Shown: in pieces, positions 1 through 64,000 of the stretch | Position numbering within the stretch: position 1 is the first letter of the stretch | Layout: every line of letters starts with the position of its first letter | Assembly: GCF_000384075.1 (NCBI RefSeq) | Contig: NZ_KB913025.1 | Coordinates: 1,120,119 to 1,184,118, forward strand | Source of the DNA: Methylovulum miyakonense HT12 | GTDB lineage: Bacteria > Pseudomonadota > Gammaproteobacteria > Methylococcales > Methylomonadaceae | Reading direction: 5' to 3' | Length of the DNA stretch: 64,000 bases | The notes under the pieces: model-generated | The model's input: the letters and a program-made list of their open reading frames with translations, nothing else | Databases searched by the model: none | What the model was told of the DNA's origin: nothing | Made by a program: the position numbers and the translations under genes

Positions 1-3000
1 AGTAATTTGGGCGGCCTGGGGCTTTGACGTTTTGTTGGCGCAGGTGGTGCAGGGTTTCCAAAACTTCGCTGCGGTTTTCGTCGGTGTACAAAATGACGTC
101 GTCTTCATCGCTGTAGGCGGGGAAGAAGCCGACCACGGCGCGTGCGCCTAGCCAGTTTTCGGCGACGATTTGTTTGAGCATGGCTTGCGCGTCGGCGAAC
201 AGTTTGCGGGCTTCGCTGCCGATGACTTCGTCTTGCAGGATTTTCGGGTAGCTGCCCGCCATTTCCCAGGTTTGGAAGAACGGCGACCAGTCGATGAATT
301 CCGCCAGCGTTGCCAAACTCACGTCATCAATCACTTTCACGCCCAAAAATTTAGGCTTTACTGGCTGATGATAGCCCCTAAATTTATTGGCGCGGGCGGC
401 TTCGATGCTGTGTTGTTTGGTTTTCGATTCTTTGCCTTTGTGGCGTTCGCGCACTTCGGCGTATTCGCCGCGCAGGCCTTCGACAAACTCGGCTTTTAAA
501 TCCGTGCTTAACAAGTTGCTGGCGACACCCACCGCGCGGGAAGCATCGGTGACGTAGACCGTTGTGCCTGTGTAGTTGGGTTCGATTTTCACTGCAGTGT
601 GGGCGCGGGACGTCGTTGCGCCGCCAATCATCAAGGGAATGGTAAAACCTTGGCGCTGCATTTCTTTGGCGACATGCACCATCTCATCGAGCGACGGCGT
701 AATCAGGCCGCTAAGGCCGATAATATCGACATTTTCCAGCCGTGCGCTTTGCAGGATTTTTTCAGTCGGCACCATCACGCCCAAGTCGATCACGTCGTAG
801 TTATTGCATTGCAAGACCACGCCGACGATATTTTTGCCAATGTCATGCACGTCGCCTTTGACGGTCGCCATGAGGATTTTGCCGTTGGTTTGCCTATCGC
901 CCGCGACTTTGTCGGCTTCCATGTACGGCATTAGATAGGCCACGGCTTTTTTCATGACGCGGGCGGATTTGACCACTTGCGGTAGGAACATTTTACCTGC
1001 ACCGAACAAATCGCCGACTACGTTCATGCCATCCATCAACGGGCCTTCAATGACGTGCAAGGGGCGTTCAGCTTCTTGGCGGGCGGCTTCGGTGTCTTCG
1101 TCGATGAAATCAGTAATGCCTTTGACCAGCGCGTGTTCGAGGCGTTTGGAGACAGGCCAACTGCGCCATTCCTGTTCTTCCGGCTTGGCTTCGTTGGTGC
1201 TGCCGTCACCCCGGTATTTTTCCGCGAGTTCCAGCAGTTTTTCCGTGCCGCTGCCGTCATGCCTGTTGAGAATGACGTCCTCAACCGCATCGCGCAAATC
1301 CAGCGGGATGTCTTCATAAATCGCCAATTGTCCGGCGTTGACTATGCCCATCGACATGCCCGCTTGGATGGCGTGGTACAAAAACACTGCGTGGATGGCC
1401 TCGCGCACCGGATTGTTGCCCCGGAACGAAAACGACACGTTGGACACGCCGCCGGACACCAGCGCGTGCGGCAGGGTTTGTTTGATGGTGCGGGTGGCTT
1501 CGATAAAATCCACGCCGTAGTTATTGTGTTCTTCGATACCGGTGGCGACCGCGAAAATGTTGGGGTCGAAAATGATGTCTTCGGGCGGGAAGCCGATTTG
1601 CCCAACCAAAATCTTATACGCACGGGTACAAATTTCGACTTTGCGGGCCTGGGTGTCGGCTTGGCCGGCTTCATCAAAGGCCATGACGATGACCGCCGCG
1701 CCGTAGCGTTTCACCAATTTGGCATGTTTGATAAAGGCTTCTTCGCCTTCTTTCATGGAAATGGAGTTGACGATGCCTTTGCCTTGGATGCACTTGAGAC
1801 CCGCTTCCAGGATGTCCCATTTCGACGAGTCGAGCATGATAGGCACTTTGGCGATGTCGGGTTCGGAGGCGATCAGCATCAAGAAGCGCACCATCGCTTC
1901 TTTGGATTCGAGCATCCCTTCATCCATATTGATGTCGATGATTTGTGCGCCGTTTTCGACTTGCTGCCGCGCCACGTCCAAGGCCGCTTCAAAGTTGCCT
2001 TCGATAATCAGGCGTTTGAAAACGGCGGAACCCGTGACGTTGGTGCGTTCGCCGACGTTGACGAACAGGCTGTCCGGGCCGATGGACATGGCTTCCAAAC
2101 CGGACAGCAAGCATTTTTTCGGTAAGTCAGGAATGGTACGCGGCGGGTGTTTTTGCACGGCTTCGACAATCGCCTTGATATGCGCGGGCGACGTGCCACA
2201 ACAGCCGCCGATGATATTCAAATAGCCACTCACCGCCCAATCTTCGATTTCCGCCGCCATTGCTTCGGGAGATTCGTCGTACTCGCCAAAGGCGTTGGGC
2301 AAGCCGGCGTTCGGGTGCGCGGACACATGGGTGTTGGCGATAGTGGACAATTCTTCGATGTGCTGGCGCAGTTCTTTTGCACCCAAAGCGCAGTTGAAGC
2401 CAAAGGAAATCGGGTTGATATGTTTCAGCGAATGCCAGAATGCGGCGACGGTTTGGCCTGAGAGTGTGCGGCCTGAGGCGTCGGTGATGGTTCCGGAAAT
2501 CATCACGGGCAGTTTGTAACCGAAAGTATCGAAAACGTTTTCGACAGCAAAGGCCGCAGCTTTGGCGTTGAGCGTGTCGAAAATGGTTTCGATCAGGATA
2601 ATGTCTGCGCCGCCGTCAATGAGGCCGCGGGTGGCTTCGGTGTAGGTTACCACCAATTCGTCAAAGGAAATGTTGCGGAAACCAGGGTCATTGACATCGG
2701 GCGACATGGAGGCGGTGCGGCTGGTCGGGCCTAACACGCCCGCGACAAAACGGGGCTTGCCGGGTGTTTTTTGCGTGTATTCGTCCGCCGCCTGTTTGGC
2801 CAGTTTCGCGCCCTCCACGTTCAGTTCGTAAACCAAGGCCTCCATGCCGTAATCGCCCATGCCGATGCTGTTGGAGTTGAAGGTGTTGGTCTCGACAATG
2901 TCGGTGCCCGCTTCAAAATACGCGCTGTGGATGGCTTTGATGATGTCGGGCTGGGTCAGGGTCAGCAAGTCATTGTTACCCTTCAGATCCACGTCCCAGT

Positions 3001-3127
3001 TGGCAAACCGCGAGCCTCGATAATCTTTTTCTTCTAATTTGTAGCTTTGGATCATCGTGCCCATTGCGCCGTCTAGGAACAGGATGCGTTGGGAAAGCAA
3101 CTGCTTAAGTAATTTTGTTTTGTTCAT
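1..3127 (-). CDS. metH: Cobalamin-dependent methionine synthase MetH (3' end outside window)
   Basis: MetH transfers a methyl group from methyltetrahydrofolate through cobalamin to homocysteine, giving methionine in the cytosol. Reading leftward from the ATG at 3127, the open frame runs off the window after about 1042 of roughly 1230 residues. The homocysteine domain carries the zinc-ligand pair GGCCG near residue 304, the folate domain carries GERTNVTGS near 355, and the cobalamin-binding motif DVHDIGKN lies near 758, close to the E. coli positions. The C-terminal reactivation (SAM-binding) domain is entered but cut by the window edge. No frameshift was seen. Upstream is a divergent DUF2970 gene with only 95 bp between, and no cobalamin or SAM riboswitch is evident there. 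Confidence 0.97.
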
Positions 3128-3222
3128 TCTGGGTAAATTAAGGTGATTGGCAGACTGAATAAAATCATTGCGTAAACGGGAGGCAAACACTATTATTTTC
3201 GATTCAATTACCGGAGATAAAC

Positions 3223-3411
3223 ATGACCAAACCCACCATGATCCAAGTTATTAAAAGTGTTTTGGCGGCTTTTATAGGGGTACAAAGCGAGGCGAACCGG
3301 AAAACGGACTTTACCCAAGGCTCGCTAAAAAGTTATATCATCGCCGGAGTAGCTTTTACTATACTTTTTATCGGCTTAATCATTTTTGTCGTTTCAACAG
3401 TGCTGGCATAG
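3223..3411 (+). CDS. DUF2970 family small membrane protein
   Basis: This 62-residue protein matches the DUF2970 pattern: an N-terminal stretch [18 protein letters not shown], a short linker, then one hydrophobic segment (about residues 37-60) ending at the C terminus. The family is common in gamma- and betaproteobacteria and has no established function. An RBS-like CCGGAG lies just before the ATG. It is transcribed divergently from metH and is followed by a terminator-like hairpin at 3450-3478, so it is probably a single-gene unit. The family assignment rests on pattern recognition and is fairly secure; the role is unknown. Confidence 0.85.
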
Positions 3412-3449
3412 TTGTTTGCATGGCTAACAGGGCGGCTGATACTTATAAA

Positions 3450-3478
3450 AAAAGCCCAAGCAGAAAGCTTGAGCTTTT
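3450..3478 (+). terminator. Rho-independent terminator after the DUF2970 gene
   Basis: An A-rich lead is followed by a stem AAGCcCAAGC / GCTTGaGCTT with a five-base loop and then TTTTAATTT. It lies 40 bp after the DUF2970 stop and also just past the 3' end of the leftward gene at 3503-3946, so it may work in both directions. Confidence 0.7.
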
Positions 3479-3502
3479 AATTTACGTCAAGTTTTGGAAA
3501 AA

Positions 3503-3946
3503 TTATTTTTTTACGCCTTGTTTGACAGTATCCATCACGCTTTTAAATGTGCTTACGAACATTTCACTGACGCCGCTGAACAAATTGCCTACGGAAAAAC
3601 TTTCTTTAGTGACGAATTTAAGACGGATAACCGCCACGATCAAAAAACCAACAAGAGGTGGCATCAGCTCCATGAACAAAGACAATAAAACGCCGCCGCC
3701 ACTTTGGAACCCGCCTTCATTTTTACGGTCGCCGACACTGGTGATATCGCGTTCATAATTGGCATCGCCTTCGCTGCCTCTAAAAAGCTCTAAAAAATAG
3801 ATGTTAGCATCAATCAGCAGGACTTGCGACACCAAGAAAACCGCCGCGCAACCACCTACCCATAAAAAAATATTACCTGTTTTCGCTTTTATCCCCGACT
3901 GATAAACCCATATAGCCGCAAGAATCATTACTAAAGCACCAATCAT
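3503..3946 (-). CDS. Hypothetical integral membrane protein
   Basis: I do not recognise a family. The 147-residue product has three likely membrane segments: residues about 3-18, 27-45 and 88-107. The hydrophilic stretch between the second and third contains many glycines and charged residues (DANYERDITSVGDRKNEGG). The C terminus is amphipathic and rich in Val, Phe and Ser. An AGAAGGG ribosome binding site precedes the ATG by a few bases, which supports this start. It lies just downstream of a secreted protein gene on the same strand (25 bp gap), so the two may be co-transcribed. Confidence 0.65.
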   Translation of the reverse strand: MIGALVMILAAIWVYQSGIKAKTGNIFLWVGGCAAVFLVSQVLLIDANIYFLELFRGSEGDANYERDITSVGDRKNEGGFQSGGGVLLSLFMELMPPLVGFLIVAVIRLKFVTKESFSVGNLFSGVSEMFVSTFKSVMDTVKQGVKK

Positions 3947-3971
3947 AGTTACACCCTTCTCTTAAATAAAG

Positions 3972-4361
3972 TTATATTTTTGTTAAAAAATAGAACAGAA
4001 ACGGGCACTTAAGAATCATCTCCGAACCTTCTTTTTTAATTACTTTGCATGATTCGTATTTTTCTTGCCCAAGTTTTGTCTGTTTTTTAATTTCACCATT
4101 TTCAACCGCATATTTAATGGCTATTTTCATTTCTTTGGTCCGTCCAACAGAATCAGTTGCCGTGGTGTGCAACATCCCGTCAGCCTTGAAATCCCATTCA
4201 ATTTTTACCGCTTTTTTTTCACCATCCAATTTCGATGCTTCAGCGTATAAATTCCATTTCCCCAGTATCTCCGAATTATCTTTTAAGGCAACCTCGGCAT
4301 GCACTGAAAAAGCCCATAACATCGCTACAAATGGAAGTATTTTAATGTATTTTTTTATCAT
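3972..4361 (-). CDS. Secreted lipocalin-like small protein
   Basis: The 129-residue product begins with a clear Sec signal peptide (MIKKYIKILPF...FSVHA, cleavage before EV). The mature part holds the pattern ILGKW...EWDFKADGMLHT...MILKC, typical of small lipocalin-like domain proteins predicted to fold as a beta-barrel in the periplasm. I chose the ATG at 4361 because a GAGGAC ribosome binding site precedes it and the signal peptide starts there; the frame is open further up to 4418, but that adds 19 non-signal residues. It is followed closely on the same strand by a membrane protein gene. The function is unknown. Confidence 0.7.
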   Translation of the reverse strand: MIKKYIKILPFVAMLWAFSVHAEVALKDNSEILGKWNLYAEASKLDGEKKAVKIEWDFKADGMLHTTATDSVGRTKEMKIAIKYAVENGEIKKQTKLGQEKYESCKVIKKEGSEMILKCPFLFYFLTKI

Positions 4362-4596
4362 TATTCTTGTCCTCATAACATGATCTGCGTGAAACAAGAA
4401 GTTTAAACTATACCACACTTGCTATCGAGCTTTAAATTCCCAATCTGGGCGAATATCCACCAAGCCGGGTGATCACCGACGACAACCTTTATCCAGGCAA
4501 GGTTATTCCACAACCACCCCCAACCCAAACGCGCAAGCCACATGTAACCCTATAGGTTTTATGAGCTAATTAGGCTAAATAAGTGGCAATTAGCTC

Positions 4597-4624
4597 TTGA
4601 CATTAATTGCTCCTAAAGTATTAT
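4597..4624 (+). promoter_or_regulatory. Strong sigma-70-type promoter for the 43-codon gene
   Basis: A perfect -35 TTGACA (4597-4602) and a -10 TATTAT (4619-4624) are separated by 16 bp. The promoter points at the small membrane-protein gene starting at 4688, leaving a 5' leader of roughly 55 bases. It was identified by consensus match only. Confidence 0.65.
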
Positions 4625-4687
4625 GTAGCTTCCATTTGCTATGAATCTAGCAATTTCTAAAAACGAAAAATTACAGGTAGGACATCC

Positions 4688-4819
4688 ATGGGGTTCATCT
4701 TAGATCTCACTTCAATGTTAAAAGAGCCAGCTGGCATGGTGGGCGCGGTTGTAGTTATCGCTGCTGTTTATTTCTTAGTAAAATGGGTATTTGCTGAACA
4801 CCCAGACGACGAAAAATAA
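4688..4819 (+). CDS. Small single-span membrane protein (43 aa)
   Basis: This short gene encodes 43 residues: an N-terminal amphipathic part (MGFILDLTSMLKEPAGM), one hydrophobic segment (about 18-35) and an acidic tail ending AEHPDDEK. It has its own near-consensus promoter 64 bp upstream, a GGTAGGA ribosome binding site and a long-stem terminator 25 bp downstream, so it is a complete monocistronic unit. This context is far better than chance for so short a frame. I do not recognise the family. The layout resembles small membrane microproteins that modulate larger membrane complexes, but no partner can be named from this window. Confidence 0.65.
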   Translation: MGFILDLTSMLKEPAGMVGAVVVIAAVYFLVKWVFAEHPDDEK

Positions 4820-4844
4820 GCCGTTACAAGCCCGCCCAATAACT

Positions 4845-4889
4845 TAAGGCCGCTAACAATCATTGAGATGTTAGCGGCCTTAGTTTTTT
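4845..4889 (+). terminator. Strong rho-independent terminator
   Basis: A perfect 14-bp stem (TAAGGCCGCTAACA / TGTTAGCGGCCTTA) with a ten-base loop is followed by six T residues. It ends the transcript of the 43-codon gene and separates it from the HTTM-DCC gene downstream. Confidence 0.9.
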
Positions 4890-4952
4890 AAAGATTTTCC
4901 ACATTTTCCCCTAAATTACCTTACAATTCGTACATTTTTTCAAAATGCCGAA

Positions 4953-6857
4953 ATGTATAATCTGATCTACTCAAAGACCCTTGTTTTGCTTGGCAAACAA
5001 GTCCCCGTTACTGGCATTGGCCTGTTCCGTGCGGCCTATGGCTTAGTGACCTTACAAGAAATAATTTTCCTCTATTATTTCAACCACCTGATTTTCGACC
5101 CTATACCCTTCATAGATGTCGAATTTCCGACCATTACCCTGTTTTTATGCCTTTGGGGCATCATAGCCAGCTTTATAGTTTTAGGTTACCGTTATCAATC
5201 CGCGCTGATCTGTAATTATATTTTCTGGTTAGTTTTTATCAATTTCACCCCCATGCAACGGGATTTTGACGGCGGCTTCGATTTGTTCATGATCGGCACA
5301 AACTTTTTTTTGCTGTTTATGCCTGGAGACCGTGCTTTTTCCCTGGACAACCTCAGATATAAACTCAGCACCCCATTCACGCATTACAGCCGTTACCCGC
5401 AAACCACCGTATCGGTTTTGGCTTACTACCTGCCTGTTTTGATTTGCTTGGGATTTTTGTATTTTGATTCCGCGATACATAAAATGTTTGCCGAACACTG
5501 GCGCAATGGCCTAGGCTCTTGGCTACCATCGACCCAGCCTTATTATGTATCGGCTTTGGACATGTCTTGGTTATTGAATAACGAACTGCTGGAAAAAATC
5601 ATAGGCTACACAATCTTGGTTTTCCAGTTTACATTCATGTTCTTTTTTACCCATCGCCGCCTACGTGTTGTTTATTTGCTCATCGGCATGGGTTTGCATC
5701 TGGGCATCACCTTATCGTTGAACATTTATCCGTTTGGCATGGGGATGCTGGTATTTTATATCCTGCTTGTCCCATTTAGTTTTTGGCGGGCAATCGGGCG
5801 GCTGTTGGCAACCAAACAACCGGCGCTCACGGTGTTTTATGACAAACAGTGCCCGCTATGCAACCGCACCGTGCTTATTTTGAACCACTTTGATATTTTC
5901 AAGTGCATTGACTTTAAAAATGCCCAGGACTATGCCGAACAATACCCGGCAATGGCGGCAATCAGCCCGCAAACCTTGCTGACCGATTTGTACGCGTTGG
6001 ATACGCAGCAGCGCATTTATTCCGGTGTTGACACTTACATTCAAATTTGCCTGAAAATGCGGTGGCTGGCGATTGTCGGTGCAATTTTACGGCTACCTGG
6101 CATTTACACGCTGGCAAAGAACAAGTACCGCGCCATTGCCGACGCCCGTAGCCGCGTTGGGTGCGATACAGAATGCCTGGTGGTTGCGCCACTACCTAAC
6201 GGCACTTGGTATCAACGCTATTTTGTCGAAATGGCGGCTCAAAAACCGAAAGCCGTTGCCCGGCGGCTAAGCAAAATCCTTATTGCCATCCTAGTGCTGC
6301 AATTGAACAGCACCATCCACTATGGCATTGTCTATCGCCTCGATATAGACACCAAACAAAACCAGTTCACAGATGCGCTGGCGAAAGGCAGCAACGCGCT
6401 TCTAGCCCTATCCCAGACCTTCTTGGGGATCGCCCCCCACGCGCTGTATTTGCATGACCATTTTGCCGGTTATGACCGGATCTTGGCCATCACCTACACC
6501 GACCCGCAAGGTAACGAACAATGGCTGCCATTCGTTAACGGGCAAGGACGGTTATTGGCCCCCAATTGGGGACGGGTACATTCGATGTGGGCGAACATCG
6601 CCGTCACCCCAACCATCAACAATGTGCGGTTACAGAAATTCATCATGAAAGTGACCGCTTTTTGGGGGCATAAAATTGGCTTGAACCTGAACAACACCGT
6701 GTTCCATATCCAGCTTAAGAAGATTGACGCCCCGACCCTTTGGGTGCATGACCAGTTGCACCTTAACTTCGCATCCCCATGGGTCACCATTGGAACGGCC
6801 AAGTGGACCAACAATGTAATCACTTACGATTTGCCCAATAATATCAATTCGCTATGA
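4953..6857 (+). CDS. HTTM-domain / DCC thiol-disulfide oxidoreductase-like fusion membrane protein
   Basis: The 634-residue protein has two recognisable parts. Residues about 1-285 hold several membrane segments and resemble the HTTM domain (horizontally transferred transmembrane domain, related to vitamin K-dependent gamma-carboxylase). Residues about 290-400 match the DCC family (DUF393), with the CxxC signature YDKQCPLCNRTV near residue 295. The C-terminal 230 residues contain one more hydrophobic segment and a soluble region I cannot assign. The fusion suggests a membrane-anchored redox enzyme, but no substrate can be inferred. It is followed by a small lipoprotein gene on the same strand. 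Confidence 0.8.
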   Translation: MYNLIYSKTLVLLGKQVPVTGIGLFRAAYGLVTLQEIIFLYYFNHLIFDPIPFIDVEFPTITLFLCLWGIIASFIVLGYRYQSALICNYIFWLVFINFTPMQRDFDGGFDLFMIGTNFFLLFMPGDRAFSLDNLRYKLSTPFTHYSRYPQTTVSVLAYYLPVLICLGFLYFDSAIHKMFAEHWRNGLGSWLPSTQPYYVSALDMSWLLNNELLEKIIGYTILVFQFTFMFFFTHRRLRVVYLLIGMGLHLGITLSLNIYPFGMGMLVFYILLVPFSFWRAIGRLLATKQPALTVFYDKQCPLCNRTVLILNHFDIFKCIDFKNAQDYAEQYPAMAAISPQTLLTDLYALDTQQRIYSGVDTYIQICLKMRWLAIVGAILRLPGIYTLAKNKYRAIADARSRVGCDTECLVVAPLPNGTWYQRYFVEMAAQKPKAVARRLSKILIAILVLQLNSTIHYGIVYRLDIDTKQNQFTDALAKGSNALLALSQTFLGIAPHALYLHDHFAGYDRILAITYTDPQGNEQWLPFVNGQGRLLAPNWGRVHSMWANIAVTPTINNVRLQKFIMKVTAFWGHKIGLNLNNTVFHIQLKKIDAPTLWVHDQLHLNFASPWVTIGTAKWTNNVITYDLPNNINSL

Positions 6858-6984
6858 TTGCAGCTAAACGCCGGATGACTTTAATTATTGCATCCATGTC
6901 TGAGCCATGATATAAATTGCCCGTGCTTTCATTCATTGACGCACAATAAATAAAATAAGTTAAACCCCTTTGGAGGATAATATT

Positions 6985-7098
6985 ATGAAAAAAATTCTAG
7001 CACTTTTGGCTATGGCATTAATGGTTGTTGGCTTATCTGGCTGTATGGATGATCCAGATGGTTCAAAACAAAAAGTTTCTAGTTCAATCGAACTGTAA
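6985..7098 (+). CDS. Small lipoprotein (37 aa), entericidin-like in layout
   Basis: The product is 37 residues: a lipoprotein signal peptide (MKKILALLAMALMVV) and a lipobox LSGC with Cys20, leaving only 17 residues after lipidation, starting CMDDPDGSK. The Asp at positions +2 and +3 after the Cys would favour inner-membrane retention by the usual +2 rule. A TGGAGGA ribosome binding site lies 8 bp upstream, and a terminator follows at 7115. The size and layout resemble entericidins and other very small lipoproteins, but the residues after the Cys do not identify a family. Confidence 0.65.
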   Translation: MKKILALLAMALMVVGLSGCMDDPDGSKQKVSSSIEL

Positions 7099-7114
7099 AT
7101 CAATGCTTTGAAGC

Positions 7115-7144
7115 AAAAAACCCAGTCTTATGGCTGGGTTTTTT
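7115..7144 (+). terminator. Bidirectional rho-independent terminator
   Basis: A six-A run and the stem CCCAG/CTGGG with an eight-base loop are followed by six T residues, so the element can stop both the small lipoprotein transcript (rightward) and the rimO transcript (leftward). Confidence 0.8.
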
Positions 7145-7175
7145 GTTGCCTATCGAAAATGCGGCTTACCGCTAT

Positions 7176-8489
7176 TTAAACCAACCGCCCCCACATATCG
7201 TAATCGTCCGCCTCTTCCAGTTCGACCTGCACAAACTCACCGGCCTTCAAGTGGGTTGCCCCATCAATAAACACCTGCCCGTCAATCTCTGGCGCATCCG
7301 CACGGCTTCTGGCCACCGCACCTTCCTCGACCACCTCATCGACCAACACGGTTTCTATCCTGCCGATACGCTGTTGCAAGCGTTCCGCGCTGATGTCCGC
7401 CTGATGCGCCATAAAACGCGCCAGACGCTCTTGTTTGACTTCTTCTGGTACGGCATCCGGCAATCCGTTAGCCGCCGCCCCTTTAACGGGCGAATAGGCA
7501 AAACAACCCACCCTATCCAACCGTGCCTCACTCAAAAACGCCAATAACTCTTCGAATTCCGCCTCCGTTTCACCCGGGAAACCGACGATAAACGTGCTGC
7601 GCAAAGTGATGTCAGGGCACACCGCCCGCCACGCCTTAATGCGCTCCAAGTTGTTCTGGCTTGCCGCCGGACGTTTCATCAGCTTCAAAATGCGGCTATT
7701 GGCATGTTGGAACGGAATATCCAGATACGGCAATATCTTGCCGGCCGCCATCAACGGGATCACCTCATCGACATGAGGGTAGGGATAGACATAGTGCATC
7801 CGCACCCAAATGCCCAAATCGCCCAGGGCTTCCGCCAAATCATAAAAACGCGTCTGCACCTGACGGCCACGCCAATCACGCGGCTGATATTTCAAATCCA
7901 AACCATACGCACTGGTGTCTTGCGAGACCACCAGCAATTCCTTGACGCCAGCTTGCGCCAAGCGTTCGGCCTCCAACAACACGTCATCGACCGGACGGCT
8001 GACCAAATCGCCACGCATGGACGGGATAATGCAGAATGTGCAACGGTGGTTGCAGCCTTCGGATATTTTTAAGTACGCGTAATGGCTGGGGGTCAGCTTA
8101 ACGCCTTGCGGCGGCAACAAACTGGTGAACGGGTCATGGCGTGGCGGCAAATGTTCATGCACTGACGCGACCACGTCATCAATTGCATGGGCTCCGGTGA
8201 CTTTCAAAACCTGAGGATGACGGGCACGGATTTCATCCTCACGCGCACCCAAGCAGCCCGTGACGATGACCCTGCCGTTTTCCGCCAAAGCCTCACCGAT
8301 GCTGTCCAACGACTCTTCCACGGCGGCATCAATAAAACCGCAAGTGTTGACGACAACCAAATCGGCATCTTGGTAAGTCGGTGAAATGGTGTAACCGTCG
8401 ATGCGCAATTGCGTCAAAATCCGCTCGCTGTCGACCAAGGCTTTCGGACAACCCAAACTGATAAAGCCTACTGTAGGTGTATGTGTCAT
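7176..8489 (-). CDS. rimO: Ribosomal protein uS12 methylthiotransferase RimO
   Basis: RimO is a radical SAM enzyme that adds a methylthio group to an aspartate of ribosomal protein S12. The 437-residue protein has the usual length and domain order: an N-terminal MTTase domain with three cysteines (SLGCPK, NTCGF, TGCLG), a radical SAM core with CNHRCTFC, and a C-terminal TRAM domain (about 375-437, [14 protein letters not shown]). The sequence [23 protein letters not shown] is typical of RimO rather than MiaB. It lies upstream of the bidirectional terminator at 7115 and downstream of gmk on the same strand. Confidence 0.96.
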
Positions 8490-8536
8490 AAATAGTAAAA
8501 GTTAAACATGAAGTGTAGGATGGTTTTCGAAAAATT

Positions 8537-9151
8537 TTAGGCCAACAAAGAAGCCAATAATGCCCGATGCTCAACGACTTGCCTTCCGCGTAGCAAACGG
8601 TGGCAAACGACGATGCTCTTCAGCTCCGCCAAAGCGGTGGCAAAATCATCGTTCACCACCAGATAATCAAATTCCCAGTAATGGCCCATCTCCGCCACCG
8701 CATCCTGCATACGGCGGGCAATGACTGGCTCATCATCCTGACCGCGCGAGCGCAGCCGTTGTTCCAGCACCGCAATCGACGGGGGCAAAATGAAAATGGC
8801 GATGCTGTCCGGTAACAACTGTTTGATTTGCTTAGCGCCCTGCCAGTCTATTTCCAAAATCACATCCGATCCTTGGTTTAGGTTATCTTGCACCGTCTGT
8901 TGCGCCGTGCCGTAAAAATTATCAAACACCTGCGCATGTTCCAAAAAGGCCTGCTGTGCGAGCATGGCTTGAAACTCGGCGACGGACACGAAATAATAAT
9001 CCCGCCCATGTTCTTCGCCCGGACGCATCTGGCGGGTGGTGTGGGAGATGGACACCGTCAGGTTTGCCGTATCTTTCACCAATTGTTTGACTAGACTGGT
9101 TTTGCCGGCACCCGATGGTGCCGAAATAATGTAAAGTGTGCCGATTTTCAT
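8537..9151 (-). CDS. gmk: Guanylate kinase
   Basis: Guanylate kinase phosphorylates GMP to GDP with ATP. The 204-residue protein starts MKIGTLYIISAPSGAGKTSL, with the P-loop at residues about 10-17, followed by the GMP-binding pattern SHTTRQMRPGEEHGRDYYF. I chose the ATG at 9151 because it gives the normal family length and N terminus; the open frame extends 21 codons upstream with no homology-like sequence. It is on the same strand as rimO with a 47-bp gap. The ribosome binding site is weak. Confidence 0.95.
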   Translation of the reverse strand: MKIGTLYIISAPSGAGKTSLVKQLVKDTANLTVSISHTTRQMRPGEEHGRDYYFVSVAEFQAMLAQQAFLEHAQVFDNFYGTAQQTVQDNLNQGSDVILEIDWQGAKQIKQLLPDSIAIFILPPSIAVLEQRLRSRGQDDEPVIARRMQDAVAEMGHYWEFDYLVVNDDFATALAELKSIVVCHRLLRGRQVVEHRALLASLLA

Positions 9152-9315
9152 GAAGACCCAATAAGCGATGGACAATATTAATTTCCCATCAGCCCTTACA
9201 CGCTCCCCTAGCAAAGCGAAGGACTCATGGGAAACGCGCTATTTTATACGTAAAGCCCACTAACCACAGCATAAAGAAGGCTGTATCCCATCAAACCCAA
9301 CCAGAAAACCCCATC

Positions 9316-9867
9316 ATGTCAACACGTGGCCCTTGGAAAATCCTTAACGAAAAAATGCTTCATGAAACCCCGTGGATACGTATAGACCACCACGATGTCA
9401 TCACCCCGGCAGGCACACCTGGCATTTACACCACCGTGGATTTTAAAAATTGGGCGATAGGCATCATCCCCGTAGATGACGAAGGCTACACTTATATCGT
9501 CGGGCAATACCGTTTCCCGCTCCAGGAATACAGTTGGGAAATCCCTGAAGGCGGCGGCAACAAGGGCTCCACATTATTGGAATCCGCCCAGCGCGAATTA
9601 TTGGAAGAAACTGGCATCAGCGCTGATAATTGGGAAATGATTTACGAATTTAACACCAGCAACTCCGTCACCAATGAATGCGCGTTTGTTTTCTTGGCGA
9701 CCGGCCTGACATTTGGCGAGGCGCATCCGGAAGAAACTGAAGAACTGGAAACGAAGAAAATCCTGTTTAGCGATTTGCTGGAAATGGTCTACAGGAATGA
9801 AGTCAAGGACAGCTTGACGGTGATTGGGGTTTTGATGGCGGCAAAAATACTGGCTAGCGCCAAATGA
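9316..9867 (+). CDS. Nudix hydrolase (ADP-ribose pyrophosphatase-like)
   Basis: The 183-residue protein holds a Nudix box ending in RELLEETGI (residues about 95-103), with the glycine-rich lead EIPEGGG before it. The N-terminal strand pattern WIRIDHHDVITPAGTPGIYTTV resembles bacterial ADP-sugar pyrophosphatases. It probably hydrolyses a nucleoside diphosphate linked to another group, but the substrate cannot be set from sequence. The glutamate normally eight residues before the REL motif is replaced, so the box is slightly non-canonical. It stands alone, divergent from gmk. Confidence 0.85.
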   Translation: MSTRGPWKILNEKMLHETPWIRIDHHDVITPAGTPGIYTTVDFKNWAIGIIPVDDEGYTYIVGQYRFPLQEYSWEIPEGGGNKGSTLLESAQRELLEETGISADNWEMIYEFNTSNSVTNECAFVFLATGLTFGEAHPEETEELETKKILFSDLLEMVYRNEVKDSLTVIGVLMAAKILASAK

Positions 9868-10097
9868 CAGGCCAGGCGGACACAATGTACCGGCCAGAAC
9901 CTTGTGCCCGCCTGCCATTCAGGGTCTGGGCCGGCAAAACCACACCCGATTCGTTTTAACCCGACAGTTCCCTTAATATTTTAAGATGCCGCACATTGAG
10001 GCTGCCTTAACCATAACTTTTAACAGCATCCCAAGCAATGTAGATAAAGTTTCACCCATTTAGTGATAAACTTCCAAAAAATTATTCAGAAACTCAC

Positions 10098-10622
10098 ATG
10101 CAACTCGCCATCACCGCCTTAGGCAACAACAAGATCAATTTCATTGCCGAAATATTGCCCGCCATCCGCGATTGCAAATGCAATATTATGGAAATCCGCG
10201 CTTCGCGGCTGGCGCAAGCGACCGCCACTTATTTGTTGGTGCAAGGCAACTGGAACCAGATCGCCAAGCTGGAAAGCACATTGGAAGTCATCCAGCGCCG
10301 CATTGAAATAAAAATCCAGACCTTACGCCCAGAAGGCAAGGAAAAAGGCAAAGACTGCATGCCTTATATGCTGGAAACACTATCGCTGAACCATGAAAGC
10401 ATAGTCGAATCGGTCAGTTCCTTCCTCATAGACCGTGACATTGAAATCGAAGACATCAGCGGCAGTTGTTACCCAGCCCCCTATATCCAAAACCCCGTAT
10501 TTGCCAGTAAATTTATCATCCTGATTCCCCCGCAACTGCATTTGTTATCGCTGCGAGAAGAGTTTATGGAATTCTGCGACCAGCTTAACATTGATGCGAT
10601 CCTTGAACCCATTAAACGTTAG
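10098..10622 (+). CDS. gcvR: ACT-domain regulator, GcvR family
   Basis: The 174-residue protein consists of two ACT-type halves (about 1-85 and 90-170), as in GcvR, the glycine cleavage system accessory repressor of enterobacteria. It lies 7 bp upstream of bcp, the same gcvR-bcp pairing seen in many gammaproteobacteria, which supports the assignment. The N terminus (MQLAITALGNNKINFIAEIL) starts directly in the ACT fold. Whether it regulates glycine cleavage here is inferred from the family; no gcv genes are in the window. Confidence 0.82.
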   Translation: MQLAITALGNNKINFIAEILPAIRDCKCNIMEIRASRLAQATATYLLVQGNWNQIAKLESTLEVIQRRIEIKIQTLRPEGKEKGKDCMPYMLETLSLNHESIVESVSSFLIDRDIEIEDISGSCYPAPYIQNPVFASKFIILIPPQLHLLSLREEFMEFCDQLNIDAILEPIKR

Positions 10623-10629
10623 GTAGCTT

Positions 10630-11109
10630 ATGACATCACCCAGTATTGGCACAGCCGTGCCGGATTTGGAACTTGCGGCCACGGGCGCGAAAACGGTCAA
10701 ATTCAGTGATTACCGAGGCCAGTTCGTCCTGCTGTATTTTTACCCGAAAGACAACACGCCAGGCTGTACGACGGAAGGCCAGGCGTTCCGTGATGCGATC
10801 GGCCAATTCACCGCGCTCAATACCGTCATTTTGGGCGTATCGCGGGATTCGGTGAAAATGCACGAAGGCTTCAAATGCAAGCAGGCCTTTCCGTTTGATT
10901 TGTTGTCCGACCCCGAAGAACAGCTCTGCAACCTGTTTGATGTCATCAAACAAAAAAATATGTACGGCAAACAAGTGCGCGGCATTGAGCGCAGCACTTT
11001 TTTGCTCGATCCCAATGGCGTGCTCGTCCACGAATGGCGCAAGGTCAAAGTCAAGACGCACTGTGAGGAGGTTTTGACGGTTTTGCGGACGTTGGTGCCA
11101 GCCAATTAA
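10630..11109 (+). CDS. bcp: Thioredoxin-dependent thiol peroxidase (peroxiredoxin Q/BCP)
   Basis: BCP-type peroxiredoxins reduce hydrogen peroxide and organic peroxides in the cytosol. The 159-residue protein has the peroxidatic cysteine in FYPKDNTPGCTTEG (Cys46) and the conserved FDLLSDPEEQL stretch. The position equivalent to the resolving cysteine of E. coli BCP (about five residues later) is not a cysteine, so another cysteine or an outside thiol probably resolves the intermediate. It is coupled to gcvR upstream (7-bp gap). A repeat element follows its stop codon. Confidence 0.93.
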   Translation: MTSPSIGTAVPDLELAATGAKTVKFSDYRGQFVLLYFYPKDNTPGCTTEGQAFRDAIGQFTALNTVILGVSRDSVKMHEGFKCKQAFPFDLLSDPEEQLCNLFDVIKQKNMYGKQVRGIERSTFLLDPNGVLVHEWRKVKVKTHCEEVLTVLRTLVPAN

Positions 11110-11114
11110 ATTAT

Positions 11115-11258
11115 TGTCCACGAAAGACACGGAAAGCACGAAAAACTTTCGTGGTCAGCATAATCACGTCATAAGTCAGCTCGTTGAAAAAGCAATAATA
11201 AATTCATTTTTTAAGTAATAACCCGATTTTTTCGTGCTTTCCGTGTCTTTCGTGGACA
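11115..11258. repeat. Inverted CACGAAA-type repeat element, about 144 bp
   Basis: The two ends, 11115-11146 and 11227-11258, are near-perfect inverted copies of a unit beginning TGTCCACGAAAGACACGG. The centre contains a second, shorter hairpin (CACGAAAG...CTTTCGTGG) and AT-rich sequence. Related copies occur at 13489-13510 (half unit) and 37505-37622 (inside a MITE-like element). It fills the bcp-phoH gap and may also act as a transcript-end structure for bcp. Confidence 0.8.
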
Positions 11259-11304
11259 AACCTCACATCATTCCTCTCTCTTTCCCCAACCTCAAAAGAC
11301 CAAC

Positions 11305-12723
11305 ATGAATATTCAGACCACACCGGATAAAAAACTGTTTGTTTTAGATACCAATGTGCTGATGCACGATCCTGCGGCGATTTTCCGTTTTCAGGAGCAT
11401 GATATTTTTATCCCAATGGTCGTTTTGGAAGAGCTGGACCACGGCAAAAAGGGACTGACCGACGTGGCCCGCAACGTCCGCCAAGTCAGCCGCTTCTTGG
11501 ATGAACTGATCCGTGATGCCAACCAGCAAACCCTCAATGATGGCTTGCTGTTATCCCGCATCGAACACGGGCCCAATAGCGAAAGCCTGACCAGCTCAGG
11601 GCGTTTGTATTTCCAAACCAGCGCGATGACCGCGATGTTGCCGGAGAGCATGCCGGGCAATCTTGCCGACAACTCCATCCTCAGCGTGGTGCTGGCGTTG
11701 ACGAAGAAATTCCCGCACATCAAAGTCATTTTGGTTTCGAAAGACATCAACATGCGCATCAAAGCGGCGACGTTGGAATTGACCGCCGAGGATTACCACA
11801 ATGACCAGACGCTGGATGATATTGACCTGCTGTACAGCGGGGCGACTGCCTTGGACGAGGATTTTTGGGACAACCACGGCTCAAAAATGGAAGTGTGGCA
11901 AGAAAAAGACCGCACCTTTTATCGGCTTGAAGACCCGCTGGTTGCCGAATGGTATCCCAACCAATACCTGTACATCGACAATGACAGCAATTTTGAGGCG
12001 ATAGTCCGCGATTGCGAGGGCGAAGTCGCCATTTTGGAACTGGCCCGTGATTACCGCTCGAAACACAACAATGTCTGGGGCATTTCCGCGAAAAACCGCG
12101 AACAAAACTTTGCCTTGAACGCCTTGCTTGACCCTGAAATTGATTTTGTCACCTTGCTAGGCACGGCAGGCACGGGCAAAACCTTGATCGCCTTGGCGGC
12201 GGGCCTGACCATGACGCTGGAAAAGAAAATGTTCAATGAAATCGTCATGACCCGCGAGACCGTGCCGATAGGCGAAGACATTGGTTTTTTACCCGGCACC
12301 GAAGAGGAAAAAATGGCCCCGTGGATGGGGGCATTGATGGATAACTTAGAATTGCTCGGTAGCCGTTCGGGACAAAACGAATGGGAACAGGGTGCGACCA
12401 AAAATATCCTGATGAACCGCGTCAAAATCCGCTCGCTGAATTTCATGCGCGGACGCACCTTTTTGAACCGTTTTTTGATTATCGACGAAGCACAAAACCT
12501 CACGTCCAAACAAATGAAAACCCTCATCACCCGCGCCGGCCCAGGGACAAAAATCATCTGCATCGGCAACTTGTCGCAAATCGACACACCCTACCTGACC
12601 GCGACAACCTCAGGTTTGACCTATGTTGTCGACCGCTTCAAGCACTGGCCTTACGGTGCGCACATCACTTTGCGGCGCGGCGAACGGTCGCGTTTGGCGG
12701 ATTATGCGTCGGAGATTTTGTAA
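11305..12723 (+). CDS. PhoH family protein (PIN domain plus PhoH ATPase)
   Basis: The 472-residue protein joins an N-terminal PIN nuclease-like domain (about 8-150; LFVLDTNVLMHDP with the first acidic residue, ELDHGKKG further on) to a C-terminal PhoH ATPase (about 250-470; P-loop GTAGTGKT near 286-293, and FLIIDEAQNLT as Walker B). This PhoH2/YlaK architecture has been linked to RNA helicase and nuclease activity in other bacteria. It stands alone between repeat-rich gaps. Substrate and biological role here are inferred only from the family. Confidence 0.9.
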   Translation: MNIQTTPDKKLFVLDTNVLMHDPAAIFRFQEHDIFIPMVVLEELDHGKKGLTDVARNVRQVSRFLDELIRDANQQTLNDGLLLSRIEHGPNSESLTSSGRLYFQTSAMTAMLPESMPGNLADNSILSVVLALTKKFPHIKVILVSKDINMRIKAATLELTAEDYHNDQTLDDIDLLYSGATALDEDFWDNHGSKMEVWQEKDRTFYRLEDPLVAEWYPNQYLYIDNDSNFEAIVRDCEGEVAILELARDYRSKHNNVWGISAKNREQNFALNALLDPEIDFVTLLGTAGTGKTLIALAAGLTMTLEKKMFNEIVMTRETVPIGEDIGFLPGTEEEKMAPWMGALMDNLELLGSRSGQNEWEQGATKNILMNRVKIRSLNFMRGRTFLNRFLIIDEAQNLTSKQMKTLITRAGPGTKIICIGNLSQIDTPYLTATTSGLTYVVDRFKHWPYGAHITLRRGERSRLADYASEIL

Positions 12724-12874
12724 TTGGCATTTCAATTGCTTAAGTCTATTAGATAATTCGCAGTCGCTACATAAACTTTACAGAACGGATATAAACCTGT
12801 TCAGTAAAGTTTTGATTTGCTCGGTCTTAAGTATGGCCTTGTAAATCCCGTCTTGACGTAAAAGTACTGGAGGA

Positions 12875-13243
12875 ATGGTGAAGCAAATTGCAATTCGGAA
12901 GCACTTTAGCTATTTCAAAACGAATAGCGAAGAAATCCAAAGCAACTCTTTTGACGAAAAACTTGATCAACTTGATGAAGAGCTAAGGGCTGTTTTCAAA
13001 AAATATGGTCTTGAGATGGTAGAAAGACAAACACAATTTTTACCTATTCAAAAACTATCAATCTTTCATTGCGAGCAGTGTAACCAGCTTATGGTCAACA
13101 GAGATATGAACCCCACGAAATTTGATTCAAATGGGTTGTATGATGACCTCTCATATGTAGTGCTGGATGGTGGTACACATGATGGTAAAAATCTATGTGA
13201 AGAATGCCTACCATTCGCTCATCGTTGGGGGCACTATTCATGA
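12875..13243 (+). CDS. Hypothetical protein with two CxxC zinc-ribbon-like knuckles
   Basis: I do not recognise a family. The 122-residue protein has an acidic, coil-like first half (residues 18-45) and then two cysteine pairs, HCEQCNQL near 66 and LCEECLPF near 110, which could bind one zinc. A GGAGGA ribosome binding site sits directly at the start; the GTG three bases on would have better spacing. Base composition is more AT-rich than the neighbouring core genes, which may point to accessory origin. It is flanked by repeat-containing gaps on its right. Confidence 0.6.
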   Translation: MVKQIAIRKHFSYFKTNSEEIQSNSFDEKLDQLDEELRAVFKKYGLEMVERQTQFLPIQKLSIFHCEQCNQLMVNRDMNPTKFDSNGLYDDLSYVVLDGGTHDGKNLCEECLPFAHRWGHYS

Positions 13244-13268
13244 AGAATTTAACAATATGTACAAGAGC

Positions 13269-13293
13269 AGGACGGGGTTTGAAACCCCGTCCT
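13269..13293. repeat. Perfect 25-bp palindromic repeat (AGGACGGGG type)
   Basis: AGGACGGGGTTTGAAACCCC and its inverted end form a perfect hairpin. A related pair of hairpins is found at 55000-55085, so this is a dispersed REP-like repeat. It may also end transcription of the upstream gene, although no long T run follows. Confidence 0.75.
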
Positions 13294-13330
13294 TAACGTT
13301 TCAAAATACCTGTAGGCACTGTTAGCGTTT

Positions 13331-13359
13331 GGAGACAAAAAACATGTTTTTTTGACTCC
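13331..13359. repeat. GGAG-A/T-rich palindrome centred on ACATGT
   Basis: The arms read GGAGACAAAAAACATG and, inverted, GGAGTCAAAAAAACATG. A near-identical perfect palindrome occurs at 30896-30923 inside a MITE-like element, which suggests a shared mobile or repeat-derived module. Confidence 0.65.
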
Positions 13360-13557
13360 AATTCTCGTGGATGCCGAACGGGGCTTCCACTCCCAGTACT
13401 ATAAACATTTCAATTTACCCGCAGATACCCCAAAACATTACGAAACGGATAACTCCTCCCTAAAATATCGGCTTTATTAACGAGACAATTTTCGTGTTTT
13501 TCGTGGACAAAAACCCTATATTACCAAGCGCGTATCGCCCCCATCTGAGACCACGCT

Positions 13558-14853
13558 ATGAACAGCAGTAAAATCCCAAAGCCTTCGACTTATCTTACCG
13601 AAGTCAAAACCCTGTCCGACCGCATCGTCAAGGCACAACAACCTATCCGCATCTTGGATGCCATCAAATGGGATGACAGTATCAAACAAGCGTTTATGCA
13701 AAGCGGTTGCAAGGAATTGCCCGCCGTTGATGCCGACTATTACCGCCAACGCCCTTTAGGTTTTGACCCTGGCGACAAAAAAGACGAATTCCACCAAATC
13801 GAACGTGATCTGGTGCGCAAGCTGGGGCAGTTGAACCCGCTCAGCGTCATCATGCGCCGCATCTGCCGCGAATATCAGGATGTCGTGACCATGCTGGAAG
13901 GACGCGGCACGTCGGTGTTTTCCAATATTTCCCAAGAGCTGTACGGCTCGTCGCAAGACGTGTTCCATGTCGGCGACCCGACCATCGCCGATTTGGGCAG
14001 CATGATGGAATCGACCTTGCAGCAATTGCTAGATCTGGATTTCTTGGGCGAGGAACCCAAAACCATCAATGCCAAGGACGCGGTTGACATCCTTAACGCT
14101 AAAATCCAAGACGTTTTCCCTGGCGAAGGCTTACGCGCCATGCTCAGTGACGGCATAGTCTCCGATGCCGCAGCTGGCACGGATTACATCAAAATCCGCG
14201 CCGACGCGATGTTCAATATGCGGGATTTGCGCATTCTCGAAGTGCATGAGGTTTGGGTACATTTGGGGACGACCTTGAACGGGATGGAACAGCCGTATTG
14301 CACATTCCTGGGCAAAGGGCCGCCATCCGCGACCATCACCCAAGAAGGACTGGCGGTGTTGATGGAGATTTTGACCTTCAGCTCGACACCGGAGCGGCTG
14401 ATGCGTTTGATTAACCGCGTCCGCGCCACCACGCTGGTGGAAGAAGGCGCTAATTTTTTGGATATTTTCGAATTTTTCCGCGCCAAAGGTTTGGATGAAG
14501 ATGACAGCTACACCTTTAGCAGCCGCGTGTTCCGAGGCAGCAGCTCCACGGGGATGCCGTTCACCAAGGATTTGACGTACATCAAAGGCTTTGTGCTGAC
14601 CTACAACTTCATGCGTCTGGCCGTCCACAAAGGCAAGCCCGATCGTATCCCGCTGTTGTTTTGCGGTAAGACCATGATTGAAGACATGAAAGTGATGGCG
14701 GATTTGGTCGAAGAAGGCACCGTGTCACCACCGCGCTTTCTGCCGCCACAATTTAAGGATTTGAACGGCTTGTCGGCCTGGATGAGCTTCAGCCGTTTTA
14801 TGACCTCGCTGAATTTCCGGCAACTGGAGCAAGATTACGCGAATATTTTGTAA
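13558..14853 (+). CDS. DUF1704 / QEGLA-motif protein (MATCAP-like metallopeptidase family)
   Basis: The 431-residue protein contains HEVWVH (about residues 229-234), a HExxxH zinc-binding motif, and QEGLA near residue 262, the signature used to name the family 'flavohemoglobin expression-modulating QEGLA motif protein'. Eukaryotic relatives (MATCAP/KIAA0895) are tubulin carboxypeptidases, so a peptidase reaction is plausible, but the bacterial substrate is unknown. Length fits the family. It is a single gene with a half CACGAAA repeat upstream and a 26-bp palindrome downstream. Confidence 0.85.
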   Translation: MNSSKIPKPSTYLTEVKTLSDRIVKAQQPIRILDAIKWDDSIKQAFMQSGCKELPAVDADYYRQRPLGFDPGDKKDEFHQIERDLVRKLGQLNPLSVIMRRICREYQDVVTMLEGRGTSVFSNISQELYGSSQDVFHVGDPTIADLGSMMESTLQQLLDLDFLGEEPKTINAKDAVDILNAKIQDVFPGEGLRAMLSDGIVSDAAAGTDYIKIRADAMFNMRDLRILEVHEVWVHLGTTLNGMEQPYCTFLGKGPPSATITQEGLAVLMEILTFSSTPERLMRLINRVRATTLVEEGANFLDIFEFFRAKGLDEDDSYTFSSRVFRGSSSTGMPFTKDLTYIKGFVLTYNFMRLAVHKGKPDRIPLLFCGKTMIEDMKVMADLVEEGTVSPPRFLPPQFKDLNGLSAWMSFSRFMTSLNFRQLEQDYANIL

Positions 14854-14930
14854 ACGGATTTGGGAAGAAATCGGCCGGGATATGCCCGCCAACACGTTGC
14901 GTGGCCAGCCTTTGCTTAGGAGCAAATACC

Positions 14931-14956
14931 GGAGCCCAAACCTAGGTTTGGGCTCC
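14931..14956. repeat. Perfect 26-bp palindrome, possible transcript end
   Basis: The arms GGAGCCCAAACCT / AGGTTTGGGCTCC are perfectly complementary with almost no loop. It lies about 78 bp past the DUF1704 stop. No T run follows, so it may be a repeat or cruciform-prone site rather than an intrinsic terminator. Confidence 0.6.
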
Positions 14957-15019
14957 AAGTAAAATGCCTTTCAACACTTAAACATGCCATGCCGAAACGC
15001 ATGGGCGATAAAACAAAGC

Positions 15020-16321
15020 CTAGTTTATGGTAATCTTGGTTGCAGTGATGCTGCCGTTAGCCTTAAAGCCTTTGAACTCGGCAATTTGGCCAATAGCAAA
15101 AGAGCTTGCGCCTCCATTCATTTCACGTACCGTACAGTCTGCAAAATAGACCACGGTTTTGCCAACGGTGATGCTGTTTGTGCCCACCGCCGTTATCTTA
15201 GCGTGACCTTCCACTTTTTTGGCACCGCTTGGGACAACACAAGAAGCAACAGGTGGAGGCGTTGGTGTGGCTGTCGTAACGCAAGTGTTAGTTATTGGAT
15301 CCAATACTGTAGAACCGGTGCAAGTTGGAACTACTGGCGTTGGTGTCACACACACATTACCTTGCAATACTTGAGGGCTGACACACGAGGGTGGCGGTGG
15401 CGTGACCACCACTGGCGGGTCAACGGTCAATGAACTAGGCACACAAATGGTGGAGGCATCCAAGGCACCGACATAAGTGACAACATTACCTATTGCAAAA
15501 CTGCCATACGGAACCCCGTTAAAGGTAAATTGTGTGGTTCCTGGCGAACCATATACATTGCTGTACGCCACTTTTTGCCCATTGGCCAGCGTCATGAATA
15601 ATTTGCTGCTGTTAAGGCCGGCGACAATCGCAGAAGTGCCTTGACACGCTGTGGGGATCACTGGCGGGTTATTGTCAATGACTTGGAACGCCACATCACC
15701 GATATTGCTGTCAGGATTTTGCTGGACGCCTTGGATATAAGCCCAACCTCCATAATAAGCGCCGTGATTATAATTCGGGTCAATCTGGCCCGTTACCGGG
15801 TTAATGGTCGGGGTACGGTCAATGGTGGCGAAAAACTGCCAATAAGTGCCCGTTCCGGTGGCTTCGTTATAGATCACCGTGTACTGCCGGCCCACTGTTA
15901 AAAATACACCCGCCGCGCCCAAATCAACACTTGCAACGCCATTGAAAGGTTTGGCGAGCGTTATCGGGGCAGGCGATGTATAGATGACCCGACCGCCCAA
16001 ACCTTCGCCTTCATAAACGGTCACATCTAAAGAAACGGTAGGGCTTACCACCAAAGTAGGATCCCAAGCGCTCACGCCGCAAGCAGGGGCGCAGGTGTTG
16101 GCCCAAGCCTGTAATACTTGGTTATAAGTCTCTTGGTCGGCGACATAAACACCAATTGTCACATCGCCCGCAACGGCATTAAAAGATTGGCCAATGTTAT
16201 TGTGCGCCAAACCCCAGCCACCAGCAGGCAGCGGCGGCGGGTTTAAAATATCTGTAGGCCCGGCATGTGCGGAACCCAACAGCACGAATAGCGCTAAAAA
16301 TGCAATTATGTTTTTTCTCAT
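15020..16321 (-). CDS. Secreted protein with C-terminal DUF5666-like domain
   Basis: The 433-residue product has a Sec signal peptide (MRKNIIAFLALFVLLGSAHA). The first 230 residues of the mature protein look like an extracellular beta-rich domain (GQSFNAVAGDVTIGVYVAD...GRQYTVIYNEATGTGTYW). A middle domain is followed by two Pro/Thr-rich linkers with cysteines, and the last 60 residues (EGHAKITAVGTNSITVGK...) resemble a DUF5666 domain. I chose the ATG at 16321 for the signal peptide; the open frame extends 38 codons upstream without signal character. Function is unknown; a surface or matrix protein is the likeliest reading. Confidence 0.7.
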   Translation of the reverse strand: MRKNIIAFLALFVLLGSAHAGPTDILNPPPLPAGGWGLAHNNIGQSFNAVAGDVTIGVYVADQETYNQVLQAWANTCAPACGVSAWDPTLVVSPTVSLDVTVYEGEGLGGRVIYTSPAPITLAKPFNGVASVDLGAAGVFLTVGRQYTVIYNEATGTGTYWQFFATIDRTPTINPVTGQIDPNYNHGAYYGGWAYIQGVQQNPDSNIGDVAFQVIDNNPPVIPTACQGTSAIVAGLNSSKLFMTLANGQKVAYSNVYGSPGTTQFTFNGVPYGSFAIGNVVTYVGALDASTICVPSSLTVDPPVVVTPPPPSCVSPQVLQGNVCVTPTPVVPTCTGSTVLDPITNTCVTTATPTPPPVASCVVPSGAKKVEGHAKITAVGTNSITVGKTVVYFADCTVREMNGGASSFAIGQIAEFKGFKANGSITATKITIN

Positions 16322-16615
16322 ATTATTGTTTCCCAATAAAGTTGTTGGACAACACGGACATACCGGGCAAGAAATCCCCAGTAATTTTTGGCTTGCAAAT
16401 AAGTGATAAACGCTTATTCGCATGGGAAGTGCCAAAACTATGCCAACGCTAAAATACCAGGTTATTAAGCAATAAAATCAGTTATATAGCATAAAAAAAT
16501 AAAGGCACTCTTTGCATGATGGATAGCGCAAAAAGTCGTGGCATCTACAAAACTTGCGGTATAAACCCTACGATTCTTGCAGTATTTTAAATGCCCCGCT
16601 GTGGCGGCCACCCCA

Positions 16616-17323
16616 TCACGCCCGCGCACAAACCCAGACATCCACCTTAGCCACCCCCGCCTTTTTCAACACCTTCGCCAGCTCATGCACGGTTGAGCCC
16701 GTCGTCATCACATCGTCCACTATCGCCACATGCCCAACCTTGATGGGCTTGACCACGGCAAAGGCGCCCTTCAGATTTTTCCTGCGCTGCTTGGCGGTCA
16801 AACGGGTTTGGTGCGGCGTGTCGTGCCGCCGCTGGCAAGAGTGCAAATCCAGTGGCAGCCGCATGTCCTCGGCAACCGTCCTGGCAATTTCTATCGCCTG
16901 GTTAAATCCACGTTGCCGATAACGGCTATTGTGCAACGGCACGGGCAAGACCAATTCCGGTTTTTCGGCGGTTTCTTGCAGATGTTCCGCCAACAAATGC
17001 CCCAGCAACCGGGCGTTTTTATACTGTGCGCCGAATTTTAGGCCTGTGACCAAGTAACGCAAAGCATCCCCATAAACAAACGGCGCGTAAGTGTCATCAA
17101 ATGCCGGGCGGCGGCTTAGGCAACGGCCACACAGCATGGGCGCGTCGGACTGCACTTCCAACCGCGCGGCGCATTGGTAGCAACATTGGCGATTACGCGG
17201 TAATTGCCGATGGCACGGCTGGCACAAGTCACGATGTGGCGTCCCTTTATTTCCGCATAACAGACAGGTAGGCGGCAACAGGTAATCCTGTATAATATCC
17301 ATCCAGTTGTTTACTATTTTCAT
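16616..17323 (-). CDS. comF: ComF family phosphoribosyltransferase-like protein
   Basis: The 235-residue protein begins with cysteine pairs of a double zinc ribbon (CLLCGNKG, CQPC, CCYQC, CGRC). It ends in a type I phosphoribosyltransferase domain with the PRPP motif VAIVDDVMTTGST (about residues 195-210). The family (ComF/GntX/YhgH) is linked to natural competence and DNA use in some bacteria; the biochemical role is still unclear. It is divergent from bioB with a 61-bp shared upstream region, the usual comF-bioB neighbourhood in gammaproteobacteria. Confidence 0.9.
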   Translation of the reverse strand: MKIVNNWMDIIQDYLLPPTCLLCGNKGTPHRDLCQPCHRQLPRNRQCCYQCAARLEVQSDAPMLCGRCLSRRPAFDDTYAPFVYGDALRYLVTGLKFGAQYKNARLLGHLLAEHLQETAEKPELVLPVPLHNSRYRQRGFNQAIEIARTVAEDMRLPLDLHSCQRRHDTPHQTRLTAKQRRKNLKGAFAVVKPIKVGHVAIVDDVMTTGSTVHELAKVLKKAGVAKVDVWVCARA

Positions 17324-17384
17324 AATAACAAGTTGATAAGTGTGGTTTTACGCTTAGCAATAACTATAGCCGGAGTCTTCAAAA

Positions 17385-18347
17385 ATGTCTGTATTACGCC
17401 ATGACTGGCAGCTTGCCGAAGTGCTAGCCCTGTTCGCCCTACCCTTCAACGACCTGATCTTCAAGGCCCAAAGCACCCACCGCGAACATTTCGACCCGAA
17501 CGAAGTGCAAATCAGCAGTTTGCTGAGCATCAAAACGGGTTCCTGCTCTGAAGACTGCGGTTATTGCCCGCAAAGTGCGCGTTACGATTCCGGCCTGCCC
17601 CCCGAAGCCCTGATGCCGATAGATAAAGTCCTGCAAGCCGCACAACAGGCCAAAGACCAAGGCGCATCACGGTTTTGTATGGGCGCGGCCTGGCGGCAAC
17701 CGAAAGACCGTGACATCGAGCGCGTCGTTGAGATGGTGCAAGGCGTCAAAGCCTTAGGCATGGAAACTTGTGTGACTTTAGGCATGTTGACCGACACGCA
17801 AACCGCGCGGCTAAAAGAAGGCGGCCTGGATTACTACAACCACAATCTGGACACCTCGGAAGATTACTACTCAGAAGTCATCACCACCCGCACTTATAAA
17901 GATAGATTGGACACCTTGGCACGGGTACGCGATGCAGGCATTAACGTCTGCTGTGGCGGCATCGTCGGCATGGGCGAAGGCGAACAAGACCGCGCCAAGT
18001 TATTGATCGAACTGGCAAACATGCCTAAACATCCCGAAAGCGTACCCATCAACATGCTGGTGCAAGTCGAAGGCACACCGCTGATGGGCACAGAAAAACT
18101 CGACCCGCTAGTCTTCGTCCGCACCATCGCCGTCGCCCGCATCCTGATGCCAACTTCGCGTGTGCGCTTATCCGCAGGCCGCAAGGAAATGAGCGATGAA
18201 ATGCAGGCTTTATGCTTCCTGGCGGGGGCTAATTCGATTTTCTATGGCGATAAATTGCTGACAACCGATAACCCGATGACTAATCATGATGTGGCTTTGT
18301 TTGGCCGTTTAGGGCTGCATTCGGGTGGGTCTAGTTATGCGAATTGA
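17385..18347 (+). CDS. bioB: Biotin synthase BioB
   Basis: BioB is a radical SAM enzyme that inserts sulfur into dethiobiotin in the last step of biotin synthesis. The 320-residue protein has the radical SAM cluster cysteines in [10 protein letters not shown] (Cys54, Cys58, Cys61) and the conserved cluster-site residues YNHNLDTS and [10 protein letters not shown]. Length is typical. It opens the biotin cluster, followed after a small unrelated gene by bioF and then bioH-bioC-bioD, all on the same strand. No BioR or BirA operator was clear in the short upstream region. Confidence 0.98.
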
Positions 18348-18431
18348 GATTTTTTCTAGGTTGGGCTGACTTTAGGAAGCCAAGCTTTGGGAAATGCGAT
18401 AATGTAACGTTGCGTTATCTACGAACGAAAA

Positions 18432-18818
18432 ATGCAAAAAGATCAAGAAATAGCTAAATTCATTGATGAAATCAGGGATAAATTTCCTGATGTTTCAATA
18501 CAAATTGATAAATGGATGCTCCGTCAGGGATTGGAGCCAGAAGATAAATGGTATTGGGATATGATGGAAGCTTTTTCGCAAGCAACAACCGATGCTATTA
18601 AAAATTCTGATGAGCAGTTAGCGCTATCCCATTTGAGCTTCGTTTCTGAAAAACTAAAAATAGCATCAAAAATCGAGGAAGAGTTTATTGATGTTTATTA
18701 CGTTGAATCTTTAATGTGGGACATAAAAGACAAGGAAAAATTAAAATGGGGCTGGAGTTTGATACCAGAGAACTTGAAAGAGCTTTATAAAGAAACATGG
18801 GGAGAGCCTGATTTTTAA
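18432..18818 (+). CDS. Hypothetical acidic protein between bioB and bioF
   Basis: The 128-residue product is acidic and helical in character, with many Lys, Asp, Glu and Trp residues (e.g. EPEDKWYWDMMEAF, YYVESLMWDIKDKEK). I do not recognise it with confidence; its look is that of small orphan immunity-type or DUF7674-like proteins. The gene is clearly more AT-rich than bioB and bioF on either side, and a REP-like palindrome follows its stop codon, both suggesting insertion into the biotin cluster. No toxin partner is present next to it. Confidence 0.55.
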   Translation: MQKDQEIAKFIDEIRDKFPDVSIQIDKWMLRQGLEPEDKWYWDMMEAFSQATTDAIKNSDEQLALSHLSFVSEKLKIASKIEEEFIDVYYVESLMWDIKDKEKLKWGWSLIPENLKELYKETWGEPDF

Positions 18819-18837
18819 TAAGCAAGCGAATAGATAA

Positions 18838-18910
18838 GTAGGGTGGGCAACGCTTTTCTGCCCACCGATTATTCGGCAAATGGTGGGCAAAAAAGCATTG
18901 CCCACCCTAC
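18838..18910. repeat. REP-like palindromic repeat (GTAGGGTGGGCAACGC type)
   Basis: The ends GTAGGGTGGGCAACGC and its inverted copy frame a second inner inverted pair (GCCCACCG / TGGTGGGC), giving a long imperfect hairpin of 73 bp. A second copy lies at 30370-30443. It sits between the small acidic gene and bioF. Confidence 0.85.
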
Positions 18911-18977
18911 GGCTACACGGCTGCCCTTTATTATCAATGCCGGGCCACTCTAGCGTTACCACAAACCCAATCCAACC

Positions 18978-20153
18978 ATGCCTTTTTCACATCTGACCGA
19001 TAACCTCGATAAGCTGGCACAGCAAGGCTTATACCGCTCCCGCCGCACCATAACTTCCCCGCAAGGCATCCACCTGCAACTGGGTGGCAAATCTGCCGTC
19101 AATTTTTGCAGCAACGATTACCTAGGACTGGCGAACCATCCGGCGGTGGCGCAGGCGTTTAAGGATGCCGCCGACAGCTATGGTGTGGGCAGCGGTTCGG
19201 CGCATTTGATTTGCGGGCACAGCACCGCACACCACGCGTTGGAAGACGAGTTGGCGGCGTTTACCGGACGCGAACGGGCGCTGTTGTTTTCCACGGGCTA
19301 CATGGCGAACATCGGCGTTATCAACGCCTTGGTCGGTCGCGGTGATGCGGTGTTTGAAGACCGCCTGAACCATGCGTCTTTATTGGATGGCGGTTTGTCA
19401 TCGGGGGCGAAATTCAAACGCTATGCCCATGCCGATACCGCGCATCTGGAACCATTGCTGGCCCTAGCCACGGGCAATAAATTGGTCGTGACCGATGGCG
19501 TGTTCAGTATGGACGGTGATTTTGCCCCACTGCCAGAATTGGCGGCGGCGGCAAAAAACCAGGGGGCTTGGCTGATGGTCGATGATGCGCATGGCTTGGG
19601 CGTGATTGGCAAACACGGCGGCGGTTTGCTGGAACATTACGGCCTGAGCCAAGAGGATGTGCCTGTGCTGATGGGCACATTGGGCAAAGGCTTCGGCACC
19701 TTCGGCGCGTTTGTCGCAGGGTCTGAGGTGTTGGTCGAAACCTTGATCCAATCCGCCCGGACTTATATTTACACCACCGCTTTGCCACCCGCCATTGCTG
19801 AAGCCACCCGCGCCAGTTTGCAAATTATTAAGACCGAAAATTGGCGTAGGGAAAAGCTCAATACTTTAGTGGCGAGGTTCCGCTCCGGCGCGGAGCAACT
19901 GGGTTTGCAACTGATGCCTTCATCGTCACCTATTCAGCCGATACTAGTTGGCGACAGCCAACGCACCGTGGCAATCAGCAACGCCTTATTAGAAGCAGGA
20001 TTTTTGGTCAGCGCGATACGTCCGCCTACCGTGGCGCAGGGTACGGCACGGTTGCGGGTGACTTTATCGGCGTCACATGAAGAGGCGATGGTTGATGGCT
20101 TGTTAGACGCGCTTGATGCTATTAACGGTAAGTTGGGACAAGCTGCCCTATAG
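18978..20153 (+). CDS. bioF: 8-amino-7-oxononanoate synthase BioF
   Basis: BioF is a PLP enzyme that condenses pimeloyl-ACP with alanine. The 391-residue protein has the conserved [13 protein letters not shown] start of the fold, the PLP-site stretch [15 protein letters not shown], the [15 protein letters not shown] motif and the Schiff-base lysine in [13 protein letters not shown]. Length is normal. It is followed not by bioH but by two toxin-antitoxin pairs (20280-21599), after which the biotin genes resume. Confidence 0.97.
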
Positions 20154-20279
20154 ATAGCCATTAGAAATGGCTTTTTATTCGGAGCACAAACATAGCACTC
20201 CCGCACCCGTTGCTTGCCGTTGATTTTCCCGCCACCGAGTATTACCATTAAAGTATTACCCACAAACAGGATTGCCACC

Positions 20280-20525
20280 ATGCGCGTAACCACAAAAGGC
20301 CAAGTGACCATTCCGCTCAACGTTCGGGAAAGCATGGGCATATTGCCCGCCGAAACCGAAATAGATTTCCGGCAAGACGAGCAGGGCCGCTGGTATATCG
20401 AAAAAAGCCAAGCCGCCGATAAACAAGCTAGCCGTTTCCGTACCGCCCATAAAACCGCAAAATTAACCCTGTCCACGGAGGAAATCATGGCACTGACACG
20501 GGGCGGACCGTGGCCGTCATCCTAA
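20280..20525 (+). CDS. AbrB/MazE-type antitoxin of a VapBC-like pair
   Basis: The 81-residue protein starts MRVTTKGQVTIPLNVRESMG, the swapped-hairpin AbrB DNA-binding fold typical of VapB/MazE antitoxins, and has a C-terminal tail that should bind the toxin. The ATG at 20280 has an AGGA site upstream and is preferred over an earlier in-frame ATG. Its 3' end overlaps the start of the PIN-domain toxin by 16 bases, the usual arrangement for translational coupling. Confidence 0.88.
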   Translation: MRVTTKGQVTIPLNVRESMGILPAETEIDFRQDEQGRWYIEKSQAADKQASRFRTAHKTAKLTLSTEEIMALTRGGPWPSS

Positions 20526-20920
20526 TTGACAGTTGCATCATCACCGACCTTGCCGATCCTTCCAGCGATTGGCATGAATGGAGTGCGGGAACCTTGGAAA
20601 AATTGGACGGCAATAACAAAATGGTCATCAATCCCATTATTTACGCCGAATGCTCAATCGGTTTCCAACGTATTGAAGACGTTGAAGCATTGTTTGTGCA
20701 TTTGCGCTTACCCATAAAGCCGCTTCCGAAAGAAGCCTTGTTCCTTGCAGGGAAAGCCTATTTGGATTACAAAAAGCGTAAGGGGGAAAAAGGCAACGTG
20801 CTACCTGATTTTTTCATCGGCGCCCATGCCGCCGTGTCTGGCTATGGTTTGGTGACGCGCGATAAAGGCAGGTTTAGCACTTATTTTCCCAGTGTCCGCT
20901 TAATCATGCCCCGTGAATAA
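20510..20920 (+). CDS. PIN-domain toxin (VapC-like)
   Basis: The 136-residue protein starts at a GTG (20510) and reads MAVILIDSCIITDLAD. PIN features are the first acidic residue in LIDSC, a second acidic residue in IIYAECSIGF and a third in LPDFFIGAHAAVSGYGLVTRD. VapC toxins are RNases that cut tRNA or rRNA. It overlaps its AbrB-type antitoxin gene. The pair lies between bioF and a second toxin-antitoxin pair, inside the biotin cluster. Confidence 0.87.
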   Translation: MAVILIDSCIITDLADPSSDWHEWSAGTLEKLDGNNKMVINPIIYAECSIGFQRIEDVEALFVHLRLPIKPLPKEALFLAGKAYLDYKKRKGEKGNVLPDFFIGAHAAVSGYGLVTRDKGRFSTYFPSVRLIMPRE

Positions 20921-20943
20921 CTTGAACATTTTTTGGAATTATT

Positions 20944-21180
20944 ATGCACACTAAATTGACCTTAGATATAGAGGACGACTTAATCCATCAAGTTGAAGCC
21001 TACGCAAAAACCAAAAACAAATCAGTTTCAGACATTGTCATTGACTATTTTCAAGAGCTTACCCAGCAGAAACAAGCCAATCCCTTACTGCCAATCACCC
21101 AATCACTACTGGGCATATTACAACATTGCGAAGTGGACGAAACCGATTATAAACAGTATTTAAAGGACAAATATCTTTGA
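20944..21180 (+). CDS. Ribbon-helix-helix-like antitoxin (DUF6364-like)
   Basis: The 78-residue protein has an N-terminal strand and helix pattern TKLTLDIEDDLIHQVEAYAKTKNKSVSDIV, typical of RHH antitoxins, and a C-terminal part with many charged residues. Its stop overlaps the TTG start of the PIN protein downstream by four bases (TTGA), indicating a coupled pair. It begins only 24 bp after the first toxin gene. Confidence 0.83.
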   Translation: MHTKLTLDIEDDLIHQVEAYAKTKNKSVSDIVIDYFQELTQQKQANPLLPITQSLLGILQHCEVDETDYKQYLKDKYL

Positions 21181-21599
21181 AAATCCTGTTTGACACCAAT
21201 GTGGTGCTTGATTTGCTGCTTAATCGTGAGCCTTTTGCCAAGGATGCGGCGATTCTGTTTAATGCTGTGGAAAGCTGTAAAATTCAAGGGGTTCTGTGTG
21301 CAACAACCATCACCACCATTGATTATTTGTGCGCCAAAAGTATCGGCGGCACACTTGCCAAGCAGGCTATCAAATCATTGCTTGAGTTGTTTCTTATTGC
21401 CGAGGTCAACCAAAAAATTCTGGTGGCGGCACTTGACTCATCGTTTGCCGATTTTGAAGACGCTGTTTTATATCAGGCTGGCATTTATGTAGGTGTTGAC
21501 GGTTTGGTGACCCGTAACGTCAAAGACTTTAGTTCAGCCGAATCCCCTGTTTATACACCGCCTGATTTGTGCCAAATAATCCAAACTGTCCAGCATTAG
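21177..21599 (+). CDS. PIN-domain toxin
   Basis: The 140-residue protein starts at a TTG overlapping the antitoxin stop and reads MKILFDTNVVLDLLLNREPF, a clear PIN start with the first catalytic Asp. Further acidic positions are in FADFEDAVLYQAG and DGLVTRNVKDF. It is predicted to be an RNase toxin held in check by the RHH-like partner upstream. The next gene, bioH, begins 58 bp downstream. Confidence 0.86.
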   Translation: MKILFDTNVVLDLLLNREPFAKDAAILFNAVESCKIQGVLCATTITTIDYLCAKSIGGTLAKQAIKSLLELFLIAEVNQKILVAALDSSFADFEDAVLYQAGIYVGVDGLVTRNVKDFSSAESPVYTPPDLCQIIQTVQH

Positions 21600-21657
21600 G
21601 CATTACCTAAACCCATAGAATATCCCGCTTGCAAAACCACGAAAGGATTCTAATCCC

Positions 21658-22431
21658 TTGCAAAAACTCCACCACCAAACCCTAGGGGCCGGCAAACCCA
21701 TCGTCCTCATCCACGGCTGGGCGATGCACAGCGGCATCTGGCAGGATTTTGCCGAACGACTCGCCGGGCATTACCAAGTCACGCTAGTCGATTTGCCAGG
21801 ACATGGGCATAGCGGCCCGCTCACGCCGTTCACTTTAGAGAACATCACCGATAGGCTGGCGCAAACCTTGCCCGATAAACCCTGTTGTTGGCTAGGCTGG
21901 TCGTTGGGTGCTGCGGTGGTTCTGGAGATGGCGCGGCGGTTTCCTGAACGCGTCGACCGCTTGGTGTTGGTGGCGGGCAACCCGTGTTTCCTGCAACAAA
22001 ATGGCTGGCCTGGCATGAAGCCGGACGTGCTGGACAAATTCGCCGCCAACCTGCAACAAGACACGCAAGCCACATTGACACGGTTCTTGGCAATCCAGGT
22101 CATGGCCTTAGCCAATGCCAAAGCCCTGGCGAAATCCTTAAAAACCGCCGTGCTGTCGCGCCCCATGCCAGACAACACGGCTTTACAAGGCGGCTTGGAC
22201 ATCCTCAAAACCACCGATTTGCGGCCCGCGTTGGCGGCGGCCACCGTCCCCGTGCTGGTGGTGTTGGGCAAAAAAGATAGCCTCGTCCCCGCCGCGCTCA
22301 GCCACGCCTTACCGCACTGCCAACCCGCCGCACAAGTATGTTTGCTGGAACAGGCCGCACACACCCCTTTCTTGTCACATCCTGAGGAGATGCTCGCCTT
22401 GCTCAAAGATTTTATGGAAAACCAACGTTGA
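21658..22431 (+). CDS. bioH: Pimeloyl-ACP methyl ester carboxylesterase BioH
   Basis: BioH removes the methyl group from pimeloyl-ACP methyl ester, freeing pimeloyl-ACP for BioF. The 257-residue alpha/beta hydrolase has the oxyanion-type HGW near residue 19, the nucleophile elbow GWSLG (Ser82), a catalytic Asp in GKKDSLVP and a His in QAAHTPFLSHP. It starts at TTG (21658) with an AAAGGAT ribosome binding site; no ATG lies nearby in frame. Its stop overlaps the bioC start (TGATG), so the two are translationally coupled. Confidence 0.95.
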   Translation: MQKLHHQTLGAGKPIVLIHGWAMHSGIWQDFAERLAGHYQVTLVDLPGHGHSGPLTPFTLENITDRLAQTLPDKPCCWLGWSLGAAVVLEMARRFPERVDRLVLVAGNPCFLQQNGWPGMKPDVLDKFAANLQQDTQATLTRFLAIQVMALANAKALAKSLKTAVLSRPMPDNTALQGGLDILKTTDLRPALAAATVPVLVVLGKKDSLVPAALSHALPHCQPAAQVCLLEQAAHTPFLSHPEEMLALLKDFMENQR

Positions 22432-23207
22432 TGGACAAACGCAAAATCAAACAAGCCTTTTCCGCCGCTGCCGCCAGCTATGACGGCGCGGCGCAGTTGC
22501 AACGCAGTGTCGGCACGGCCTTGTTGCAGTCGGCAGATTTGGCAAACCAACATGGCACCTTGTTGGACATCGGCTGCGGCACGGGGTTTTTGACGGGCGA
22601 ATTGCTGGCCTTATCACCTTGCCAAGAGCTAATCGCTTTGGACATGGCCTTGCCTATGCTGCACGCCACGCGGCAAAAGCTCAGCGGCCACACCAACGTG
22701 CATTACCTATGCGCCGATGCCGAAGCCTTGCCGCTGGCCGACCAAAGCGTCGACGGCGTGTTTTCCAATCTGGCTCTGCAATGGTGCGGCGACCTTCGAG
22801 CCGTGTTTGCTGACATCCGGCGGGTGCTCAAGCCGGACGGGCAATTGGTGTTTGCCACCTTCGGCACGGAAACTTTGCAGGAATTAAAAAATGCTTGGGC
22901 TACGGAAGACAACTACCAACATGTCAATGATTTTCATGATGAAACCTATCTTATTGATGGCCTGCAACAGGCGGGGTTCAGGGCCATCCACAGCCAACGG
23001 CAACATCACCAGCCGCGTTATGCCTCGGTGCTGGAACTGATGCGGGAACTGAAACACCTCGGGGCGCATAATGTGCTGCCCAGACGCAATAAGGGCGTGA
23101 CCGGCAAAACCGCACTACAGCGCATGATGGCGGCCTATCCCCGCAACCCGCAGGAGCCTACCATCAGCGCGACTTTCGATGTCATCATGGTCAGCGCGAA
23201 ACGATGA
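22431..23207 (+). CDS. bioC: Malonyl-ACP O-methyltransferase BioC
   Basis: BioC methylates the free carboxyl of malonyl-ACP so that fatty acid synthesis can build the pimeloyl chain. The 258-residue protein has the SAM motif LLDIGCGTGFLTGEL (about 47-61) and the conserved SNLALQWCGDL and YASVLELMRELKHLGAHNV stretches. The ATG at 22431 overlaps the bioH stop. Its own stop overlaps the bioD start (ATGA), so bioH-bioC-bioD form a tight translationally coupled block. Confidence 0.96.
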   Translation: MDKRKIKQAFSAAAASYDGAAQLQRSVGTALLQSADLANQHGTLLDIGCGTGFLTGELLALSPCQELIALDMALPMLHATRQKLSGHTNVHYLCADAEALPLADQSVDGVFSNLALQWCGDLRAVFADIRRVLKPDGQLVFATFGTETLQELKNAWATEDNYQHVNDFHDETYLIDGLQQAGFRAIHSQRQHHQPRYASVLELMRELKHLGAHNVLPRRNKGVTGKTALQRMMAAYPRNPQEPTISATFDVIMVSAKR

Positions 23208-23899
23208 ACACGGGCTACTTCATCACCGGAACCGATACTAACGTCGGCAAAACCTGGGCAACCGTCGCGCTGATGCATTATTTCAAACAGCAAGGGCAAA
23301 GCGTCGCCGCCATGAAACCCGTGGCGGCAGGCTGCATCATGCAAGACGGCCATTGGCAAAACGAAGACGCCCTGCTGCTGCAACAACACGCTTCCCGGCC
23401 ATTGCCTTATGGATGGGTCAACCCTTACGCTTACGAAATGCCCGTGTCACCCCATTTGGCGGGCAAAGAAAATCCGGCCGATTTGGCGAAAATCCTCGCT
23501 TGCTGCCATCAGCTTAAAACCCAAGCCGATGTGCTGTTGGTCGAAGGTGCGGGCGGCTGGTACGCGCCCATCAACACCCATCAGGACATCAGCGACTTGG
23601 CAAAAGCCTTGCAATTGCCCGTGATTTTGGTGGTCGCCATCCGTTTAGGCTGTATCAACCACGCCAAACTCACGCATCAGGCGATTGCCGCCTCCGGTTT
23701 GGCCTGTGCGGGCTGGATAGCGGTTTGTAATGATGCACACATGCTGATGCCGGAGGAAAATATCGCCACCTTGGCTGCCGCATTAACTGCGCCGTTAATG
23801 GGGGTGTTCCCCTATCAAAATGTTGCCGATTTTGCTTCCCTTGCCCGGCGCTTGCAGGGTGTAGGAATACCCCCAAAAAGTATCGGCCCAATAGCTTGA
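23204..23899 (+). CDS. bioD: Dethiobiotin synthetase BioD
   Basis: BioD closes the ureido ring of dethiobiotin with CO2 and ATP. The 231-residue protein starts MNTGYFITGTDTNVGKTW, with the P-loop at residues about 8-16, followed by AAMKPVAAG and VEGAGGWYAPI. It is the last gene of the biotin block; the multicopper oxidase gene begins 89 bp downstream. No bioA (DAPA aminotransferase) is present in this window. Confidence 0.96.
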   Translation: MNTGYFITGTDTNVGKTWATVALMHYFKQQGQSVAAMKPVAAGCIMQDGHWQNEDALLLQQHASRPLPYGWVNPYAYEMPVSPHLAGKENPADLAKILACCHQLKTQADVLLVEGAGGWYAPINTHQDISDLAKALQLPVILVVAIRLGCINHAKLTHQAIAASGLACAGWIAVCNDAHMLMPEENIATLAAALTAPLMGVFPYQNVADFASLARRLQGVGIPPKSIGPIA

Positions 23900-23988
23900 A
23901 TATAAAAATTTGCTAATATAGAATCCCTACTAACATTAAGTATTTATGCTTGATGCTTAAATAAGACATTGTCGCCTGAGGAGGTTTT

Positions 23989-25713
23989 ATGTTTAACAAA
24001 AATAATAACAACTATTCCCGCCGCCGTTTTTTGGCCCAATCTGGCTTAGGCTTATTGGCGTTTGCGGGCATGCCAAACCTGCTAAATGCGATGGAAGGGA
24101 TGGGGGCCATGCCAAAATTGCCGCCACATACCGCCAACCCCAATTTTAAAGCGGATGTGGAAATTGAATTGTTTTGCAAACCCACCTCAGTGGCGATCCT
24201 GGTCGGGCAGCAAACACAAGTGCTGCAATATTCCGCCCGCTTGCTACACGGCCCGAAAGAGGCGGTGACAGAAATCCCCGGCTCGTATCTGGGTCCCATC
24301 ATCCGCCTGCAAAAAGGCCAAAAAGTCCGCATCCATTTGCATAATGGCCTGTCCGAACCGACCGTGACGCACTGGCATGGCCTGCATGTCCCCGCCGAGC
24401 AGGACGGCCATCCTTTGTACGCGATTGATCCCGGCGAAAAATTGGTTTATGAATTTGAGGTGCTGAACCGCGCCAGCATGAACATTTACCATCCGCATCC
24501 GCATGAAACCACCGCCAAACAGGTGTATCACGGTTTGGCGGGCGCTTTATTCGTTAATGACGAAGAAGAAGCCGCACTGGGCTTGCCATCGGGGGATTAT
24601 GAAATACCCATCGTCATCCAAGACCGTTTATTTGATGCCCAAAACCAGCTGGTCTACGTGCGGCACATGCATGACCGCATGACAGGGTTTTACGGCGACC
24701 GTATTTTGGTCAATGGTCGGGCGGATTTCCAGATGGATGTCGATAGCCGCGCTTACCGTCTGCGGTTTTTGAACGGCTCCACGGCACGGATTTATAAATT
24801 AGGATGGGATGACGGCACACCGATCACCGTCATCGGCGTGGACGGGGGGTTGCTGGAAAAACCCGAAACCAAGCCTTATATGATGCTAGCCCCAGGCGAG
24901 CGTTTGGATGTCTGGGCGGATTTCTCAGGCCGCGCCGAAGGCTCGCAATTGGTCATGCGCAGCTTGGCTTTCAGCGGCGTGCTGCCCAAAATGGGCATGA
25001 TGATGAACCATGGCGGCTTGCCGGTCGGTAGCGATTACCCCATCTTTACCGCCAAAGTGACCCGCAAAGTCAGCGACAGCCCCAAACTGCCCAACACCTT
25101 ATCCAGCTTCCGCCGCTACGCCATCACTGACACCGCCAACCCCAACAAACCCGTGCCCATCGCCATTTCCGAAGCGCACATGGCGATGTTGTTGAATGGG
25201 CGGCCTTATGCTTACAACGACGTCCAGGATATTGAACGCATTCCGGTCAACACCGTGCAACTGATGGAGATTTTCCATGCGCATGGCGGCGGGCATGGCC
25301 AAACCACGGCAAACGAGGGGCAAGAAGCCGGGCATCAGGGGGGCATGGGCATGGGAGGTATGCGCCACGGCGGCATGGGCGGCGGCATGGGAATGGGCGG
25401 TATGCGCCATGGTGGTATGGGTGGCGGTATGAGAGGCATGGGCATGATGATGGCCATGGCCCATCCTATCCATTTGCACGGCCAATCATTCCAAATCGCC
25501 AGCCGCAGCATTGCCAACGGAAACGAAGCCGATTACGCCACTGTGCATGAAGGCTTCATCGACAGCGGCCTAAAAGACACCGTGCTGGTCATGCCCGGCG
25601 AAAGCGTCCGCATCATCAAACCGTTCCAGGATTTCAAAGGCCTGTTCATGTACCATTGCCATAACCTTGAACATGAGGATATGGGCATGATGCGGGATTT
25701 TTTGGTGGTGTAG
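23989..25713 (+). CDS. Tat-exported multicopper oxidase with Met/His-rich insert
   Basis: The 574-residue protein has a twin-arginine signal (SRRRFLAQSGLGLLAFAG) and the four copper-binding motifs of multicopper oxidases: HWHGLH (128-133), HPHPH (168-172), HPIHLHG (about 491) and the C-terminal HCHNLEHEDMGMM (about 556-568). Between residues about 429 and 490 lies an insert of repeated GMGMGGMRHGG units. CueO-type enzymes use such Met-rich segments to bind cuprous copper, so a periplasmic copper-tolerance oxidase is likely. It stands alone after bioD and has a GAGGAGG ribosome binding site. Copper handling would fit a methanotroph, which is inference. Confidence 0.93.
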   Translation: MFNKNNNNYSRRRFLAQSGLGLLAFAGMPNLLNAMEGMGAMPKLPPHTANPNFKADVEIELFCKPTSVAILVGQQTQVLQYSARLLHGPKEAVTEIPGSYLGPIIRLQKGQKVRIHLHNGLSEPTVTHWHGLHVPAEQDGHPLYAIDPGEKLVYEFEVLNRASMNIYHPHPHETTAKQVYHGLAGALFVNDEEEAALGLPSGDYEIPIVIQDRLFDAQNQLVYVRHMHDRMTGFYGDRILVNGRADFQMDVDSRAYRLRFLNGSTARIYKLGWDDGTPITVIGVDGGLLEKPETKPYMMLAPGERLDVWADFSGRAEGSQLVMRSLAFSGVLPKMGMMMNHGGLPVGSDYPIFTAKVTRKVSDSPKLPNTLSSFRRYAITDTANPNKPVPIAISEAHMAMLLNGRPYAYNDVQDIERIPVNTVQLMEIFHAHGGGHGQTTANEGQEAGHQGGMGMGGMRHGGMGGGMGMGGMRHGGMGGGMRGMGMMMAMAHPIHLHGQSFQIASRSIANGNEADYATVHEGFIDSGLKDTVLVMPGESVRIIKPFQDFKGLFMYHCHNLEHEDMGMMRDFLVV

Positions 25714-25831
25714 GCCACCTTTCTTAAGTAGACATGGGCGCATACGGTAGGCCAATATGATTTAAATTGTCAAACCTGATACAAAAAGTGAACGGGTTAA
25801 CATCTTTATCTTAATTGCTTTAGTACAATCA

Positions 25832-25879
25832 GAAGGCCATTTAACCGAATGACTGGAATAAGTCGGTTAAATGGCCTTC
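25832..25879 (+). terminator. 17-bp stem hairpin between the multicopper oxidase and RTX genes
   Basis: The arms GAAGGCCATTTAACCGA and TCGGTTAAATGGCCTTC are perfectly complementary with a 14-base loop. CCTGTTTCTC follows, only a weak T run. It lies 118 bp past the oxidase stop and 40 bp before the next start, so it may end the first transcript or shape the leader of the second. Confidence 0.65.
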
Positions 25880-25918
25880 CTGTTTCTCAAAAACCAATTT
25901 ATTTAAAGGCATCTCATC

Positions 25919-27205
25919 ATGGCGATTTATAAAGGCGATAACACGAACAACACCATTACTGGCTCCATTAATGCTGACTTTATCTATGGTTACGCAGGGA
26001 ACGATAAGCTCATTGGCTTGGGCGGGGCAGATTATATTGATGGCGGTGATGGCAATGATGGTCTTGAAGGCGGAGAAGGGAACGACACGCTGATTGGAGG
26101 TAACGGTGCAGATTATGCCGATTATTCTTCTGCCACCAATGGAATCACTGCAAACCTAACAATGGGTAAGGCCTTTGGCCAAGGTTTAGACACGCTCAAA
26201 ACTATTGAAGACATCGAGGGCAGTCAATTTGACGATACACTGACTGGTGATGGGGGTGCAAATGCATTGTACGGCAATGACGGAACCGACAAATTATTTG
26301 GTTTAGATGGAAACGATACCCTTTACGGCGGTGATGCAGAAGATAACAGCCATGACATCCTACATGGTGGCAACGGAAATGACATCTTGTACGGAGGCGA
26401 GGGGAGCGACACGTTATATGGCGACGATGGCAATGATATTATGTACGGAGGCTTTCTTTTTGATCTTGCTGGCAACAACGTGCTTTATGGAGGAAAAGGT
26501 AACGATACCCTTTATGGCGGGGATGGTTTCGGAGTAGGTAAAAATGACAGGCTATATGGGGGTGAAGGGGATGATATTCTCAACGATATTTTCAGTAATA
26601 GTTTTAGCAGATGCACTTTGATTGGTGGTGATGGTAAAGATATCTTTAGTGGGGGATTTAATAAAGACAATATCATCTTAACCGAAACTATAGCAGCAAC
26701 CGATACTGTCATTATTAACCTACAGGATAGCCTGCTTAAGGTATTCAACCCTTTTGTGGGCAAATACGTCAATAGCGTTGATACCATTACTGGCTTCACC
26801 CTCAGCAATGGAGTAATTACTAAAGGGGCAGACCAACTTGACATACAATCCATAAATATTGCAGCTAACACCACAGGTGTTGATGGTGTAAATGCTGGCA
26901 TCATACGCAGCCACGCCATCAAAAACGGCATCATCAGTTTTGATGATGCCAACACATACAGCAGCGCATTGGACTTAACGGCAGAGAACCTAGGAGGGGT
27001 ATTTAAGTATCTACAGAATAATTTTGGCAAAGGGGAAACCTTTGCCTTTACTGCCGCAGGCAACACTTATTTATACCAAGATGACGGAAGTTTTCATGAA
27101 GCAAGCATTATTCCTGACAATGATATGGTAGTGCAGCTAAATGGCGTGACAGCAACCAATCTCAACACCAACGGATTGGCTGCGGGTGGAATTTGGTTAG
27201 TCTAA
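25919..27205 (+). CDS. RTX-type calcium-binding repeat protein
   Basis: The 428-residue protein has no signal peptide. From about residue 10 to 240 it carries many glycine- and aspartate-rich nonapeptides of the GGxGxDxLx type ([22 protein letters not shown] and others), which fold into a calcium-binding parallel beta-roll. The remaining 190 residues have no recognised domain. Such proteins usually leave the cell by a type I secretion system with a C-terminal signal; no ABC or membrane-fusion genes are next to it. Function beyond calcium binding and secretion is unknown. Confidence 0.85.
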
Positions 27206-27308
27206 GCACATCCATCCGGCCATGATTTGTGGGCACGATTAGATTCGCGCCCATATTACGTTGAGGCCACAGTGTGCTTTGTTCTAATAAAACACCATCA
27301 AACCGTCT

Positions 27309-27458
27309 TTAATCCCGTTCCGACAAGCCGTCCCAAACGCTTCGATAGCAAATTTGCCCGGGATTACTAACCCGCTCCATCAATACGCTAAGACCTTCAG
27401 TTTTCGGGAAGTCAATTACAGCCAACGCCGCTGCACCCAAAACACCAAGCCAATCCAT
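27309..27458 (-). CDS. Possible small protein (49 aa) upstream of uvrA
   Basis: This leftward frame of 49 codons begins at ATG 27458 with TAAGGGG immediately before it and reads [20 protein letters not shown], ending [12 protein letters not shown]. It has a short hydrophobic N-terminal part and a soluble tail with ordinary codon use. I do not recognise a family, and no promoter or terminator was clear, so it may be chance. It is divergent from uvrA and is the only coding candidate in the 327-bp gap between the RTX gene and uvrA. Confidence 0.3.
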
Positions 27459-27532
27459 CCCCTTACACTGGCATTTGCACCCCGCCCCTTTTTAAACGTA
27501 TCATGCCCTTCTTTATACGGCAGGATTTTTTG

Positions 27533-30349
27533 ATGGATACGATCAGCATACGCGGTGCGCGGACCCATAACCTAAAAAACATAGACCTGGATTTGCCCAG
27601 GGACAAGCTTATCGTCATCACCGGCTTGTCAGGTTCCGGCAAATCGTCATTGGCCTTTGACACCATTTATGCAGAAGGCCAGCGACGCTATGTCGAATCG
27701 CTATCGGCTTATGCCCGGCAATTTTTGTCGATGATGGAAAAGCCCGACGTCGACCATATCGAAGGCCTGTCCCCTGCCATTTCCATCGAACAAAAATCCA
27801 CCTCGCACAACCCCCGTTCCACCGTCGGCACGATCACCGAAATCTACGATTACCTCCGTTTATTATTTGCCCGTGCCGGGACACCGCGCTGCCCTGAGCA
27901 TCAGGTGTCGCTGGAAGCACAAACCGTTAGCCAAATGGTTGACCAAGTCCTCGCCCAGCCACAAGACCAACGCTGGATGTTGCTCGCGCCCGTGGTCAAC
28001 CAACGCAAAGGCGAATATGTGCAATTGCTGGACGATTGCCGCGCCCAAGGTTTTATCCGCGCCCGGATTGACGGCGTGGTGTATGACCTGGACGACGCGC
28101 CGACGCTGGATTTAAAAAAGAAACACACGATAGAGGTGATCGTTGACCGTTTCAAAATCCGCGACGACATCGCCCTGCGCCTGTCCGAATCGTTTGAAAC
28201 CGCCTTGCGCATTGCCGACGGCATCGCCATCGCCGCCAGCCTGGAAGACGACGGCACGGAATTGCTGTTTTCCGAACGTTACGCCTGCCCGCATTGCGGC
28301 TATAGCCTGACCGAGCTGGAGCCACGTTTGTTTTCCTTCAACAACCCCAAAGGCGCGTGCGGCAGTTGCGACGGTTTGGGTGTGCGCCAACATTTTGACC
28401 CCACACTGATTATCCATAACCCCGACATTAGCCTGGCGGGTGGCGCGATACGCGGCTGGGACAGGCGTAACGGCTATTATTACCAACTCATCTTGTCCTT
28501 GGCGGCACACTACAGTTTCGACCCTGAAATGCCGTATTCCGAACTGCCGCAAAAAATTCAGGACATTATCCTGTATGGCAGCGGTAATGAAACCATAGAA
28601 TTCAAATACGCCATCGGCACAGGCCCGATGAAGACCAAGCGCCATGCGTTTGAAGGCATCATTGCCAATATGGATCGCCGCTACCACGAAACCGATTCCA
28701 GCTTGGTGCGCGAAGAACTGGCGAAGTACTTGTCGCAAAAAGTCTGTAATGCCTGTGACGGGGCGCGGCTGAATATCGCCGCGCGCAATGTGTTTATTGA
28801 TGATTTGCCGATCAACCAGCTCACCCGTTTGCCGATACGCAAAAGCTTGGCGTTTTTCTCCGGACTGCATCTGGCGGGCAAACGCGGCGAAATTGCCGTG
28901 AAGATTGTCAAGGAAATCCAAGAACGTTTGGAGTTTTTAGTGAATGTCGGTTTGGATTATCTGACCTTAGACCGCAGCGCCGACACGCTGTCTGGCGGTG
29001 AAGCGCAACGCATACGCCTTGCCAGCCAAATCGGCGCAGGCCTGGTCGGCGTGATGTATGTGCTGGACGAGCCGTCCATTGGCCTGCACCAGCGCGACAA
29101 TGAACGCCTGCTCAGCACCCTGTTCCGCTTGCGGGATTTGGGCAACACCGTCATCGTTGTCGAACATGACGAAGACGCGATCCGCGCCGCCGACCACATC
29201 GTCGACATCGGCCCGGGCGCGGGCATACACGGCGGCAATATCATCGCCCAAGGCACCTTGGCGGACATTTTGGGCAACGCCGATTCCTTGACGGGACAGT
29301 ATTTATCCGGTCAAACCGAAATCACCGTGCCAAAAACCGTCACGCCCGTCAACCCCGACAAACAAATCATCGTCCGCAACGCCCACGGCAATAACCTGAA
29401 AAATGTCGATATTGCCTTTCCGGTGGGTTTGTTCACCTGCGTCACGGGCGTGTCCGGTTCCGGCAAATCCACGCTGGTCAACGACACGCTGTATGCCCAC
29501 GCCGCCCGCCTGATCAACCGCGCAGGCATCATCCCCGCGCCCTGCGATGCGATTGAAGGCTTGGAGCATTTCGACAAAGTCGTGGACATCGACCAAAGCC
29601 CGATAGGCCGCACCCCGCGCTCGAATCCGGCGACTTACACAGGCTTGTTCACGCCGATACGCGAGCTGTTTTCCGCCACGCCGGAAGCCCGTTCACGCGG
29701 CTACACGCCAGGGCGTTTTAGTTTCAACGTCAAAGGCGGACGCTGCGAAGCCTGCACGGGCGACGGCGTGATTAAGGTGGAAATGCACTTTTTGCCGGAC
29801 ATTTTCGTGCATTGCGAACAGTGCAACGGCAAGCGTTACAACCGCGAAACCTTAGAAATCCGCTACAAAGGCAAAACCATCAACGATGTGCTGAACATGA
29901 CCGTCGAAGACGCGGCGGATTTTTTTAAGGCCGTGCCGAGCTTGGCGAAGAAATTACAAACCCTGGTGGAAGTCGGCCTCAGCTACATCACCCTAGGCCA
30001 AAACGCCACCACGCTATCCGGCGGCGAAGCGCAACGGGTCAAGCTGGCGAAAGAATTATCCAAACGCGACACCGGAAAAACCCTATACATTCTCGACGAA
30101 CCCACCACTGGCCTGCATTTCCACGACATCAAACAACTGCTCACCGTGCTGCACACCCTACGCGACCACGGCAACACCGTCATCGTCATCGAACATAATC
30201 TGGATGTGATAAAAACCGCCGATTGGCTGATAGACATGGGGCCGGAAGGCGGCGATGGCGGCGGTACGTTGGTTGCCGAAGGTACGCCACAAACCGTCGC
30301 CGACGATCCAGCTTCGCATACGGGGACTTATTTACGGCGGTTTTTTTAA
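27533..30349 (+). CDS. uvrA: Excinuclease ABC subunit A (UvrA)
   Basis: UvrA is the damage-sensing ATPase of nucleotide excision repair. The 938-residue protein has the first Walker A ([14 protein letters not shown], near residue 31), an upper zinc knuckle (CPHCGY... with CGSCDGLG), the ABC signature [14 protein letters not shown], a second Walker A ([14 protein letters not shown]), the main zinc finger (CEACTGDG...CEQCNGKRY) and a second signature [15 protein letters not shown] with LDEPTTGLH. The ATG at 27533 starts the family-typical [14 protein letters not shown]; an earlier in-frame ATG at 27503 adds 10 unconserved residues. No LexA box was recognised upstream. Confidence 0.98.
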
Positions 30350-30369
30350 TGTGATAACGGTTAAGCTAT

Positions 30370-30443
30370 GTAGGGTGGGCAACGCTTTTTTGCCCACCAT
30401 TTTTATCGGTTAATGGTGGGCAAACGATAAGGCTGTTTGCCCA
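30370..30443. repeat. REP-like palindromic repeat (second GTAGGGTGGGCAACGC copy)
   Basis: The left arm matches the copy at 18838-18910 (GTAGGGTGGGCAACGC then TTGCCCACCAT). The right arm is partly decayed. It starts 20 bp after the uvrA stop and could stabilise the uvrA message 3' end. Confidence 0.75.
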
Positions 30444-30461
30444 CAGGGCTGGGAGTATTGA

Positions 30462-30809
30462 ATGACTACCATACTAATTAAGGCTTTTTTCACACATATC
30501 CTAGTGCTTGTATGCTTTGCATGTATTCCAGTGTTTTTTGCAATACAGAGCGGAGTTGGTTTGTCTTCTGACAACTCTCTGATGATGTGGAGATTGTTTT
30601 TGTTAGTGTTATTTGAGGCTGCACTTGTATTGGGAATAGTAGAGACACTTCGACCTAGTGTATCGGTAAGTTTGCATCTCCTAAGAAAAAGGGATCTGAA
30701 TGATCAGATAATCCGTGAAAAATTATGCCTACTTATTTTTTCAATCGGTGAGATATGTATTGCTCTTGCTGGCTTATATTTTGGTGGTTTTATCACGTTT
30801 AACCCGTAA
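30462..30809 (+). CDS. Hypothetical membrane protein
   Basis: I do not recognise a family. The 115-residue product has three likely membrane segments (about residues 8-28, 43-62 and 88-110), with a positively charged loop HLLRKRDLNDQIIREK between the second and third. Codon use is AT-rich compared with uvrA. It lies between two repeat elements (a REP-like repeat upstream and a MITE-like element downstream), so it may be an accessory insertion. Confidence 0.5.
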   Translation: MTTILIKAFFTHILVLVCFACIPVFFAIQSGVGLSSDNSLMMWRLFLLVLFEAALVLGIVETLRPSVSVSLHLLRKRDLNDQIIREKLCLLIFSIGEICIALAGLYFGGFITFNP

Positions 30810-30871
30810 CGTGCGCTAATGTAACTCGTAAGCCGCATGTTGGCTTTAAACATCCGGCGCATTACTCTATC

Positions 30872-30991
30872 GAGACTGTGAAAGTATTCGGTTTTGGAGT
30901 AAAAAAACATGTTTTTTTACTCCGCTTACTAATAAAAATCAATGCGTTACAATATGGTATTCGGGAAATTTTTGAATACTTTCACAGTCTC
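30872..30991. mobile_element. MITE-like element, copy 1 (120 bp, 4-bp target duplication TATC)
   Basis: The terminal inverted repeats are perfect over 18 bp (GAGACTGTGAAAGTATTC at the left). They are flanked by direct TATC copies (30868-30871 and 30992-30995). Outside these, GCGCATTA...TAATGCGC reconstructs a REP-like palindrome, so the element sits in the hairpin loop. The core holds a perfect palindrome (30896-30923) also seen at 13331-13359. There is no transposase inside. Confidence 0.8.
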
Positions 30992-31015
30992 TATCGCTAA
31001 TGCGCCCTACATGGT

Positions 31016-31444
31016 CTATGTATGCTTCACTTTGTTTTCCTTCAATTTATTGACCAGCCTAACCCGATTCTTACCCGCAACCCGAAGCAGCCGAAGAAAT
31101 TTAGGGCATTCAAAATGATTGGGTGCGTTACAAGCGGCGGCGTGACGTAGCCCATCACGCATGGCGGTCAGTTCTTTAATTTTGCTGTCCAGCTCGTTTG
31201 CCTTGGCTAACAGCAGCGTTCTGTTAATATCCAGCCCTTCAGACCTAAACATGTCGCCAATTTCATCCAGCGAGAAACCCGCATTACGCCCTAGCGATAT
31301 TAACGCCAGCCGTTCTATCACATTGGCGTTGAATAATCGGCGCAAACCGTTGCGGCCTATGGACTGGATCAGGCCTTTTTCTTCATAAAATCGCAAGGTT
31401 GACGCAGGTAATCCCGATGCTTTTGCGACTTCAGCTATATCCAT
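31016..31444 (-). CDS. MerR family transcriptional regulator
   Basis: The 142-residue protein starts MDIAEVAKASGLPASTLRFYEEKGL, the winged helix-turn-helix of MerR proteins, followed by a coiled dimerisation helix (about 85-105) and a C-terminal part with two cysteines (ACNAPNHFECPKF) that could sense metal or redox state. It is divergent from tpm. A promoter with the 19-bp spacer typical of MerR-controlled genes lies between them and points to tpm. The inducer is not known. Confidence 0.88.
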   Translation of the reverse strand: MDIAEVAKASGLPASTLRFYEEKGLIQSIGRNGLRRLFNANVIERLALISLGRNAGFSLDEIGDMFRSEGLDINRTLLLAKANELDSKIKELTAMRDGLRHAAACNAPNHFECPKFLRLLRVAGKNRVRLVNKLKENKVKHT

Positions 31445-31468
31445 GATTTCACCTGCCGTAATTAATGC

Positions 31469-31499
31469 TTGACTTCAAGTTGGCTTGAGCTTGTATCCT
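31469..31499 (+). promoter_or_regulatory. MerR-type promoter with 19-bp spacer and dyad operator, facing tpm
   Basis: The -35 TTGACT (31469-31474) and -10 TATCCT (31494-31499) are 19 bp apart, too far for ordinary RNA polymerase contact but standard for MerR-activated promoters. The spacer contains the near-palindrome CTTCAAGTTGGCTTGAGC, which resembles a SoxR-type box. It probably controls tpm and perhaps the regulator itself. Confidence 0.75.
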
Positions 31500-31581
31500 A
31501 GCTGGGTACGCCATTTTATACAACACCAAAGCCATTCAATCGAATGGCTGTTATTCATTTTTAAAACGGTAAGGAGTAAAT

Positions 31582-32226
31582 ATGGACGCTAATTTTTGGC
31601 ATCAAAAATGGGAACGCGGTGAGATTGGTTTTCATCAAAGTGAGGCGAACCCGTTTCTAGCCGCCCATTTTGGACAATTAAAACTGCCGCAAGGCAGCCG
31701 TGTCTTTTTGCCCTTGTGTGGCAAGACGCGGGATTTTGCCTGGTTGCTTGCTAAGGGTTATCGGGTGGTTGGCGCAGAATTGAGCGAACTCGCCATTCAG
31801 GATTTGTTTAATGACCTTGGCTTAGAGCCAGAAATATCCCCAGTTGGAGAATTGGCCCGCTACCGTGCCAACTCTATCGACATTTTCGTGGGTGATATTT
31901 TTGCCGTGTCTGCTGAATATTTGGGGCCCGTCAACGCGATATATGACCGCGCGGCGTTAGTTGCCTTGCCTGCTGGCATACGAGGGCCATATACGTCACA
32001 CCTGATGGACATAACTGGCAGCGCACCGCAATTGCTGGTTACTTACCAATACGACCAAGGGTTGATGGATGGCCCGCCGTTTTCCGTTAGCGGGGATGAA
32101 GTGAAGCAACATTATGGTGATATTTATCAATTGAAAGCTGTTGAAAGCCAGAACCTCACGGGCGGATTCAAGGGGGGCGTTGCAGCCACGGAAACCGCTT
32201 GGTTGCTCCAAAAAGCCAATAAATAG
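31582..32226 (+). CDS. tpm: Thiopurine S-methyltransferase family protein
   Basis: The 214-residue protein begins MDANFWHQKWERGEIGFHQS, the diagnostic start of bacterial TPMT, and has the SAM-binding stretch VFLPLCGKTRDFAWLLAKGYRVVGAELS (about 42-69) and IYDRAALVALP. Bacterial TPMTs methylate thiopurines and can volatilise selenium or tellurium compounds. The gene follows a MerR-type promoter, and its divergent neighbour is a MerR regulator, so inducible detoxification is a reasonable inference. A TAAGGAG ribosome binding site precedes the start. Confidence 0.94.
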   Translation: MDANFWHQKWERGEIGFHQSEANPFLAAHFGQLKLPQGSRVFLPLCGKTRDFAWLLAKGYRVVGAELSELAIQDLFNDLGLEPEISPVGELARYRANSIDIFVGDIFAVSAEYLGPVNAIYDRAALVALPAGIRGPYTSHLMDITGSAPQLLVTYQYDQGLMDGPPFSVSGDEVKQHYGDIYQLKAVESQNLTGGFKGGVAATETAWLLQKANK

Positions 32227-32642
32227 CTTGGGCATTGACGGGACTACCTGAAACTTATAAGGGGGGTTCGCTGATGGGTGCATATACAAAAAGAAGACCG
32301 CGCCGCCAATAATGAAGCGGACAAACAATCCGGATTCCTAAAATGGCATTTGGGAACCCGTAACCCCAACACATCCCATCCATACCTTCTCCAGCCCAGA
32401 TTTATAACTTGGACGATGAAGCCCTTTTATCGACCCATCACGGCGCGTAGAATACACGGACGGCAGTTTCCAAGCTCTGGCGGCCTCAAACAGCCGCCAA
32501 ACACTAAAATAATGGCCGGATTGCCGTGACCCGAATAAACCGATGACTAGCACCCACTTAAATGGATATAAAAACCAATGGCTTGACTGGCACTTAGAAC
32601 ATATCAAGCCTTCATTAAACTGAACCTGTTCCGGAGAAACTT
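32227..32642. other. Gene-free gap between tpm and the host-attachment-like gene
   Basis: This 416-bp stretch has only short frames with no protein-like character on either strand. It includes a small hairpin (GGCGGC...GCCGCC near 32470-32505) and a CCGGAG ribosome binding site just before 32643. I see no RNA gene or repeat shared with other parts of the window. Confidence 0.55.
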
Positions 32643-33086
32643 ATGAAATCAACTTGGATACTCGTTGCTGATAACAGCCGTGCACGCATCTTTACTGCCG
32701 ACACGCCCTCCTCTGCTTTAGAAGAAATCGAAGGCTTGGCCCATCTGGAAGGCCGTTTACATGACCGGGAAATGACTTCTGACCTGCCAGGAAAGATTAA
32801 AAGTTCTGACGGTGGCGGACATGCTTTTGAACAACCCACCGATCCCAAACAACATGAATCCGACAATTTTGCCCACCAAATAGCCCGACATCTGGAAGCC
32901 GCATACAACGACAAGCAATTTGCCCAATTGCTGATTATTGCGGAGCCGTCTTTTCTGGGCTTACTGCGCCATTGCTTACCGGAACAAGTGAAAAAGCAAG
33001 TCAGTTTCGAACTCGATAAAAATATCACAATGGAAAGTGCGGCGGATATCCGCAAACATCTCCCCGACTATTTGCCGGGCCATTGA
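32643..33086 (+). CDS. Host attachment protein family (PF10116-like)
   Basis: The 147-residue protein begins TWILVADNSRARIFTAD, the hallmark of the 'protein required for attachment to host cells' family, and continues with ADNFAHQ-like (ESDNFAHQIARHL) and LLIIAEPSFLGLLRHCL. The name comes from a plant-associated relative; in free-living bacteria the role is unclear, and the fold resembles the eRF1/Pelota central domain. It stands alone with its own ribosome binding site. Confidence 0.85.
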   Translation: MKSTWILVADNSRARIFTADTPSSALEEIEGLAHLEGRLHDREMTSDLPGKIKSSDGGGHAFEQPTDPKQHESDNFAHQIARHLEAAYNDKQFAQLLIIAEPSFLGLLRHCLPEQVKKQVSFELDKNITMESAADIRKHLPDYLPGH

Positions 33087-33342
33087 TTGCCGTTTTATCC
33101 GGCCCCAAAGACGGGTGGAGCATAAAGCAAAACCCGTCAACCAAACTCACCAGATGGGTTTTAATGTGGCAATATCCACACTTAATCGGGCCCAAAAACG
33201 TCCGGCCCGTCGCCTCCGAAACATCATCAATGTTTCAATTGCCCCATATCCGATAGCCTCACCCATACCGGCCTTCTTTTGGTTGGCCGCCTGACCCATT
33301 ATCGGCACCACCATCACCTTAAACGGATAGGAGCAGCCTCTA

Positions 33343-34368
33343 ATGAAAGCCATGGTATTGAACAAGCCCTGCAACCTCAAGGAGAACCCAACCCCGCTGG
33401 AACTTATGGAAATCCCCGTCCCGGTTCCCGATGCAGACGGCATCCTGCTTAAAGTGTCAAGCTGTGGGGTTTGCCACACCGAACTGGATGAAATTGAAGG
33501 CCGGACACCACCGCCACGCTTGCCTATCATTCTGGGGCATCAAGTCATCGGCAGGGTAGAAGCCATAGGCAAGCAGGTCAGCGACGTTGGCATCGGCGAC
33601 AGGATGGGTGTCGCCTGGATATTTTCCGCTTGCGGGCGCTGTAAATTCTGCCTGGCAGGAATGCAAAACCTCTGCCCTGAATTCCAGGCAACCGGGCGGG
33701 ATGCCAATGGCGGCTATGCCCAGTACATGACGGTTGCCAGAGGTTTCGCGTACACCATCCCGGATATATTTTCCGATGTGGAAGCCGCACCTTTGCTATG
33801 CGCCGGGGCTATCGGTTACCGCTCATTACGGCTGACCGGGCTCAAGGACGGGCAACGCCTTGGCTTGACGGGGTTTGGCGCATCCGCGCATTTGGTGCTG
33901 AAAATGGTGAAACACCGTTATCCGGACACTGACGTTTATGTGTTTGCCCGCAGCGCCGTGGAAAGGCAATTTGCCCTTGAACTGGGCGCGGTATGGGCGG
34001 GCGGCACTGCGGAGCGGGCGCCGCATAAGCTGGACAGCATCATCGACACCACGCCCGCCTGGCAACCCATCGTCGAGGCCCTGGCGAACCTGGAATCCGG
34101 TGGCAGGTTGGTGATCAACGCGATCCGCAAGGAGGGCGGCAAGCAAAGTTTGCTGGATTTGGATTATCCGCAACATCTGTGGCAGGAAAAGGAAATAAAA
34201 AGTGTCGCCAACATCACCCAGGCCGATGTCACCGAATTTTTAAGCTTGGCGGCGGACATGGGGCTTAAGCCAGAAATCCAGGAATTTAGCTTGGAACAAG
34301 CCAACGAAGCGTTGATGGCATTAAAGGACGGCCCGATCCGGGGCGCCAAGGTTTTGAAAATAGGGTAG
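33343..34368 (+). CDS. Zinc-dependent alcohol dehydrogenase family protein
   Basis: The 341-residue protein is a medium-chain dehydrogenase. The catalytic zinc region is GVCHTELDE (about 44-52) with GHQVIGRVEAIG. The structural zinc cluster is CGRCKFCLAGMQNLC (about 97-111). The Rossmann segment is unusual: LGLTGFGASAHLVLKMV replaces the common GxGGxG, as in the AdhA-like group. It probably oxidises or reduces a short alcohol or aldehyde with NAD(P). It is monocistronic, and the substrate is not fixed by sequence. Confidence 0.9.
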   Translation: MKAMVLNKPCNLKENPTPLELMEIPVPVPDADGILLKVSSCGVCHTELDEIEGRTPPPRLPIILGHQVIGRVEAIGKQVSDVGIGDRMGVAWIFSACGRCKFCLAGMQNLCPEFQATGRDANGGYAQYMTVARGFAYTIPDIFSDVEAAPLLCAGAIGYRSLRLTGLKDGQRLGLTGFGASAHLVLKMVKHRYPDTDVYVFARSAVERQFALELGAVWAGGTAERAPHKLDSIIDTTPAWQPIVEALANLESGGRLVINAIRKEGGKQSLLDLDYPQHLWQEKEIKSVANITQADVTEFLSLAADMGLKPEIQEFSLEQANEALMALKDGPIRGAKVLKIG

Positions 34369-34548
34369 TTGGCGTGGGCAATGCCTTGCCACTGGGCAAC
34401 CCACCAGGGACACGCCTAAAATGGCGGGCGGCGTCCTATCCTTAAACGCCTTCTTCCCATAACCAACCCGCCCTTTTCCAGAGACAACCCCAGGCCTACC
34501 AACGTCAATAAAAGGGAAAACGCACTACCCAATAGTTTTTTATTTAAG

Positions 34549-35934
34549 CTAGCTGTACTGCGCCAACAAACCCTGCAACTGCGTTTTATCCAGCTGTTGG
34601 TTATCAACTTTAAGATACGCCACCGCATCCGCGAAATTTAATGTCACTTCCGCCACACCGTTGATCGCCAGCATTTTTTCAGCCATTTCATTGGCTTTTT
34701 CTTCATCCATAGCCATCAAGGAAACCAGCATATTGGCGAGATAGCGTGGCGGGTTCATGCGCATGGCGACCAGGAACCAGCTCAAGGCGGCGGCGGCGCA
34801 AAACAGGAACACGGCGGTTTCGCCATACTCCCCCTTAAACCAACCACCCACCAGCCCGCCGATAAACAAGCCCATAAATTGGCAACTGGAATACGCGCCC
34901 ATTGCCGTGCCTTTTAAATCGGCGGGGGCTGTTTTTGACACCAGCGACGGCAATGTCGCTTCCAGCAAGTTAAAGCCACAAAAGAACACGCCCAGGCCAC
35001 CGATGATCGTGTACAGGTTCGGCCCTGCCTGCGATAAACCCAATTCCGCCAAGGCAATCACGGCGATTGCACCCAAGAACACTGGCTTCATCTTGCGTTT
35101 TTTCTCCGCCAGGATGATGAACGGCACGGCAAGCCCCATGGACAGCACAAAGACCGGCAAATACACCATCCATTCATTGCCTTTGGGTAAACCGGCGGCA
35201 CGCATGTCGGTAGGCACTACCACGAAAATCGCCATTAAGATCATGTGCAGGATAAATATCCCATAATCCAGCCTTAACAAATCCGGGTTTTTCAAGGCGT
35301 CCAACATTTGCCCAGGAACGAATTCCGCATCACGGTGCAACCTGGGGCGGCCAGGATTAGGGACGACCCACACGAGTGTCGCCATCGCCAGCACGGTGAG
35401 GCCTGCCGTAGCCCAAAAGACCGTTTGTACGCCCCCAAAACCGGATAGGATGGGGCCGGCGACGATGCCGACCCCAAACGACAAACCAATGCTGATGCCG
35501 ATGGTCGCCATGGCTTTGGTACGGTGGACTTCTTGGGTCAAATCGGCGACCAAGGCCATCACCGCTGACGAAATCGCGCCCGCCCCTTGGAATGCGCGGC
35601 CTACCAAAACGCCGTAAATGCTGGTCGACAGCGCAGCAATGACGCTACCGACAAAAAACAGCAGCAAGCCCAAAATAATCACTTTTTTGCGGCCAAAACG
35701 GTCGGACAGCAAGCCAAAGGGGATTTGTAACAGCACTTGCGGCAAGCCGTATATGCTCATCGCCAAACCTAGCAAGGCAGGCGTGGAGCCTTCCAGTTGC
35801 TGGGCAAACAATGACAGCACCGGCAGAATCATAAACAAACCCAGCATCCGCAGGGCATAAATACCCGCCAGCGACAGCGTTGCATAGCGTTCTGAAGGCG
35901 TCATGGGGCTAGTGATGTCTTGCACGGTATTCAA
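34549..35934 (-). CDS. MFS transporter, YajR-like with C-terminal ferredoxin-like domain
   Basis: The 461-residue protein has twelve predicted membrane segments and MFS motifs GLLSDRFGRKKVI (loop 2-3) and motif A-like repeats. The last 65 residues (EKANEMAEKMLAINGVAEVTL...) form a soluble ferredoxin-like domain, as in E. coli YajR. The start is a TTG at 35934 with an AAGGAGA site upstream; an ATG lies 10 codons later. It is probably a proton-driven exporter of unknown substrate. It is convergent with the alcohol dehydrogenase gene. Confidence 0.87.
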   Translation of the reverse strand: MNTVQDITSPMTPSERYATLSLAGIYALRMLGLFMILPVLSLFAQQLEGSTPALLGLAMSIYGLPQVLLQIPFGLLSDRFGRKKVIILGLLLFFVGSVIAALSTSIYGVLVGRAFQGAGAISSAVMALVADLTQEVHRTKAMATIGISIGLSFGVGIVAGPILSGFGGVQTVFWATAGLTVLAMATLVWVVPNPGRPRLHRDAEFVPGQMLDALKNPDLLRLDYGIFILHMILMAIFVVVPTDMRAAGLPKGNEWMVYLPVFVLSMGLAVPFIILAEKKRKMKPVFLGAIAVIALAELGLSQAGPNLYTIIGGLGVFFCGFNLLEATLPSLVSKTAPADLKGTAMGAYSSCQFMGLFIGGLVGGWFKGEYGETAVFLFCAAAALSWFLVAMRMNPPRYLANMLVSLMAMDEEKANEMAEKMLAINGVAEVTLNFADAVAYLKVDNQQLDKTQLQGLLAQYS

Positions 35935-36075
35935 AACGGGTTTCTCCTTAGCAGGGATGTTGAGTTGTTTAGGGTCGGGCTAGCGGCACATGATAGGGGT
36001 TGCCGCCGTCTTGGGCAATAGCAAGCGTGGGACGGGGCTTTTTATTTGGTTTTAATAGAAAATGTTAACCCCTGT

Positions 36076-37344
36076 TTATGGCGTTTGGGCCAACGCTTCT
36101 TTTAACAAATCAAAAACGCGGGTGGTCGCCCCCTGGTTAGCTTGGACAAAGGCTTGGCCTTTGGCAATCAACGCCGTCCTGAAAGCAGGGTCTGCATACA
36201 ACGTTAGGATGGTTTGGCGTACGGAGCCTAGCGTCAGACATTGGATCGCGGCATCTTGTTTTAAGATACCTGCAGCTATGGCCTTAAAATTCGCCATGTA
36301 CGGGCCGAACAATACGGGCACACCCACCGCAGCCGCCTCCAAGACATTGTGGCCGCCAGTTGGCACCATGCTGCCACCGACAAAAGCCACATCGGCGGCG
36401 GCATAAAACAATTTCAATTCACCCAGGGTATCCAGCAAATAGACATCAGCGCCCTTCTTGCAAGCCATGCCGGAAGTGCGGGTGACGCAATCCAGTTGCT
36501 GCTGCCTGCTTAATTGTTTGACCTCCTCGAAGCGCTCAGGATGGCGGGGGGCTATCAGCAACAATAATTCAGGGATCTGCTCCTTTAACTGCCGGTAAAG
36601 CGGCAAAAATAAAGCCTCTTCACCTTTATGGGTGCTAGCCAGCAGCCAAACAAAGCGTCCGGAAAATAAGCCGGCTTTTAGCTGCAAGCCATTTTCGGAG
36701 GTATCTTTGGCAATTTCCACATCAAATTTGATATTGCCCATTGTGGTGACCGGGTTACGGGCACCGATGGCGGCAAAACGTTGGGCGTCTTCAGGGGTTT
36801 GTGTGCCTATGTGTTTGACCTGCGCCAAGGCGGGATGGACTAAGCACGGTATGCGCCGGTAAGAACGCGCCGAACGTTCAGACAACCGGGCGTTTATGAG
36901 GTACAGGGGGATTTGTTGTTTGCCACAATGGGCGTAGAGATTCGGCCAGATTTCCGTTTCCATAATGACCGCCAGCTTAGGTTTAAAACAGCGCGTGAAG
37001 CGGTGCAGGGCATCCGGTAAATCATAAGGTAGGTAAACATGGCTGACCGTGTTTTGCAGCACGGCTTTCACCCGCGCCGATCCGGTCGGGGTGGTGGTGG
37101 TGATCAGCAGGTGTTCTTGGGGGTAAGCGTGTTGTAGGCGTTTAATCAGCGGGAACAAGGATTCGGCTTCGCCAACCGAAACGGCATGGAACCAGATCAC
37201 CGGATTGGGATAACGTTGCGAATAAAAGGCGAACCGCTCATGCCAACGGCGGCGGTACTCAGGGGCTTTAATGCCCCGCCACCATAAGCGCAACAAAATA
37301 AAGGGCACCAGCAGGTAAAACAGGACGGTGTAAAGGATACGCAT
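36076..37344 (-). CDS. waaA: 3-deoxy-D-manno-octulosonic acid transferase WaaA
   Basis: WaaA (KdtA) adds Kdo residues to lipid A precursor at the cytoplasmic face of the inner membrane. The protein starts MRILYTVLFYLLVPFILLRLWWRG, a membrane anchor, followed by the GT-B domains with the conserved WFHAVSVGEAESLFPLI, ETEIWPNLYAHC and APRHPERFEEV. I chose ATG 37344 because it matches the E. coli N terminus; the frame is open to 37377, giving 11 more residues. Both candidate starts have weak ribosome binding sites. Confidence 0.94.
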   Translation of the reverse strand: MRILYTVLFYLLVPFILLRLWWRGIKAPEYRRRWHERFAFYSQRYPNPVIWFHAVSVGEAESLFPLIKRLQHAYPQEHLLITTTTPTGSARVKAVLQNTVSHVYLPYDLPDALHRFTRCFKPKLAVIMETEIWPNLYAHCGKQQIPLYLINARLSERSARSYRRIPCLVHPALAQVKHIGTQTPEDAQRFAAIGARNPVTTMGNIKFDVEIAKDTSENGLQLKAGLFSGRFVWLLASTHKGEEALFLPLYRQLKEQIPELLLLIAPRHPERFEEVKQLSRQQQLDCVTRTSGMACKKGADVYLLDTLGELKLFYAAADVAFVGGSMVPTGGHNVLEAAAVGVPVLFGPYMANFKAIAAGILKQDAAIQCLTLGSVRQTILTLYADPAFRTALIAKGQAFVQANQGATTRVFDLLKEALAQTP

Positions 37345-37473
37345 AAAAACAGTAGCCCAATGAACTAGGTTGACCATCGTACAAGACTGGTTTTATGGCG
37401 TTAACCCAATTTAGCTAGCAACCTGTCGCGGAATAACATGGCAGATCCGCAGGTTGAGGCGCATTATGCTACT

Positions 37474-37645
37474 GAGACTGTGAAAGTATTGCAAAATGCT
37501 CTAAGAATTAATGATTATCCACAAAAAACACGAAAAACACAAAACAATTAAATAATAACTTTCAATAAGTTATATTTAATCTGGTTTTACACTTTCGTGT
37601 TTTTTCGTGATTTTCGTGGACATAAAATAATTCTTTCACAGTCTC
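37474..37645. mobile_element. MITE-like element, copy 2 (172 bp, 4-bp target duplication TACT)
   Basis: The ends match copy 1 (GAGACTGTGAAAG at the left, CTTTCACAGTCTC at the right) and are flanked by direct TACT copies (37470-37473 and 37646-37649). Outside, TGAGGCGCATT...AATGCACCTCA forms an imperfect palindrome, so again the target is a hairpin loop. The core differs from copy 1: it carries an inverted CACGAAA repeat (37505-37622). No transposase is encoded. Confidence 0.8.
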
Positions 37646-37670
37646 TACTGCAAATGCACCTCAGTGGGGC

Positions 37671-38120
37671 CTAGGCTTCAGCGACAACTTTAATGGCGAC
37701 GGTCACAACGACATCGGAATGCACCATGATGTCGATGTCAAATTCACCGATATGGCGGATTGCGCCGTGTGGCAAGCGGATTTCGTGTTTGCCGACAACA
37801 ATGCCCGCCGCACAAATCGCTTCGGCAATATTATGTGTGCCGATAGAACCGAACAACCTGCCTTCGTCACCCGCTTTGTGGGCGATAATGATTTCCAGTT
37901 TGCTGAGGGCGTCCGCACGCGCTTGTGCGGCAACCAGCCTTTCCGCAGCGGCTTTTTCAAGTTCGGCGCGGCGTGCTTCAAATTCAGCGATCTTGCTGTT
38001 GGTGGCAGGGACGGCTTTACCTTGTGGGATCAGGTAATTTCTGCCGTAGCCAGACCTAATGTTGACTTTATCGCCCAGGTTACCTAGGTTCGCTACTTTT
38101 TCAAGAAGAATGACTTCCAT
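37671..38120 (-). CDS. rplI: 50S ribosomal protein bL9
   Basis: The 149-residue protein starts [20 protein letters not shown], the conserved N-terminal domain of bL9 binding 23S rRNA, followed by the long connecting helix (about 40-75, [21 protein letters not shown]) and the C-terminal domain with [19 protein letters not shown]. It is the last gene of the rpsF-rpsR-DUF2232-rplI operon, and a MITE-like element lies 26 bp past its stop. Confidence 0.98.
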
Positions 38121-38155
38121 CTTTTAATCCTCGTCAGTGGGGGTTAACCCATTAT

Positions 38156-39067
38156 TTACGCTTTCGGCGTATTATGTGTAGATTGATATTTTCGTAAGTT
38201 AAACCACGCATCGACCCAGCCCACCACCGCCACCAATAAAATGGCGTGGGGTATCAAAAACAAGGTGATGTATAGCATTGGCACAGTAAAACGGGCCAGT
38301 TTCATGCCAGCAAATAGGGTATGCATGACCGCAGTCCCGATCACGCTGTACAGGGCGATTAGCAGGATAGTGATATTCCAAGCCGCTTCCGACACCACGC
38401 CAGTGACCGCCATTGCGGTCGCCATGACAGCCAGTGTGCCTATGGCCAAGCGCGGCGGCATGCCCAATGACAGATATTCGGTTTTAAAGCCACCAGGGTT
38501 ATAGAGATTAGCCTGCCACCAGCGCCCCAAAAAAAGGCCAAACAGCAAACCAAACACAGAACCGGCGGCGACCACACCTGTCATATAATGCGCCCAGACA
38601 TTCGCCGCCTTCTTAAAATCATCAAGGGACGCATCAGCAGGCAAATTGGCAGGCATCATTTGCACAAACAAGGCATTCCACATTGCCGCCAGGTCAGGGT
38701 TGTACAGATAAGCCCCCACAACAGCCAGCACACCGAGGAATATGGCGATTTCCACCGCCAATGACAAATGCCGGCCTTCGCGCAGGACGATTGCAATCAG
38801 CCAAACGGGCAGCCAAAGCACCATCACATACATCAAGGCAAACTGGAAATGCCCCAACAACAGCCAGCCCAGCAAACCCGCCGCCAAACTGGAGCAACCC
38901 AAAACATACAAGCCTTCAATTGCCCCTAGCCTTAATGTGACCAAAGCCACCGAGGCTGAACTTACGATACTAACGGGCGGGAACATCAGCGACAACAAGG
39001 CCAAGGAAGAGGCCACCATCATGGCCTGCAACCTTCCTTTCATGATGTATGCCGCCAAAAAATTCAT
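38156..39067 (-). CDS. DUF2232-like integral membrane protein in the rpsF operon
   Basis: The 303-residue protein has about eight hydrophobic segments (e.g. ALLSLMFPPVSIVSSASVAL and LFLIPHAILLVAVVGWV). Its place between rpsR and rplI is the typical position of the DUF2232/YybS-type membrane protein in several gammaproteobacteria. No function is established. It begins 16 bp after rpsR and ends 35 bp before rplI, all one operon. Confidence 0.82.
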   Translation of the reverse strand: MNFLAAYIMKGRLQAMMVASSLALLSLMFPPVSIVSSASVALVTLRLGAIEGLYVLGCSSLAAGLLGWLLLGHFQFALMYVMVLWLPVWLIAIVLREGRHLSLAVEIAIFLGVLAVVGAYLYNPDLAAMWNALFVQMMPANLPADASLDDFKKAANVWAHYMTGVVAAGSVFGLLFGLFLGRWWQANLYNPGGFKTEYLSLGMPPRLAIGTLAVMATAMAVTGVVSEAAWNITILLIALYSVIGTAVMHTLFAGMKLARFTVPMLYITLFLIPHAILLVAVVGWVDAWFNLRKYQSTHNTPKA

Positions 39068-39083
39068 CGCCCGACCTTACCGG

Positions 39084-39308
39084 TTATTTGTGTGCGTCGC
39101 AGAAAGGCAGCAAAGCAATAAAACGCGCACGCTTGATCGCCACACACAATTCGCGTTGATATTTGGCAGTGGTTCCGGTGATGCGGCTAGGGACGATTTT
39201 GCCGGTTTCAGTAATGTAATCGCTTAACAAATCCAGATCTTTATAATCGACCTGGACACCGTTTTCTGAGGAACGGGTGACTTTTTTGCGTCTGATGTTA
39301 CGAGCCAT
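39084..39308 (-). CDS. rpsR: 30S ribosomal protein bS18
   Basis: The 74-residue protein [14 protein letters not shown]... contains the conserved [25 protein letters not shown] and [20 protein letters not shown] of bS18. In the ribosome it pairs with bS6 on the platform of the small subunit. It lies 31 bp downstream of rpsF in the same operon. The length is normal. Confidence 0.98.
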
Positions 39309-39339
39309 GGTAATTCTCTTAAATATAAATGGTTAATGT

Positions 39340-39786
39340 TTATTCAGGAATGCTTTCGTTAGCATCGAACTCTTCGTCAATGTCATCCATATCCAGCTCA
39401 TCCGTCACCGCCGCTTCCTTGGCGGCCAAGTCTTTGGCCTTAGTTTCAGCTTGCTTGTTCCCTTCAGCTGTTGCGATAGCGATCGGCGAAGGCTCGGTCT
39501 CCGCATGCTTTTGCAACAGGGTCATGCTCCGTAAAATGGCATCGTTAAAACGAAAACCGCTTTCCAGCTCTTCCAATGTTGGCTGGTCGCACTCAACATT
39601 CATCAGCACATAATGGGCTTTGTGGATTTTTTTGATAGGGTAAGCCAAATGCCTGCGTCCCCAATCTTCGAGCCTGTGGATTTTTCCGGCCGCCGCTTCA
39701 ATGGTTGACTTATAACGCTCAATCATCGCGGGGACCTGGGCGCTTTGGTCAGGGTGAACTAAAAAGATAATTTCATAATGTCGCAT
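39340..39786 (-). CDS. rpsF: 30S ribosomal protein bS6
   Basis: The 148-residue protein begins [21 protein letters not shown] and has the core [26 protein letters not shown] of bS6. The C-terminal 50 residues are a charged low-complexity tail ([15 protein letters not shown], then [15 protein letters not shown]), longer than in E. coli, as often seen in this group. A CCGAAAGGA stretch lies just before the start and overlaps the ribosome binding site; bS6:bS18-binding leaders of this operon use a CCG element, so autoregulation is possible but unproven here. Confidence 0.97.
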
Positions 39787-39864
39787 TATTTTTCCTTTCG
39801 GTTAAAGCCTTCCCTTTTGGTAAGGGTAAAGCAAGGAGGAGCTTATTGCTCCGTGGAACCGCGC

Positions 39865-39892
39865 ATTATAAAGTTTTTTCCACTTTCATCAA
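39865..39892 (-). promoter_or_regulatory. Promoter of the rpsF operon
   Basis: On the minus strand, -35 TTGATG and a perfect -10 TATAAT are 16 bp apart, leaving a leader of about 70 bases before rpsF. The leader has two GC-rich hairpin-forming stretches. Confidence 0.65.
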
Positions 39893-40027
39893 AGCATTAT
39901 CTATACCATTGATACTAAACGACTCTGAAAATGGAGGGGCAATGATTAACCATGATGACATTGAGGCTTGACAAAAAATCTGCATAGTAGAAACTAAAAC
40001 GGTTTTAACAACTAAAGAGTACCATCT

Positions 40028-41281
40028 TTGAACGAAATGCCCCTGAGTATGCTATTTGGCATACTTGCACTTATGCTCATCCTTTCCGCCTTCTTCGCCG
40101 GATCGGAAACCTCTTTAATGTCCCTTAACCGTTATCGCTTAAGGCACCAGGTCAAGCTAAAAAATCCCGGCGCGATTAAGACCCATAAATTACTGCAACG
40201 GCCCGACCGCCTTATCGGCCTGATCCTACTCTGCAACAATTTCGTCAATACTTTTGCCGCCTCCATCACCACAGTCCTCGCCATCCGCCTGTTCCCCCAA
40301 GACGAATCCAGCATAGCCATCGGGGCGGGCATCCTAACGATTGTCATGCTGGTTTTTTCAGAAGTGTCACCGAAAACACTGGCGGCCATCAAACCTGAAC
40401 TGCTAGCCTTCCCTGCCGCCTGGATTTATGAGCCGTTGCTAAAAATATTTTACCCCGTCGTCTGGTTCGTCAACCTGTTCGTCAACCTGTTGCTGCGTAT
40501 CGTAGGCGTTGATGTGAACAAGAACAGTCCTGACTCGCTTAATAGCGATGAATTAAAAAGCATTATCACGGAAGCCGAAAGCCTCATGCCACCGCGTTAT
40601 CAAAAAATGTTGCTGGGCATACTTGACTTGGAATCGGCAACCGTTGAAGACATCATGACGCCTAGGAATGAAATTGTCGGCATAGACCTGGAAGACCCGC
40701 TCGAAGAAATCATCGGGCAAATTAAAGCTAGCCCCCATACCCAATTGGCTGTTTACAAAAAAAGCATCGACCGGATAATTGGTTTTTTACATCTACGGAA
40801 AGTGTTAGTCGAGGTCAACCATGCCCATTTTGACAAACAATCCATCATCAACTTGGTAAGCAAACCGGTGTTCATTCCTGAAAGCACTCCCGTGCATACA
40901 CAAATGCTCAGTTTTAAAAACGAAAAAACGCGCATAGGCTTGGTCGTTGATGAATACGGGGATGTGCAGGGGCTGGTCACCTTAGACGACTTGTTACAGG
41001 AAATCGTCGGCGAGCTGATCACGGATGAAGCCACCCCCGCACAACTGCAAAGCGATGGCAGCTATTTAGTCGACGCGGGCATCACCATTAGGGAGCTAAA
41101 CCGGCTCACCCAATGGTCTTTGCCCACCGAAGGGCCAAAAACGCTTAATGGCCTTATTATTGAAATCGTGGAAACCATCCCGGAACCCGGCACCAGCATC
41201 GACTTACACGGTTACTATCTGGAAGTCATAAAACGCAATAAAAATGCGGTGAAGCTCGTCAAATTTTTGCCCAAACCCTAA
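40028..41281 (+). CDS. CNNM/CorC (HlyC-CorC) family membrane protein
   Basis: The 417-residue protein has the full layout of this family: a DUF21 membrane domain (about 1-190, with AFFAGSETSLMSLNRYRL), a CBS pair (about 210-335, DIMTPRNEIVGIDLED and VVDEYGDVQGLVTLDDLLQEIVGEL) and a C-terminal CorC_HlyC domain (about 345-417). Such proteins take part in magnesium or cobalt export. The frame opens at a TTG (40028), and an ATG lies three codons on, so the exact start is uncertain. The FHA-domain gene follows 109 bp later. Confidence 0.92.
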   Translation: MNEMPLSMLFGILALMLILSAFFAGSETSLMSLNRYRLRHQVKLKNPGAIKTHKLLQRPDRLIGLILLCNNFVNTFAASITTVLAIRLFPQDESSIAIGAGILTIVMLVFSEVSPKTLAAIKPELLAFPAAWIYEPLLKIFYPVVWFVNLFVNLLLRIVGVDVNKNSPDSLNSDELKSIITEAESLMPPRYQKMLLGILDLESATVEDIMTPRNEIVGIDLEDPLEEIIGQIKASPHTQLAVYKKSIDRIIGFLHLRKVLVEVNHAHFDKQSIINLVSKPVFIPESTPVHTQMLSFKNEKTRIGLVVDEYGDVQGLVTLDDLLQEIVGELITDEATPAQLQSDGSYLVDAGITIRELNRLTQWSLPTEGPKTLNGLIIEIVETIPEPGTSIDLHGYYLEVIKRNKNAVKLVKFLPKP

Positions 41282-41390
41282 TATTTATCAAAACAGTGAC
41301 GTTTTAGCCATTTAAGATTGAGTTTTTTTTAGTATCTAAAAAAATAACGTCTATAATTAAAACCTGTTTAAAAGCTAAAAAAACCAATCT

Positions 41391-42032
41391 ATGGCTAAGC
41401 TCACTGTTTTTTTTAAATATAAAGCAATCGACTCCTATTTGTTTGAAAAAGGTGTTGTCCATATTGGTCGTGATGAAACCAACGACTTGACTATTGACAG
41501 CCTCGCAGTCGCTCCTGCCCATGCGGCGATCATTAACCGTGGAAATGTCAGCTCCATTAAACAATTAAATGAAAATTTCCCATTGATTGTCAATGGCCAA
41601 AAAGTCAAAGAATGCGAGCTGAACCATAATGACACCATAACCATAGGCAAGCACGACATTGTCTACAGTGTCACCGAATCTGCCGATCCTGAAGCGGCGC
41701 ACCCCAAAGACGAGAATTTCGATTACAACAAAACGCCCGCAACCTTTGATATGGAAGAGGAAGCGACCTTGCCCCCCGCTAACCTGCAAGTTTTAAACGG
41801 GATTAATATCGGCAAAGTTTTGCCTATAAAAAAATCCATGACCCGCCTTGGTAATGCGGGTAGCGGCGTAGTGGTCATTTCAAAAAGGAAAGACGCTTAT
41901 TACATCTCCGCCCTGGAAAACAAAGGCACCTTAAAAGTGAATGACCTGCCTTTTGCAGACAGCAACATCAAGCTAAACAACAATGACGTCATTGTCATCA
42001 ACGGCACCTCCTTGCAGTTTTTTCTGAGCTAA
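41391..42032 (+). CDS. FHA domain-containing protein
   Basis: The 213-residue protein begins with a forkhead-associated domain (about 1-95; VHIGRDETNDLTIDSLAVAPAHAAI and NGQKVKECELNHNDTITIGKHDIVY). FHA domains bind phosphothreonine peptides. A second, more divergent FHA-like segment may cover residues about 140-213 (LPIKKSMTRLGNAGSGVVVI... VNDLPFADSNIKLNNNDVIVI). It is soluble, and no kinase gene is next to it. Its 3' end overlaps the 3' end of radA by four bases on the opposite strand. Confidence 0.85.
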   Translation: MAKLTVFFKYKAIDSYLFEKGVVHIGRDETNDLTIDSLAVAPAHAAIINRGNVSSIKQLNENFPLIVNGQKVKECELNHNDTITIGKHDIVYSVTESADPEAAHPKDENFDYNKTPATFDMEEEATLPPANLQVLNGINIGKVLPIKKSMTRLGNAGSGVVVISKRKDAYYISALENKGTLKVNDLPFADSNIKLNNNDVIVINGTSLQFFLS

Positions 42033-43408
42033 CCCAAATCCGCCAGAATATCCAGCGCCTCAGCCAACGTGGCCACCGGATAAACGCGCAAATCGGCAAG
42101 CTTATGTTTGGGCGCATTCGCTTTAGGAACCACCGCCTTTTTAAAACCATGTTTGGCGGCATCATTAAGCCGCGCATGGCCATTGGCCACAGGCCGGATT
42201 TCCCCGCTCAAACCAATCTCACCAAAAAACAGCACATCCTGCGGAATCACCTTGTTTTTTAAGCTGGACACCACGCTCATCACTATCGCCAAATCTGACC
42301 CCGTTTCAGTCACCTTGATGCCGCCCACGACATTGGCATAAATTTCATCTTGGGCCGTCATAATATTGCCATGCCGCGCCAACACCGCCAATAACATCGC
42401 CAGCCGGTTCTGATCGAAACCTACCGCCAAACGGCGCGGGTTCCCGTATTGGCAGTCAGTCACCAAGGCCTGGATTTCCACCAACAACGGGCGGGTGCCT
42501 TCCCATAACACCGTGACCACGCTACCGGATGCAGGTATTTCCGCACGGTTAAGAAACATCGCCGAAGGGTTTTTGACTTCCTTTAGCCCGGAACTGTCCA
42601 TCGCAAAAAAGCCCAGCTCACCAACACTGCCAAAACGGTTCTTATCCGCCCGCAACACCCGGTAACGGGCATCATCGGTGGATCCCAACATCACTTGGGT
42701 ATCGACAATATGGCTTAAGGTCATCGGCCCCGCCAAAGATTGGTCTTTGGTGACATGCCCGACCATGAAAATGCTGACTTGATTTTTTTTGGCATATTGG
42801 GTCAGGTAACTTGCCGATTCGCGCACTTGCGACACCGAACCCGGTGCAGAATCGGCATCTTGGGTGTGCATGACCTGGATCGAATCAATCACCAAAATCT
42901 GCGGCTTGATGCTGTCCATGACATCGCAAATCCGTTGCACGGAGGTTTCGGCCACCATCATGATATTGCTGGCGGGCAGCCTCAACCGCTGCGCCCGCTC
43001 GGCGATTTGCTGCAAGGATTCCTCACCGGACACATACAGCACGCTGATATTGCGGTCGGCAATATTGGCAATGGCCTGTAACAACAAGGTGCTCTTACCG
43101 GCTCCAGGTGCGCCGCCAATCAGCACCACGCTACCCAAGACGATACCGCCGCCAAGCACCCGGTCAAATTCCGATATGCCGGTCAAAATTCTCTCGGCCT
43201 GCAATAAATTGACCTCGGACAAGAGCTTCACTTCCGACAAGCTGCCAGCATAACCGGCCACACGGCTGCTGCGGTCATTCGCCGCCGTACCTAAGCGCAC
43301 TTCCTTAATGGTGTTCCATTCGCCGCAACTCGTGCATTGCCCTCCCCAGCGCGGAAAATCGGCACCGCATTCACTGCACACAAAAGCCGTTTTGATTTTT
43401 TTGCTCAT
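42029..43408 (-). CDS. radA: DNA repair protein RadA
   Basis: RadA is a RecA-like ATPase that helps branch migration during recombination. The 459-residue protein has an N-terminal zinc finger (CSECGADFPRWGGQCTSC), Walker A GGAPGAGKSTLLLQ (near 96), the RadA-specific KNRFG motif (DKNRFGSVGELG) and a C-terminal Lon-like domain (LALEGxSGEIR-like GEIGLSGEIRPV). It starts at ATG 43408, overlapping the stop of the upstream SDR gene. Confidence 0.97.
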   Translation of the reverse strand: MSKKIKTAFVCSECGADFPRWGGQCTSCGEWNTIKEVRLGTAANDRSSRVAGYAGSLSEVKLLSEVNLLQAERILTGISEFDRVLGGGIVLGSVVLIGGAPGAGKSTLLLQAIANIADRNISVLYVSGEESLQQIAERAQRLRLPASNIMMVAETSVQRICDVMDSIKPQILVIDSIQVMHTQDADSAPGSVSQVRESASYLTQYAKKNQVSIFMVGHVTKDQSLAGPMTLSHIVDTQVMLGSTDDARYRVLRADKNRFGSVGELGFFAMDSSGLKEVKNPSAMFLNRAEIPASGSVVTVLWEGTRPLLVEIQALVTDCQYGNPRRLAVGFDQNRLAMLLAVLARHGNIMTAQDEIYANVVGGIKVTETGSDLAIVMSVVSSLKNKVIPQDVLFFGEIGLSGEIRPVANGHARLNDAAKHGFKKAVVPKANAPKHKLADLRVYPVATLAEALDILADLG

Positions 43409-44232
43409 AGGATTAATTCGCCATACCCATCTTTATAGCTAGCATAATGGAACTGGTAACCCAAGTCTTTCAAGCGTTGGTTGCGGCAACGCTTATTGCT
43501 AATGGCGTCCTGCCCGACTATTTTTATAACCGGAGGGGCGCAACCCTGTTTTTCCGCCAACCAGGAAATGACATCCCACATCGGCGCAGGATCGTCGTCG
43601 CTGGCCAAATAGCAGGGTTGCAAGCAAGAACCATCCAAGCGTTTTTGTAATAAAAAAGCCAGGACACCAATACAGTCCAGTTGATGGATACGGTTAGTGA
43701 AATACGGCGGGGTTTTCTGGATGCTAGGCGCTTGGCCTGCCATACGCAATAAATGCCCACGGCCTGGCCCGTAAATGCCCGAAAACCGGATAACGACATT
43801 ATCAGGATTTAACGCCAGCACACGCCGCTCGGCTTGGCGGATGAGTTGGCCAGTGACCGCTTCAGGCTCCGCAAGCGAGCCTTCGTCAACCCATTCGCCT
43901 TGTGTTTGTCCGTAAACACTGGTCGATGACACGAAAAACCACGGCTGCCTGGGAAATTTTGCCTGCATATTCTGTAAGCCGTACCCGTAAATGTCCCGGT
44001 AACTTTGTTCCGTACGCCCGTCAGCGGAAACGATGAAAAAAACCACGTCAACGGCTAAATTGAGGGTTTTTATGGATTCTGGCGAGGTTATGTCAGCGGC
44101 CAGATAATTAATGCCAGATCCGCCCTTTGGAGGATTTCGTTTTAACCCTGTCACAATATGGCCTTGTGCGCCTAAAGCCATTGCCAAGCCAGTACCCATA
44201 GCGCCACAGCCGATGATTAGAACAGATGCCAT
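43405..44232 (-). CDS. NAD-dependent epimerase/dehydratase-like (atypical SDR) protein
   Basis: The 275-residue protein starts MASVLIIGCGAMGTGLAMALGAQGH, an N-terminal Rossmann motif, and has an atypical SDR core (SSTSVYGQTQGEWVDE with the YxxxK-like region altered, then IRFSGIYGPGRGHLLR). Relatives include YeeZ-type sugar-nucleotide epimerase homologues. I chose the ATG at 44232 because the Rossmann strand starts there. The open frame continues upstream to 44316. It overlaps radA by four bases (ATGA), so the two are probably coupled. Substrate is unknown. Confidence 0.85.
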   Translation of the reverse strand: MASVLIIGCGAMGTGLAMALGAQGHIVTGLKRNPPKGGSGINYLAADITSPESIKTLNLAVDVVFFIVSADGRTEQSYRDIYGYGLQNMQAKFPRQPWFFVSSTSVYGQTQGEWVDEGSLAEPEAVTGQLIRQAERRVLALNPDNVVIRFSGIYGPGRGHLLRMAGQAPSIQKTPPYFTNRIHQLDCIGVLAFLLQKRLDGSCLQPCYLASDDDPAPMWDVISWLAEKQGCAPPVIKIVGQDAISNKRCRNQRLKDLGYQFHYASYKDGYGELIL

Positions 44233-44260
44233 AATTAGTTCGGCCACATCAAATAAAGGT

Positions 44261-44716
44261 TTATACCGGAATAGCAAAATGATAGACGAAAAACTGCCCA
44301 TCACGCTGCCACCCAATCGCTTGATACAGAGATTGGGCTATTTCATTGCCTATTGCCGTCGCTAGCGAGAGACGGGCTGCGCCTAATGTGCGGGCAAAGT
44401 CAACGGCGGCGGAGATTAGCTGGGAGGCAACACCTTTTCTTCGCGCATGACCAACAACGAAAAGATCATTGAGGATGAAAGTCCGGGCGAGCGAAACGGA
44501 AGAAAAACTGGGATAAAGTTGCGTAAAACCGACAGGGACGCCTTCTTCAAAGGCAATAAACAAGACAGATTCACCATGGTCAAAACGTGCCGCCAAAAAT
44601 TCTTTTGCGGCATCGACATCGCTTGGACGGCCATAAAACTGGCGATAACCATCAAATAAAACCGCCAATGCCGCAAGGTCTGACAGTACCGCTTGGCGTA
44701 CGATAATGCTTGTCAC
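44261..44716 (-). CDS. GNAT family N-acetyltransferase
   Basis: The 151-residue protein shows the GNAT fold: acceptor part (AVLSDLAALAVLFDGYRQFYGRP), the beta-4 strand FILNDLFVVGHARRKGVASQLI with the acetyl-CoA-binding RxxGxA pattern (RRKGVA, near residues 93-98) and LSLATAIGNEIAQSLYQAIGW. The substrate cannot be named. It sits in the leftward run argS-SPOR-GNAT-SDR-radA with only a two-base gap to the SPOR gene. Confidence 0.9.
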   Translation of the reverse strand: MTSIIVRQAVLSDLAALAVLFDGYRQFYGRPSDVDAAKEFLAARFDHGESVLFIAFEEGVPVGFTQLYPSFSSVSLARTFILNDLFVVGHARRKGVASQLISAAVDFARTLGAARLSLATAIGNEIAQSLYQAIGWQRDGQFFVYHFAIPV

Positions 44717-44718
44717 AA

Positions 44719-45393
44719 CTATTGGCTAGGCTTAGGATCGCGTTGACGGGGTTGCTTGATAGGCTGTACGACAACCGGCTTGGGCGCCGCAATTTCGGTG
44801 ACAATCACATTCGCGCCCATAGACTTTAAGCGTAACCGTATGTCGTTAACGCTTTTCATCTGCGTAAAAGGCCCCAACTTGACGCGATGTAAAGGGACGC
44901 CATCAATTTTTGCCTTATCCACTTTTGACGCGATTCCCATCAACGCCAGTTTCGCCCGTAATTGGTCGGCTTCCTTAAAGGTTTTAAAAGAACCGACCTG
45001 CATGATGTATTTGGCTTCTTTGGCTTTACCAATACGTTCTTCGCGTTCACGGGTTTTGATTTCATAATCAGGGACGATTTTTTCTTTGTCCGGTAAAACG
45101 GTATAAAACTCAAAGTGGGGGGCTTTGGGTTTGGCCGGCTCGGCTTTTTTGTCAGCACTGGCAGACTCAGCTTTTTTGGCGTTAGCCTGAGTGCCTGATT
45201 TATCCGGTTTAGTGGCGGCTTCCTTAGGATCAGGACTGACATTTTCATCAGGCGCGGTAATCCGCAAGTAAATCAAAAACAGGATAAAAGCCAAAACCAA
45301 AGCGGCAACTGACATCCACTGCCAGGTGCCGACAACCTGCCTAGGTTTAGTTTTCTTTTTACTGGTGACCCGGTGTTTGTAATCTCTGGCCAT
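44719..45393 (-). CDS. SPOR domain-containing cell-division-type protein (FtsN-like layout)
   Basis: The 224-residue protein has a short basic cytoplasmic N terminus, one membrane segment (about 26-44, WMSVAALVLAFILFLIYLRI), a charged Ala/Lys-rich periplasmic linker and a SPOR domain (about 128-205, YIMQVGSFKTFKEADQLRAKL) that binds denuded peptidoglycan at the septum. The arrangement next to argS is the one found for FtsN-like proteins in gammaproteobacteria. The start of argS upstream and its stop at 45397 leave almost no gap, indicating one operon. Confidence 0.88.
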   Translation of the reverse strand: MARDYKHRVTSKKKTKPRQVVGTWQWMSVAALVLAFILFLIYLRITAPDENVSPDPKEAATKPDKSGTQANAKKAESASADKKAEPAKPKAPHFEFYTVLPDKEKIVPDYEIKTREREERIGKAKEAKYIMQVGSFKTFKEADQLRAKLALMGIASKVDKAKIDGVPLHRVKLGPFTQMKSVNDIRLRLKSMGANVIVTEIAAPKPVVVQPIKQPRQRDPKPSQ

Positions 45394-45396
45394 ACA

Positions 45397-47157
45397 TCAC
45401 ATGACTTCGGGGGAGGTGATATTTAAAAGGCGCAAGCCGTTTGCCAGCACTTGCTTGACGGCACAAACCAGATTCAGCCGCGCGTTGCGCAGCACGGCAT
45501 CTTCAACCAGAAACGGATGGGCATTGTAATAAGTGTGGAAATCCATCGCCAGTTCGCGGACATACATCACTATCTGATGTGGCTCATACTGTAACGCCGC
45601 TTTCGCCAACATTTCGGGGTAGCGTGCCAATGTGGCAAGCAAGGCAAGTTCATGGCTTTCCACCAATTGTGGCAAGTTGTCCATGCCTAAATCAATGTCG
45701 CGCTGCCAACCTTTTTCATCCAGTTGCCGCAACACGCTGCACACCCGCGCATAAGCGTATTGGACATAAAACACCGGATTTTCATTGCTTCTGGAGGTTG
45801 CCAGTTGCAAATCAAAATCCATGTGCTGTTCGGAGCGGCGCATCACATAAAAAAACCGTGCCGCATCTTTACCGACTTCGTTGCGCAATTGCCGCAAGGT
45901 GACAAACTCGCCGGAGCGTGTGGACATTTGCACTTTCTCTTCACCACGGTACAGCGTCGCAAACTGCACCAATAACACCTTCAGTTTTTCGGCATCCGCA
46001 CCCAAAGCCAAAATGGCCGCCCTGACCCGTGGGATATAACCGTGATGGTCTGCGCCCCAAATATCAATAACCTGGTCAAAACCGCGTTCCAGCTTATTGT
46101 GATGATAAGCAATGTCAGAGGCAAAATACGTGTATTGGCCATTTTCACGCACCACCACCCGGTCTTTTTCGTCGCCTAACTGGCTGGAGGCGAACCAAAG
46201 CGCACCGTCTTTTTCATACAAATGATTGCCGGCCCGCAGCCGGTCCAACGCTTTTTCAACTGACCCGTCATCCATCAATTGCCGTTCGGAAAACCATTGC
46301 TGGTAGTCAACGCCAAACTCATGCAAATCGTCTTTGATGTCGCCCAGGATATTGTTCAGGCCGATTTGGAAAAAATCGCGGTACAAATTGCCGCCAAGCA
46401 AAGTTTTTGCCCGGGCGATCAAGGCATCAATATGCGCTTCCTTATCGCCGCCTTGCGGTTCGTCGGCGGGGATTTCCTCTTGCACCAACGCGGCGGGACG
46501 CCGGTAATCATTGCCCGCGTTTTGATGGATGTCCCGGGCGATGTCGCGGACATAATCGCCACGATAGGCATTGCTCGGAAACGGCAACACTTCACCGCAT
46601 TCCTCCAAATAGCGCAGCCAAATACTGGTCGCCAAAATGTCCATTTGCCGGCCCGCATCATTGACATAATATTCCCGATGCACCTCAAAACCCACCGCCG
46701 CCAGCAAATCCGCCAGCACCGAACCATAAGCCGCACCACGTCCGTGACCCACATGCAATGGGCCGGTAGGATTGGCGGAAACGAATTCGACTTGGACTTT
46801 TTTACCTACGCCGATTTGGCTTAAGCCAAAGCCAGGGCCTTGCTCATGGATTTGCTTGATGATTTGGTATTGGGCATTGGGATTGACGAAAAAATTGATG
46901 AAGCCAGGGCCCGCCAACTCGACTTTAGTGATGGCGGCATCTTCAGGTAAGGCGGCGATGATTTTTTCGGCGAGTTGCCGGGGATTGGCTTTGGCGGGCT
47001 TGGCCAGCATCAGGGCAAGATTAGAAGCAAAATCACCGTGTTGTGCATCACGGGTACGTTCAATGACGATTTGGGGCGCGATGTCCTGCGCTAAATCACC
47101 TTGGTTTTTCAGGGTATTGACGGCTTGCCGGATCAGTTCCTCTATCTTTTGTTTCAT
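45397..47157 (-). CDS. argS: Arginyl-tRNA synthetase
   Basis: The 586-residue class I synthetase has the HIGH-type motif in [19 protein letters not shown] (near 130), the KMSKS-region variant [14 protein letters not shown] and a C-terminal DALR anticodon-binding domain. ATG at 47157 starts [11 protein letters not shown]; a GTG two codons earlier is possible. It leads the run argS-SPOR-GNAT-SDR-radA on the minus strand. Confidence 0.97.
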
Positions 47158-47360
47158 TGCCACGCTGCACGGTTAAATCAAATAATGCGCCCATTATCCA
47201 CGAAAATCAGCTGATTATCCATCAACACTGCTCGGGCATTAACCCTATGCCTGCTAAACACTGGATAAACTGCTTGCCAACCGCAACAAGGGAGCGCTTG
47301 CCACAACAGCTGTTTTCAGGAAAAATCCCATTTAAAAAAAACTCAGACAAGGAGATGACC

Positions 47361-47702
47361 ATGACCGAATCCCACCTTAACCCCACCAAACCGCTTGCCA
47401 TCACCGCCATTTGCATCATCGGCCTGATTAACGCGATCCAAATGCTCAATGTCTTGCTCTCGCCGATGGTCAAGCAATTGGGTCTGGCATATGCGGTGTA
47501 TTTTGGTGCCGCCGCCTTAATAAGCTTAGTGTGTATTGGCGGCTTATGGTTTTTGCGCCGTTGGGCGGCGTGGGTGTATGCGCTGGTGTTGCTGGTCAAC
47601 CAGCTGGTTTTAGTGACGATGGGTTTGTGGGAACCGACCGCCTTGGTGGTTCCGGTAGTGATTATTGGCGTGATACTGCGGCATTTCAATAAGTTGAAAT
47701 AG
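47361..47702 (+). CDS. Hypothetical small integral membrane protein
   Basis: The 113-residue protein has four hydrophobic segments (about 14-33, 42-60, 68-85 and 90-106) and little else. I do not recognise a family. The ATG at 47361 is preferred for its AAGGAG site; the frame is open much further up, but that part overlaps the argS start region and has no membrane or protein-like character. Its 3' end overlaps the 3' end of nirJ on the other strand by 17 bases. Confidence 0.6.
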   Translation: MTESHLNPTKPLAITAICIIGLINAIQMLNVLLSPMVKQLGLAYAVYFGAAALISLVCIGGLWFLRRWAAWVYALVLLVNQLVLVTMGLWEPTALVVPVVIIGVILRHFNKLK

Positions 47703-48834
47703 TGATTTCTTCATCAGTTAGGTAACAACCCGGATCTTCCGCCCAAACATTGCCGGAAGTCTGCATCGCCCTAACCCGCGTGTTGCCATTACAAATGGCT
47801 TGGTAATGGCAATCGCCACAACGCCCTTCCAAAGGCCGTGGGATTTGCTTAAGCCCCGCCATCACCGGGTCGGACACATCCATCCAAATCTCTGAAAACG
47901 GGCGTTTTTTGACATTGCCTAAGTGATAGTGCCACCAAAAAGTATCGGGATGGACATTGCCAAGATTGTCGATATTAGCGACATTCACGCCCGACGAATT
48001 GCCGCCCCATTGCGCCAATTTGGCTTGGATATGATCGGCTTGTTCAGGGAAGCGGCGGCGTACCCAATGCAAAAAATACACGGCATCGGCATCGTTATTG
48101 CCCGTGACAAATTCCCTGTCCTTGCCTTCGCTGAGCCACTGGTGACAGGTTTCAAACATCAAGTCCATCGCCGTGCGGGTGCGGTCAAAATGCGCGTCAT
48201 CTTTGCGGTTGCGGTTGCCGCGTCCGCCGTAATTCAAATGTGACAGGTAAAATTTGTCGATGTCATGCTCGTCCATCAACGCTAACAACACCGGAAAGTC
48301 CTGGTAATTGTCTTCTGTGAGCGTAAAGCGGATGCCGACTTTGATGCCTTTATCCAAACACAAATGGATACCGCGCATCGCTTCGTCAAACGAGCCTTTG
48401 ACCCGCCTAAATTCATCATGCGTGCCTTTTATGCCATCCAAACTGACACCGATGTATTGGTAATTAAGCTCGGCAATTTGCTGGATATTGTCTTGGGATA
48501 TTTTCGTGCCGTTGCTCGACAAGGCCACATAAAAGCCCATGTCTTTGGCGCGTCGGGAAATGTTAAAAATATCAGGATGCAGCAACGGTTCGCCGCCGGA
48601 CAAAATCAGTACGGGGACTTTGAAGGCTTTCAGGTCGTCCATGACCGTGTAAATTTCCGGTGTGGTCAATTCACCCGGAAAATCCACATCGGCGGAGGTG
48701 GTGTAGCAGTGTTTGCAAGTAAGGTTGCAGCGGCGGATCAGGTTCCAAATCACCACAGGCGCGGCAGGTTTGCGCGTGGGTTTTAAGGGCGTGGGCGCGA
48801 TGAGTTCACGCATGTATTGGCTGAGTCGGAACAT
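47686..48834 (-). CDS. nirJ: Heme d1 biosynthesis radical SAM protein NirJ
   Basis: NirJ is a radical SAM protein thought to remove propionate side chains and help introduce the oxo groups of heme d1. The 382-residue protein has the cluster motif CNLTCKHC (Cys36, Cys40, Cys43), SGGEPLLHPDIF, and a C-terminal SPASM-type cysteine set (GRCGDCHYQAIC ... DPGCYL) for a second iron-sulfur cluster. It is the leftmost nir gene and is separated from nirH by two toxin-antitoxin pairs, one on each strand. Confidence 0.93.
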   Translation of the reverse strand: MFRLSQYMRELIAPTPLKPTRKPAAPVVIWNLIRRCNLTCKHCYTTSADVDFPGELTTPEIYTVMDDLKAFKVPVLILSGGEPLLHPDIFNISRRAKDMGFYVALSSNGTKISQDNIQQIAELNYQYIGVSLDGIKGTHDEFRRVKGSFDEAMRGIHLCLDKGIKVGIRFTLTEDNYQDFPVLLALMDEHDIDKFYLSHLNYGGRGNRNRKDDAHFDRTRTAMDLMFETCHQWLSEGKDREFVTGNNDADAVYFLHWVRRRFPEQADHIQAKLAQWGGNSSGVNVANIDNLGNVHPDTFWWHYHLGNVKKRPFSEIWMDVSDPVMAGLKQIPRPLEGRCGDCHYQAICNGNTRVRAMQTSGNVWAEDPGCYLTDEEITISTY

Positions 48835-48872
48835 GATGATTTGTTATGGTTTTTATAAACTGGCGGAACAAC

Positions 48873-48900
48873 AAAGTAGTAGCTAAAATATAACTACTTT
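48873..48900. promoter_or_regulatory. Palindromic candidate operator before the toxin-antitoxin pair
   Basis: AAAGTAGT (48873-48880) and ACTACTTT (48893-48900) form a dyad with a 12-base centre, 21 bp before the antitoxin start. Antitoxins usually bind such sites to autoregulate. The site lies between divergent nirJ and the antitoxin gene, so it could affect both. Confidence 0.5.
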
Positions 48901-48921
48901 AAAATAACTATTTTTATAGCC

Positions 48922-49182
48922 ATGCAATTGACAACGTCGCAATTACAATCCAAACATAAAGCACTGGTGGACGCCCTTAAACGCGGCGAGAAGGTCGAAA
49001 TCACTTATCACGGGCGCATTTTAGGTGTTGTGCATCCGGCATTGCCTACAGCGGTTGATATTAAGGCTCAAGAAGTTGCTATGGCAGATTTTTTTGGGAT
49101 GCACCGTGATGCTTCCATTGATACGGTTGAAGATGAATTGCGGGCCATCCGTTCCAATCGCCGGGGTTTGCGTGATCTTTGA
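48922..49182 (+). CDS. Phd/YefM-type antitoxin
   Basis: The 86-residue protein starts MQLTTSQLQSKHKALVDALKRGEKVEITYHGR, a Phd/YefM-like N-terminal DNA-binding fold, and has an acidic C-terminal half that would wrap the toxin. Its 3' end overlaps the start of a PIN-domain gene that is interrupted by a stop codon. The antitoxin gene itself appears intact. Confidence 0.82.
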   Translation: MQLTTSQLQSKHKALVDALKRGEKVEITYHGRILGVVHPALPTAVDIKAQEVAMADFFGMHRDASIDTVEDELRAIRSNRRGLRDL

Positions 49183-49555
49183 CACCAATATCTTCATTTA
49201 TGCAGACCAGGGCGTAGCGTCCGCCAGAGATTTGCTTATGAATACGCCACAACGCGCCATTTCAGCCGTAACCTATTTGGAATAGGTGCCTTTTTGCCGC
49301 AACAAACAGGAACTGGTTATTTTTGAAAAAATGCTCAAAGCCTTATCTGTTACCATCCACGAAATCGACGCGGACATTTCCTACCAAGCCCGCCAACTGG
49401 TCAAACAATATGCCCTCAGCCATAGCATGGAAATGGCCGATGCTTTGATTGCGGCTACAGCATTGGCGAAAGATGAAGTGCTGTGTACGGGCAATATCAA
49501 ACATTTTAGTGTTGTGCCTGGCTTAATTTTGGATCAATACAGTCCAGCGAATTAA
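49172..49555 (+). pseudogene. PIN-domain toxin interrupted by an in-frame TAG
   Basis: From GTG 49172 the frame reads MIFDTNIFIYADQG...ISAVTYLE, then a TAG at 49283-49285, then continues in the same frame with VPFCRNKQELVIFEKML... to the TAA at 49553-49555. Joined, it is one PIN domain of about 127 residues with the first Asp in DTN, the second acidic residue just before the stop, and MADALIAATALAKDEVLCTGN at the third site. A point mutation (for example CAG or GAG to TAG) would explain it. A start at GTG 49286 would lack the catalytic N terminus. Confidence 0.85.
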
Positions 49556-49569
49556 GCTAAAGCAAAATA

Positions 49570-49971
49570 CTAAAGCGCCAACCGCTCAAAATACTTAAAT
49601 TTCGCCGCCTTTTTATCAAAAGTATAAACCCCATCACAATTCGCAGAGGTTGCCGAATAAGCGATTAACAAATCAGCCAGATCAAAGTTGCTATCCCGTC
49701 CTGAAGCAATAAGGCCTTGGATGACCGAAGGCTTTTCAAACCTTAGGACGGGCATTAGCAACAATTCTCCCAACGTGGCTAAGATGGCGGCATCGGCTAT
49801 GCCATAGGCCGATTGCAACACCCAAATCGTTTCCAGAACAACCAACAAAGGCACAAACAAAACGGCTTGTTTTGCTTCGGTTTGCTTAAAGAGCTGGTAA
49901 ACCTGTTGGGCTTGTGGTTCATCGTCTTTAAGCAGAAAGCGTATTAACACGTTGGTGTCCAACGCCATCAT
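49570..49971 (-). CDS. PIN-domain toxin (VapC-like)
   Basis: The 133-residue protein begins MMALDTNVLIRFLLKDDEPQ with the first catalytic Asp, has the second acidic position in LLVVLETIWVL and the third in FDLADLLIAYSATSANCDGVYTFD. It should be an RNase toxin. It overlaps the AbrB-type antitoxin upstream by four bases (ATGA). The pair lies between nirH and nirJ. Confidence 0.87.
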   Translation of the reverse strand: MMALDTNVLIRFLLKDDEPQAQQVYQLFKQTEAKQAVLFVPLLVVLETIWVLQSAYGIADAAILATLGELLLMPVLRFEKPSVIQGLIASGRDSNFDLADLLIAYSATSANCDGVYTFDKKAAKFKYFERLAL

Positions 49972-50216
49972 TTGAAGCCGTCCTGCATTTTTTGCCGGAT
50001 CGCCGCGTCCATTTCTTCGACCGACACGGGTTTTCTGTTGGCCTGAAAGAGCAAGCCAAACACGTCATCCACTTTTTTAGTGATCGGGCGTAGCAACACT
50101 TCATTTTTGTCGGTCATGACAAATTCAATTTTGTCGCCAAAATGTAAACCTAAGGCATCCCTGACTTTTTTCGGAATGGTGACTTGGCCTTTGCTGGTGA
50201 GCGTCGTTTGTTGCAT
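49968..50216 (-). CDS. AbrB/MazE-type antitoxin
   Basis: The 82-residue protein starts MQQTTLTSKGQVTIPKKVRDALG, a SpoVT/AbrB swapped-hairpin domain, followed by a toxin-binding tail (VSVEEMDAAIRQKMQDG). A direct/inverted CCTTAC...GTAAGG arrangement just upstream (about 50224-50260) could be its operator. It is coupled to the PIN toxin gene downstream. Confidence 0.87.
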   Translation of the reverse strand: MQQTTLTSKGQVTIPKKVRDALGLHFGDKIEFVMTDKNEVLLRPITKKVDDVFGLLFQANRKPVSVEEMDAAIRQKMQDGFK

Positions 50217-50298
50217 GACAATTCCTTACTTTTTTATTTGAGTAAGGCGTAATGGTAAGGATTAATCTTTGGTAGGTCAATGTCGGTGAAGCGTTATA

Positions 50299-50769
50299 TT
50301 ACGCGCTACGAAACCCCGTCTTCTTCAATATTTTCGTGCTATACAACACATCCCTGCCGCGACAATATTCACCCAACACCTCCGCGATCTGCATGATTTG
50401 CCCATCCGCCTCTTCTTGCGTTTTGCCATGCACCATCGCAAACAAGTTGTAAGGCCAAGCGGGCAGATGCCGTGGACGGTGGTAGCAATGGCTGACGAAC
50501 GGCAGTTGCCCGACTTGTTGGCCTAGTCCGTCAATTTTATCGTCCGGTACATCCCACACCGTCATGCCGTTAAAGCGGTAGCCGAGTTGGTAATGGTTAG
50601 GCACGGCGCCGATGCGGCGGATAATGCCGCTGGTTTGCATCGCCGCCATGCGCTGCATAATTTCTTCTTTAGTTAAACCCAATTGTTCGGCTAGGGTTTG
50701 ATAAGGCTCGGGCGTGAGCGGCAAACCCGCTTGGGTGGCGTGCATGATACGGCGGTCGGTGTCGTCCAT
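50299..50769 (-). CDS. nirH: Siroheme decarboxylase subunit NirH (AsnC-like)
   Basis: NirD, NirL, NirG and NirH form the siroheme decarboxylase that makes 12,18-didecarboxysiroheme on the way to heme d1. The 156-residue protein has the Lrp/AsnC-like start and the NirH-type signature IIRRIGAVPNHYQLGYRFNG (about 50-69) plus YHRPRHLPAWPYNLFAM. It starts one base after the nirG stop, so the two are tightly coupled. Confidence 0.9.
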   Translation of the reverse strand: MDDTDRRIMHATQAGLPLTPEPYQTLAEQLGLTKEEIMQRMAAMQTSGIIRRIGAVPNHYQLGYRFNGMTVWDVPDDKIDGLGQQVGQLPFVSHCYHRPRHLPAWPYNLFAMVHGKTQEEADGQIMQIAEVLGEYCRGRDVLYSTKILKKTGFRSA

Positions 50770-50770
50770 G

Positions 50771-51214
50771 TCAGGCTTCCAATCTTAGGTTGACAAAATA
50801 TTCTTTCAATTTAGGCATGTTGTAAACGGTCAAGCCTGTTTGCTGTTCAATCGCGTTGATGGTGTGCTGTTGTTGTTCCGGCGTTTCCGTCGCCAACACA
50901 AACCACATGTTCAATTCATGGCTACGCGCATAATTGTGCGCGACTTCGGGGAAGGCGTTTATGATCTCAGTCACTTCATCAAAACGTTCGGCAGGAATTT
51001 TTACCGCTGCTAACGTTAATGCGCCGCCCATTTGCTCGGCGTTGTACAGCGGCCCAAAACGGGTCAGCGTGCCGTTCGCCAATAAGGCTTGCAGACGCGC
51101 CAATAAGTCGCTTTCGCTGAGACTTAAGGATTCCGCTACTTTGTTATACGGCGCATCACAAATCGGGAAGCCCGTTTGTAAGGTATTGATAATCAGGCGG
51201 TCGGTATCGTCCAT
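50771..51214 (-). CDS. nirG: Siroheme decarboxylase subunit NirG (AsnC-like)
   Basis: The 147-residue protein has the NirG-type pattern LTRFGPLYNAEQMGGALTL (about 50-68) and FPEVAHNYARSHELNMWFVLA, a variant of the NHNYERE region seen in NirD. It is followed directly by nirH. Upstream, two palindromic repeats (51232-51309 and 51331-51407) separate it from nirL, unlike the gapless nirDLGH order in pseudomonads. Confidence 0.9.
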   Translation of the reverse strand: MDDTDRLIINTLQTGFPICDAPYNKVAESLSLSESDLLARLQALLANGTLTRFGPLYNAEQMGGALTLAAVKIPAERFDEVTEIINAFPEVAHNYARSHELNMWFVLATETPEQQQHTINAIEQQTGLTVYNMPKLKEYFVNLRLEA

Positions 51215-51231
51215 TTTGTTACACGGATGTT

Positions 51232-51309
51232 GTAGGGGCGAGCGGCTGCTCGCCTTTTTTAGCAGTTGGAATCCTTAAAGCTTGTCAGCGAGCAGCCGCT
51301 CGCCGCTAC
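51232..51309. repeat. REP-like palindrome (GTAGGGGCGAGCGGCTGC type)
   Basis: Left arm GTAGGGGCGAGCGGCTGC and right arm GCAGCCGCTCGCCGCTAC form a long hairpin around an AT-rich centre. A related copy lies at 56393-56473 in the same nir cluster. Confidence 0.85.
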
Positions 51310-51330
51310 GGTATTTATACGAACAGCAAG

Positions 51331-51407
51331 GTAGGATGGGCTGAACGAAGGGATGCCCATCGTTTTTTATACATTTTGATGGGCTTCCTTACGTCAGCCC
51401 ATCCTAC
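51331..51407. repeat. REP-like palindrome (GTAGGATGGGCTGA type), providing the nirL stop codon
   Basis: Left arm GTAGGATGGGCTGAACGAAG and right arm CTTACGTCAGCCCATCCTAC are inverted copies of the family also inserted in nirF (53508-53602). Read leftward, its first TAG is the stop codon of nirL (51404-51406). Confidence 0.85.
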
Positions 51408-51904
51408 CCATTGGCAACAACCGCCATTGGCATCGCTTGATAAACCGCCCCGCGCTGCTTAAAACAGCGGCGGCTAAACAAAATCTGCCGCCCGTAACGC
51501 GCCAAACTGCACGCTTCGTTAAGCTGCTCCAATTGCGCCAGCACCGTGGCGCGGTCTTTGCCGTGGATCATACAGTACAGGTTATAAGGCCATTCCGGCT
51601 GTCTGGGGCGTTGGTAACACAGGTTCACAAAACTGAAATGGCTGATGTACATACCCAATTCCTTAATCAATTCATCAGGCACATCCCAAACTACCATCGC
51701 ATTGGCGCGATAGCCTAGCGGGCGGTGTTTGACGATGACACCTAAGCGTTTAATCAAGCCTTGGGCTTTCAATGCCGTGACACGGCTGATGACTTCCGCC
51801 TCGTCCATGCCTAGTTCCATACCGATTTGCGCGTAAGGACGCGGACACAAAGGCAAGCCCGCCGATACTTGCGCCAATACCGCCAAATCCCGTGCTTCAA
51901 GCAT
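51404..51904 (-). CDS. nirL: Siroheme decarboxylase subunit NirL (AsnC-like)
   Basis: The 166-residue protein has the NirL-type pattern LIKRLGVIVKHRPLGYRANAMVVWDVP (about 50-76) and CYQRPRQPEWPYNLYCMIHG. It overlaps nirD by eight bases. The final stop codon lies in the edge of a palindromic repeat (51331-51407), so the last residues (AVVANG) may have been set by that insertion. Together with NirD, NirG and NirH it decarboxylates siroheme. Confidence 0.9.
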   Translation of the reverse strand: MLEARDLAVLAQVSAGLPLCPRPYAQIGMELGMDEAEVISRVTALKAQGLIKRLGVIVKHRPLGYRANAMVVWDVPDELIKELGMYISHFSFVNLCYQRPRQPEWPYNLYCMIHGKDRATVLAQLEQLNEACSLARYGRQILFSRRCFKQRGAVYQAMPMAVVANG

Positions 51905-52361
51905 GTTGTAAATCCAATTTAAAACCTAAATCAATGAAAAAATCGTCCACCAACGGTAGCCGCAAAGCGGCATAACCTGTTTGTTGTTCGATGCGTTCAA
52001 TAACGGCCTGCAATTGTTGGACGGTAGCGGCGACAGCGACAAACCACACATTAAAGCGATGCTCACGTTCATAATTATGGTTGACCTCAGGAAATGCGCT
52101 GATTTGGTCCGCGACCCTCTGTAATTCGTTTTCTGGTACAGCCATTGCCACCAACATGCTCGCGCCGATTTGGTTGGGCGGGATCACCGCGCCAATCCGG
52201 CTGATGAATTGTTGCTCATTCAATTCTGCCAACGCGGCCAGCACGTCGGTTTCCGTCACGCCCAGCGTGTCGGCAATGTCGCGGTAAGGCGTGGGCGACA
52301 ACGGGAAATCACGTTGGAAATCATTTAACAAGTGTTTATGCAAATCCGTCAGCATGATCAA
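51897..52361 (-). CDS. nirD: Siroheme decarboxylase subunit NirD (AsnC-like)
   Basis: The 154-residue protein has the NirD-type pattern FISRIGAVIPPNQIGASMLVAMAVP (about 52-76) and the NHNYEREHRFNVWFVAV stretch with active-site-type residues. An M-I-M start allows either of two ATGs. Its start overlaps the nirF stop by four bases and its end overlaps nirL, so nirF-nirD-nirL are translationally linked. Confidence 0.92.
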   Translation of the reverse strand: MIMLTDLHKHLLNDFQRDFPLSPTPYRDIADTLGVTETDVLAALAELNEQQFISRIGAVIPPNQIGASMLVAMAVPENELQRVADQISAFPEVNHNYEREHRFNVWFVAVAATVQQLQAVIERIEQQTGYAALRLPLVDDFFIDLGFKLDLQHA

Positions 52362-53632
52362 AAACCAATTTTATGCGCCCGTGAGCTGAAAAAAATCCCG
52401 TTCGGATGTTGGGCGGCTAAACGCGGCGCGGCTTCTTGCAAGGTCGCCGTGTCATACACTACCACTTGATTGTCATCGCGCAACGCCACCCAAACCTGTT
52501 CGCCGCGTGGGGTAAATTCCATGTGCAACACGGCTTTGCCGGGCGTGAGCATGTTCGTGACCGCCAAGTCTTTCACATCAATGATTTGCAAGTGGTTGTT
52601 GTCCGGCATGGCGAAATTGACCCACACTTGCCGGGCATCAGGCCGCGCCATGACAAACACAGGCTGACCAAGCACGGGAATGGCTTTCAATAACGTCCAA
52701 TCGCGCTTGTTGATGACCAACACCTCATGCTTGCCTATCGCGGGTGCAAACAGCAAATCGCCCGCCATTGCCCAGCCTTCCAGATGCGGCATTTTGTACA
52801 CGGGCAATTTGTCGTCATCTTTGCCATACGTCGGCAAGATGCGCTTCACGCCAGCGGCAGTGTCCCACAAATCCAGCAAAGCCAAGCCGCTTTCGCCAAA
52901 CAATCCGGCGATGTAAAAACGCCCTTCCGGCGACATCAGCGCGTCATACGGTTCTTTACCGATGTTCTTGAATTTTGCGATGGCGGGCTTTTGCGGGTTT
53001 TTCATGTCCAGCGTCCAAATTTCTCCGGCATCAAACAGGCTAAAGACAAATTTTTGCCCTGGTGCATCGACCAAACCAACCACTTTAGAACGTTTGCCGG
53101 GCGCATATTCGGCGGGAATATCGGCGACTAATTCTAAAGTGTCAGCAGCGAACACTTTCACACCGCCCGGTTCGTAATTGGACACGGCGATCAATTTGCC
53201 GTCTTGTGAAATCGCCCCGCCGATGCTGTTGCCCGCTTGCACGATACGTTTGGCGAGTTGGTCTTGCAGCAAATCGATTTTGCTCAAACCGCCATCGCGC
53301 CCGAACACATAGGCATAGCGTTGGTCACGCGAAAACACGACCGTAGCGTGTGACAAATCGCCTAAGCCAGTGATTTTTGCCAGTTGCTTGTGTTCGGTGG
53401 TGTTGATAATCAAGGCCGTGCTGTCTTCGCGTTCGATGATTAAGCCTAAGTCGCCCGTGGCGCGGGGTTCGGCTAGCACATTGAAAGATAGCATTAACGC
53501 AAGAATCGTAGGTTGGGCTGACGATAGGAAGCCTTTATGCCCTAGAGGGTACAACATTTTCAACATTAGTTTGTTGGGCTTCCTATCGTCAGCCCAACCT
53601 ACATTATTTGAAGCCAGTAATAATTTGTTCAT
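52358..53632 (-). CDS. nirF: Heme d1 biosynthesis protein NirF, with repeat-derived insert in the signal peptide
   Basis: NirF is a periplasmic beta-propeller needed for a late step of heme d1 synthesis. The 424-residue protein has the conserved RATGDLGLIIERED start of the mature part, FGRDGGLSKIDLL, GNSIGGAISQDGKLIAVSNYEPGGVKVF and the C-terminal HPNGIFFSSRAHKIGF. At the N terminus, MNKLLLASN is followed by 32 residues (VGWADDRKPNKL...SSAQPT) encoded by a palindromic repeat, then ILALMLSFNVLAEP, the hydrophobic core and cleavage site. Without the repeat a normal 24-residue signal peptide is restored. Internal ATGs within the repeat could serve as new starts. Confidence 0.93.
   Translation of the reverse strand: MNKLLLASNNVGWADDRKPNKLMLKMLYPLGHKGFLSSAQPTILALMLSFNVLAEPRATGDLGLIIEREDSTALIINTTEHKQLAKITGLGDLSHATVVFSRDQRYAYVFGRDGGLSKIDLLQDQLAKRIVQAGNSIGGAISQDGKLIAVSNYEPGGVKVFAADTLELVADIPAEYAPGKRSKVVGLVDAPGQKFVFSLFDAGEIWTLDMKNPQKPAIAKFKNIGKEPYDALMSPEGRFYIAGLFGESGLALLDLWDTAAGVKRILPTYGKDDDKLPVYKMPHLEGWAMAGDLLFAPAIGKHEVLVINKRDWTLLKAIPVLGQPVFVMARPDARQVWVNFAMPDNNHLQIIDVKDLAVTNMLTPGKAVLHMEFTPRGEQVWVALRDDNQVVVYDTATLQEAAPRLAAQHPNGIFFSSRAHKIGF
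53508..53602. repeat. 95-bp palindromic repeat inserted in frame in nirF
   Basis: Left arm GTAGGTTGGGCTGACG and matching inverted right arm (through 53602) are complementary over about 26 bp each; the centre is AT-rich. It belongs to the same family as 51331-51407, and a half copy follows bioB near 18355-18380. It adds 96 nt net (32 codons) to the nirF signal-peptide region without a stop. Confidence 0.88.
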
Positions 53633-53667
53633 GATTCTGAATTATTCAAGTTAGTTTTTATTCGGCT

Positions 53668-54144
53668 TTACAATTCACCAATGCGCGTTAAAAAAGCACG
53701 GTAAACGGATGTGGAATACCAGCGGCCTTTTGCAATCATGTCATCCAGTAAAGGTTTTATGGCAACAATCTCGCCTTGCTCTTTTGCTTTAAGCAGTATT
53801 GACAAGGTACGGATGGTCGTCAAACCAACGCTGTTGGCGAATTGATAACCCAGATTTTCATCAATGATGACAAAATCAGCGTTAATTTCTTTCGCTAAAA
53901 TAATCGTTTCAGCCTCGCCCAGATCAAGTTGGCTTAGTAACAAATCCTTGTATAAATGGCCTTGAATGGTCTGCACGAGAATAAAATGGCTGTCAATTTC
54001 TTGATAAGCATGGTTTTTTTTGGCTTTTATCTCTTGGTAAACAGCTTCGGCAATGATGATTTGTCCAAATAGTTTCTCCAAAATATCCAACCGGCCAATA
54101 GCTGCCAAGGAAATAATTGGGGTGGTATTGGCGACCACTTTCAT
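53668..54144 (-). CDS. DUF3368 PIN-like toxin
   Basis: The 158-residue protein begins MKVVANTTPIISLAAIGRLDILEKLF, the typical start of DUF3368 PIN-fold proteins, with LDLGEAETIILAKE and ADFVIIDENLGY as the later acidic sites. These pair with UPF0175 antitoxins, exactly as here: the start overlaps the UPF0175 gene by four bases. The pair lies between nirF and the DUF2380 gene. RNase activity is inferred from the fold. Confidence 0.88.
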   Translation of the reverse strand: MKVVANTTPIISLAAIGRLDILEKLFGQIIIAEAVYQEIKAKKNHAYQEIDSHFILVQTIQGHLYKDLLLSQLDLGEAETIILAKEINADFVIIDENLGYQFANSVGLTTIRTLSILLKAKEQGEIVAIKPLLDDMIAKGRWYSTSVYRAFLTRIGEL

Positions 54145-54416
54145 GGCAATTTTTGGACATCGGCAAAAATTTCGTCCATTTCCATCTCGTTGTAATCAAA
54201 AATTGCTTCCTGCTCAATTTTTAGTTTTTCAATAAAATCAAGCTTGGAAAAGCCCGCCAATTCGGCAGCTTTACCTAGAGATAAACGCCGCTTTCTATAC
54301 AGCATCAATGCGGATAAAAAACGCAAGTTTTGGGTGAATTGTTCCTGGCTCTCTTTTAATGAAAACAAAATGTTTTCGTTGATAGGGAAGGAAATATCAA
54401 TGGTTTTTTCCAGCAT
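54141..54416 (-). CDS. UPF0175 family antitoxin
   Basis: The 91-residue protein has the UPF0175 helix-turn-helix-like core ALMLYRKRRLSLGKAAELAGFSKLDFIEKL (about 38-67) and an acidic C-terminal tail (YNEMEMDEIFADVQ). It is the DNA-binding antitoxin partner of the DUF3368 toxin encoded directly downstream. Confidence 0.88.
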   Translation of the reverse strand: MLEKTIDISFPINENILFSLKESQEQFTQNLRFLSALMLYRKRRLSLGKAAELAGFSKLDFIEKLKIEQEAIFDYNEMEMDEIFADVQKLP

Positions 54417-54440
54417 GGCTTTTTCCGTGTGTGAGGATGT

Positions 54441-54959
54441 TTAATGGCTTTGCCCAGGTGGCGGTGGGGCATAGCGTTTATCCAAATCGGCATCAATTTT
54501 CACCGTCAGGCTTTCAACGGCTTTGCGTGTCAATTTCTTATCGCCGCCTTTGGATTCGGAAATGTAATTGCCAACCAAACGTCCGTCTTTCACCCTAACT
54601 AAATGCCCCATCAGGTACGCAAACAAAAAACTGGGTTTATGCAAGCGACCAACCAACACATAATCCGCCCCGGCGCTTTTACCCAATTCCGCCACCACCT
54701 CGTCATGGTCAAACAAATAACCAAAACCGCTGGCCGCTCGTTGTTGCTTTTCTGCCGCCACCGGAATGATGTGGTAGCCCGCGCTTTGCAATTCCCTTTC
54801 CAGCAACGGTTTGATGCCGGCTGTCCGCGCCATTTCTTCTGGGATGCGCGGCTTCATGGTCAAGTCGTTCAGCTCAAAATCCAACACCGCAATGCGGGTT
54901 TCGGCTTGGCTTGGGGCGATTGACAAGGCCATTAATAGCAGGAAATAGGCGGTTTTCAT
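54441..54959 (-). CDS. DUF2380-like secreted protein in the nir cluster
   Basis: The 172-residue protein starts with a signal peptide (MKTAYFLLLMALSIAPSQA) and continues TRIAVLDFELNDLTMKPRIPEE, the start of DUF2380 (a domain with a TolB-N or GNA1162-like fold). It has no membrane anchor beyond the signal. I chose the ATG at 54959; a GTG nine codons earlier is possible. It lies among the nir genes on the same strand; whether it belongs to nitrite respiration or is a passenger is not known. Confidence 0.75.
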   Translation of the reverse strand: MKTAYFLLLMALSIAPSQAETRIAVLDFELNDLTMKPRIPEEMARTAGIKPLLERELQSAGYHIIPVAAEKQQRAASGFGYLFDHDEVVAELGKSAGADYVLVGRLHKPSFLFAYLMGHLVRVKDGRLVGNYISESKGGDKKLTRKAVESLTVKIDADLDKRYAPPPPGQSH

Positions 54960-54999
54960 TATTATGGTGGTGTAGTTTGTATTCACTTGCTCACTTGCC

Positions 55000-55085
55000 G
55001 GAACGGGTTTGTAACCCGTTTCGTAACAATTTTAGAACATGTGCGCATGTTGAAACTTTAAGGACGAGGCTTCAAACCCCGTCCT
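55000..55085. repeat. Paired GACGGGG-type hairpins
   Basis: Two hairpins (GAACGGGTTTGTAACCCGTT and AGGACGAGGCTTCAAACCCC with its partner) lie either side of a short spacer with AACATGTGCGCATGTT. They match the palindrome at 13269-13293. They fill most of the gap between the DUF2380 and PEP-CTERM genes. Confidence 0.75.
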
Positions 55086-55212
55086 GCTAAGGAAAACCAA
55101 TATAAATTCAATTTTAATTTTCACCCTAATACGCTATCATCAAAAATCAGCTTCGTTTTAATTATTAACAATTTGACTCTAATTTATTAAAGGTTTGGGG
55201 GGATTATTCTAA

Positions 55213-55875
55213 ATGAATACAAAAAAACGCATATTAACTAGCCTAGGATTTTTACTGTTAGTAACATCAGCTTCGGTAAGTGCCACCTTAATCACTAATG
55301 GCGATTTCTCAACAGGCGACCTAAGCGGGTGGACAACGTTCACTACTACTGCAAATGGCACAATTGGCTCTCCCACAGTTACTTCCTTTGATGTTACAGG
55401 AAGCGGCGCATCCAATGCAGCCCGCTTTCAAGTTGGTCAAAATTCTTTTGTTTCAGGAGCGGAAGAAGGTGGCGGTATTTTCCAAAACTTCTCCAGTACA
55501 ACCGGAACATTTAGCGGTGCTTTCGATATCTCGGTGCAAGACTTTTTTACAGGAGGCAATAACCACGCAGGGACTTTTAGCGTATTGTTGGACAACGTAC
55601 TTTTAAATAGCATTAATCTTGGTTCTATCAGTTCAAGTGCAATACTTCGTAATTCATTGGCATTCAGTACAGCGATAACCGCAGGCACACATGAATTTAA
55701 AATTCTCATGACCCGCCATTTTACTATCGGCGCGGGAACCACACCTTACCAATACCTCGATAACATTGTTGCGGACGTGTCAGGATCAAGCTCGGTTCCT
55801 GAACCAAGCGAATTGGCCCTGTTTGCCATTGGCATGGGCGCATTTCGGTTAGCTTCCCGTCGGACGAGAAATTAA
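55213..55875 (+). CDS. PEP-CTERM sorting domain-containing exported protein
   Basis: The 220-residue protein has a Sec signal peptide (MNTKKRILTSLGFLLLVTSASVSA), a beta-rich middle (NGDFSTGDLSGWTTF start typical of carbohydrate-binding or surface PEP-CTERM proteins), and a C-terminal sorting tail VPEPSELALFAIGMGAF followed by basic residues (RLASRRTRN). Exosortase cuts such tails and passes the protein to the outside, often for exopolysaccharide matrix. It is on the opposite strand to the nir genes around it and has its own start signals. No exosortase gene is in the window. Confidence 0.88.
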   Translation: MNTKKRILTSLGFLLLVTSASVSATLITNGDFSTGDLSGWTTFTTTANGTIGSPTVTSFDVTGSGASNAARFQVGQNSFVSGAEEGGGIFQNFSSTTGTFSGAFDISVQDFFTGGNNHAGTFSVLLDNVLLNSINLGSISSSAILRNSLAFSTAITAGTHEFKILMTRHFTIGAGTTPYQYLDNIVADVSGSSSVPEPSELALFAIGMGAFRLASRRTRN

Positions 55876-55972
55876 TAAGTTCTTTTCATCATTTCCACGC
55901 CCCAGCATGGAAATGACAGTAAACATTTTCAACGCCTCAGCTCGTAGGCTGAGGTTCGTACCTCACCCCAGC

Positions 55973-56287
55973 CTACCGATTCCGCAAAACCCCAACCAAC
56001 CAAACCACCTCATCCCGATTCATAAACGGTTTCCAGGGCGGCATTGCCGTGCCTTTCCGCCCTTCCAAAATCGTCGTCACCAATAATTCGTCCGGTTTTC
56101 CGGCGAGTTTTTCTGGCAATAACGCTGGCCCCATGCCGCCTTGCAAGGTTAGGCCATGACAAGCTCCGCAATCATTTTTAAGCAGGTTATGCAGTTCCGT
56201 TTGCCGTGCAGAGGTTGGTTCTGCCTGGCTGGCATGGATAAAGCTTGTAGCAATTAAGCAGCCTGTTAACAGCAATTTTTTTATCAT
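55973..56287 (-). CDS. nirC: Small c-type cytochrome, NirC-like (cytochrome c55x)
   Basis: The 104-residue protein has a signal peptide (MIKKLLLTGCLIATSFIHASQA) and one heme c site NDCGACHG (Cys40, Cys43, His44), with GPALLPEKLAGKP and TAMPPWK supplying the likely axial Met region. Size, position in the cluster and the TAMPPW pattern fit NirC, which is linked to heme d1 maturation of the nitrite reductase. A REP-like repeat separates it from the upstream cytochrome gene. Confidence 0.8.
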   Translation of the reverse strand: MIKKLLLTGCLIATSFIHASQAEPTSARQTELHNLLKNDCGACHGLTLQGGMGPALLPEKLAGKPDELLVTTILEGRKGTAMPPWKPFMNRDEVVWLVGVLRNR

Positions 56288-56392
56288 GATTTTTTTGGTG
56301 ATAGTCGAAACCTGACGGTTGTATGACGATTGCCCGCCCTTTACCCACAGGGGCTATTCAGTCAATGATTTTTTGTTGGGTCAATAAACCGT

Positions 56393-56473
56393 GTAGGGGC
56401 GGACGGTTGTCCGCCTTTTTTAGGGTCCGTACCGAAACCCGACGCCATCAGGCGAGCAACCGCTCGCCCCTAC
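56393..56473. repeat. REP-like palindrome (GTAGGGGCGGACGG type)
   Basis: Left arm GTAGGGGCGGACGGTTGTCC and right arm GGCGAGCAACCGCTCGCCCC with CTAC end form an imperfect hairpin related to the element at 51232-51309. It lies between the two cytochrome genes of the nir cluster. Confidence 0.8.
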
Positions 56474-56535
56474 GCAAATAATACCAACCATTCATATTGA
56501 CTGAGGACTCGTTAGGACGCGCAGTCTTTGCGGTG

Positions 56536-56838
56536 TTACGGTTTCAACTTGGCATAATACGCCGCGACATTGGCTATATCGTCATCGGTCAATGAACCTG
56601 CAATGGAGTTCATGATGTCAGATTTTCGGGTTTTGTCGCGGTATTGCTCTAGCGCAGTTTTCAGGTAATCGGCATCGCGTCCGGCTAGGGTAGGGAATAC
56701 CGAATCGTTGGATGGGGTGCGGATGCCGTGGCATTGTGAACACACTGCCGCCGCCCGTGCTTGTCCGGCGTAGATGCTGGTGGCGTGGGCGGTGTGTGCC
56801 ACTAAGCTTAGCACTGCTAAAAGTAGCCAGCGGTTCAT
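56536..56838 (-). CDS. Single-heme c-type cytochrome coupled to the cd1 gene
   Basis: The 100-residue protein has a signal peptide (MNRWLLLAVLSLVAHTAHA) and one heme c site AAVCSQCHG (Cys33, Cys36, His37), then DSVFPTLAGRDADYLKTALEQYRDKTRKSDIM typical of class I cytochrome c4/c553-like domains with a methionine ligand. Its start overlaps the stop of the cytochrome cd1 gene (ATGA), so it is the likely electron donor for that enzyme, by analogy with NirM. Confidence 0.85.
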   Translation of the reverse strand: MNRWLLLAVLSLVAHTAHATSIYAGQARAAAVCSQCHGIRTPSNDSVFPTLAGRDADYLKTALEQYRDKTRKSDIMNSIAGSLTDDDIANVAAYYAKLKP

Positions 56839-58439
56839 TTTTTTGCTCCTGGCAAGCCACCGTCACGCGCCGCCAAATCATCAGGCGACAGGCCACGGGT
56901 CATGTAGCGGACGCGACCGTGCGAGAAAATTCCCGCTGGGCTTTCCATGCCGACCGAAGCGACTTTTTCCAAGCTGGTGGAATCGTAAACCACGACTTCA
57001 TCGCCGTTGTAGCCCGCGCTGACGTACAGGAACTTACCATCCGCACTGTATTCAGGGAAGTACGCGTGGCCGCCAACATCGAGGGTTTTGACGACTTCCA
57101 AGGTTTTCTTGTCAATCAATTGGATAGTGCGGGCGCGGCGGTCTTTGCTGATGATGTCCACGGCGACATACGGCGCGTTGGCGTGGGCGGCGGGCGATTC
57201 GGTGCCGCCAGCGACGGGCACTTGTTTAACGACTTCCATTTTGTCCAAATCCCAAACACTGACGACGGTTTTGTCGCAATCGCCAAAGTTGGTGCCAAAA
57301 CCTAAAGTACGCCCATCAACAACAACCGCTGAACCACCGCCAACGTGTGGCACACAGCCCGCTTCGAGTTTTTTGATGATTTTGCGTTCTTTCAAATCAA
57401 TGGCGGCGACGATGCTGTCATCGTAAGACGCGATCATCAGTTTTTGTCCGCCATGTGTCAAAAACGCGTCGTGCAAATGGCGACCCACGTCGGTGATACG
57501 GGTGACAGGGAAGCCCTCAGTCAAATCCACCACCCAGACTTGTCCGGCGTTTTCCAGCGCAATGGCGAAAATGTCGGCGAACGGCGTGCCGATAATCATG
57601 CCGGAATCAGACGAGACTTGTTTGCCGTCAGGGTCTATGCCTTCGAGTTCAAAAGTTTTTAATGGCTCTAAGGTGTCGGCGTTCAGGATGACGGCGTTGT
57701 GCGGCACGAAGGAGCCCGCCATGATGTATTTGCCGTCGCGTGATACGCCCATGCCAGGGCCATTCCAGCCCGTTTTGATGCTGCGGACGGCTTGCATGGA
57801 GTATAAATCGACTTTAAAAATTTCCGCCGTGTCGGTTTTGACGTAAGCCCAACGTGGGTTAGCGGGGTTGTAGTCGATGATGTGCGCGGCAGTTCCGGTT
57901 GGCACTTCGCCAATTTTTTGGTGGGTTTTGCTGTTGATAAAAATCGCCCGTGAGCCTTCACCGCGCCCGTATTTGCCGCGGGCTGCCACGCCGATCACGT
58001 CATCCATGTTGTCGATGGCGTAAGCGGGCTTTTCCGGCAGTTTGCTTTCGTCGCTCACGTAGACTTTTAACGATGCTTTCATATCGTCAATGGTGAACGG
58101 CGGATTAGGCAATTTGGGTGTGCTTTGCAAGTGCTTGATGACCCCGCGAATCTCGTCGTCGGTGAGTTTGCCGTAGAACGGAGGCATTAAGGTGTCGAAA
58201 CTGCCCGCCATGACGATGGTACGCAATGCGGTGGGGCTGCGGCCTTTCAAGGTATCGGCGTTCAGCGCGGGGGCCAGGTAACCGCCGTGGTCGGAGCCGT
58301 GGCAACTGGCGCAATTGTCTTCGTATAGTTGGTGCGGATTGAATGCCGCTTCATTGGCGGCAGCGCTTAAAGGCAATAAGACCGCAGTAATTGCGGCTAA
58401 CAAGGTCAAACGTGTATAGGCGGTCGGTGTTTTCATCAT
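56835..58439 (-). CDS. nirS: Cytochrome cd1 family protein: nitrite reductase NirS or NirN-type dehydrogenase
   Basis: The 534-residue periplasmic protein has a signal peptide, a heme c domain (NCASCHG, Cys43-Cys46-His47) and an eight-bladed heme d1 propeller. The two d1-pocket histidines are kept: HLHDAF and VPHVGGG, matching the FLHDGG and TPHPGRG sites of NirS. Other traits lean towards NirN/NirF: no extended tail before heme c, GGYLAPALNADTL and DTLMPPF in the c domain, and the C-terminal SPAGIFSHGRVR rather than TPTGKFNVYN. Position as first nir gene and length (NirS about 540, NirN about 490) favour NirS. GGAG precedes the tandem ATGs. It is coupled to the cytochrome gene downstream. 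Confidence 0.8.
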   Translation of the reverse strand: MMKTPTAYTRLTLLAAITAVLLPLSAAANEAAFNPHQLYEDNCASCHGSDHGGYLAPALNADTLKGRSPTALRTIVMAGSFDTLMPPFYGKLTDDEIRGVIKHLQSTPKLPNPPFTIDDMKASLKVYVSDESKLPEKPAYAIDNMDDVIGVAARGKYGRGEGSRAIFINSKTHQKIGEVPTGTAAHIIDYNPANPRWAYVKTDTAEIFKVDLYSMQAVRSIKTGWNGPGMGVSRDGKYIMAGSFVPHNAVILNADTLEPLKTFELEGIDPDGKQVSSDSGMIIGTPFADIFAIALENAGQVWVVDLTEGFPVTRITDVGRHLHDAFLTHGGQKLMIASYDDSIVAAIDLKERKIIKKLEAGCVPHVGGGSAVVVDGRTLGFGTNFGDCDKTVVSVWDLDKMEVVKQVPVAGGTESPAAHANAPYVAVDIISKDRRARTIQLIDKKTLEVVKTLDVGGHAYFPEYSADGKFLYVSAGYNGDEVVVYDSTSLEKVASVGMESPAGIFSHGRVRYMTRGLSPDDLAARDGGLPGAKK

Positions 58440-58551
58440 CAAGAACTCCAGTTGGTATCGGGTCAATACTAAATAACTTTCACCCAAAGCTCAAGCGTTA
58501 TCATGAGTTATTTGGCAGTTTAGGGAAAATCAATCTTGGTTGTGCAGATAG

Positions 58552-58613
58552 CTTAAAAACGACGAAGGGCACAAAGTTTACGGGTTTATCGGCCCATAAA
58601 CTTTGCGCCCTTC
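58552..58613 (-). terminator. Terminator of hps-phi
   Basis: Read leftward, the 21-base arms starting GAAGGGCGCAAAGTTTA and ending TTTGTGCCCTTC form a long stem with an eight-base loop, followed by GTCGTTTTTAAG. It lies 44 bp past the hps-phi stop and before the cd1 gene on the same strand, so the nir transcript probably starts after it. Confidence 0.8.
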
Positions 58614-58656
58614 ATCATTGGCTTTGCTAAGCCATTGAAAAATAGACTGACACTAT

Positions 58657-59832
58657 TTATTCAAGGTTTGCATGCCGGTAACGCATTTCTTCTTCGGCGA
58701 TACCTTTTTCGTGGATCAGTTGCGAAATATAGGATTCCAAGAAGAACAAAGTGGACAGTTCAAACACCGTACCCATCGGCATCCCTTGGACTTTAGCGTA
58801 TTGCTCAGGGACACCGATTTGGAACACGTCATCCGCCATATCGCCAATGGTTGAACTGGCTTTGGTGGTGATCAACAAAATATCGGCGCGAAGTTCAACG
58901 GCGCGTTTGGTGAAGGCGATCAATTGCTCGGTTTCGCCGGAACCGGAGATGATGATCAGCAAGTCGCCACGCTTGATGCTGGGCGTGACGATTTCGCCGA
59001 CCACGCTGACGGTGTAGCCGCTATGCATCAGGCGCATCGCGAAGAATTTGGCGATTAAGCCAGAGCGACCCGCGCCAGATAAGAAAATGCGCTTGGCTTT
59101 GTCCAAAATGCGGGTCAATCTTACGGCGTTGGCCTGGTCAGTCGCGCTAAGCACTGAACCAATTTTATTGATGACCATTTGTTGATGGGTGGATTTGCCA
59201 TCGGCGATGTCGCGGATTTGCTTCGCCGCTTCGGCGGGTGAGGCCGCACCGTAAATTGCCGCACCAACGACGATAATGTCCGCGCCCGCTTCCACCACTT
59301 GTTTGACGGTGGATTGTTTGATGCCACCGGCGACGGAAACCCTCACTTTCAGGCCTAAGCTGGCAATGGCTTGCAGGTCTTCAAACGGCGTTTGTCCGGC
59401 CGCTTGCGCATCCAATCCGGTATGGACACCGATGATGTTTGCGCCCAATTCTGCGGCGGCTTTGGCACAGGCGAGTTTGTCCGGGACGTTGATCAGGTCG
59501 ATTTGTGCTTCGGCACGGTGGGCTTTGGCCGCGTTGATGACCCCGGCGATGGTCGCCATGCCGGATACGCCCAAAACGGTACAAATGTCGGCTCCGGCGG
59601 CATAAAACGGCGTGGCTTCATATTCGCCCGCGTCCATGGTTTTTAAGTCCACCAAAATCAGTTTGTCAGGAAATTTGGCACGTAGGGCTTTCAGCAATTC
59701 CACGCCGTTATGCTTGATGCAGGGGGTGCCAATTTCGAAAATGTCGATATACGGCGCCGTCTGCTCGGCAAGGCTGAGGGTTTGGTCAAAATCCAGCGAA
59801 TCCAATGCCAGTTGTATTAAGGGTCTAGCCAT
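58657..59832 (-). CDS. hps-phi: Fused 3-hexulose-6-phosphate synthase / 6-phospho-3-hexuloisomerase
   Basis: This bifunctional enzyme condenses formaldehyde with ribulose 5-phosphate and isomerises the product to fructose 6-phosphate, the first steps of the ribulose monophosphate pathway. Residues 1 to about 210 are the HPS barrel (MARPLIQLALDSLDFDQTL, VDLKTMDAGEYEA, GVHTGLDAQA). Residues about 220-391 are the SIS-fold PHI (FLSGAGRSGLIAKFFAMRLMHSG, ISGSGETEQLIAFTKRA). Both parts look complete. The start has a strong AGAGGAG site and an AT-rich upstream with repeated TATAAT. It is the main evidence that the host grows on one-carbon compounds. Confidence 0.97.
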   Translation of the reverse strand: MARPLIQLALDSLDFDQTLSLAEQTAPYIDIFEIGTPCIKHNGVELLKALRAKFPDKLILVDLKTMDAGEYEATPFYAAGADICTVLGVSGMATIAGVINAAKAHRAEAQIDLINVPDKLACAKAAAELGANIIGVHTGLDAQAAGQTPFEDLQAIASLGLKVRVSVAGGIKQSTVKQVVEAGADIIVVGAAIYGAASPAEAAKQIRDIADGKSTHQQMVINKIGSVLSATDQANAVRLTRILDKAKRIFLSGAGRSGLIAKFFAMRLMHSGYTVSVVGEIVTPSIKRGDLLIIISGSGETEQLIAFTKRAVELRADILLITTKASSTIGDMADDVFQIGVPEQYAKVQGMPMGTVFELSTLFFLESYISQLIHEKGIAEEEMRYRHANLE

Positions 59833-59871
59833 GAGTGTTACTCCTCTTTTAATTATAATTATATAGCCACG

Positions 59872-60117
59872 TCAATATAGAACCACTAAGGGCGCGAAGT
59901 TCAGGACGGTCAAAAAATAAAACGCCATGTCTGACGGTTTTATAAACCAACCACGGCCAAAGCATCGGCTTTCATGGGTATGGCGTTTAAACAGCATGCG
60001 TTTTAAAGTGGGCGAACTGTAAAACAGGACTGTGTAGATGTCAATTTTCCTGAGTTTGTGCCGTATCCAGCGTTTTTCCACGCGCTGGCAAACTTCCCCA
60101 AATTTAAATTCGTGCAC
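59872..60117 (-). CDS. Possible small protein downstream of thyA
   Basis: The 81-codon frame starts at a GTG three bases after the thyA stop and reads MHEFKFGEVCQRVEKRWIRHKL. It is basic, rich in aromatic residues, and has a mildly hydrophobic C terminus (MAFYFLTVLNFAPLVVL). I do not recognise a family. The coupling position favours translation, but there is no clear ribosome binding site and the composition is odd, so it may be chance. Confidence 0.3.
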   Translation of the reverse strand: MHEFKFGEVCQRVEKRWIRHKLRKIDIYTVLFYSSPTLKRMLFKRHTHESRCFGRGWFIKPSDMAFYFLTVLNFAPLVVLY

Positions 60118-60120
60118 CCG

Positions 60121-60954
60121 CTATACCGAAATTGCCGCCTTAATGGGCTCGTGGGATTGGTAACCGCGTATTTCAAAATCGTCATAGCCATAGGCAAACA
60201 GGGATTCGGGCCGGCGTTTCAGCATTAATTCCGGCATCCTGAAGGGTGTGCGGGCCAGCTGTAATTTAGCCTGTTCCAAATGGTTCAGGTACAAATGCAC
60301 GTCACCGCCAGTCCAGACCAATTCGCCAACCTGCAAATCAGCCTGTTGCGCCACCATGTGCGTCAATAGTGCGTAACTGGCGATATTAAATGGCAACCCT
60401 AAAAACGTGTCGCAGCTCCGTTGGTAAAGCTGGCACGACAACTTGCCATCCGCGACATAAAACTGGAAAAAAGCATGGCAAGGGGCTAGGGCCATTTTGC
60501 CCTGCGCGACGTTTTCTTGTGGGCTGACGCGTTCATCCGGCAACTCCGCCACATTCCAGGCGGAAACAATCATACGGCGGCTGTTGGGCGTGGCTTTAAG
60601 CTGCGCCATCACCTGGCTGATCTGGTCGATGGACTCGCCCGAAGGCGTAGGCCAGGAACGCCATTGCTTGCCATACACCGGCCCCAAATCCCCCCGCCTA
60701 TCAGCCCATTCATCCCAAATCGAGACCTTATGCCCCTGCAAATAGGCGATATTGGTATCGCCTTTTAGGAACCACAATAATTCATGGATAACTGATTTTA
60801 AATGGATTTTTTTGGTCGTCACCAAAGGGAAGCCCTCCCCCAAATTAAAACGCAGCTGATGACCAAAGATGGACAAGGTCCCGGTCCCGGTCCTGTCGCC
60901 TTTTTGATGGCCTTCGGCCAGGATTTTGTCGAGCAATTCGAGGTACTGTTGCAT
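60121..60954 (-). CDS. thyA: Thymidylate synthase ThyA
   Basis: ThyA methylates dUMP to dTMP using methylenetetrahydrofolate. The 277-residue protein has the folate/dUMP site [18 protein letters not shown], the catalytic Cys159 in [13 protein letters not shown], the [22 protein letters not shown] stretch and [12 protein letters not shown]. It is slightly longer than E. coli ThyA (264) but ends normally. It is on the same strand as hps-phi, 288 bp upstream of it. Confidence 0.98.
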
Positions 60955-61124
60955 GTGATTTTTCTATCCCGTATCAAGCTTACTGTCTGTTGGCAAAACT
61001 GCGCACAGCATACGTTGATTCAACGCAGAAGCGCAATTCCCCGCCACACAGGGAGCAAGGAAACCGTGCGTCAACGGGCAACGCCATTTGCCATGCGGAA
61101 CTCGCTGACCACACAATGCCACAA

Positions 61125-62114
61125 TCACAAATACTGGCCCAAAAACGCCGGGATACGCTGTTCCAACCAGTAACGCGGCTTAAACAACCCCTGCTGGGCG
61201 ACAAACCCGACATGCCCTCCCCCACGGGTGATTTCCAGCCGGACGTGGCCGGACAATTCGTCTACAGCGGGCAGCACCGCCGGGGTCATGAACGGGTCAT
61301 CGTCGGCCTGGATCACCAAAGTCGGGACTTTGATGTGTTGCAGGAATTGCCGCGAGCTGGAACGTTGGTAATAATCGTGGACATCCTTAAAACCATGCAG
61401 CCCGGCAACGACAACGTCATCGTATTGCCAGAACGAGCTAATTTTTGAGCAATCGCCTAACTGCCTGATTTTTTCAGCTTCGGCGTGATGCCCGTTACGC
61501 TCCAGATGCGCTAGTTTCAGGCGCATATAGGTTTTTAGCCCATCCAGTAAATTGGCGCGGTAAAGCTTGGAAAAGCCCTTGTCCAATTTGCTGGCGCACA
61601 GGTTTAACAGCAAGGGCACCGACACCGCGACCGCCGCCGACAAGGCTAAACGCCCGCCTTGTTCGCCCAGCCATTTCAACAGGACATTGCCACCCAAGGA
61701 AAAACCGATGGCCGCAAACGGTGTATTAGGTTCGCGTTGCCGTAAAGTTTCATACACAAACTGAATGTCTTCAGTTTCGCCCGAATGGTAACAACGCGCC
61801 TTGTTGTTCGGTTCTCCGCTACAACCGCGAAAATTCAGCGCCACGCTACGCCACCCTTGACGCAAAAAAACCATTTGTAGGCCTTTGATGTAACCTGAAT
61901 CAGAGCTGCCCGTTAAGCCATGCAATAAAATCACCAACGGCCCGGTGCCCGTACCGCAATGGTCAATATCCAAAAAGTCACCATCGGGTGTCGCCAAACG
62001 TTCACGCCATAATTGCGGCACAGCCGTTTTTCGGCGTAATAGGGCGGGGTATAAGGTTTGCAAATGGCCGTTACGCAACCACCAAGCGGGTTTGAAAGAA
62101 GTTTTAATCAGCAT
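61125..62114 (-). CDS. YheT-type alpha/beta hydrolase
   Basis: The 329-residue protein belongs to the YheT/AB-hydrolase group: FKPAWWLRNGHLQTLYP at the N terminus is diagnostic, the nucleophile is in GFSLGGNVLLKWLGE, and an acid and a His lie in QADDDPFMTP and RGGGHVGF. The natural substrate of YheT proteins is not known. I chose ATG 62114; the frame extends to a TTG at 62120. No ribosome binding site stands out. Confidence 0.88.
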   Translation of the reverse strand: MLIKTSFKPAWWLRNGHLQTLYPALLRRKTAVPQLWRERLATPDGDFLDIDHCGTGTGPLVILLHGLTGSSDSGYIKGLQMVFLRQGWRSVALNFRGCSGEPNNKARCYHSGETEDIQFVYETLRQREPNTPFAAIGFSLGGNVLLKWLGEQGGRLALSAAVAVSVPLLLNLCASKLDKGFSKLYRANLLDGLKTYMRLKLAHLERNGHHAEAEKIRQLGDCSKISSFWQYDDVVVAGLHGFKDVHDYYQRSSSRQFLQHIKVPTLVIQADDDPFMTPAVLPAVDELSGHVRLEITRGGGHVGFVAQQGLFKPRYWLEQRIPAFLGQYL

Positions 62115-62255
62115 GGTCAAATAGTAGGCTAAAAAGGGCCGTGTTTACAAAACAGCTGTCCACCCGCGACCCCTATTTTCCGGCAAGGGTTGCCGAGGCC
62201 GTTAGGCCACGAAGCGGATCCGGTCCACATTGAGGTAAGTTTTCAGAAACAGTTC

Positions 62256-62463
62256 CTATCCAAGTACTACCCAAAACCGATGACAGGTAGCGGGAAGGGA
62301 GGAACCCCATCCAATTAACAGGTTATGCCCGAAACTGCCCAATAAAGGCAACGGGGTCGATTCAATACCGCGGGCGACCACGGTGTTTGTGGCCAAATTC
62401 AGTACCGAGACTGAGCGCCCGACCAAGTTATTGGTATAAGCCCGGCCGCCGCCACGGGCTTAG
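62256..62463 (-). pseudogene. Fragment of a YVTN beta-propeller-like protein
   Basis: Read leftward, the frame between two stops gives ARGGGRAYTNNLVGRSVSVL then NLATNTVVARGIESTP, close to the repeat unit of YVTN/cytochrome-peroxidase-linked propellers (aYVTNxxSxSVSVxDxATxxVV). A TAA precedes it and a TAG ends it after unrelated sequence; no start codon with a ribosome binding site is present. It appears to be a gene relic. Confidence 0.4.
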
Positions 62464-62640
62464 TTTCGCAGAACAGGCACTGTTTCACCCAAATCCGCCA
62501 TCCTAACAGCCCTAATTAACAACCTGCGACAATATGTCACATTTTTATTTGCACTATCTGTTGATATTATTAACCTAACTTTTAAAGCTCTTAGAGCTTA
62601 ATTGGCTGAAAGTTGCGTTATATCCTTCCTAATACTCTTA

Positions 62641-62670
62641 AGGCGGTTTTTGCGGACCGCCTTTTTTTTT
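62641..62670 (+). terminator. Orphan rho-independent terminator
   Basis: GGCGGT and ACCGCC pair around an eight-base loop and are followed by nine T residues. It faces right, but no rightward gene lies upstream within 500 bp, and msrA is read from the other strand. It could end a small RNA that includes the hairpin at 62585-62599. Confidence 0.75.
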
Positions 62671-62687
62671 GCCCGCCGTTTTTGCAT

Positions 62688-63320
62688 TTACTCACACAAA
62701 ACCCCTAATCCGCCCAAGCCACAATAGCCTTGCGGGTCTTTGGCAAGATATTGTTGGTGGTAATCTTCGGCATAATAAAATTCGCTGGCGAGCATGATTT
62801 CGGTGGTGACCAATCCCAAACCTGCACGGCTCAACTGCGCCTGATAACGGTCTTTGGAGGCTAACGCCAAGTCCAATTGTTCTTCCGTATAAGCATAAAT
62901 GCCTGAACGGTATTGGGTGCCGATGTCATTGCCTTGGCGCATCCCTTGGGTGGGGTTGTGGGACTCCCAGAACAGCTTCAACAAATCCAGATAAAGCGTT
63001 TTTGCAGGGTCGTAAATGACTTTGACCACTTCATTATGTCCCGTAAGCCCGGTACATAGCTCATTATACGTCGGGTTCGGCGTGTAACCGCCCATATAAC
63101 CGACCGCCGTACTGAAAATATTAGGGTGTTGCCAGAATTTCCGTTCCGCCCCCCAAAAACAGCCCATGCCGAAAACGGCCTGTTGCAAATGCGCGGGAAA
63201 GGGCGGGGCAATCGGATTGCCAGTGACAAAATGCCGGTTATAAATGGGCATGGGGGTATCCCGGCCCGGCAAGGCTTCGCCAGAATCTGGCAAGCTCTGT
63301 TTTTTGTTGGAGAAAATCAT
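62688..63320 (-). CDS. msrA: Peptide-methionine (S)-S-oxide reductase MsrA
   Basis: MsrA reduces methionine S-sulfoxide in oxidised proteins. The 210-residue protein has the catalytic Cys54 in [32 protein letters not shown] and the C-terminal resolving-cysteine region ([15 protein letters not shown]). The N-terminal extension ([14 protein letters not shown]) matches that of E. coli MsrA, supporting the start at 63320. It is divergent from hslO with an 86-bp gap. Confidence 0.97.
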
Positions 63321-63406
63321 AAGAACCCCATAGGGTGGCTGTGGTTTATCCCAAGATTATCAGGAATTTGCATTATAATAAAGGTTGAACCTTTTATGAG
63401 ACCGAC

Positions 63407-64000
63407 ATGATCAAGCAAGATATTTTACACCGTTTTTTATTTGAAGAACTGGGCGTACGCGGGGAATGGATTAAATTGGGCGCCAGCTGGCAAGCCGCCC
63501 GCCAGCACCAGCAGGGCACGCACTTTGTCCAGGAACTTTTGGGGCAAGCGTTGGCGGCAGTGACAATGTTGTCCGCCACCGTCAAGTTTAGCGGGTCAAT
63601 GATTTTGCAGGCACAAGGTGATGGCAATATCAAAACCTTGGTGGCCCAAGCGACCCATGACCGGAAAATCCGTGGCTTGGTGCGCAGCCATAAGGATGTT
63701 GATGGAGGCTCCCTGACCACGCTGTTTGGCCAAGGCCGTCTAGTGCTGACAATAGAAATGGGGGATAGCGACCCTTACCAAGGCATTGTGCCCTTGGAAG
63801 GCGAAAATCTGGCAAACGCACTGGAAACCTATTTTCTGCAATCGGAACAGCTCAAAACCCGTTTGTGGTTATTTGCCGACCAACACCATGCCGCCGGATT
63901 ATTGTTGCAGGAATTGCCCGCACAAAAACATTTCCAGGCTGACTGGGAACGTATCGAAATGTTGGCAAACACCATCACCCGTAAGGAACTATTGGAGCTG
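63407..64000 (+). CDS. hslO: Redox-regulated chaperone Hsp33 (3' end outside window)
   Basis: Hsp33 is a holdase switched on by oxidation of a C-terminal zinc site. The first 198 residues are present: MIKQDILHRFLFEELGVRGEWI, then LGQALAAVTMLSATVKFSGSMILQAQGDG and TLVAQATHDRKIRGLVR, all typical of the N-terminal domain. The zinc-binding cysteines (CxC and CxxC) lie beyond the window. Pairing with msrA next door suggests a shared link to oxidative protein damage, but they are read in opposite directions. Confidence 0.96.
   Translation, partial: MIKQDILHRFLFEELGVRGEWIKLGASWQAARQHQQGTHFVQELLGQALAAVTMLSATVKFSGSMILQAQGDGNIKTLVAQATHDRKIRGLVRSHKDVDGGSLTTLFGQGRLVLTIEMGDSDPYQGIVPLEGENLANALETYFLQSEQLKTRLWLFADQHHAAGLLLQELPAQKHFQADWERIEMLANTITRKELLEL

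Follow-up and report, generated by a model that had tools for sequence, protein, structure and literature searches.

The nirF gene of Methylovulum miyakonense HT12, a probable methanotroph, lies in a 64,000-nt stretch of DNA, the whole of which was analysed and is referred to as the window, and its neighbours there include NirDL-like and Radical_SAM genes. The mature part of its product is a Cytochrom_D1 protein (PF02239, E 2.7e-108); a domain search gave no cytochrome c match in HT12 NirF, and no NCBIfam NirF model matched the product. We take the protein to be NirF, with a role in heme d1 biosynthesis, on the basis of PF02239 and the neighbouring genes. The features discussed are as follows (window positions; G167, or UBA662, is a second species with the insertion).

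52358 to 53632, minus strand: nirF ORF, 424 codons including a 53-codon extended signal peptide
53633 to 53659, minus strand: leader 5' of the original nirF start
53505 to 53612, minus strand: block missing from insertion-free relatives, 108 nt or 36 codons, with edges ambiguous by a few nucleotides and placed by reading
53508 to 53602, minus strand: 95-nt palindrome encoding nirF codons 11-42 in frame 0; two GTAG REPs joined head to head
53573 to 53602, minus strand: upstream REP unit GTAGG-TTGGGCT-GACGATAGGA-AGCCCAA-C, with its own mini-hairpin and covariation of columns 6-29 and 11-24
53564 to 53566, minus strand: internal ATG23, with AGGAAG upstream within the hairpin stem and no ATG counterpart in the G167 insert
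53535 to 53553, minus strand: small hairpin TGTACCC-n-GGGCATAA nested in the spacer
53508 to 53533, plus strand: downstream REP unit, in inverted orientation and lacking the 3' part of its own small stem (one half)
53474 to 53506, minus strand: retained hydrophobic core and cleavage region, ILALMLSFNVL / AEP (Kyte-Doolittle)
51331 to 51407, unstranded: sister REP dimer of the same family

HT12 NirF opens with the residues MNKLLLASN, and the palindrome follows. Its arms are complementary at 26 of 26 positions and separated by 43 nt, its RNA folding energy is -60.1 kcal/mol, and the hairpin begins 30 nt 3' of the nirF start. Frame 0 of the element is open in both HT12 and G167, and the other two coding-strand frames are stopped in both. 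The initial annotation, which had described this opening, an in-frame and stop-free palindrome, a hydrophobic core and AEP site after the repeat, and arms matching a repeat at 51331-51407, is borne out on each count by the ORF and palindrome coordinates, by a core that scores like those of relatives and by an exact match to the arm pattern at 51331-51407.

The palindrome is a head-to-head dimer (BIME) of GTAG-type REP elements. Its arm pattern, GTAGGNTGGGCTGACGNNAGGAAGCCC, has 43 matches with at most two mismatches in the 4.69-Mb HT12 genome and none in the reversed control, so that the arm family lies far above chance; among 19 other genomes of the genus, 11 contain matches and eight do not, with 91 in G179, 16 in G174, 12 in G173, seven in G169 and one or two in each of seven others. 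A REP unit consists of GTAGG followed by the stem TTGGGCT/AGCCCAA around the loop GACGNNAGGA. Covariation was assessed on 35 distinct arms from the HT12 genome and its relatives, in which columns 1, 2 and 4 (G, T and G) are invariant, A3 is nearly so, and two of the seven stem pairs (6-29 and 11-24) vary on both sides: A-U/U-A/C-G and C-G/A-U/G-C/U-A. Paired cells make up 97.1% of the arm stem versus 82.7% in shuffles, the covariation score is 0.352 versus 0.084, and 30 cells are changed on both sides versus 10.3; the signal is gone once the partner is slid by one column. Two of the five measures were no better than shuffles, namely pairs changed on both sides (2 versus 2.0) and further pair types (8 versus 7.3). 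A plain simple repeat or terminator was also considered; the size of the family and its covariation rule this out. Across the 64-kb window, no match attained the gathering score of an Rfam family.

The 41 HT12 loci examined reduce to 35 distinct elements, single units and head-to-head dimers that are mostly extragenic, and when ORFs of at least 100 codons were tested, the nirF element was the only one of the 35 found inside a conserved gene. Besides it, four of the 35 sit in open frames of 100 codons or more. Three of the four frames lack a Pfam match; the fourth, an ABC transporter, was rejected as a coding REP, for its Pfam match begins at residue 59 and the repeat, at codon 14, was taken as upstream. 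With arms scattered genome-wide in HT12, the earlier proposal that a dispersed palindrome became coding sequence of an export signal is supported. A second HT12 element (1988545-1988641) matches that of nirF at 77% over the whole 95 nt, and the GTAG end of the sister dimer (51404-51407) forms the TAG stop of a nirD/L-type gene (51404-51904). The nested hairpin has 11 matches in the HT12 genome; of 10 copies inspected, seven lie in REPs by reading (including that of nirF, and two with a worn GTAGG). Three copies (L303, L307 and L310) stand outside REPs, and the remainder, in REP loops or spacers, form a repeat within a repeat. Further GTAG-tagged palindromes of different sequence occur in the window at 51232-51309, 56393-56473 and 18838-18910, and are perhaps more REP families.

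REP-associated transposase genes are also present in the genus. The sole Y1-transposase match in G179 adjoins a 75-nt dimer of the same family immediately 5' of the gene, a second dimer lies some 0.6 kb further on, and the gene product matches NCBIfam REP_Tyr_transpos (NF047646, E 1.3e-60); G174 has two such genes beside REPs of sister subfamilies. The HT12 genome gave 10 Y1-transposase (PF01797) matches. Among those with a usable protein (L144, a 7-residue piece, was left out), no close homologue of the G179 transposase was found, the best having 61% identity and being flanked by a different REP, and the source of mobility may thus be gone in HT12. RAYT-like genes at L145, L147 and the G174 loci L270 and L272-L275 adjoin REPs whose stem or loop sequences are often different. 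Transposase and repeat look as if they were matched pairs in the genus.

The size of the insertion was obtained by codon comparison with the 17-codon signal peptides of six relatives (G173, G179, G199, G177, G176 and G170). In many close insertion-free relatives the mature A-E-P is preceded by exactly 17 codons, as in MNKLLPALALLCSLTAQ, versus 53 in HT12 and 47 in G167, or 36 and 30 extra. The 108-nt block corresponds to the 95-nt palindrome plus 13 nt; filled and empty sites align, by reading, as ...CTG GC/.../T CTT GCG..., and comparison with the relatives' empty target sites left the 13 nt beside the palindrome unexplained, with no clear duplication. The original estimate of 32 residues and 96 nt omits 12 nt of the block that relatives lack. 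Nor is 24 residues the normal signal length, as had been supposed: the other genus members compared have signals of 16-20 codons by nearest ATG, or by TTG in two. Of the 146 nirF rows of the family, which comprise all near-full matches and exclude fragments in G221, G155 and G126 as well as weak or unlisted matches, 138 have their nearest in-frame ATG at a distance of 13-27 codons from the mature start. The remaining eight are HT12, G167, two long N-termini (L053 and L056), three rows with no ATG (L034, L035 and L258) and one cut row (L212). In the long ones the nearest ATG is 54 (L053, G101) and 40 (L056, G052) codons away, and no inverted repeat was flagged in either. In G169 (L034/L062) and G174 (L035/L063), no in-frame ATG precedes the nirF signal, and translation probably starts at a TTG located 19 codons upstream of the mature part; the predicted Shine-Dalgarno pairing of this TTG is strong (-4.9 and -7.1 kcal/mol).

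G167 (L039 = L066), the one further genome in which the insertion was found, carries it at the same site, with nearly equal nirF flanks and MNKSLLASNTVGWAGGRKPNASKPRLSGILLSAQTTLLVLLLSFNAY directly before AEP. The G167 insert is worn, still open in frame 0 and 18 nt shorter than that of HT12, the difference corresponding to the nested hairpin TGTACCC-n-GGGCATAA; its palindrome of 77 nt has a common dimer length (6 of 20 dimers from HT12 and other genomes). The arms have decayed, with seven arm-to-arm mismatches of which four are G-U wobbles, yet the RNA folds at -41.6 kcal/mol. The residues of this relative have thus not lost their repeat character, as the arms are still recognisable. No other arm-pattern match was found in G167, a draft genome that is 92% complete. 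The left junction is matched exactly in HT12 and G167 only among 237 family genomes; nine three-mismatch matches occur elsewhere, in G066 and G143. HT12 and G167 arms differ at 9 of 52 positions. Six of the nine do not belong to the two free loop positions, and HT12 holds the usual family letter at each of these six. By resemblance, the HT12 nirF dimer is like a subtype found elsewhere in the HT12 genome. Gene conversion, template switching at imperfect palindromes (PMC7202029 names this mechanism) or a fresh insertion into the old copy would explain the perfect HT12 arms.

Mature NirF is under purifying selection, with dN/dS of about 0.06-0.08: dN is 0.065 and dS 0.782 between HT12 and G167, where 61 of 154 fourfold sites differ, and dN is 0.031 and dS 0.546 between HT12 and G179. 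For the inserted codons 8-42, the HT12-G167 comparison gave pN 0.26 and pS 0.32, which is near neutral, and the inserted residues are most likely tolerated without having been favoured by selection. The stretch of 62 nt that runs from the leader into the first repeat bases has 4 differences between HT12 and G167, which compares with the 61 of 154 at fourfold sites of mature nirF.

The nirF tree groups HT12 with G179 and G173 (98/98), G167 with G168 (99/96) and all five together (100/98), and a clade of HT12 and G167 was rejected by the AU test (p 0.0026). The insertion is present in two of these five species and the site is empty in three, which requires two state changes on the nirF tree; this distribution conflicts with the tree, so that losses or an exchange of the 5' end must be invoked. 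The choice is between an insertion ancestral to the five species with two later losses and an exchange of the 5' end. Independent insertion in HT12 and G167 was also considered and is unlikely, given that the near identity extends to the leader and to the 10 nt adjoining the repeat. Site patterns lent 5'-end recombination no support, though it may have occurred: HT12 shared more sites with G167 than with G179 and G173 in 2 of 12 windows (0-100, 7 versus 5 sites; 400-500, 8 versus 4), and with G168 added the first 110 nt held 2 versus 2 sites (Fisher p 0.14; mosaic scan p 0.65). In G168 (UBA659; L040 = L067), the nirF signal peptide is close to that of the DUF3280 gene which lies upstream of nirF in the window (54441-54986): MKTVYFLLLIALSITLTQ versus MKTAYFLLLMALSIAPSQ. 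The body of the DUF3280 gene was not found at the G168 nirF locus. The resemblance has the appearance of a signal-peptide swap by deletion, and such a swap would be one way of losing the insertion.

Taken as a whole, the account that we consider probable is that translation from the original ATG turns the REP dimer into a long basic n-region and that NirF is still exported. A REP-associated tyrosine transposase, of the kind still found beside cognate repeats in G179, would have mobilised a GTAG REP dimer, which would have inserted at about codon 7 of the signal peptide of nirF, in the repeat's one open frame. The original ATG would still start translation, the repeat being read as a 36-codon extension (30 in G167) that displaces the old first residues and provides a new basic n-region, DDRKPNK..K in HT12 and GGRKPNASKPR in G167. 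As the h-region and the A-type cleavage site are intact, the pre-protein would still be exported and the extension cut off. The HT12 arms may have stayed perfect or been re-perfected among some 35 sister elements, and those of G167, the sole match found there, have decayed. Net charge before the core is +4 in HT12 and +5 in G167, and the 12-residue Kyte-Doolittle maximum of the core is 2.32 in HT12, whether or not the repeat is included, and 2.0 in G167 (median of 136 relatives, 2.19); charge and hydropathy of the extended HT12 N-terminus fit a Sec-type signal peptide. The predicted Shine-Dalgarno pairing at the original ATG is weak (0.4 kcal/mol), which is ordinary for nirF (median 0.65, n=136). 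Against this account count the -60 kcal/mol hairpin near the start, which might lower expression, the weaker Shine-Dalgarno pairing of the original ATG relative to ATG23, the lack of a close homologue of the G179 transposase among the usable HT12 proteins, the two covariation measures that were no better than shuffles, and the conflict between the insertion's distribution and the nirF tree.

ATG codons within the repeat had been proposed as a new start, and in HT12 translation might begin at ATG23 by means of the AGGAAG of the REP arm, giving MLKMLYPLGHKGFL... and leaving the old start as a relic. The predicted Shine-Dalgarno pairing of ATG23 (-4.2 kcal/mol) is indeed better than that of the original ATG, just 3% of the 136 relatives' starts being stronger, and the product would have a 31-residue signal with a net charge of +2 before the core. 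However, the AGGAAG is locked in the 26-bp stem; the G167 insert has no ATG, and the single internal TTG of G167 that lies over 10 codons upstream of the mature part would give a signal without a basic residue; and HT12 and G167 agree well over the old leader, the ATG and the first codons. We regard a re-built start as unlikely, the good ribosome-binding prediction standing and the start itself finding no counterpart in G167. A variant in which the dimer has been co-opted for NirF expression, its basic codons serving as the n-region and the hairpin with AGGAAG gating a second, internal start in HT12, seems quite improbable; if it were true, one mobile repeat would be both a targeting element and a translational switch of a denitrification gene.

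It had also been suggested that the insertion may damage NirF export. A strong hairpin close to the start, the three insertion-free species among the clade's five, and a G168 signal that resembles that of a neighbouring gene would all suit a gene that is being lost through impaired export or translation. The low dN/dS of mature NirF, the frame kept open in HT12 and G167 despite an 18-nt difference and many substitutions, and the intact, relative-like hydrophobic core speak against it, and we hold this reading to be quite unlikely. It is highly improbable that the repeat owes its retention to an RNA hairpin that adjusts the translation of nirF or the stability of its mRNA, with the reading frame being incidental. 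Both copies fold strongly, more than half of the G167 arm mismatches are wobble pairs, and REP dimers have been discussed as RNA-level control elements (PMC3733652), but the two copies differ in length by a multiple of 3, and both are free of stops in frame 0.

The nirF case has several implications. Fresh-looking (HT12), worn (G167) and empty (close relatives) alleles can be compared to see how a selfish palindrome turns coding, and since NirF export can be assayed, the seeding of new protein segments by repeats becomes a testable idea. The case also suggests that the n-region of signal peptides is forgiving, and it bears on the doubt in the REP literature as to whether NH2-terminal REPs are translated.

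None of the papers in the collection searched mentions both Methylovulum and nirF, and a REP in the NirF signal was not named among the matches listed. Among the closest known systems are GTAG REPs, for which a 2013 study described head-to-head dimers with a spacer, RAYT association and REPs in ORFs (PMC3733652); the nirF case shares the GTAG end, the short palindrome, the head-to-head dimer and the RAYT association with the GTAG REPs or BIMEs in ORFs described in the portion of that paper drawn on here. The same portion reports that GTAG ends often provide the TAG stop of flanking ORFs, as the sister dimer at 51331-51407 does, and that dimers or groups in ORFs encode 20-30 residues, some of them NH2-terminal. 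Many NH2-terminal REPs are there considered possibly non-coding, as translation may start downstream (PMC3733652). Unlike those cases, as far as that portion describes them, nirF offers a second species in which the old start is retained and an internal ATG is missing, which argues for translation, and here a defined gene was hit in its signal peptide. Rickettsia palindromic elements (RPE) are likewise palindromes inserted in frame, in unrelated protein genes (PMC10969869, PMC3733652), but in these excerpts RPE-4/6 are CGTC-tagged whereas the nirF repeat is GTAG-tagged, with sequences compared by the Rfam scan only. Long inverted repeats also lie in coding sequence as the coding palindromes of nematomorph mitochondrial genes (PMC6649704); these are animal mitochondrial genes, and the excerpt of that paper mentions no REP or transposase. 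The RU-2 repeat forms part of the predicted signal peptide of YPO1552 (PMC2759123, PMC2229807) and, like the nirF dimer, is a small mobile repeat contributing to a predicted signal peptide; in the excerpts of these papers YPO1552 is a putative exported protein, whereas nirF is a conserved nir gene whose relatives include both insertion-free and insertion-bearing forms. Published precedents thus exist both for REP dimers in ORFs and for a mobile repeat within a predicted signal peptide, and what is new is the nirF example with its second allele.
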